Virus record (IMG/VR): IMGVR_UViG_3300017991_000452
Location: 1 to 20,410 of that record
DNA length: 20,410 nt
DNA from: a virus
Direction: 5' to 3' (one strand)
Positions within the stretch are counted from its first letter, which is position 1, and each line of letters opens with the position of its first letter. This document shows positions 1 to 20,410 of the stretch, piece by piece. A program made the position numbers and the translations under genes. The notes beneath the pieces are model-generated. The model did not search any database. It worked only from the letters and a program-made list of their open reading frames with translations, and was not told the origin of the DNA.

Positions 1-17
1 AACCAATCATAAAAAAA

Positions 18-33
18 ACTCGCAATTGTGATT
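18..33. promoter_or_regulatory. Degenerate second operator-like site
   Basis: This 16-bp stretch matches the perfect inverted repeat at 49-64 at 11 of 16 positions, keeping the outer ACTC and GTGA parts. The two sites start 31 bp apart, about three helical turns, which would suit cooperative binding of a repressor or of a Ner-like protein. The similarity is seen directly; the binding role is inferred. Confidence 0.3.
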
Positions 34-40
34 ATTTTTC

Positions 41-69
41 TTGACATCACTCACGCCTGTGAGTAAATT
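41..69 (+). promoter_or_regulatory. Sigma70-like rightward promoter with embedded operator
   Basis: A consensus -35 box TTGACA (41-46) is followed after 17 bp by TAAATT (64-69) as the -10 box. The spacer is almost filled by the perfect inverted repeat ACTCAC-GCCT-GTGAGT at 49-64, which also overlaps the first base of the -10 box. A protein bound there would block RNA polymerase. This is the layout expected for the early promoter of a temperate transposable phage under repressor control. The repressor gene itself is not identified and may lie left of the window. Confidence 0.6.
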
Positions 70-127
70 AAAAATTATCTAAATTAAACCCACAAAATAG
101 ACACTATTAAGATGGATAAAAAATTTA

Positions 128-412
128 TCACTCTAATTGATCGTGTAACCAAAGCAGATGATTCGCGGAGACGGGAAACCCGTTTTTTAAACACGACTGA
201 GAGGAGTATAACAGGTTGTCTTTCATCTTCTCAAAATCAAAACTGCTCAAACCACGCAGAGAACCGGATAATGCGAGAATCATACATACCAGCGCACGGC
301 CTTCCTGTGATAACTGCTGATCTTCTTCCGGAACATCACGAAGTGCTTGGCGAATTAATTCAGTTAATTTTTCAACATCAATATATTATTTTAAATGTTC
401 GTTTTCACCCAT
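128..412 (-). pseudogene. Minus-strand small protein gene interrupted by an ochre codon
   Basis: On the minus strand an ATG at 412-410 opens a frame that reads eight codons (MGENEHLK) and meets TAA at 388-386. The same frame then continues open for 85 codons to a TGA at 130-128. The downstream part looks like a real protein: it has helix-like acidic and leucine stretches such as EKLTELIRQALRDVPEEDQQ and ends LLWLHDQLE, with common codons. The full frame would be 94 residues if the TAA were sense. A TATAAT lies upstream at 439-434 on the same strand, with only a weak -35. No family is recognised. It is AT-richer than the rest of the phage. It could be a nonsense-inactivated regulator, a host remnant, or an assembly error at the TAA. 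Confidence 0.4.
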
Positions 413-460
413 CACATTTTCCAGAGTAAATCAATTATAAAAAAATCAAGGAGCTGACCA

Positions 461-685
461 ATGACCCCAAAACAGCGAAAGATCGCACTCAGGGAAGCCG
501 GATTCACCCAGGCCGAAATTGCCGAAGAGCTGGGTGTGACGTCTGCGACGCTTTCCCTTGTTATCAACGAACGTTTTACTTCCCGCCGGGTAATGGATGC
601 GATTGCCGGGAAAATCGGCAAGTCCACCCAGGACGTATTCCCGAAATATTTCGGCCTGGAAGCGCATGCGCCCAAGGCGGCCTGA
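461..685 (+). CDS. ner: Ner-like helix-turn-helix DNA-binding protein
   Basis: This 74-residue protein has a lambda-repressor-type helix-turn-helix at about residues 10-45: the stretch FTQAEIAEELGVTSATLSLV has the usual Q/A-E-I-A...GVT...S.V spacing. A basic R-R-V-M-D-A-I-A segment follows. Size and position, as the first gene before the transposase, match Ner of Mu, which turns down early transcription and helps set the lytic-lysogenic balance. AAGGAG at 448-453 lies 7 bases before the ATG and fixes the start. It probably binds DNA in the AT-rich control region to its left. The HTH class is clear; the Ner role rests on synteny. Confidence 0.75.
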   Translation: MTPKQRKIALREAGFTQAEIAEELGVTSATLSLVINERFTSRRVMDAIAGKIGKSTQDVFPKYFGLEAHAPKAA

Positions 686-686
686 T

Positions 687-751
687 TAAAATTAATCTAA
701 TTTTACAGGATAAAATCAAACCGGTCAATATCTAAAAAAAACCAAGATATT
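687..751. promoter_or_regulatory. AT-rich intergenic segment with two inverted repeats
   Basis: The gap after the Ner-like gene holds two inverted repeats: TAAAATTA-atc-TAATTTTA at 687-705 and AATATCT (727-733) facing AGATATT (745-751). Both stand out in an otherwise GC-rich phage. They could be operators for early regulators or a promoter region for the next gene. No convincing -35/-10 pair was found. Confidence 0.3.
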
Positions 752-777
752 AGATGCGTATACGGAGCCGGAAACCA

Positions 778-1308
778 ATGACACACACACAAATGACGTT
801 TGACGACCTGCCACGCCGGGTGGACACCTACCTGAAGCAGAAAGACGACATCCACCGGGCCATGGCCAGCCGGAATTATCGCCCGAAATCCTGCGCGGAA
901 TATTATGACGAAGATGCTGTTGAACTGGCGGCGGCCGTCAAAACAACCATCCGGGAATCGGGCATGCGCCGCCGGGAACTGGTGGACGCGATTAATCAAC
1001 ATTACGGCTGGCCGACCATTGCCGAAGTGGAAGCAATGGCTGACCGGCCGTCTGCTTCAGAACACCTTTCCCTTCACATGTTCAACCATTACCTTTCCAA
1101 ACCCACCGAATACCGGATGCCCGGCGCATTATTGTTCGCCATCTGCCGGGTGACGGGATCATTGCTGCCGGTTGCGGTGATCGCCGGATCAGCGGGCGGG
1201 GACGTGGTGACGCGGGACGAGAAAGAGGAGCTGCTTTTAGGGAAGATGGAAAAAGCGGTTTATGAGATGAACCAGTTATCCCGGAAAATCAAGAAAGGCC
1301 GGCGGTAG
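778..1308 (+). CDS. Early phage protein of unknown function, possible regulator
   Basis: This 176-residue protein is not recognised at family level. I start it at ATG 778 because GGAG lies upstream at 765-768; an in-frame ATG at 754 lacks a ribosome site. Residues about 47-75 (DAVELAAAVKTTIRESGMRRRELVDAINQHYG) resemble a regulator helix-turn-helix segment. The middle has a hydrophobic stretch (PGALLFAICRVTGSLLPVAVIAG), and the C-terminus (about 145-176) is a charged, probably helical tail ending KIKKGRR. Its place between the Ner-like gene and the transposase suits an early regulatory or replication accessory role. It is soluble-looking and has no signal peptide. Function is inferred from position only. 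Confidence 0.6.
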   Translation: MTHTQMTFDDLPRRVDTYLKQKDDIHRAMASRNYRPKSCAEYYDEDAVELAAAVKTTIRESGMRRRELVDAINQHYGWPTIAEVEAMADRPSASEHLSLHMFNHYLSKPTEYRMPGALLFAICRVTGSLLPVAVIAGSAGGDVVTRDEKEELLLGKMEKAVYEMNQLSRKIKKGRR

Positions 1309-1317
1309 CAGATGACG

Positions 1318-1349
1318 GCGTCGGGGCGAATCATGATTCGCCCCGACGC
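1318..1349. repeat. Perfect 32-bp palindrome of the GGGGCGAAT family
   Basis: Bases 1318-1333 are the exact reverse complement of 1334-1349. The core GGGGCGAATCA/TGATTCGCCCC belongs to the hairpin family found throughout the window, but here the outer bases are GCGTC/GACGC instead of GTA/TAC. It starts 10 bases after the stop of the preceding gene. There is no T-tract, so it is not a classical intrinsic terminator. Confidence 0.8.
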
Positions 1350-1381
1350 GGAACATAACGGATAAAAGGAGAATATGATCC

Positions 1382-2089
1382 ATGACAGAGACACCCACTG
1401 AAATGATCCAGGCAAGGGGCGATATCACCACCACATTAACAGAGATCGAGACACACCAGCTCAAGCAGTGCGAAAAGATCATCAAATCCGGGCTGGGCAC
1501 GTTCATCCATGTGGGCCAGGCCCTGGCCACGATCCGGGACAACCGGCTGTACCGGGAGCAATACAAGACCTTTGAGCAGTATTGCAAGGAAACCTGGGAT
1601 CTTAGTAGGGGATATGCTTATCAGCAAATAGGTGCTTATGAGACAGTCACGTATTTGGAATCCAAAATGTCTGCCATGGCAGACATTCCTGATGAGACAA
1701 AAATGTCTGCCATGGCAGACACCGATCAACCCAAAATCCTCCCCATCAACGAACGCCAGACCCGCCCACTCACCAAACTCTCCCCCGAGGACCAGATCCG
1801 GGCCTGGGAGCGGGTCCTGGACGAGCTGAACGCCGGCGCCAAACTCACGGCGTCGCTGATCCAGAAGGCGGTGAAGGAAGTTTCCGGTGAGACCTCCCGC
1901 CAGCGGGTGATCAATATCAAAGATGCGGTGGACCGCACCGACCTGGTGACACCGGCATTTAAACGCCAATACCAGATAATGCTGGATATCATCTCAGAGG
2001 AGCGCAACGCCGGCTGGAAAACCATGAAACGCACAGAAGTAGTGAATTATCTGAAACAACTCATCAAACTGGTTGAATCAGACGATTAA
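1382..2089 (+). CDS. ParB/KorB-like putative DNA-binding protein with a palindrome-encoded insertion
   Basis: This 235-residue soluble protein has an N-terminal helical region (about 22-90: CEKIIKSGLGTFIHVGQAL...YREQYKTFEQYCKETWDLSRGYAYQQIGA) of a type common in phage and mobile-element proteins related to ParB-like DNA-binding factors. The motif W-x-L-S-R-x-Y-A-Y-Q-x-I looks like a helix-turn-helix. The central linker contains MSAMAD twice, at about residues 97-102 and 109-114, each encoded by an 18-bp palindrome. A second helical region (LSPEDQIRAWERVL...KLTASLIQKAVKEV) is followed by a C-terminal helical tail. AAAGGAG lies upstream of the ATG. It sits 14 bases before the transposase gene, so a role in regulation or transposition control is likely but unproven. 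Confidence 0.6.
   Translation: MTETPTEMIQARGDITTTLTEIETHQLKQCEKIIKSGLGTFIHVGQALATIRDNRLYREQYKTFEQYCKETWDLSRGYAYQQIGAYETVTYLESKMSAMADIPDETKMSAMADTDQPKILPINERQTRPLTKLSPEDQIRAWERVLDELNAGAKLTASLIQKAVKEVSGETSRQRVINIKDAVDRTDLVTPAFKRQYQIMLDIISEERNAGWKTMKRTEVVNYLKQLIKLVESDD
1668..1721. repeat. Two copies of an 18-bp perfect palindrome inside a gene
   Basis: TGTCTGCCATGGCAGACA occurs at 1668-1685 and again at 1704-1721, a period of 36 bp (12 codons). Both copies are in the same reading phase and encode (K)MSAMAD. They lie in the linker between the two helical regions of the ParB-like protein. The half sites TGTCTGCC and GGCAGAC also occur in the arms of the intergenic hairpin repeats. Confidence 0.85.
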
Positions 2090-2103
2090 TTTAGGAGCCA
2101 CCC

Positions 2104-4212
2104 ATGAACCTGATTACTGAATCTGAAATTTCCGCCGCCGTTGGAACGGGTCAGAAAGCGGTGCGCCTTCAGGCGGTCAAAAATCAATGGCCGTCCGTCC
2201 GGCGAAAAAAACAGGGCGGTTCCGAGCGGTTTTTCGTGCGGGATCTCCTGCCGGTGGACGTGCGGCAGCAGATTGTCAACCGGCAGACCGCTGGCGGTAA
2301 CCTGCCGGCGCCGTATTTGTCAGATACGCCGGTGCCGAAAAAGGCGAACAAGATCGGCCTGGCCAAATACACCCTGGTGCATGCCTTCCGGGTGACCAAA
2401 GAACGCGCTCCCTGGGGCAAAAAGCGTGAAGCGATCGATGCTTTCCTGTTGTCATATAATGCCGGTGTGCTGCTGCCGTCGATCTATGAAACGATCGGTG
2501 AAATCAAGGAGCGGACAATAGACAGCCTGGACAAAAAGCTGCGCGACCATGACGACAACTATCTCTGCCTGTGCGACGGCCGGGGCGGGTGGAAAAAGCA
2601 CGGCACCACCAAATACAAGGGCCGGAAACTGTCCGAGGCAGCCAAGGCCGTGTTTTTAAAGTGCTACCTGCATCCTCACCGGCCATCGGTGATTATGGCC
2701 ATCCGGGCGGCCCGCATGACCCTTAAAAAACAGGGCATGGCCGAACCCGCAGATGACAGCACGTTCCGGCGCTGGCTGAAAGACTATGAAAAATTCAATG
2801 CCGGTGTGATCTGTCTGTCCCGGGAGGGCATGAAGGCATATCAGGACCGGTTCGGAACGTATATCAGCCGTGACGCCAGCTTGCTTTCTGTCGGCCAGTG
2901 CCTGGTGGCCGACGGCAAGACCCTTAATTTCAATATCATCCATCCGGACACGGGCCGGCCGGCCCGCATGGCGCTCATCGTGTTTTTCGACTGGGCCTCG
3001 CGCTACCCGTGCGGCTGGCAGATCATGCCGACGGAAAATACGATTTCCATTCTGGCGGCCTTCCGAAACGCGGTGCAGACCCTGGGACGGTACCCGGATT
3101 CGGTCTACCTGGACAACGGCCGGGCGTTTAAATCCAAGCTGTTCATGGAAACGGACCCGGATTTTACGGAAATGACCGGGCTGTATGCACGGGTGGGCAC
3201 GGCCGTATTTTTCGCCAAACCCTATAACGGCCGGTCTAAAGTAGTGGAGCGGTTTTTCAAGACCTTCCAGGACCAGTTTGAATTCATCATGCCCAGCTAT
3301 TGCGGGGACTCCATCGCCACCAAGCCGGCCTGGATGCACCGCAATGAAAAATTCCACAAAGCCTGGCACAAGGCCCGCACTCGGAACTGGGTGCCCACCA
3401 TCCGGGACGCGGCCCTGTTTATTGAGGCGTATATTACCTGGTACGCCAAGCAGATCCACAGCGGCCTGAAAGCGGCTCCGGCAGATGTTTTCATGCCGGA
3501 GCGCGGCCCCGGCGTGGACACGGTCCAGTTAAACCATGATTTTCTGCTGCGAAAAATGGTGTCGCCGCGCAACTGCCGGGTCACCTTATGGAACATCGAT
3601 TATGAATCCGACTGCCTGCACAACCTTTCCCGCAACGAAAAAATCTGCGCCATGGTGGACACGGCGGACCTGAACCGGATCTGGTGTTACACAAAAGACG
3701 GCATTTACCTGGGCGAAGCCTATCCGGTGGCCGCGTGCCATCCGCTGGCCAAAACATTCGCCGACCAGGCATCCCTTGACCGGGTGATGGCGGAGAATAA
3801 ACGCCAGGCACGCCTGGCAAAGTCAACAAAAAAACAACTGGCCGCCCTGGGCGTTACCAGGACTTCCGCCGACAGCCTCAATATCCTGCCGTTTAACCAC
3901 AAAGCCCCCATCCTGCCGGAAAAAAAAGAAAAACCCGGCACCGAAAAACCCGCCCGACTGTCAAAAACGGAAGTCAAACGCCTTGAGGCGGTGGTTGAAC
4001 AGGCAGCGAATGAACAGGCAAACGAACCGAAAATCCAAAAGCCCAAATACTGGGCATCGGACCTGGCGCATTATGAATGGTGCTTTCAGGTCATCCACGC
4101 GCATGGGCAGGTCGTAGATGATGCGGACGCGGATTTTATGACGGATTTTGAAACCCGTCCGGAATATGAAAACTACCGGCAGCGGTTTGAGGATTTAAAA
4201 TCAATTCTGTAG
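2104..4212 (+). CDS. A: MuA-like DDE transposase
   Basis: This 702-residue protein cuts the phage ends and joins them to target DNA, driving both integration and replicative transposition. The N-terminus (about 1-55) is the MuA-type winged helix (ITESEISAAVGTGQKAVRLQ). End-binding domains span roughly 75-245. The RNase H-like core carries D270 (VADGKTLNF), D337 (YLDNGRAFK) and E382 (KVVERFFKTF), close to the MuA spacing (D269, D336, E392). A beta-barrel domain follows at about 490-560. The C-terminal tail (WASDLAHYEWCFQ...) is expected to contact the MuB-like ATPase and the remodelling machinery. The length is near that of MuA (663). The stop codon TAG is supplied by the GTAGGGGC arm of a hairpin repeat. 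It appears intact. Confidence 0.95.
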   Translation: MNLITESEISAAVGTGQKAVRLQAVKNQWPSVRRKKQGGSERFFVRDLLPVDVRQQIVNRQTAGGNLPAPYLSDTPVPKKANKIGLAKYTLVHAFRVTKERAPWGKKREAIDAFLLSYNAGVLLPSIYETIGEIKERTIDSLDKKLRDHDDNYLCLCDGRGGWKKHGTTKYKGRKLSEAAKAVFLKCYLHPHRPSVIMAIRAARMTLKKQGMAEPADDSTFRRWLKDYEKFNAGVICLSREGMKAYQDRFGTYISRDASLLSVGQCLVADGKTLNFNIIHPDTGRPARMALIVFFDWASRYPCGWQIMPTENTISILAAFRNAVQTLGRYPDSVYLDNGRAFKSKLFMETDPDFTEMTGLYARVGTAVFFAKPYNGRSKVVERFFKTFQDQFEFIMPSYCGDSIATKPAWMHRNEKFHKAWHKARTRNWVPTIRDAALFIEAYITWYAKQIHSGLKAAPADVFMPERGPGVDTVQLNHDFLLRKMVSPRNCRVTLWNIDYESDCLHNLSRNEKICAMVDTADLNRIWCYTKDGIYLGEAYPVAACHPLAKTFADQASLDRVMAENKRQARLAKSTKKQLAALGVTRTSADSLNILPFNHKAPILPEKKEKPGTEKPARLSKTEVKRLEAVVEQAANEQANEPKIQKPKYWASDLAHYEWCFQVIHAHGQVVDDADADFMTDFETRPEYENYRQRFEDLKSIL

Positions 4213-4235
4213 GGGCGAATTATTATTCTCCCTTA
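4209..4235. repeat. GTAGGGGCGAAT-type hairpin repeat, decayed right arm
   Basis: The left arm GTAGGGGCGAAT is complete, but the right arm reads ATTCTCCCTTAC and has diverged from ATTCGCCCCTAC. The TAG of the left arm is the stop codon of the transposase gene, so the repeat begins within the last codons of the coding sequence. Confidence 0.75.
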
Positions 4236-4279
4236 CGGGTGACGGGCAAGCCAAACCACAAAAGGAGGAACGCGAACAC

Positions 4280-4993
4280 ATGAAAAACGAATTTATTGTC
4301 ACATCCCGGGTGACGGCATTCCGGGAGGCGGTATCGGTGGTTGAGGACACGGTCAAAGGACAGCCCGGCCTGATGGTGGTGTGGGGGAAAACCGGGCGCG
4401 GCAAGTCCCGGTGCCTGGAGAAATACGCCACCGACACGCCGGCGATTCATTATTACATCAATAATGAGCTGTCCCCCACGGCCATGCTTCAGGATATCTG
4501 TTACGAGCTCAACAAGATGCGTCCTGGCGCAAAAGCCAGGGCCAAACGGATCATTGTCGAAGAAATGGACGACAACCCGAAAACCCTGCTCATTGATGAG
4601 GCAGACAAGCTGTGCATCAACTGCATTGAGCATTTGCGGGACATCCATGACGCCACGGGCGTGCCCATCGTGCTGGTGGGAGAGCCCCAGCTTTACGGAA
4701 AACTGCACTCGCGGGCGCGTCTCTGGGGCCGGGTCACCCGGACGGTGGAATTCGGGCCGGTTGAGCTTTCCGATATTGTCCTGCTCGCCATGAAGGCATG
4801 CGGCTTAAAAATCAAACCGAATGCCGCCTCCGGTCTGCGGCGGCGGTGCAAAGGCGATTTCCGGCCCCTGTATCATGACCTGCGGGACTTAGAGATCCGG
4901 GCCAAAGCCAACGACCTGACGGAAATTGATATTGACCTGGTGGCCACCCTGCCGGACCGGCACCGTGAGCCGAGCCCGGAGAAGGAGGCGTAG
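4280..4993 (+). CDS. B: MuB-like AAA+ ATPase, transposition target selector
   Basis: This 237-residue AAA+ protein has a Walker A motif GKTGRGKS at residues 36-43 and a Walker B motif LLIDEAD with the acidic pair at 106-107. A sensor-like VLVGEPQLYGKL follows at about residues 133-144, and a C-terminal lid/helical domain begins near 170. In Mu-like phages this protein binds target DNA in an ATP-dependent way, recruits the transposase and gives target immunity. The length is shorter than MuB (312) but matches the B proteins of B3/D3112-type phages. An AAAGGAGG ribosome site lies about 13 bases upstream of the ATG. The gene follows the transposase as expected and touches the next gene (stop TAG directly followed by ATG). 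Confidence 0.9.
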   Translation: MKNEFIVTSRVTAFREAVSVVEDTVKGQPGLMVVWGKTGRGKSRCLEKYATDTPAIHYYINNELSPTAMLQDICYELNKMRPGAKARAKRIIVEEMDDNPKTLLIDEADKLCINCIEHLRDIHDATGVPIVLVGEPQLYGKLHSRARLWGRVTRTVEFGPVELSDIVLLAMKACGLKIKPNAASGLRRRCKGDFRPLYHDLRDLEIRAKANDLTEIDIDLVATLPDRHREPSPEKEA

Positions 4994-5605
4994 ATGGCCC
5001 AGGATACGGATACGGCAAAACAAAGCCCCACGGAAATGCTGCGCAACTACGCGGCGGCCAACGGGATCATCAAAAAAAGGGAAGTGAAAAAGGCCCTGGA
5101 TTTCACGCCCCGCCAGATTGACTCCAGCTTCGGTAACCTGGCGAAAAGCGGCGAACTGGAGCGGGTGTCGCATGGCGTCTACAAGTTTGTGCCGATTGTT
5201 GAAAAGCCGGTGTTTGATGTGACGGAAAAGATCTGGCGGGCCATGAAGGCCAAGCGGAAATTTTCCGCATCCGATATCGCCATGCTGGCGGAGACCACCA
5301 TTGCCTATGTGTATAAACTGTTTCGCCGATGCCGGGCGGACGGCTATATCAAGCAGGCCGGCGTCCGGTCGACTTACGGGTCCGGCAAAGAAAAGCTCTG
5401 GCGGCTGACGTTAAAAGGCCGGAACAAGGCCGTAAAACCGAATGTCGCGGAGTTTACACCCGACCCGCTGGTGATGGATACGGTGAATTTAAACCGGCTG
5501 GTCTGCTCCGGCCTGGCGGCAAGGGAGGAAGCATCCGCAGATGATGCAATTACGCTCTGCAAGCGGATTATCAACCGATTGGAAAACGAAAGGATGACCG
5601 TATGA
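4994..5605 (+). CDS. Double winged-helix phage protein
   Basis: This 203-residue protein probably contains two winged-helix DNA-binding domains. The first (about 12-70) reads MLRNYAAANGIIKKREVKKA...RQIDSSFGNLAKSGELERV and ends with the wing VSHGVYKFV. The second (about 80-140) reads VTEKIWRAMKAKRKFSASDIAMLAETTIAYVYKLFRRCRADGYI, with wing residues TYGSGKEKLWRLT. A helical C-terminal tail follows. Translation starts directly after the MuB-like stop, with GGAGG inside the end of that gene, so the two are translationally coupled. In Mu-like phages this slot holds accessory early genes. A role in regulation or in assisting transposition is an inference; the winged-helix reading is by pattern only. 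Confidence 0.65.
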   Translation: MAQDTDTAKQSPTEMLRNYAAANGIIKKREVKKALDFTPRQIDSSFGNLAKSGELERVSHGVYKFVPIVEKPVFDVTEKIWRAMKAKRKFSASDIAMLAETTIAYVYKLFRRCRADGYIKQAGVRSTYGSGKEKLWRLTLKGRNKAVKPNVAEFTPDPLVMDTVNLNRLVCSGLAAREEASADDAITLCKRIINRLENERMTV

Positions 5606-5826
5606 AAAAACTAACAAAATTAGCCCCCGAGCGGATCGACGAACTCGGGAACCGGTTTATTGAAAACAAGATCGGAACCCTGTTAAACATCACGTTCGGC
5701 ACGTATATCGACAACCCGGAATATTACGACGAACTGATTGCGGCTTTAGACGCGGGACACGGGCTGCATCTCTCGGACGCCGGAAACCGGGTGGTTGTTG
5801 AGATTAACGGACACAAGAATCATTGA
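5602..5826 (+). CDS. Small early hypothetical protein
   Basis: This 74-residue protein overlaps the previous stop codon in the form ATGA, so it is very likely coupled to the upstream gene. It is acidic and soluble (KLAPERIDELGNRFIENKIGTLLNITFGTYIDNPEYYDELIAALDAGHGLHL) and shows no known motif. The position just before gam suggests an early operon member. The family is not recognised. Confidence 0.6.
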   Translation: MKKLTKLAPERIDELGNRFIENKIGTLLNITFGTYIDNPEYYDELIAALDAGHGLHLSDAGNRVVVEINGHKNH

Positions 5827-5832
5827 CCCGCA

Positions 5833-5951
5833 GGGGCAGACCTGTGTGTCTGCCCTGTTGGGGCAGACCTGTGTGTCTGCCCTGTTGGGGCAGACCTGTG
5901 TGTCTGCCCTTTGCATGCATACGCAGGGCGCACACACAGGTGCGCCCCTAC
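5833..5951. repeat. Expanded hairpin array, three 27-bp units plus a terminal hairpin
   Basis: The unit GGGGCAGAC-CTGTGT-GTCTGCCC plus the linker TGTT repeats at 5833-5859 and 5860-5886, with a third copy from 5887. After a short spacer with TGCATGCAT the array closes with a hairpin of GCGCAC/GTGCGC type ending in CCCCTAC at 5951. The frame upstream of gam stays open through the array, but translation of it is not expected. Confidence 0.9.
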
Positions 5952-5980
5952 GAAATAACACAAAATCACAGGGAGGGATT

Positions 5981-6511
5981 ATGGCAAAGAAGGTGACGAA
6001 ACTCAAAAACGACGCGATTCAATACCCGGTGCCCCAGAGCCGGGAATCATGCACGGAGTATATCGCTAAAATCGGCATGCTCCAGCGTGAACGAAAGCGC
6101 ATTGAAACAGCCATGAATGACGCGATCGCCGCATTGAAACAGCAATACGAAGAACAGGCCCGCCCGAAAGCCGACGAAATCCGTGCCCTGTCGGCCGGGG
6201 TTCAGGTCTGGTGCGAGGCCAACCGGATGGCCATCACCAGCAACGGCAAGGTCAAGTTCGCCAACCTTGCGGCCGGTGAAATCAAATGGCGGATGCGGCC
6301 GCCGCGCGTGACGCTGCGGGGCAAGGAAAACATTATTGAGACCATGAAACGGCTGGGGCTGGACAGATTTCTCAGGGTCAGCGTTGACGTTAATAAAGAC
6401 GCGCTCCTGGCCGAACCGGACGTGGCGGCCACCATCCCCGGCGTGACCATCAAACAGGCCGAGGATTTTGTGATCATCCCGTTTGAAACGGAATTGGAAG
6501 AGGTGGCGTGA
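5981..6511 (+). CDS. gam: Gam-like host-nuclease inhibitor
   Basis: This 176-residue protein matches the Mu Gam family, which binds DNA ends as a Ku-like dimer and shields them from host exonucleases such as RecBCD. Visible features are the long N-terminal helical section (YIAKIGMLQRERKRIETAMNDAIAALKQQ), the middle stretch VQVWCEANRMAITSNGKVKFANLAAGEIKWRMRPPRV, and the C-terminal VNKDALLAEP...IPGVTIKQAEDFVIIPFE. All are typical of the family, as is the length. I choose the ATG at 5981 because GGGAGG lies just upstream. An open frame to its left only reads through the repeat array. Gam follows the transposition genes, as in Mu. Confidence 0.92.
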   Translation: MAKKVTKLKNDAIQYPVPQSRESCTEYIAKIGMLQRERKRIETAMNDAIAALKQQYEEQARPKADEIRALSAGVQVWCEANRMAITSNGKVKFANLAAGEIKWRMRPPRVTLRGKENIIETMKRLGLDRFLRVSVDVNKDALLAEPDVAATIPGVTIKQAEDFVIIPFETELEEVA

Positions 6512-6514
6512 CAA

Positions 6515-6542
6515 GAAACCAGAAACTGGAGACAGGAAACAG
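6515..6542. repeat. Heptamer tandem repeat, GAAACAG type
   Basis: Four consecutive 7-base units follow gam: GAAACCA, GAAACTG, GAGACAG, GAAACAG. A similar run (GAGACAG GAAACCG GAAACAA) starts at 7343, at the beginning of another gene. The rest of the gap to gemA (6543-6699) holds a short hairpin, ATCACGCC-CCAC-GGCGTGAT around 6556-6575, and no convincing gene. Confidence 0.65.
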
Positions 6543-6699
6543 GAAAAAAATGCGAAATCACGCCCCACGGCGTGATCGCCGGGAGACGGGCGCCCCGGCC
6601 TGATGAGCATGCCCGTGTGTTTCATTGTTTTCCTCCTCATCCCGTCGCCGGATGGGCCGGTGGCGGGAGAGAACATTAAAATATTTACATGACGGACAT

Positions 6700-6751
6700 G
6701 TAGGGGCGAATCATTATTCGCCCGCGCGGGCGAATCATTATTCGCCCCTAC
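6700..6751. repeat. Tandem pair of GTAGGGGCGAAT-type hairpin repeats
   Basis: Two hairpins with the inner sequence GGGCGAATCATTATTCGCCC lie back to back, 6700-6723 and 6728-6751, joined by GCGC. The outer ends are the family GTAGG and CCTAC. The pair ends directly before the ribosome site of gemA. Confidence 0.9.
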
Positions 6752-6763
6752 GGAAGATAAATT

Positions 6764-7186
6764 ATGGCAAACCCTCGAAAATACCCCGGAAAATACAGAA
6801 ATGCCGAGCTGGCAAAGATCCACATCGCCAAAAAGCAGCTTGGCATGGATGACGACGCGTACCGGGACATGCTGTGGATTCTGTGCGGGGTGCGGTCTGC
6901 GGCGGATCTGTCTCCGGGCGGGCGCAAAATTGTGCTTGAACACTTAAAAGACGCCGGTTTTGCGCAGAAAACAAAAGGCCGGCCGGAGCTGACCCGGTCC
7001 GCGCAACTGCGGAAAATCGAAGCGCTGCTGACCATCGGTGATAAATCCTGGGCCTATGCGGACGGAATCGCAAAGCGGATCTGCAAGGTGGACAAAATGG
7101 CATGGGTGCCGGAGAACCAGCTATATAAAATCATCACCGCGTTGCGGAAGCAGGCACAGCGCGAGGGATGGGACCTGAATGAATAG
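6764..7186 (+). CDS. gemA: GemA-like regulator (Mu gp16 family, DUF1018)
   Basis: This 140-residue protein has the DUF1018 signature: an N-terminal KIHIAKKQLGMDDDAYRDML...GVRSAADLSPGGRKIVLEHLKDAGF, followed by RSAQLRKIEALLTIGDKSWAYADGIAKRIC and a C-terminal LYKIITALRKQAQREG. In Mu, GemA alters host gene expression and DNA topology and is linked to late regulation through the overlapping mor gene; here no Mor-like reading frame was recognised next to it. The ribosome site GGAAG lies immediately after a hairpin repeat. Length is typical of the family. Biochemical function in this phage is inferred from homology only. Confidence 0.9.
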   Translation: MANPRKYPGKYRNAELAKIHIAKKQLGMDDDAYRDMLWILCGVRSAADLSPGGRKIVLEHLKDAGFAQKTKGRPELTRSAQLRKIEALLTIGDKSWAYADGIAKRICKVDKMAWVPENQLYKIITALRKQAQREGWDLNE

Positions 7187-7190
7187 GCGG

Positions 7191-7211
7191 CAGGGGCGAA
7201 TCATCATTCGC
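7191..7211. repeat. Decayed GGGGCGAAT hairpin repeat
   Basis: CAGGGGCGAATCATCATTCGC keeps the left arm and loop, but the right arm ends early (CTTATA instead of CCCCTAC). It lies just after the gemA stop and before a long run of 7-base repeats. Confidence 0.6.
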
Positions 7212-7220
7212 TTATATAGG

Positions 7221-7327
7221 TTGAAGGTGGAAGGCTGAAGGGCCGAAGGATTAAACCTTAAACCTTAAACCTTAAACCTTATACCTTATACCTTATACCT
7301 TATACCTTATACCTTAAACCTTATACC
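7221..7327. repeat. Heptamer tandem array, NNGAAGG then TTAAACC/TTATACC
   Basis: 7221-7249 holds four NNGAAGG-like units, the last with one extra base. From 7251 to 7327 eleven exact 7-base units follow without interruption: four TTAAACC, five TTATACC, one TTAAACC, one TTATACC. The ordering by blocks suggests slippage-type expansion. The array ends 13 bases before the ATG of the next gene, so copy number could change its 5-prime leader. Confidence 0.95.
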
Positions 7328-7340
7328 TAACAAAGGAACC

Positions 7341-7607
7341 ATGAGACAGGAAACCGGAAACAAGCAGCGCGCTGCGGCTGACGTCAAAATCATCTGGGAT
7401 ATGACGGACGTGACATACGCGCCCTGGTGGGTCCGGTTCCTGCTGGCATATAAAAAGCCCATCACCGTAGATATGACGGGATGGCATTACCGGGTGACGT
7501 ATAAAACCCTTTTTGGAAAACCCTATTTTATTCGGGCGTGGGTGGTATTTCACACGCCCATGGTATCAATTAAAAAACAGGAGACGGCCGATCATGACGC
7601 CCCATGA
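7341..7607 (+). CDS. Hypothetical protein with repeat-derived N-terminus
   Basis: This 88-residue protein is not recognised. The first residues (MRQETGNK) are encoded by GAGACAG/GAAACCG/GAAACAA heptamers like those after gam, so the N-terminus seems to derive from an intergenic repeat. The body (VKIIWDMTDVTYAPWWVRFLLAYKKPITVDMTGWHYRVTYKTLFGKPYFIRAWVVF) is rich in aromatic residues and beta-like. AAAGGA lies only 3 bases from the ATG, closer than usual. An in-frame ATG at 7401 is an alternative start without a clear ribosome site. It overlaps the next gene by 14 bases. Confidence 0.5.
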   Translation: MRQETGNKQRAAADVKIIWDMTDVTYAPWWVRFLLAYKKPITVDMTGWHYRVTYKTLFGKPYFIRAWVVFHTPMVSIKKQETADHDAP

Positions 7608-7911
7608 AACACTCAACAGCATACTGAAACAATGCGGAATGCGCAAAAAAGCGAGCTACAACCGAAAAGAAGTGATCCGGGTCCTTGGGATTTCCTCCCG
7701 CACCTTCTGGCGGTATGTGACGGCGTATGAGCTGGGCATGGACGGCACGCCGGCCAATCCGTGGGCCATTGACAGTTACATGACGCGGGGACATCACCGG
7801 GTACGGTATGATGAGCTCGCGGACTGGCTGGAGCGGAACCGGACCTGCCATCGGAAACACGCGGATGACCGGCCGGATACACAGACCATGGATTCGCCGG
7901 GGTTTGGATAA
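7594..7911 (+). CDS. Helix-turn-helix (excisionase/MerR-like) DNA-binding protein
   Basis: This 105-residue protein carries a MerR/excisionase-type helix-turn-helix at about residues 24-44 (YNRKEVIRVLGISSRTFWRYV), followed by a wing-like segment (IDSYMTRGHHRVRYDELADWLERN), the usual pattern of small DNA-binding adaptors. I start at ATG 7594, with AGGAG at 7579-7583; the same frame is open further upstream but lacks a site. It lies between gemA and the lysis genes, where Mu has its middle and late activators (Mor, C), so a late-transcription regulator is plausible. No Mor-family signature is visible, so this is inference. Confidence 0.65.
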   Translation: MTPHETLNSILKQCGMRKKASYNRKEVIRVLGISSRTFWRYVTAYELGMDGTPANPWAIDSYMTRGHHRVRYDELADWLERNRTCHRKHADDRPDTQTMDSPGFG

Positions 7912-7916
7912 AAATG

Positions 7917-7944
7917 AACATCCAACATCCAACATCCAACATCG
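7917..7944. repeat. Heptamer tandem repeat, AACATCC type
   Basis: Four 7-base units (AACATCC three times, then AACATCG) lie 5 bases after the stop of the HTH gene. They lead directly into the 88-bp hairpin composite at 7956. A similar run precedes the composite at 11480. Confidence 0.9.
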
Positions 7945-7955
7945 AATTTTGAATC

Positions 7956-8043
7956 GTAGGGGCAGACCTGTGTGTCTGCCCTGTTGGGGCGAATGATTAT
8001 TCGCCCGTACAATTTATGGGCGGACACACAGGTCCGCCCCTAC
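7956..8043 (-). repeat. 88-bp three-hairpin composite element, inverted copy
   Basis: It consists of a GCAGAC/GTCTGC hairpin, linker TGTT, a central GCGAAT/ATTCGC hairpin ending GTAC, linker AATTTAT and a GCGGAC/GTCCGC hairpin, flanked by GTAGGGG and CCCCTAC. Its reverse complement matches the elements at 10062 and 11480 in length, order and both linkers. Exact shared architecture argues for one discrete dispersed element rather than independent hairpins. Confidence 0.9.
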
Positions 8044-8051
8044 GGATTGAT

Positions 8052-8090
8052 TGGATGAAAAAACGGCAAATACGGACATTTTTTCATCCA
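8052..8090. repeat. 12-bp inverted repeat TGGATGAAAAAA/TTTTTTCATCCA
   Basis: The perfect arms at 8052-8063 and 8079-8090 are separated by 15 bases. The right arm lies 22 bases before the ATG of the zinc-finger gene. On the + strand the structure has no T-tract after it, so a terminator is unlikely. The arm core GGATGAAAAA also makes up the palindrome at 18402-18421. Confidence 0.75.
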
Positions 8091-8111
8091 TAACAAAAAA
8101 AAGGAGCCGGC

Positions 8112-8789
8112 ATGATCACCTGCCCGTACAAACACAAAACAACAATCCCGGAGCGCACGTGCGCGCTGCGGTACCGAAACGCGAACCAGCCAACGGTTTG
8201 GGGACACAACAAGCAGCCGGGATGGGATGACTCCCATTGCAAGGATTGCGAGATCGGCGCCCGGCTGTACAGCCAAGGATACGGCGAAAAAACCAGAAAG
8301 GAGACAATGATGGAAAAACCGGATAACGCGGGCGCCCATGTCATTGACGGCGTGACGCTGTATGAACAACCCGGCCGCCTGGCAAAAAGCAAGCCCGTGC
8401 TGGTGGATGAATCGGGCGAGATCAAAGGCAAAATCTGCTCCAAATGCCTTCAGGCAAAACTGCTGGCCGATTTTTACACACATGCGGCCTGCGCGGGCGG
8501 AGTGGAAGCCCAGTGCAAAATCTGCCACCGCGCGTACGATAAAACCCGAAAGTCCGGGCATGTGAAAAAAACGCCCGGCACGAAAACGCCCGTAGGGACG
8601 AATCATCATTCGCCCGCGCAGGCACCTGGGACAACAAAAACGAATAATGATGCGCCCCTCTCCGATTCCCCGGTTCAGCATGCCGCAGGGGCGAAAAGTT
8701 TTACGCTCGAACACCTGGCCGCCAGGGGGCTTAAATGGCCCAAACAGGTTAAAATCAGCATCACGATTGATATCAATCCGTTTTTTTAA
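8112..8789 (+). CDS. Zinc-finger-like hypothetical phage protein with internal start and repeat insertion
   Basis: This 225-residue protein has two cysteine clusters. The first is C4, C17, C43, C46 (CPYK...ERTC...CKDC). The second is C109-x2-C112 with C135-x2-C138 (CSKCLQAKLLADFY...CKICHRAY), a zinc-ribbon pattern also seen next to phage HNH nucleases, though no HNH triad is visible. AAAAGGAG precedes the ATG at 8112. A second strong site, AAAGGAG at 8296-8302, lies just before in-frame ATGs at 8307 and 8310, so a 160-residue product containing only the second cluster may also be made. Codons about 160-183 are read through a hairpin repeat (VGTNHHSPAQ...NNDAPLSD) without breaking the frame. 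Function is unknown. Confidence 0.6.
   Translation: MITCPYKHKTTIPERTCALRYRNANQPTVWGHNKQPGWDDSHCKDCEIGARLYSQGYGEKTRKETMMEKPDNAGAHVIDGVTLYEQPGRLAKSKPVLVDESGEIKGKICSKCLQAKLLADFYTHAACAGGVEAQCKICHRAYDKTRKSGHVKKTPGTKTPVGTNHHSPAQAPGTTKTNNDAPLSDSPVQHAAGAKSFTLEHLAARGLKWPKQVKISITIDINPFF
8592..8660. repeat. GTAGGGGCGAAT-type repeat fragments inside a coding region
   Basis: GTAGGGACGAATCATCATTCGCCC lies at 8592-8615 in direct orientation and a CGAATAATGATGCGCCCC half element at 8641-8658. Both fall within the zinc-finger gene, in frame, with about 25 bases between them. This is the only place in the window where the family is embedded in a gene rather than at its edge. Confidence 0.75.
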
Positions 8790-8887
8790 AGATTCTGTGC
8801 CAAACCCTGCCTAACCGACACGACATTTATATTTTTTTCCTTTATTATGATTCCCGAAGACACGTTTTTTCACTGTTACCTCCTGTG

Positions 8888-8926
8888 TTTACCCGGATGG
8901 CCGGACAGGCCGGTCATCCGGGTAAA
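8888..8926. other. Long hairpin upstream of the lysis cassette
   Basis: Bases 8888-8904 (starting TTTACCCGGATGG) pair with 8910-8926 (ending CATCCGGGTAAA) with one G-T mismatch and a 5-base loop. It lies in the 166-base gap between the zinc-finger gene and the muramidase gene, 29 bases before the chosen TTG start. No T-tract follows. It could be a weak terminator, an mRNA stability element or a leader that tunes endolysin translation. Confidence 0.55.
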
Positions 8927-8955
8927 ACGCCGGAACAATATCGGGGATTATCAAT

Positions 8956-9528
8956 TTGCAGCAACACGAAACCAGCCCGAAACCGGATGCCGTTTTCGAC
9001 ATCGCCGTGAACATCACCCTGGACCACGAAAAGGGATATGTGTTTGACCCGGAAGATCCGGGCGGAGAGACAAAATACGGCATCTCAAAGCGGTCTTATC
9101 CGAACATCGAAATATCCGGCCTGGACCGCGTCCTGGCCAAACGGATCTATTACCAGGACTTCTGGAAAAAACCCAAACTGCATCTGCTGGCGGCCACGGC
9201 CCCGGATCTTGCCATCAAGGTCTTTGACCTGGGGGTCAACTGCGGTTCGCGAACCGCTGTACGGTTCCTTCAGCGGGCCGTAAACACGGTCTGCACAGGC
9301 ATGGTGCCGCCCCGCCGCGCGGCCCGATGGCGTCAGAAAATTGCAAAAATCATCACAAACAAGCCTTTGGCCGTTGACGGATTTATCGGCCCCGTCACCA
9401 TTTCCGTCATTCATGCCTGCCCGTATGATGAGGCGCTGATGAGCGCGTTAAAGGGCGAGGCATATGCGCATTATAAAAATTTAAACCCGTTGTATATTCC
9501 GGGCTGGCTGACGCGGCTGGAGACGTAG
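8956..9528 (+). CDS. GH108 N-acetylmuramidase endolysin
   Basis: This 190-residue enzyme hydrolyses the glycan strands of peptidoglycan to release progeny. The GH108 signature is clear: DHEKGYVFDPEDPGGETKYGIS at about residues 23-44, with catalytic Glu at about 25. It is followed by a helical domain (RIYYQDFWKKPKL...LAIKVFDLGVNCG) and a PG_binding_3-like C-terminus (ADGFIGPVT-type loop as VDGFIGPVTISVIHA, then ALKGEAYAHYKNLNP). There is no signal peptide, so export would need the holin-like neighbour. I use TTG at 8956 with GGGGA about 9 bases upstream; no in-frame ATG fits. The gene opens the lysis cassette, ahead of the holin-like and spanin-like genes. Confidence 0.9.
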   Translation: MQQHETSPKPDAVFDIAVNITLDHEKGYVFDPEDPGGETKYGISKRSYPNIEISGLDRVLAKRIYYQDFWKKPKLHLLAATAPDLAIKVFDLGVNCGSRTAVRFLQRAVNTVCTGMVPPRRAARWRQKIAKIITNKPLAVDGFIGPVTISVIHACPYDEALMSALKGEAYAHYKNLNPLYIPGWLTRLET

Positions 9529-9574
9529 CATGCATATTATAATGACCCAAAAAATTAATACAAAGGAGTTCATC

Positions 9575-10057
9575 ATGAAAAAATCAGGCTATATCGCATT
9601 AATCATCATGCTTGTCAGTTTTACGGCCTTTTGTCTGCTGCCGGTGATCTGCCTGGCAGCCGTCCCGGTTACCGACGCAACCGGGACCCCCCTGGGCCAG
9701 GCCCTGGCGGATTTTTTTACAAACACCCTGTTTCCCGTGATCAATGCCCTGCTGATCGGTCTCATCGGCTGGGCCGTCATCAAGATAGGGAATAAATATA
9801 AAATCGACGCCCTGATTGATGCGGAACTGATGATCCAGAACGCGGCCGCCAAAGGAATCGCCCTGGCCGAGGAAATGGCGGCGAAAAAGCTCAAAACCGC
9901 GAACATCAAAGTATCCGGAAACGAAAAACTGGATATCGCCGTTGCCCAGGTGCTGCAGGCGGCCCCGAAAATATCCAGGGATCAGGCCCAGGAATATGTT
10001 GAGGCGATCCTGGCCAAGACCAAAGGGACCGGGGCCACGAACGAAAAAACGGTTTAA
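9575..10057 (+). CDS. Holin-like membrane protein (LLH-holin type)
   Basis: This 160-residue inner-membrane protein has a hydrophobic N-terminal segment (about 5-28, signal-like, ending in CLAA) and a second membrane segment (about 50-70: TLFPVINALLIGLIGWAVIKIG). A long charged, alanine-rich helix follows (AELMIQNAAAKGIALAEEMAAKKLK), then KLDIAVAQVLQAAPK...AQEYVEAILA, as in phage holins of the LL-H type. It would make the lesion or export route for the endolysin encoded just upstream. I start at ATG 9575 with AAAGGAG; an upstream in-frame ATG at 9530 is less well supported. The 88-bp hairpin composite follows directly. Confidence 0.75.
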   Translation: MKKSGYIALIIMLVSFTAFCLLPVICLAAVPVTDATGTPLGQALADFFTNTLFPVINALLIGLIGWAVIKIGNKYKIDALIDAELMIQNAAAKGIALAEEMAAKKLKTANIKVSGNEKLDIAVAQVLQAAPKISRDQAQEYVEAILAKTKGTGATNEKTV

Positions 10058-10061
10058 CATC

Positions 10062-10149
10062 GTAGGGGCGCACCTGCGTGTGCGCCCATAAATTGTACGG
10101 GCGAATAATCATTCGCCCCAACAGGGCAGACACGCAGGTCTGCCCCTAC
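10062..10149 (+). repeat. 88-bp three-hairpin composite element
   Basis: The order is a GCGCAC/GTGCGC hairpin, linker ATAAATT, GTAC plus central GCGAAT/ATTCGC hairpin, linker AACA and a GCAGAC/GTCTGC hairpin, closed by GTAGGGG and CCCCTAC. It has the same orientation as 11480-11567 and the opposite to 7956-8043. It starts 5 bases after the holin-like stop and ends 14 bases before the next start. Confidence 0.92.
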
Positions 10150-10163
10150 GGCTGGATTAAATA

Positions 10164-10415
10164 ATGATTTCCGCGATCATCAAATTAATCGTCATTCTCA
10201 TCCCCCTGGGGCTGGAATGGCTGCTGGACCATAAAAAACAGGAATCATCCTATGAAGGCAAAATCAACCGCTTTGATAAGGCCCTGGCGGATCGTAATGT
10301 GTCTGGTCTGTCTGCTGCTTTTGACCGGATGCGCGTTGTTCAAAAGCCCGGAAACCCAAGTTGTGGTGATCCCCTCCGAGCGGGTGATCAAGGCACTGCC
10401 CAACGGCAATTATGA
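10164..10415 (+). CDS. Small membrane protein, possible i-spanin-like partner
   Basis: This 83-residue protein has one N-terminal membrane segment (ISAIIKLIVILIPLGLEWLL, about 2-21), then a charged region (DHKKQESSYEGKINRFDKALADRNVSGLSAAFDRMR). It is typical of small lysis-cassette proteins of transposable phages. Its last 164 bases overlap the lipoprotein gene in another frame, like Rz/Rz1 pairs, which disrupt the outer membrane in the last lysis step. The soluble part is shorter than in a standard i-spanin, so the spanin role is uncertain. The ribosome site is weak, since the start follows closely on the hairpin composite. Confidence 0.6.
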   Translation: MISAIIKLIVILIPLGLEWLLDHKKQESSYEGKINRFDKALADRNVSGLSAAFDRMRVVQKPGNPSCGDPLRAGDQGTAQRQL

Positions 10416-10521
10416 AGTAACGCCTGCCTGGCTCAAGGAACGGTATGAATATGAAGCATGGATTACGGAGCAACTGGAAGGGTGTCGGGTGTCAGGTGTC
10501 AGGAAAGACCCTGAACCCTGA
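10252..10521 (+). CDS. Overlapping lipoprotein, o-spanin-like (Rz1-like)
   Basis: This 89-residue protein has a lipoprotein signal peptide: basic start, hydrophobic core and lipobox L-T-G-C, with the lipidated Cys at about residue 27 (VCLLLLTGCALF). The mature part (VVVIPSERVIKALPNGNYEVTPAWLKERYEYEAWITEQLEGC) is typical of outer-membrane lysis lipoproteins in Mu-like phages. It starts inside the preceding gene in a different frame with AGGA upstream. The last codons (CRVSGVRKDPEP) are encoded by GGTGTCA and ACCCTGA heptamer repeats, and the TGA stop itself lies in an ACCCTGA unit. The original C-terminus may therefore have been replaced or extended by repeat sequence. Confidence 0.75.
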   Translation: MKAKSTALIRPWRIVMCLVCLLLLTGCALFKSPETQVVVIPSERVIKALPNGNYEVTPAWLKERYEYEAWITEQLEGCRVSGVRKDPEP

Positions 10522-10566
10522 ACACTGTAGGGGCAAAAAATATTTTGCCCCTACCCTGAACCCTGA
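10481..10566. repeat. Heptamer repeats (GGTGTCA, ACCCTGA) enclosing a 28-bp palindromic repeat
   Basis: 10481-10501 holds three GGTGTC(G/A) units. 10508-10521 holds two ACCCTGA units. The hairpin GTAGGGGCAAAA...TTTTGCCCCTAC occupies 10527-10554 and is followed by two more ACCCTGA units at 10553-10566. The hairpin thus sits inside a heptamer array, as if inserted there or as if the array expanded on both sides. Confidence 0.85.
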
Positions 10567-10586
10567 CCACCGGAGCGAAGCGACAA

Positions 10587-10802
10587 ATGGATGAAGCGGA
10601 CCGCGCCCGGATCACGAGCGACCGTCACCTGGCCGAAGCCATGGCGGGCATCAAAAAAAATATGCCCACGGGTGAATCACACACCCATTGCGCCGATTGC
10701 GGTGAGCCCATCCCCCAGGCCCGCCGCATGGCCGCAAAAGGCTGCGCCCGGTGCGCGGAATGCCAGGCGGAACATGAACAACTGGAACGGAGGATGATGT
10801 GA
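10587..10802 (+). CDS. DksA/TraR-type C4 zinc-finger protein
   Basis: This 71-residue protein has an N-terminal helix (MDEADRARITSDRHLAEAMAGIKK) and a C4 zinc finger formed by C35-x2-C38 (CADCGEPIPQARR) and C56-x2-C59 (CARCAEC), the DksA/TraR family signature. Such short phage forms can act on RNA polymerase through its secondary channel without needing ppGpp, or may have other roles. Position in the late small-gene cluster before the gp25-like gene is usual in Mu-like phages. GGAG lies about 11 bases before the ATG. The 3-prime end overlaps the next gene (ATGATGTGA). Confidence 0.88.
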   Translation: MDEADRARITSDRHLAEAMAGIKKNMPTGESHTHCADCGEPIPQARRMAAKGCARCAECQAEHEQLERRMM

Positions 10803-11122
10803 CGATTGCTGAATTTTATCATGAATTAATCGCCTCGCTGCCGGCCATCGGCACCATCGGCATGACAATCTATGTCTGGCTGGCCAACCGCCAGCGGGTG
10901 AAAACAGCCCGGATCAACAATATGGACGCGCGGATCGGCAACCATGAGACCCGGATCGTATGCATTGAAAACGACATGAAACATGTACCGACCCAGGAAA
11001 GCATTACCGGGCTGAAAAACGCCATTGCCGATATGAACACGAAACTGTCGGAAACCAAGGGGCGACTGTCCGGCATCAACCGGGCCGTGGACCTGATTAA
11101 CGAACATCTCATCAATACATAA
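10799..11122 (+). CDS. Mu gp25-like membrane/coiled-coil protein (DUF2730)
   Basis: This 107-residue protein has one N-terminal membrane segment (about 8-28: IASLPAIGTIGMTIYVWLANR) followed by a long predicted coiled coil (MDARIGNHETRIVCIEND...LKNAIADMNTKLSETKGRLSGINRAVDLINEHL). This layout and the position match DUF2730, Mu gp25. The start is GTG at 10799, overlapping the stop of the zinc-finger gene, with GGAGG upstream. The role in the phage cycle is not established; an inner-membrane location is likely. Confidence 0.8.
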   Translation: MTIAEFYHELIASLPAIGTIGMTIYVWLANRQRVKTARINNMDARIGNHETRIVCIENDMKHVPTQESITGLKNAIADMNTKLSETKGRLSGINRAVDLINEHLINT

Positions 11123-11132
11123 GGGTGGTAAC

Positions 11133-11432
11133 GTGGGAAATTTCGAACAATTGATTTCAGAGGATATCCGGCTGGTCATGTTGCGGTGCCTGGAGGAAGT
11201 CTCCGACTATTCGCTTAATGAATCGGTCCTTCTTTCCGCCCTGGGCGCGTTCGGCCATCATGTGAGCCGGGACCGGGTGCGGACGGAAATGGACTGGCTG
11301 GCCGAACAGAACCTGATCACCATTGACATGATATCCGACATTCGGATCGCTGTTCTGACCGCGCGCGGCGCGGATGCGGCATGCGGACGGGCCACCGTGT
11401 CCGGGGTCAAAAGACCCGGCCCGAGGGGATGA
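11133..11432 (+). CDS. Mu gp26-like small protein (VpaChn25_0724 family)
   Basis: This 99-residue protein (FEQLISEDIRLVMLRCLEEVSDYSLNESVLLSALGAFGHHVSRDRVRTEMDWLAEQNLITI...RIAVLTARGADAACGRATVSGVKRPGP) fits the family found between the gp25-like gene and the small terminase in Mu-like phages. The middle looks like a winged helix (SLNESVL...SRDRVRTEMDWLAEQNLI), so DNA binding is likely. GTG at 11133 is the start; AAGGGTGG lies upstream. The RPGP-type C-terminus is common to the family. Confidence 0.82.
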   Translation: MGNFEQLISEDIRLVMLRCLEEVSDYSLNESVLLSALGAFGHHVSRDRVRTEMDWLAEQNLITIDMISDIRIAVLTARGADAACGRATVSGVKRPGPRG

Positions 11433-11440
11433 AACAGATG

Positions 11441-11475
11441 AACATCCAACATCCAACATTGAACATCAAACATCG
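11441..11475. repeat. Heptamer tandem repeat, AACATCC type, second locus
   Basis: Five 7-base units follow the gp26-like gene: AACATCC twice, then AACATTG, AACATCA and AACATCG. A GAAACAG word lies just before it at 11431-11437. The run leads into the 88-bp composite at 11480, just as at 7917-7956. Confidence 0.88.
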
Positions 11476-11479
11476 AATT

Positions 11480-11567
11480 GTAGGGGTGCACCTGCGTGTG
11501 TGCCCATAAATTGTACGGGCGAATAATCATTCGCCCCAACAGGGCAGACACACAGGTCTGCCCCTAC
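11480..11567 (+). repeat. 88-bp three-hairpin composite element, third copy
   Basis: Same length, hairpin order and linkers (ATAAATT, AACA) as 10062-10149. The first hairpin here has GTGCAC/GTGTGC arms instead of GCGCAC/GTGCGC, and the last has ACACAC where the other has ACACGC. It ends 11 bases before the small-terminase start, so the hairpin lies within the leader of that gene. Confidence 0.92.
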
Positions 11568-11578
11568 CGAAAAAACAT

Positions 11579-12160
11579 ATGCCGAAAAAAAAACAGCAAT
11601 CATCCATCGACCGGCTCCCTGACGACATCCGGGAAAAACTCCAGGAGCTGCTTCGTGATCCGCGCGTGACCCAACTGGATGCCACGGCCCGGATCAATGC
11701 GATCCTCGAGGCCGAAGGCCATGACGACCGGCTGAGTAAATCAGCCGTCAACCGGTATGCCGTGCGCATGGCGGAAGTGGGCGCAAAACTGCGCGAAACC
11801 CGCGAAGTGGCAAAAATGTGGATCGGGCAATTAGGTGCCGAGCCCCAGGGCGAAGTGGGAAAATTACTTAACGAAATGGTCCGCACCCTGGCTTTCCGGA
11901 CGGCCATGCGGGCCCATGAATCTCCGGAAGATGAACCCATTGATCCGAAACTGTTAAAAAGCCTGGCCATTTCCGTGTACCGCCTGGAAAAGGCGGCTTC
12001 AGAAAACCTCCAGTTAGAAGAAAGGATCCGGAAGCAGGAACGGGAAGCGGCCAAGGCCGAGGCGGCCAGGGCGGTTGAAAAGGTTGCGAAAAAACAAGGC
12101 ACCAGCGCTGAAACCATTGATGCGCTCCGGGCCGCAATTATGACGGAAATGTCTTCATGA
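11579..12160 (+). CDS. Small terminase-like protein (Mu gp27, DUF3486)
   Basis: This 193-residue protein has the DUF3486 pattern: SSIDRLPDDIREKLQELLRDPRVTQLDATARINAIL near the N-terminus, then SKSAVNRYAVRMAEVGAKLRETREVAKMW, and a helical C-terminal region rich in Ala, Glu and Lys (about 125-180). The N-terminal part is expected to be a helix-turn-helix that recognises phage DNA for headful packaging. The C-terminal helices probably mediate oligomerisation. It overlaps the large terminase gene by four bases (ATGA), which supports a shared operon and complex. Only a weak ribosome site is seen, since the hairpin composite ends just upstream. Confidence 0.88.
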   Translation: MPKKKQQSSIDRLPDDIREKLQELLRDPRVTQLDATARINAILEAEGHDDRLSKSAVNRYAVRMAEVGAKLRETREVAKMWIGQLGAEPQGEVGKLLNEMVRTLAFRTAMRAHESPEDEPIDPKLLKSLAISVYRLEKAASENLQLEERIRKQEREAAKAEAARAVEKVAKKQGTSAETIDALRAAIMTEMSS

Positions 12161-13620
12161 GTTCGGTGTTGCTACCATATCAGATCCGGTGGAACAAGGA
12201 TGTTTCTCCGGTCAAGATCATCGAAAAAAGCCGTCGTATCGGCCTGTCCTATGCCGAAGCGGCGGAATCGGTGTTGCATGCATCGGACGCGGATCGCGGT
12301 GCGAACGTCTACTACATATCCTATGACAAGGAGATGACATCCGGCTTTATCCAGGATTGCGCCACATGGGCAAAGGTTTTCCATGCAGCGGCCGGAGAAA
12401 TCGGAGAGCAGGTTTTAACCCGTGATGACGGCCGGGACATTCATGTGTTCGATATTCCCTTTGCCAGTGGCTTCAAAATCCAGACATTTTCCAGCAATCC
12501 GAGAAACCTGCGAAGCAAGGGCCGACCACGGGAACGCCTGGTCGTGGATGAAGCAGCATTTGTAGACGATATTGAAGCGCTTTTAAAAGCGGCCATGGCC
12601 ATGACCATGTGGGGCGGTACCGTCCGGATTATCAGCACGCACAACGGGGATGACAACCCGTTCAACGGACTGATCCAAGATGCCAGGGCCGGTAAAAACG
12701 ATTATTCCATTCACCGGGTGACCTTGGATGAAGCCCTTGCAGACGGTCTTTACAGAAAGATCTGCGAAGTCAAAGGGGAAGAATGGAACGCAGAAGCGGA
12801 AGAAAAATGGCGGTCCCAGCTCATCAAGCGTTATCGCCCCAATGAAGATGAAGAACTTTTCTGCATTCCGGCATATGGCGGCGGAACCTACCTGCCCCGC
12901 GCATTGGTGGAAGCCTGCATGGCGGATGCGCCGCTGCTTCGGTTTGACGGATCAAAAGCATTTAATCTGGCCAAAGAGCCGGTCCGGCGGGCGGAAATGG
13001 CCGACTGGATCAAGGATATTCTCCAGCCGGAACTGGACAAACTGGACCCGGCCAGACGCCATTTATTTGGAATGGATTTCGCTCGTGTCGGCGATATGTC
13101 CGATATCGTGCCCGTGGAAATCGGGGCCACCCTGCACAATCGGTGGCCGTTTCTGGTGGAGTTGCACAATGTGCCCTACAAACAGCAGGAACAAGTGGTT
13201 TTAGCCCTGGGCAACGCCATGCCGCGTTTTTCCGGGTGCGCGATTGATGCCGGAGGTAACGGCGGATATATCGCGGAAGCGGCCACCGACGAATGGGGGG
13301 AATTCATGGTGGATTCCATCCAGTTTACGGAAAATTTTTACCGGGAGGAATTCCCGAAATACAAGGCCGGATTTGAAGACCGGACAACCACCATTGTCCG
13401 TCATGACGACGTGCTGGAGGATCACCGGGCCGTCAAACTGGTTCGCGGTGTGCCCAGGGTGCCCCAGGGTAAAACCGATAAGGCCGGTCAGCGCCATGGT
13501 GACAGTGCCATCGCCGGTTTGCTGGCGGATTACCGGGCCCGCACCGGTGCGGAATATAAAATCGAATTTCAATCCACCGGACGCCGCAGGGATTCCATGA
13601 GCGCGGCATCGAGGTATTAA
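12157..13620 (+). CDS. Large terminase subunit (Mu gp28-like)
   Basis: This 487-residue packaging motor has an N-terminal ATPase and a C-terminal RNase H-like nuclease. The Walker A-like motif is EKSRRIGLSY (about 23-32), as in other Mu-like terminases. Walker B is RLVVDEAAF with D131 and E132, and a coupling motif-like IISTHNG follows. Nuclease acidic residues are D307 (FGMDFARVGD), D364 (CAIDAGGNGG) and D449 (HGDSAIAGLLA). It cuts and translocates phage DNA, with adjacent host DNA, into the prohead. Start and stop overlap or abut both neighbours, giving the terminase-portal order typical of the group. It appears complete. Confidence 0.93.
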   Translation: MSSVLLPYQIRWNKDVSPVKIIEKSRRIGLSYAEAAESVLHASDADRGANVYYISYDKEMTSGFIQDCATWAKVFHAAAGEIGEQVLTRDDGRDIHVFDIPFASGFKIQTFSSNPRNLRSKGRPRERLVVDEAAFVDDIEALLKAAMAMTMWGGTVRIISTHNGDDNPFNGLIQDARAGKNDYSIHRVTLDEALADGLYRKICEVKGEEWNAEAEEKWRSQLIKRYRPNEDEELFCIPAYGGGTYLPRALVEACMADAPLLRFDGSKAFNLAKEPVRRAEMADWIKDILQPELDKLDPARRHLFGMDFARVGDMSDIVPVEIGATLHNRWPFLVELHNVPYKQQEQVVLALGNAMPRFSGCAIDAGGNGGYIAEAATDEWGEFMVDSIQFTENFYREEFPKYKAGFEDRTTTIVRHDDVLEDHRAVKLVRGVPRVPQGKTDKAGQRHGDSAIAGLLADYRARTGAEYKIEFQSTGRRRDSMSAASRY

Positions 13621-15135
13621 ATGGCTGAAGAGACCAAAGAATCAACAAAAAAACCGATCACAAACGAGATTGCCACCACGGAAAAAGACATTGATATCTT
13701 TTCCGGCTGGCTGACACGCCTGGAAAATCCCGACCCGATCGTACTGGCTGAAGCCGGCGGCGCCGGCCTGAAATTGTATGACGACGTGGACCGTGACGGC
13801 CATGCGGGGTCTGTTTTGGAAACCCGGTACCTGGCCGTGGCCGGGTGCGACCGGGAAATCACGCCGGCAGATGATTCGGCCCGGTCTGTTGAAATTGCGG
13901 ATTTTGTGGACAATGCCTTAAAGCACATGAACTTCACCCAGTCGGTGTTTGAGCTGATGCAGGCCCTTTTGTACGGGTTTTATGTGTCCGAGGTCATATG
14001 GACATCGAAAAACGGGGCATGGCTGCCGGAAAAGCTGATCAGCAAGCATCCGCGCCGGTTTGCTTTTTCCACGGACCGGGAGCTGCGGCTGCTGACACCT
14101 TCGAACATGATTGACGGCGAACCCGTACCGGACAAAAAATTCATCCTTTTCACGTTCGGATCATCCGACAATCCCTACGGCAAGGGACTGGGGCAGAAGC
14201 TCTGGTGGCCGGTGTGGTTTAAAAAACACGGCATCAAATACTGGATGATCTTTCTGGAAAAATTCGGCATGCCCACGGGCGTGGGAAAGTATCCGCCGGG
14301 AACGTCAAAGGAGGATCAGGAAAAGCTCTTAGACGCCATTGACGCCATACAGAATGAAACCGGCATCACCGTTCCGGACAATATGATTATCGAACTGCTG
14401 GAGGCCACGCGACAGGGAAAAGTGACCTATGAAACCCTGTGCGAGTACATGGACAAAATCATCTCCAAGGCGGTGCTGGGCCAGGTCGCATCCACGGAAG
14501 GGACCCCCGGCAAACTCGGCAATGAAGACTCCCAGGAGGAAGTGCGCCAGGACCGGAAAAAAGCCGACGCGGACCTGATCGCCGAGGTGTACAACGCGAC
14601 GCTCATCCGCTGGATTGTGGATTACAATTTTTCAGGCGTCACACAGTACCCCAACTTCTGGCTTCGCACCGATCCGGAGTCGGACCTGAAGGCCCTGGCC
14701 GAACGCGATGAAATCCTGGTCAACAAAATCGGGCTGAAAGTCGGCCGTCAATACTTTTACGACACTTACGGTATTCCCGAACCCGAAGAAGGGGAGGAAA
14801 CCCTGGGCCGTGGATCTGCCCCGGACAAAAATCCGGACGCTATAGAAAGAAAAGAAAACAAAGAATTTGCGGAAAAATCAAAAAACAAAACATTTACGCC
14901 CGACCAGCAGGCGCTTGAGGATCTGATCGATGATGTATTAAAAGAGGCCGGGCCGCATTCCGATAAAATTGCAAATGCCGTCAAGGACGCCATCGACAAG
15001 GCAGAATCCTACGAGGACCTGCATATTTTGCTGGCCGAGGCCATGGGCGATACGGATGCATCAAAAAAACTCGATGAGCTGTTATCAACAGCCATGATGG
15101 CCGCAGATATGTGGGGGCGGTATGCCGCAAGTTAA
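13621..15135 (+). CDS. Portal protein (Mu gp29-like, DUF935)
   Basis: This 504-residue protein matches DUF935, the Mu-type portal that forms the dodecameric vertex for DNA entry and exit. Recognisable parts are GSVLETRYLAVAGCDREI, the helical FTQSVFELMQALLYGFYVSEVIW, GKGLGQKLWWPVWFKKHG followed by WMIFLEKFGMPTGVGKYPPG, and ITVPDNMIIELLEATRQGKVTYE. EVRQDRKKADADLIAEVYNATLIRW then leads into the C-terminal part. The length is close to Mu gp29 (about 510). Its ATG follows the terminase stop with no gap, so translation is coupled. A charged, Lys/Glu-rich linker (about 415-440) precedes the last helical part. Confidence 0.93.
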   Translation: MAEETKESTKKPITNEIATTEKDIDIFSGWLTRLENPDPIVLAEAGGAGLKLYDDVDRDGHAGSVLETRYLAVAGCDREITPADDSARSVEIADFVDNALKHMNFTQSVFELMQALLYGFYVSEVIWTSKNGAWLPEKLISKHPRRFAFSTDRELRLLTPSNMIDGEPVPDKKFILFTFGSSDNPYGKGLGQKLWWPVWFKKHGIKYWMIFLEKFGMPTGVGKYPPGTSKEDQEKLLDAIDAIQNETGITVPDNMIIELLEATRQGKVTYETLCEYMDKIISKAVLGQVASTEGTPGKLGNEDSQEEVRQDRKKADADLIAEVYNATLIRWIVDYNFSGVTQYPNFWLRTDPESDLKALAERDEILVNKIGLKVGRQYFYDTYGIPEPEEGEETLGRGSAPDKNPDAIERKENKEFAEKSKNKTFTPDQQALEDLIDDVLKEAGPHSDKIANAVKDAIDKAESYEDLHILLAEAMGDTDASKKLDELLSTAMMAADMWGRYAAS

Positions 15136-16402
15136 ACTCAAAAACCTGCCCATGAAAGAGGCCCAGGTCTTCTGGCAAGACAAGGTGCCCATGGCCCGTC
15201 CTGATTTTGATGAGCTGGCAGAGCAGATGCAGGCCAAAGGATTTTATGTGAGCGGGCTCCACCGTCTTGATCAGGTCAGCCAGGTGCAGAACGCCATCCA
15301 TGAAGCCGTTGCCGACGGCACCACGTTTCAAACATTTAAAAAGCGGATCGCCGATATTATCGACCAGCAGAACTGGAGCGGGGTGCGCCTGGAGATCATC
15401 TTCCGCACCAATCTGCAAAGCGCTTACATGTCCGGCCGGTATGCGCAGATGCAAAAAGTTACGAAAAACCGGCCGTACTGGATGTATGACGCGATCAACG
15501 ATTCCCGGACCCGTCCGGCCCATCGGGAAATGGACGGAAAAATTTTTCGCTATGACCACCCGATCTGGAACACCTGGTACCCGCCCAACGGCTACCGGTG
15601 CCGGTGCGGTGTTACCACGTTGTCGGAAAGTGAAATGAAACGCGACGGCCTGAAACTGGAAACCAATGATCCCACGGGCAAATTGTTTGAGCCGGTTGAC
15701 CTGAAAACAGGCAATAAGATGCCGGCCCGGCCGTTAATGCCGGATAACGGTTTTTCAGGAAACCAGGGCAGAGAGTGGCTGTCCGGTTTGTCGCCCACGG
15801 AACTGGCGGACAAAATAGAAGACCTGCCCATGCCGGCGATCTGCAAAAACGGGCGCGGCATGTTTGCCGATGCCGTGTGCAAACCGCCCCTGGCGGATAT
15901 CGATTCCCGGCATGTGCTGCCGGTGTCAAAATCGGACATTCTTTTGCCCGGAAAAAAACCGGAAACTTACGTGCGGGCTTTTTTAAAGGAATTCGGGGTG
16001 GACGATATCAACGGCGGCGTAATCCATCGACTGCCGTGCAACATTGCCGTGCCCGTGGATAAGGGTTTTTTTATCGATAAGAAAACCGGGAAGTGGAAAG
16101 TGGCGCAAGCCGGCCGGGCACCATATATGCGCTTACTCGCGCGCACGATCTTGAACCCGTATGAAATCTGGCAGGTCCCTGCCAGGGTTGCCGGACGACC
16201 TATGCCGGTACTCCGGCTGATCCGATTGTTTTCAACACCGGGAAAGAAAATCGGCGGATTCGCCGTATGGAACCTGGTGGGCGGAAGAAAATGGCAGGCG
16301 GCCACAACGTTTACCCCAAAGGTAGGATCAAAAACGGAAAAAGCCGTGATTGAATACCTGGAAAAGCAGCGAAAGGGCGTTTTACTGTTTCGTGAAAAAT
16401 AA
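15122..16402 (+). CDS. gpF-like head morphogenesis protein fused to a PBECR2-type nuclease domain
   Basis: This 426-residue protein has two parts. Residues about 20-180 form the SPP1 gp7/Mu gpF head morphogenesis domain, with RTNLQSAYMSGRY, the D-S-R-T-R-P-A-H motif, and PPNGYRCRCGVTTLS (CRC at about 160-162). A short linker follows. From about residue 265 the C-terminus matches the phage-borne PBECR2 fold, in the Barnase-EndoU-colicin E5/D-RelE-like superfamily: PYMRLLARTILNPYEIWQVP, LRLIRLFSTPGKKIGG and EYLEKQRKGVLLFR. Such fusions are known in Mu-like minor head proteins and are thought to be delivered with the DNA. The frame overlaps the portal gene by 14 bases. Its final codons lie in the T-tract of a minus-strand terminator. 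Confidence 0.85.
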   Translation: MPQVKLKNLPMKEAQVFWQDKVPMARPDFDELAEQMQAKGFYVSGLHRLDQVSQVQNAIHEAVADGTTFQTFKKRIADIIDQQNWSGVRLEIIFRTNLQSAYMSGRYAQMQKVTKNRPYWMYDAINDSRTRPAHREMDGKIFRYDHPIWNTWYPPNGYRCRCGVTTLSESEMKRDGLKLETNDPTGKLFEPVDLKTGNKMPARPLMPDNGFSGNQGREWLSGLSPTELADKIEDLPMPAICKNGRGMFADAVCKPPLADIDSRHVLPVSKSDILLPGKKPETYVRAFLKEFGVDDINGGVIHRLPCNIAVPVDKGFFIDKKTGKWKVAQAGRAPYMRLLARTILNPYEIWQVPARVAGRPMPVLRLIRLFSTPGKKIGGFAVWNLVGGRKWQAATTFTPKVGSKTEKAVIEYLEKQRKGVLLFREK

Positions 16403-16431
16403 AAAAGCCCAGCCGTTACCGGCGTCTGGGC
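16401..16431 (-). terminator. Intrinsic terminator on the minus strand with GUAA-capped stem
   Basis: Read on the minus strand, GCCCA (16431-16427) pairs with UGGGC (16411-16407) and GCCG (16423-16420) with CGGC (16415-16412). A 3-base bulge (GAC) lies between the two helices and the loop is GUAA, a GNRA tetraloop. Six U residues follow (16406-16401). On the + strand the T-tract is absent, so it acts only on leftward transcripts. Confidence 0.8.
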
Positions 16432-16477
16432 ACACGGGCCGCCTTTATTATCCCCCGGAAGGGTCCGGCGATCCGAT
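16401..16477 (-). ncRNA. Candidate small RNA gene antisense to the late head operon
   Basis: A transcript from the minus-strand promoter would begin near 16477 and end at the terminator U-tract, giving about 77 nt. It contains a 5-prime hairpin CCGGA-CCCU-UCCGG (16468-16455), an unpaired purine-rich middle (GGGGGAUAAUAAAGGCGG) and the GUAA-capped terminator hairpin. There is no ATG in the transcript. It lies between the gpF-like and gpG-like genes, and its 3-prime end overlaps the last codons of the gpF-like gene. It could regulate in trans, act on the overlapping mRNA, or have a role in the virion. No known RNA family is recognised. Promoter and terminator are seen directly; expression is inferred. 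Confidence 0.6.
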
Positions 16478-16483
16478 GAAAAA

Positions 16484-16511
16484 ATAATATCATATTTAGG
16501 AGCTTTGTCAA
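16484..16511 (-). promoter_or_regulatory. Strong sigma70-like promoter on the minus strand
   Basis: TTGACA at 16511-16506 (all six consensus bases) and TATTAT at 16489-16484 (five of six) are separated by 16 bp. The spacer is AT-rich in a GC-rich region. The -35 box overlaps the GTG start region of the gpG-like gene. The promoter points leftwards, against all neighbouring genes. Confidence 0.7.
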
Positions 16512-17090
16512 GTGTCAGGCGTGACCGTCAATATCGATATTCAGGACAAAGAAATTCATGCCCTGCTGAAACAGATAGCGGCCCGCATCTCGGATATAAC
16601 GCCGGCAATGGAAGAAATCGGCGAAATCGTCCGTGCGTCGGTGGTGCGAAACTTCCGTGCCGGGGGCCGGCCGGGCAAATGGAAAAAATCCAGCCGGGCC
16701 AAATCCGACAGCGGCCAGACGCTTCTGGATTCCGGCCGGCTGAGAAATTCGTTTTCCGTAGCACACGGACACCCGGAAGGATATGCAAAAGTTTCCAAAG
16801 ACGAAGTGGCCGTCGGCACCAATGTGGTATATGCGGCCGTCCACCATTTTGGTGCGGAAAAAGGCGAATTCGGCACAAAGGCCGTAAATGTAAAGACGCA
16901 TAAACGAACCATTGAAAAGGCATTCGGCAGGGTCCTGGAATCACCAAAGACTATTGATGTAAAGGGCCACACCCGTCAGCAGCAATTACCCTGGGGAGAC
17001 ATCCCGGACCGGCCGTTTTTGATGATCCAGGCCGAGGACTGGACGGAAATTATGACCATGCTGGGGAAATATCTGGAAAACGGATCGTAG
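16512..17090 (+). CDS. gpG-like virion morphogenesis protein
   Basis: This 192-residue protein fits the phage virion morphogenesis family of Mu gpG: MSGVTVNIDIQDKEIHALLKQ at the start, then EEIGEIVRASVVRNFRAGGRPGKWKKS, LLDSGRLRNSFSVAHG, VAVGTNVVYAAVHHFGAEKG and the C-terminal IPDRPFLMIQAEDW. Such proteins act in head completion or head-tail joining. The start is GTG at 16512 with AGGAG at 16498-16502; both overlap the minus-strand promoter. Codons 138-158 (VLESPKTIDVKGHTRQQQLPW) seem to be an inserted loop, as in many members. The final TAG is part of a hairpin repeat. Confidence 0.88.
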   Translation: MSGVTVNIDIQDKEIHALLKQIAARISDITPAMEEIGEIVRASVVRNFRAGGRPGKWKKSSRAKSDSGQTLLDSGRLRNSFSVAHGHPEGYAKVSKDEVAVGTNVVYAAVHHFGAEKGEFGTKAVNVKTHKRTIEKAFGRVLESPKTIDVKGHTRQQQLPWGDIPDRPFLMIQAEDWTEIMTMLGKYLENGS

Positions 17091-17113
17091 GGACGGACCT
17101 GTGTGTCCGTCCT
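17087..17113. repeat. GTAGGGACGGACCTGTGTGTCCGTCC hairpin repeat
   Basis: Arms GGGACGGAC and GTCCGTCC surround the loop CTGTGT. Both arms differ from the GCGGAC/GTCCGC form in a paired manner (GGACGGAC with GTCCGTCC), so the stem is kept. The TAG at 17088-17090 is the stop codon of the gpG-like gene. Confidence 0.85.
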
Positions 17114-17271
17114 AAAAATATGAATCGCTCAGCGGCCCAAATTCAAACGATCTTAAAAAATACGACTTAGGATACGGGGCAATAACCGATCGTAAAATTT
17201 AAACGGGTTTTAAACGGCTTCCTGACGGGATTTGAAACCCGGTGCCGATGGAAAAAGGAGAAATTACGACG
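17114..17271 (+). other. AT-rich structured leader before the protease/scaffold gene
   Basis: This gap contains ACGATC (17148-17153) facing GATCGT (17188-17193), and CGGGTTT (17204-17210) facing AAACCCG (17235-17241). A third arm, GACGGGATTT just before 17234, could also pair with AAACCCG, so two hairpins are mutually exclusive. No clear promoter is seen. AAGGAG at 17255-17260 serves the ATG at 17272. Confidence 0.4.
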
Positions 17272-18369
17272 ATGAGCAAAAAAACCGAGGCTAACGGGTT
17301 CGACGACTGGGTGGAAATATTTGCCGGGGGCCGCCAGAAGGACAGCAATGGCGTGGAACGAAACGGGGATACATTGATCGATGCGGCGGTTTCCTCTTTT
17401 GATCCGTCATACCATGAACCGCCTGCCGTGCTGGGTCACCCGAAAGACAACACGCCGGCCTACGGCTGGGTGTCAAACCTGAAGGCAGAAGCGAAAAACG
17501 GCGCCAATCGGCTGTATGCCAAATTCAAGCAGGTGGTGCCGGAATTTGCGGACGCCGTCAAGTCCGGCCGGTTTAAGAAACGGTCCGCGGCCTTTTATCC
17601 GGACGGCCGGCTCCGGCATGTGGGCTGGCTCGGGGCCATGCCCCCGGCGGTCAAAGGGCTGGCGGATGTGAATTTTTCAGAGGATGACAATGCAATTAGT
17701 TTTGAGTTTACGGAAACCAAAACACCAACCAAAAAGGAGAACAAGATGAAGTTTTCAGATTTTGTTGACGCCATGAAGTTCTGGAAGAAAATCCAGGACG
17801 ACCCGGACGCGGACATGGGTGATTTCCTCCCGCCGTCCGGCAACCGGAAACCCGATGCCAGCTTCACGGAAGCGGATGTGGAAGCGGCCAGAACCGAAGC
17901 CGCAAAAGCGGCCAAAGAAGAAGGCAAAAAAGAGGCGGCGGCCGAATTTGCCGAAGCCGAGAAAAACCGGAAAAACGCCGAAACCAAAGAAACGATCAAG
18001 ATTTTCATTGCCGACGGCATCAAAAACGGGACCATTGCGCCGGCGTGGGCGAATGCGGGCCTGGCCGAGTTCATGGAAGCGCTGGATGCCGAAACGGTCA
18101 TCGAGTTCGGTGAAGGCGACGGCAGCGAGAAAAAGACCGGCCTGGCCTGGTTTACCGATTTCGTGTCAGGCCTGCCCAAGCTGATCGATTTTTCCGAAGT
18201 GGCCTCGCGCGACAAGGACGTGAAAGGCGGCAATGCCGGAAAAAAGCTGGAAGGCCTGGTGAAAACGCGCTTAACGGAAAACAAGGACATGACCTATTCG
18301 GCGGCCTTTTCCGAGGTCATGGACGAGCACCCGGACCTGGCTGCGGAGTATCAGCAGGAAATTTCATAG
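17272..18369 (+). CDS. Prohead protease-scaffold protein (Mu gpI-like)
   Basis: This 365-residue protein joins an N-terminal prohead protease to a C-terminal scaffold. The protease part (about 1-135) matches Mu gpI, with H56 in AVLGHPKDNTPAYGW and S105 in FKKRSAAFYPDG as likely catalytic residues, followed by RHVGWLGAMPPAVKGLAD. The scaffold (about 159-365) is Lys/Glu/Ala-rich and helical (EAARTEAAKAAKEEGKKEAAAEFAEAEKN), ending in EVMDEHPDLAAEYQQ. It processes the scaffold during head maturation. ATG 17272 has AAGGAG upstream; an in-frame GTG at 17242 is less likely. An internal start at 17746 would make the scaffold alone. Confidence 0.9.
   Translation: MSKKTEANGFDDWVEIFAGGRQKDSNGVERNGDTLIDAAVSSFDPSYHEPPAVLGHPKDNTPAYGWVSNLKAEAKNGANRLYAKFKQVVPEFADAVKSGRFKKRSAAFYPDGRLRHVGWLGAMPPAVKGLADVNFSEDDNAISFEFTETKTPTKKENKMKFSDFVDAMKFWKKIQDDPDADMGDFLPPSGNRKPDASFTEADVEAARTEAAKAAKEEGKKEAAAEFAEAEKNRKNAETKETIKIFIADGIKNGTIAPAWANAGLAEFMEALDAETVIEFGEGDGSEKKTGLAWFTDFVSGLPKLIDFSEVASRDKDVKGGNAGKKLEGLVKTRLTENKDMTYSAAFSEVMDEHPDLAAEYQQEIS
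17746..18369 (+). CDS. Nested in-frame scaffold protein (Mu gpZ-like)
   Basis: Within the protease-scaffold gene, AAGGAG at 17734-17739 lies 6 bases before an in-frame ATG at 17746 (codon 159). Translation from here gives 207 residues starting MKFSDFVDAMKFWKK, almost exactly the scaffold half. This is the known I/Z and lambda C/Nu3 arrangement, in which a separate short product forms the internal core of the prohead. The spacing and strength of the site exceed those of most true starts in the window. Synthesis is inferred, not shown. Confidence 0.75.
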   Translation: MKFSDFVDAMKFWKKIQDDPDADMGDFLPPSGNRKPDASFTEADVEAARTEAAKAAKEEGKKEAAAEFAEAEKNRKNAETKETIKIFIADGIKNGTIAPAWANAGLAEFMEALDAETVIEFGEGDGSEKKTGLAWFTDFVSGLPKLIDFSEVASRDKDVKGGNAGKKLEGLVKTRLTENKDMTYSAAFSEVMDEHPDLAAEYQQEIS

Positions 18370-18372
18370 ACG

Positions 18373-18396
18373 GTAGGGGCGAATACGCATTCACCC
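18373..18396. repeat. Decayed GTAGGGGCGAAT hairpin repeat
   Basis: GTAGGGGCGAATACGCATTCACCC keeps the left arm intact, while the right arm has changed (ATTCACCC). It lies 4 bases after the stop of the protease-scaffold gene. Confidence 0.65.
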
Positions 18397-18401
18397 GTTC
18401 A

Positions 18402-18421
18402 GGATGAAAAATTTTTCATCC
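18402..18421. repeat. 20-bp perfect palindrome GGATGAAAAA/TTTTTCATCC
   Basis: The arms 18402-18411 and 18412-18421 are exact reverse complements with no loop. The same arm sequence forms the inverted repeat at 8052-8090. It lies in the 124-base gap before the decoration gene, which also has an AT-rich stretch (18441-18455) but no clear promoter. Confidence 0.8.
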
Positions 18422-18493
18422 CTGCCAACAATGATCAACTGACAAATAATTATTAACGGGACACCGAATCCCTTAAAAACAAGGAGTAAATCC

Positions 18494-19207
18494 ATGACAA
18501 CCGAAAACAAGGTAATCGATTTTAGTTGTGAGGCGAATGAAGACCTTTCCGACTATCAATACCATATCGTGGTACTTGACGCGTCAACGAAAAAGGTACG
18601 CCTCCCGGATGCCGCAACCGATGTACCATTCGGCATTCTGCAAAATGCGCCGGAGTCCGGACAGGCCGCGTCGGTGCGGCCCATCGGATGCGGCGGCACC
18701 AGCAAGGTGGTTGCCAATGCGGCCCTTGCCGTGGGCGCGCTGGCAGGCCTTGAATATGTCGGTGCCGCCGATGCCGGAAAGGCCCAGGCGTTGGCCGAAA
18801 CACAACACCCTGTCGGGGTGATTGTTGAGTCCGCCGGCGCAGAAAATGATCTGGCCGGTATCCTTCTTGTCCCCCTGCGGACCCTGAACTGGCTGGAAGG
18901 CAATGTGGCGGTGGCGGCGGACGAACTGGCGATCCCGGTGACGCACCGGCACGTGTCCAAAACCACCGGAGACGATGCTGAGGCGTTGACCCTGGCCAAC
19001 GGCACGCCGGGACAGCGTCTGACCATCACCCTGGTGGCTGACGGGAACGGCGACGGCACGCTGACACCGGCCACATGCACCGGGTTTGCAACGATTGTGT
19101 TCGCGGATGCCGGAGACAGCGCGTGTCTGGAATATGTGGATAATACCGTTGGGTGGGTGCTTTGCGGATTGTCAGGCGTCTCCGCACCGCCGGCAATCAC
19201 CGTGTAA
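18494..19207 (+). CDS. Capsid decoration/cement protein with extra C-terminal domain
   Basis: This 237-residue protein lies directly before the major capsid gene, as decoration (cement) proteins usually do. Residues about 1-130 resemble DUF2190-type cement proteins (KVRLPDAATDVPFGILQNAPESGQAASVRPIGCGGTSKVVANAALAVGALAGLEYV...HPVGVIVESAG). From about 140 a second, beta-rich Gly/Thr/Asp domain follows (HVSKTTGDDAEALTLANGTPGQRLTITLV...CTGFATIVFADAGDSACLEYVDNTVGWVL), which may be exposed on the capsid surface. AAGGAG lies 10 bases before the ATG at 18494. No signal or membrane segments are seen. The exact family assignment is by pattern. Confidence 0.75.
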   Translation: MTTENKVIDFSCEANEDLSDYQYHIVVLDASTKKVRLPDAATDVPFGILQNAPESGQAASVRPIGCGGTSKVVANAALAVGALAGLEYVGAADAGKAQALAETQHPVGVIVESAGAENDLAGILLVPLRTLNWLEGNVAVAADELAIPVTHRHVSKTTGDDAEALTLANGTPGQRLTITLVADGNGDGTLTPATCTGFATIVFADAGDSACLEYVDNTVGWVLCGLSGVSAPPAITV

Positions 19208-19264
19208 GGTGTAATCACTGCGGGACAAAATAAACTAAATATTTAACTGAAAGGAGCATACAAA

Positions 19265-20248
19265 ATGCCACAGCCGAACATTAAAGAAACCATTGTCGCC
19301 GGACCGCTGGCCAACGTATCGGTGGCCTACCGGAACATGGATTATATTGCCGACCGGGTGTTTCCGATCTTAGACGGGGCCGACCCCCGGGCCAAAATCA
19401 CCAAGTATCAGCGCGGGGCCTGGTTCCGGGACGAAGCCGGCATCCGGGCGCCCGGCACCGAAGCCAAACGGGGCGGATATCCGCTCACCACCGTGTCCAT
19501 TGCCACGGATGAATATGCGTTTGCCAAGGAAGTGACAGACGAAGACCGGCGGTTTGTTAAAAGCGCGGGCGCGCCGGCCTTAAACCCGGACACGGACGCC
19601 ATCGAGTTCGCAACGGACAAGGTGGACCTGAAAAAGGAACGCCGGACGGCGTCCCTGATCACCGGTCAGACCTGGGTGGACGGGATCTCCGGTGGCGAGG
19701 ACGCCGAGGGCAAGTGGGTGGCATCCACCGGCAACACCTTTCTGGCGGATATTGAAAAAGCCCAGCTGGCGATCAAGGCGGCCATCGGACGCCGGGCCAA
19801 CGTGCTGCTGCTTGACGACAAGACCTATGGCGGGATGAAGGAAATCGACGCGCTGCTGGACAAAATCAAGTACACCCAGCGCGGCGTGCTGACCAGGGAG
19901 ATGATTGCGGCCATGCTGGACCTGGACGAGGTGCTGGTGGGTTCTGCCATCTATTCGGACGCCGAGGAAACCGCTGCCGGCGATGATTTCAATGCCGTGG
20001 ACATCTGGGAAGTCAATGCCGGAAAAGGCATGGGGTTTCTGTTCTACCGGCCCAAAAAAATAGGATTGAAAGTCCAGTGCGCCGGTTTGCAGGCCCGGAT
20101 CGCCTATGAGAACGGCGTCCCCCGCCGGACATCCAAATGGCGGGAAGCAGCCCGGCATCAGGATGTGTACGAAGTCGCGGAAGAAACCGATATTGTTGTC
20201 GTGGACGCCTATGCCGGGTATCTGTTTGCCGATACGTATTCAACCTAA
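19265..20248 (+). CDS. Major capsid protein
   Basis: This 327-residue protein is the likely HK97-fold major head protein: it follows protease, scaffold and decoration genes. Its pattern fits phage capsid proteins: N-terminal YRNMDYIADRVFPILDGADPRAKITKYQRGAWFRDEAGIRAPGTEAKRGGYPL, the middle FAKEVTDEDRRF and DLKKERRTASLITG, then ANVLLLDDKTYGGMKEIDALLDKIKY and DLDEVLVGSAIYSDAEE. The C-terminal part is IWEVNAGKGMGFLFYRP...TDIVVVDAYAGYLF. It forms the icosahedral shell around the scaffold. AAAGGAG lies upstream of the ATG at 19265. It does not closely resemble Mu gpT by eye, so it may belong to another capsid subgroup of transposable phages. Confidence 0.85.
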   Translation: MPQPNIKETIVAGPLANVSVAYRNMDYIADRVFPILDGADPRAKITKYQRGAWFRDEAGIRAPGTEAKRGGYPLTTVSIATDEYAFAKEVTDEDRRFVKSAGAPALNPDTDAIEFATDKVDLKKERRTASLITGQTWVDGISGGEDAEGKWVASTGNTFLADIEKAQLAIKAAIGRRANVLLLDDKTYGGMKEIDALLDKIKYTQRGVLTREMIAAMLDLDEVLVGSAIYSDAEETAAGDDFNAVDIWEVNAGKGMGFLFYRPKKIGLKVQCAGLQARIAYENGVPRRTSKWREAARHQDVYEVAEETDIVVVDAYAGYLFADTYST

Positions 20249-20257
20249 ACCAATCCC

Positions 20258-20410
20258 GTAGGGGCAGTCCTGTGTGTCTGCCCATAAAGGGCGCACACGC
20301 AGGTGGGGCGCACACGCAGGTGGGGCGCACACGCAGGTGGGGCGCACACGCAGGTGGGGCGCACACGCAGGTGGGGCGCACACGCAGGTGGGGCGCACAC
20401 GCAGGTGGGG
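20258..20410. repeat. Hairpin repeat running into a 17-bp tandem array
   Basis: GTAGGGGCAGTCCTGTGTGTCTGCCCAT starts at 20258, 9 bases after the capsid stop. From 20289 the unit GGGCGCACACGCAGGTG (17 bases) repeats seven times without a change to 20407, and the eighth begins at the edge of the window. The unit is one half of the GCGCAC-type hairpin with its other arm missing. The array continues beyond the window, so its full size is unknown. Confidence 0.95.

Follow-up and report, generated by a model that had tools for sequence, protein, structure and literature searches.

The window analysed here is a whole virus record of 20,410 bp with a Mu-like gene set (MuA-like transposase, TniB-like ATPase, Gam, terminase, Mu portal and Mu F), along with genes for an endolysin, a head protease, a scaffold and the major head protein. 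Three copies of an 88-bp element lie within it (Table 1), and their coordinates, length, hairpin order and linkers, as well as the inversion of the first copy, are all as described in an original prediction made from this DNA. Pairwise identity of the copies is 94-96%, their middle 36 bp are identical, and differences are confined to 6 of the 88 columns, namely 8, 10, 16, 21 and 22, which all fall in the first arm, and 73, a loop position of the second arm. The window has 6 occurrences of the joint pattern of an outer arm and a GAAT hairpin, against 0 in 100 dinucleotide shuffles, and folding of the copies as single-stranded DNA gave z values of -11.0, -8.3 and -6.9. In the best fold the outer arms are mutually paired and enclose the central hairpin in one long hairpin; therefore, the three separate hairpins originally described constitute one of two possible folds.

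Table 1. Positions of the 88-bp composites, of the parts of copy 2 and of other REP units in the window.
Feature	Position	Strand	Evidence
Composite copy 1 (A1-B'-A2), inverted	7956..8043	-	sequence comparison
Composite copy 2	10062..10149	+	sequence comparison
Composite copy 3	11480..11567	+	sequence comparison; flanking-gene orthologues abut in five related phages
Type A REP, left arm of copy 2: GTAG foot, 8-bp stem GGGCGCAC/GTGCGCCC, loop CTGCGT	10062..10087	+	
Central hairpin B' GTACGGGCGAATAATCATTCGCCCCAAC, identical in all three copies	10095..10122	.	
Type A REP, right arm of copy 2, head-to-head with left arm	10124..10149	-	
REP array: three head-to-tail REPs, 27-bp period, TGTTG junction, plus one inverted REP	5828..5953	+	
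Head-to-head pair of intact single-tagged type B REPs GTAGGGGCGAATNATNATTCGCCC, 4-bp spacer	6700..6751	.	
Double-foot REP GTAGGGGCAAAAAATATTTTGCCCCTAC inside CCTGAA(C) heptad tract	10527..10554	.	
Single type A-like REP, compensated stem (GGGAC/GTCC)	17087..17112	+	
REP, then ATAAA and 17-bp half-REP tandem up to contig end	20258..20410	+	

Copy 2 can be parsed as A1 (26 nt), ATAAATT, B' (28 nt), a single A and A2 (26 nt, inverted), which add up to 88. The outer arms are type A REPs, made up of GTAG, an 8-bp stem starting with GGG and a 6-nt loop CTGYGT; the GTAG stands directly at the hairpin foot in each of the six outer arms, and the stem base is formed by three consecutive G-C pairs (GGG...CCC) in every arm. 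The central B' is two changes away from the double-foot palindrome REP GTAGGGGCGAATNATNATTCGCCCCTAC, and an A-A pair with an 8-bp spacer remains once B' is removed. Each composite is thus a head-to-head pair of GTAG-tagged type A REPs around B', that is, a REPIN with a putatively nested third REP resembling a degenerate double-tagged REP. Since the same B' changes are present in all three copies, B' probably entered an A-A pair that already existed, after which the entire unit was copied.

The original prediction also drew attention to paired changes in the outer stems. Within the window this evidence is thin, columns 10 and 21 being the sole fully compensated pair (G-C to C-G); in copy 3, columns 8 and 22 each give a G.T wobble, and columns 16 and 73 are loop bases. 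Across genomes, the claim is supported. The type A pattern was found in 69 stretches of viral contigs and in at least 120 stretches of genome contigs belonging, by record title, to at least a dozen phyla; in 21 genomes chosen for holding type A, every one contained copies, between 1 and 378 each, with 0 for the reversed control. The stem pair that the search pattern left free was Watson-Crick in 223 of 234 copies (95%), and 20 of 26 distinct stem variants paired, compared with 7.3 on average and at most 16 after shuffling, a contrast that does not amount to a formal probability because the copies are related. This sequence covariation shows a type A hairpin maintained across genomes, possibly through selection on the fold or through copying of one arm from the other.

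Hairpin order and linker length, proposed as fixed properties of the unit, are constant among the three copies but not elsewhere. Head-to-head pairs occur in many genomes with spacers of 1-66 bp, those of 6-8 bp being among the commoner ones; three head-to-head units are present in the window, where other hairpin orders also exist (5828-5953; 6698-6751). Free variation in order and linkers had been named beforehand as an observation that would speak against a single dispersed unit, and it was found in part across genomes; the conserved unit is thus the REP hairpin and the head-to-head pair rather than the 88-bp composite. The A-B-A composite itself had no match outside the window when the viral and genome collections were scanned with narrow patterns. 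The widest pattern, applied to the viral contigs and 389 Desulfobacteria genomes, with the whole genome collection scanned using a narrower one, gave 0 matches in those 389 genomes, and blastn of copy 2 found no match among phage or plasmid records. Two features are new here, the A-B-A composite, for which these searches gave no second instance, and the REP load of a phage.

A comparison of empty and filled sites, suggested in the original prediction, was informative at copy 3, where the intergenic space of 146 bp comprises heptads and the 88-bp unit. Orthologues of the genes flanking this copy abut in five related phages (L226, L249, L251, L273 and L300), and in another (L294), with a large terminase 84% identical, the gap contains a different hairpin and other heptads; relatives therefore show an empty site for copy 3. 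Tracts of the heptad AACATCC flank copies 1 and 3 on the same side despite the inversion of copy 1, which places the heptads outside the 88-bp unit. As for the MITE-like nature suggested originally, taken in the DDE sense, neither a target duplication nor terminal inverted repeats were seen at the three window copies, and their flanks share no inverted repeat beyond chance. We therefore consider it highly improbable that these copies represent a MITE of the DDE type, bounded by terminal inverted repeats and mobilised by a conventional IS transposase, even though such an element exists in Desulfamplus (G017). There, a 59-bp GTAG...CTAC pair is found with the same ends both bare and inside a larger element, in support of GTAG...CTAC as the borders, and similar REP pairs are the cargo of a MITE of ~120 bp with 24-bp terminal inverted repeats and ~9-bp target duplications; flanking inverted repeats were observed in two other loci as well (L157 and L142). 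A locus with two TIR-like ends 1.9 kb apart (L386) was considered as an autonomous IS and rejected, since unrelated DNA there is flanked by two MITEs, one of them truncated and the other complete.

The connection with a TnpA-REP/IS200-like transposase, also part of the original prediction, was borne out in related genomes, whose RAYT genes are saturated with REPs of the superfamily. The cognate gene is a divergent RAYT revealed by one exceptional genome (G013) and then used as query, which matched 23 of 30 genomes. A preliminary result, that type A REPs occur without a transposase, was based on the Pfam Y1_Tnp profile and proved to be a false negative once the RAYT-clade query matched; members of the clade obtain low scores with this profile, which is probably due in part to interruption of the domain by REP insertions. 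Three sampled type A genomes had no Y1_Tnp by the Pfam profile and did have RAYT-clade matches, two of them weak, and most Y1_Tnp matches in genomes with REPs had either other REP types or no REPs next to them. Other REP types also flank RAYTs in L193, L324 and L330.

Counting GTAGGGGC hairpins, with any stem on that foot and hence beyond type A, we found 64 in the 33.5 kb formed by the RAYT genes and 300 bp on either side (19 per 10 kb), compared to 7 in 61 kb of the remainder of the same loci (1.1 per 10 kb). As a control, the surroundings of other Y1_Tnp loci in these genomes had 3 in 212 kb (0.14 per 10 kb), with the exclusion of two loci of G013, of which one belongs to the new clade and the other does not. 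Such a hairpin lies in the gene or within 450 bp of it in 23 of 34 listed loci, a few of which overlap, and inside the gene in 19. Many of these REPs are in frame within the RAYT gene of this clade, between the PNHxH motif and the FKT...WQRNYYEHIIRN half, where they encode peptides such as GADLCVRP and GEHTGSPL. While flanking or punctuation of the RAYT by REPs is a property of the superfamily in related genomes, for type A it is observed in seven, from Chloroflexota, Desulfobacterota and allied groups, Gammaproteobacteria and an unplaced MAG; of the 22 RAYTs in the tree, 7 have type A and most have other stems. These seven require 2 label changes on the tree versus 6.2 when shuffled, with 0 of 500 shuffles as low, where a locus is labelled type A if it has at least one such REP and most inner branches are weak. 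Against the NCBIfam REP_Tyr_transpos family, the nearest for three proteins, the RAYT proteins gave E values of 1e-13 to 1e-17, matches that fall short of its cut-off. By its described traits, the clade matches the published TnpA-REP subclass 2.4.

These data bear on the possibility that the elements are indeed REPs whose copies and paired changes arose by recombination, hairpin template switching or gene conversion, with little or no present RAYT activity. Several observations agree with it: the arm variants are common REP subtypes across genomes, the arms vary around a constant middle, and half-REP tandems are present at 20289-20410 of the window and in L027. Nevertheless, the linkage to RAYTs, the clustering of RAYTs and REPs on the tree, and the net gain at a new place implied by the empty site of copy 3 lead us to regard it as improbable.

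Our preferred explanation, to which we assign a probability of roughly 0.78, is that the 88-bp units are REPINs with a nested REP that spread as a block, most likely by a subclass 2.4-type host RAYT acting in trans. The REPIN is formed by two 26-nt GTAG REP hairpins placed head-to-head, with an 8-bp spacer (ATAAATT plus A) holding a 28-bp hairpin, most simply taken as a second, double-tagged REP inserted earlier, whose exact tags would since have been lost. The composite, with borders GTAG...CTAC, would then have spread into gene gaps of a phage or prophage of the Mu type. Its mobilisation would most likely depend on a RAYT/TnpA-REP of the host, from the clade matching subclass 2.4, and both the linkage described above and the published biochemistry of the E. 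coli TnpA-REP suggest that such enzymes move these elements; by analogy with that biochemistry, the RAYT would bind the single strand in its folded form, cleave it at GTAG and religate it, GTAGGGGCNNACCTGYGTGTNNGCCC being a candidate single-stranded substrate for RAYTs of the type A group. The RAYT query had no match in the window or in the 69 viral stretches, so that any mobilisation would occur in trans.

TnpA-REP subclass 2.4 is scattered over phyla and has REPs with three basal G-C pairs, double-foot REPs, and genes with frame-keeping REP insertions between HuH and Y; in-frame intragenic REPs were called unique to this subclass (Quentin et al., 2018; PMC6006769). The system studied here resembles it in the GTAG foot, the three basal G-C pairs, the presence of canonical and double-foot REPs, the in-frame REP insertions between the HuH and Y motifs and the occurrence in many phyla, and differs in that its REPs reside in a phage lacking a RAYT, with the two kinds of REP combined into a single three-hairpin unit. 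Head-to-head GTAG pairs, heterodimers and spacers containing stem-loops have been described (Di Nocera et al., 2013; PMC3733652), and our composites are similar to these heterodimers in their outward GTAG ends, unequal arms and a stem-loop in the spacer; unlike them, the spacer hairpin itself resembles a REP. The GGGYRNAC-CTGYGT stem/loop was not found in the text of that study. The REPINs of Pseudomonas fluorescens (Bertels and Rainey, 2011; PMC3116915) are likewise two inverted REPs that move as a block, are linked to a RAYT and can fold into one long hairpin, whereas the REP sequence, the extra central hairpin and the phage location are different here.

In addition to the composites, about ten further REP-like units, absent from the original prediction, were recognized in the window (at 1318, 4207, 7188, 8590 and 18373, besides those in Table 1). 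The midpoint lies outside coding sequence in 12 of 13 units, with a coding fraction of 89% for the contig according to a hand-picked gene list (p = 4e-11), which supports a dispersed REP/BIME-like unit in gene gaps as originally proposed. This intergenic position, together with the stable fold, would also suit regulatory RNA hairpins of the phage, involved in transcript ends, mRNA stability or operon punctuation and kept for their function at junctions. We find this quite improbable: both orientations occur, none of the three copies is followed by a T-run on the transcribed strand, the element is absent from relatives where orthologues are comparable (copy 3), and this REP also occurs elsewhere, in many bacterial genomes and within RAYT genes. 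The A-B-A unit suggests that a REP can enter the spacer of another REPIN and travel along.

REPs have been described mainly as chromosomal elements. The window contains 7 exact type A REPs in 20 kb, compared with an average of 0.9 per 20 kb in the genome with the highest density among those sampled; likewise, it has 12 GTAGGG hairpins against a mean of 0.6 per 20 kb in related phage loci, and a second phage contig has 11 in 5.9 kb. A preference for phage gaps in particular, as first proposed, did not hold, since most related phages have few or no such REPs. That temperate transposable phages gather REPINs far more densely than chromosomes do, and ferry them between hosts without a RAYT gene, is a tentative idea that we consider unlikely; if true, it would help to explain the same REP in a dozen phyla. 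It bears on the origin of the scattered distribution of related REP-RAYT systems among phyla, and the REP-dense window and the second phage contig make phage carriage testable. At the single REP starting at 17087, the GTAG contains the stop codon of the open reading frame at 16512-17090.

Three REP-like sequences of the window overlap phage genes, and degenerate heptad tracts adjoin REPs in gene gaps both there and in the related phage L294 (table below), as if tracts and REPs had been inserted into common sites. The tandem of half-REPs is either a real slippage product or an assembly artefact; a tandem of a 22-bp partial REP was also observed in another compared stretch, L027.

REP-related features and heptad tracts
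Feature	Sequence	Position	Remarks
REP-like unit	window	4207-4236	its GTAG supplies the TAG stop of the MuA-like gene (end 4212)
REP-like hairpin	window	8590-8619	within phage ORF 8112-8789, reading frame intact
REP-like unit	window	17087-17112	its GTAG supplies the TAG stop of ORF 16512-17090
Half-REP tandem	window	20289-20410	17-bp unit GGGCGCACACGCAGGTG, head to tail, reaching contig end
Heptad tracts	window	7251-7328, 7907-7955, 10474-10580, 11438-11473	units CCTTAAA, AACATCC, CCTGAAC
Heptad tract	L294	~985-1020	units TTTTCAC/TTTTCAA

Eleven GTAGGG hairpins, the majority close to head-tail gene junctions, were found in 5.9 kb of a distinct phage contig (IMGVR_UViG_3300031553_000049; L041, 1-5917), where REP peptides (VGAAPRGRP) are encoded at the starts of some ORFs.

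REP types (GTAGGGTGGGTARCG..., GTAGGGTCGAATTCATTCGACC, GTAGGTCGGGTTAGCG...) other than type A, the REP forming the outer arms of the 88-bp copies, flank other RAYT (REP-linked transposase) genes (L193, L401, L324, L329, L330), and the Parabeggiatoa and Methylobacter genomes harboring these loci contain type A REPs too. In the Desulfamplus MAG G017, REP pairs of GTAGGGGC are the cargo of a MITE family of ~120 bp (L333-L351, L383-L394), with GGCCTTGATCATNNTTTCGGCCAG as TIR and a target duplication of ~9 bp; similar TIRs enclose several different GTAGGGGC pairs, and one identical pair also occurs bare, free of the MITE (L337/L391).

Follow-up and report, generated by a model that had tools for sequence, protein, structure and literature searches.

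The question raised by this locus is whether a promoter and a terminator that face a late head operon, in the short space between two structural genes, delimit an RNA gene in its own right and, if they do, what such an RNA would be for. The window, by which we mean the whole stretch of DNA that was analysed, is the entire 20,410-base virus record IMGVR_UViG_3300017991_000452; it is apparently part of a phage genome, with genes that match Mu-like families (transposition, terminase, portal, head and neck). The gpF gene ends with a stop codon at 16400-16402, and the gap of 109 nt between gpF and gpG, with its flanks, presents the following features.

15122..16402, plus strand: gpF/MuF minor head protein (Phage_Mu_F, 99.6 bits, over the cut-off)
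15977..16393, plus strand: PBECR2 nuclease-like domain at the C-terminus of gpF (75.1 bits, cut-off 27.1)
16401..16406, minus strand: terminator U tract, six U
16401..16477, minus strand: small RNA of about 77 nt, its start placed from the -10 box and its end from the U tract
16484..16489, minus strand: extended -10 box TGA-TATTAT (5/6), with a 16-nt spacer to the -35 box
16506..16511, minus strand: -35 box TTGACA (6/6), immediately before the gpG start codon; TTGACT or TTGACA in relatives, at the same place
16512..17090, plus strand: gpG (Phage_tail_S, 63.4 bits), start codon GTG at 16512

A preliminary description of this DNA had proposed an RNA gene here, with a promoter at 16511-16484, about 77 nt of transcript and an intrinsic terminator with six U, and all these elements are present. 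The minus-strand sigma-70 promoter scores 11/12, which makes it the best site of the window and the sole one there with at least 11/12, and exactly one such promoter has a terminator in the next 160 nt. After dinucleotide shuffling of the window (n=150), each shuffle contained on average 0.11 promoters of at least 11/12, and the pair of promoter and terminator within 160 nt appeared in 0/150. The ends of the gene had also been placed correctly, as the -35 box abuts the gpG GTG and the 3' end extends to the gpF stop codon, and the transcript indeed contains no ATG. A GTG frame after AAAGG near 16434 comprises 17 codons and runs through the terminator; its occurrence is probably due to chance. 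The minimum free energy of the RNA, -30.5 versus -29.3 for shuffled sequence (z -0.33), indicates a stability no better than that of the shuffles, and therefore the proof has to be comparative.

According to Pfam, gpF of the window carries Phage_Mu_F and then PBECR2 in one protein, and no other domains, which is the layout of the MuF-PBECR2 effectors. In the accessible part of the paper by Iyer et al. (2017, PMC5512222), the MuF-PBECR class, situated at the C-terminal end of a Mu-F-like head protein, is predicted to act as an injected RNase; the same text calls Mu's own PBECR domain inactive and suggests RNA binding for that inactive domain. In Mu, the F and G genes overlap and the gap for an antisense RNA is absent. 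Our model of the PBECR2 domain is confident (pLDDT 85.5, pTM 0.81). Among its best neighbours in the comparison with solved structures is 3ao9, which we take to be colicin E5, a sequence-specific ribonuclease domain (Z 4.2, 84/86 residues aligned, tied with WGR domains); together, 3ao9, CDI toxin complexes and HigB1 fall at Z 2.9-4.2, tied with unrelated folds. Foldseek with the domain model gave no significant match, a PDB sequence search gave none, no match to PBECR2 was obtained in plasmids, and gpG as a single-sequence query returned no matches.

A scan with the portal protein yielded 80 contigs. In many of these relatives the gpF-gpG gap measures about 80-140 nt and contains an antisense TTGACT...TATAAT near the gpG start together with a structured RNA, while others are without the unit; what differs between them is the C-terminus of gpF, since it is the PBECR2 loci that carry the RNA. 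The sample was widened by scans with PBECR2 alignments, by bacterial genomes and by named phages. In two further scans, in the bacterial genomes (of which loci L290-L296 were inspected in part) and in the phages RcapMu, RcWaterboi, RR1-B and EBPR siphovirus 4, an RNA unit of this kind could be recognised by inspection behind nearly all PBECR2 genes. We regarded a promoter as significant when it was antisense, scored better than 95% of shuffles and lay within 150 nt of the gpF stop codon. After removal of redundancy, it was found at 40/58 PBECR2-positive versus 6/68 PBECR2-negative MuF genes (Fisher p=8.5e-13). In the PBECR2-positive loci, antisense promoter scores exceed the sense ones (p=1e-12), and the median RNA start lies 75 nt from the gpF stop codon. 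The threshold was missed by 18 of the 58 loci, several of which match the RNA models (e.g. L028, L074, L108 and L159), and one high-scoring control, L169, turned out to be a PBECR2 missed by the profile (Pfam 54.5 bits). Two further high-scoring controls, L082 and L064, bear other C-terminal extensions of gpF.

Exceptions were encountered as well. In P. aeruginosa phage H71, PBECR2 is present and gpF and gpG abut; in L117, L118, L247 and L251 the RNA is missing by inspection after a PBECR2 gene. At its place L117 (4007-4381, minus strand) and L251 (3004-3444, minus strand) have a convergent ORF encoding a protein of the Lambda_ea8_5 family, which was considered as a possible immunity protein.

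Antisense units of similar appearance were also observed after MuF proteins with C-termini other than PBECR2 (L044, L082, L078 and L064; sub-threshold PBECR1 or unassigned). The PBECR1 matches of L082 and L044, which are sub-threshold only, suggest that the RNA link may extend to other nuclease tails. In phages with a short gpF and no PBECR2 (L002-L012, L032, L038, L039 and L047), a gap of about 90-116 nt is often kept, with a conserved AT-rich GTTTAAAC...GTTTAAATTTTTCTGT motif. These gaps, mostly of similar size, were considered as the same element and rejected; the sigma-70 promoter is absent, the GTTTAAAC motif is a different one, and the element is another.

Judged from their sequences, the RNAs of the relatives are two-hairpin transcripts with covarying stems and with apical loops that are mutually complementary and change together, i.e. 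a predicted kissing loop. Family A (21 seeds) has a stem P1, a small apical P2 and a 3' stem P3. In its model-fitted alignment A5, two-sided changes affect 15/17 pairs, and the covariation score is 0.465 versus 0.217 for shuffled (0/500) and at most 0.163 for slid alignments; the B' family scores 0.203 versus 0.084, all such counts being biased towards the fitted structure and related sequences being able to beat shuffles. The test of the kissing loops is independent of these counts. From the minimum-energy fold of each of 91 non-redundant RNAs we took the final two hairpin loops, and the mean loop-loop energy was -6.38 kcal/mol for own partners versus -4.22 (sd 0.22) for swapped ones (0/10,000 permutations) and -4.64 (sd 0.21) for composition shuffles. 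Family A alone gave -8.9 versus -7.3, and the PBECR2-negative controls exhibited no effect (-1.69 versus -1.74). The opposite-strand reading of the same DNA also gives the effect, as expected from complementarity. Loop pairs of family A include GGCUCAC/GUGAGCC, GACCCAC/GUGGGUC and GGUCAC/GUGACC; others, picked by eye, are GCUGGC/GCCAGC (L116), UCCGAG/CUCGGA (L263) and GGUGA/UCACC (RcapMu). The reading of the locus as an RNA gene thus has strong support from many relatives, in position and promoter as well as in covariation and kissing loops. Conservation and covariation of the stems, on which the preliminary description had staked that reading, were found in relatives with the flanking genes conserved.

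In the RNA of the window, comparison with these relatives gives the following fold.

16467..16475, minus strand: P1 helix of hairpin 1, 5' strand, pairing with 16435-16443; layout as in L228
16453..16463, minus strand: apical hairpin of hairpin 1, CCCU-UCC-GGGG, in which CCGG at 16455-16458 is the proposed kissing partner, weak in the window
16444..16452, minus strand: purine-rich strand GAUAAUAAA, counterpart of GAUAAGUA (L228) and GAUCGGUA (L101) in alignment A8
16435..16443, minus strand: P1 helix of hairpin 1, 3' strand, pairing with 16467-16475
16407..16431, minus strand: hairpin 2, GCCCAG...CUGGGC with loop GCCGGUAA, proposed kissing loop and terminator stem in one; loop letters identical in L245

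Instead of only the 5' hairpin described earlier at 16468-16455, the comparative fold has the longer P1 helix (16475-16467/16443-16435) enclosing a small hairpin at 16463-16453. In place of the GNRA-type cap ascribed to the terminator, GCCGGUAA is best read as a kissing loop; the relative L245 has the same letters there. A kissing pair CCGG/CCGG is possible in the window RNA but weak, ranking 34 of 91 by energy. The nearest kin of the window PBECR2 (about 45-62% identity) carry RNAs of families B and B', the fold of the window RNA resembles that of L228, and alignment A8 reveals a shared layout, namely P1, (G)ACCC/loop/GGGGGAU, purine-rich strand, P1' and hairpin 2. A covariance model, R2, built from nine B' RNAs with the window left out, gave a single match in the 20-kb window, of full length, at 16404-16477 on the minus strand, and weak (12.7 bits, E=0.51). 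This may be taken as support rather than proof, since only one gap on one strand was in question. The family A model, R1, gave no match to the window. The placement is that of the family, with an antisense promoter and an RNA just past the PBECR2 stop codon. We place the RNA of the window, as a divergent member recognised mainly by context, in an undescribed family of small-RNA genes that accompany the PBECR2 domain of the virion protein gpF.

Similarity searches with the gap DNA in phages returned only 22-base chance matches in Lactococcus phages, and the exact terminator sequence of the window RNA is absent from viral contigs. Rfam 15, at gathering and at permissive thresholds, gave nothing credible at the window RNA or at the RNAs of its relatives; other matches fell elsewhere in the sequences. 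One of these, in the early region of the phage, is a Hammerhead_II ribozyme at 6550-6616 of the window, plus strand (39.7 bits, cut-off 37). The window also contains a 15-mer hairpin, TGCCCTGTTGGGGCG, with flank AATGATTATT, three times and in both orientations (7977-7991, plus; 10128-10114, minus; 11546-11532, minus).

Copies in tandem and copies on their own were found as well. Two different RNAs follow one PBECR2 gene in L108/L224/L226, L228 and L245. A search of about 390 genomes with R1 gave 11 matches, 2 of them next to MuF-PBECR2; R1, R2 and order-level searches together gave 22 distinct genomic matches, of which 12 are solitary; the others, about 10, have PBECR2, a fragment of it or what may be a phage remnant as their neighbour. 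Four of the 12 solitary copies lie in or at CRISPR arrays that are type I-E-like by repeat sequence alone. In genome G016 (L199/L205) the RNA is located inside a single 65-repeat array, between two repeats, in spacer position; in G209 (L194/L206) a solitary RNA lies just beyond a 93-repeat array; G279 (L297-L300) has two solitary RNAs, of which the first lies about 430 nt beyond a 146-repeat array and the second immediately behind a pair of degenerate repeats. As arrays with 1-kb margins cover, by our estimate, about 0.2-0.4% of these genomes, chance placement is unlikely, and capture of the RNA by hosts is suggested. Other solitary copies were found near tRNA-Arg (L207, L211) and between ompA/pal-like and ompH-like genes (L213), the genes being named by eye.

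What would such an RNA do? We lean, with slightly better than even confidence, towards a partner of the PBECR2 nuclease, which is predicted to be injected, and most likely its antidote. This reading is favored because the RNA tracks the domain, does not depend on the late operon for its promoter, is compact with predicted kissing hairpins and occurs in tandem and orphan copies like immunity genes; its position, antisense to and downstream of its partner, speaks against it, being unlike that of known type III antitoxins. The linkage by itself fits antidote, substrate, decoy or cargo alike. The RNA could be a substrate, cofactor or cargo of PBECR2, either carried by gpF into the virion or acting as a decoy that mimics the target of the nuclease, for example tRNA. 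The PBECR2 linkage and the fold agree with this too, RNA binding was suggested for the inactive Mu domain in the accessible text of Iyer et al. (PMC5512222), and a sequence-specific ribonuclease domain (3ao9, 84/86 residues, Z only 4.2) is among the structural neighbours. However, a cargo hardly explains solitary chromosomal copies without gpF, and with the RNAs no match to tRNA or to another family of Rfam was obtained; we consider this explanation rather unlikely. The virion or packaging RNA that had been put forward earlier is disfavored in its packaging form because most MuF phages without PBECR2 lack the RNA.

It was also suggested previously that the RNA controls the adjacent nuclease-domain gene. 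Of the three roles proposed then, this came nearest; the evidence, however, favors a partnership with the nuclease domain itself over antisense control of its mRNA, since the RNA tracks PBECR2, hardly overlaps the mRNAs, has a fold of its own and occurs as solitary genes elsewhere. A cis-acting antisense RNA, or a transcriptional roadblock tuning late gpF or gpG expression, would suit the antisense placement within the late operon and the promoter touching the gpG start. Yet the overlap is limited to the last bases of gpF, compensatory change keeps stems and loop-loop pairs, solitary copies lie outside any late operon, and the RNA is absent from most MuF phages without PBECR2, so that we give this explanation little credence. 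Action in trans on the host during lysogeny, the remaining earlier proposal, is possible. The reading as a regulatory RNA directed at the host or at CRISPR (an RNA moron, possibly an RNA anti-CRISPR) that travels with PBECR2 by chance might draw on the type I-E-like arrays that contain or adjoin 4/12 solitary copies and on the B' apical hairpin (CCC-loop-GGGGAU), which by eye loosely resembles the I-E repeat hairpin. Family A, however, is found in arrays too and has no repeat-like hairpin, no repeat identity was seen, and nothing else that was examined is linked to the RNA nearly as tightly as PBECR2; we regard this reading as improbable. Finally, promoter and terminator in the window might have arisen by chance, the RNA being real in the relatives only, as the fold no better than shuffles and the weak match of the covariance model would allow. 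The rarity of the pair in the shuffles (0/150), and a location, strand and layout as expected in a PBECR2 phage, make this very improbable.

If the RNA is an antidote, its sigma-70 promoter, directed against the late operon, could supply it both in the lysogen and throughout the late phase. The transcript would fold into two hairpins whose apical loops pair, and this compact RNA would bind the PBECR2 domain and hold it inactive in the producing cell. gpF would be packaged without the RNA, or would lose it, and on entering the next cell together with the DNA would be an active RNase, against which lysogens and bacteria keeping a solitary copy would be protected. More tentatively, and with odds that we put clearly below even, one may envisage a widespread family of RNA antidotes against nucleases that virions inject; bacteria would have captured them as solitary immunity genes, in some cases inside CRISPR arrays, and an RNA arms race would thus run between phage-injected RNases and RNA protection, perhaps CRISPR-linked, in the host.

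Among open-licence papers, we found none on such an RNA and one naming PBECR2 (PMC5512222), in the accessible part of which no RNA is reported. The window protein shares with the MuF-PBECR polyvalent effectors presented there (Iyer et al. 2017) the PBECR class and the prediction of an injected RNase; the RNA gene is a new element, no RNA partner being reported in the same part of that text. As far as the available portion of the respective report shows, phage-encoded AbiF of C. difficile (PMC12373285) is likewise a phage-borne protein controlled by a small RNA, but it is a different protein and not a virion protein, and homology between the RNAs was not found (no Rfam match). How the producing cell survives MuF PBECR domains, and what these domains target, are questions on both of which the conserved RNA gives a handle, and the undescribed family extends across many Mu-like phages, including the cultured phage RcapMu.

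In type III toxin-antitoxin systems (ToxIN, CptIN, TenpIN), a small knotted RNA encoded beside an endoribonuclease holds the enzyme inactive, and divergence is fast. The locus studied here is similar in having a small RNA next to a nuclease and in its fast divergence, inhibition being a proposal by analogy. It differs in that the RNA lies downstream and antisense, usually as one unit or as two in tandem, whereas the type III RNA lies upstream, on the same strand and as a run of repeats; moreover, the nuclease is of the predicted BECR class, not of the ToxN fold, and is fused to a virion protein. No ToxN, CptN or TenpN family was detected in gpF, whose Pfam matches are limited to Phage_Mu_F and PBECR2. 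Systems of polymorphic toxins and orphan immunity genes combine a toxin tip, an adjacent protector, and tandem and orphan copies of the latter elsewhere. By analogy, the PBECR2 loci would have the same organization, with a toxin tip, an adjacent presumed protector, and tandem and orphan copies, except that the presumed protector is an RNA here and a protein there.
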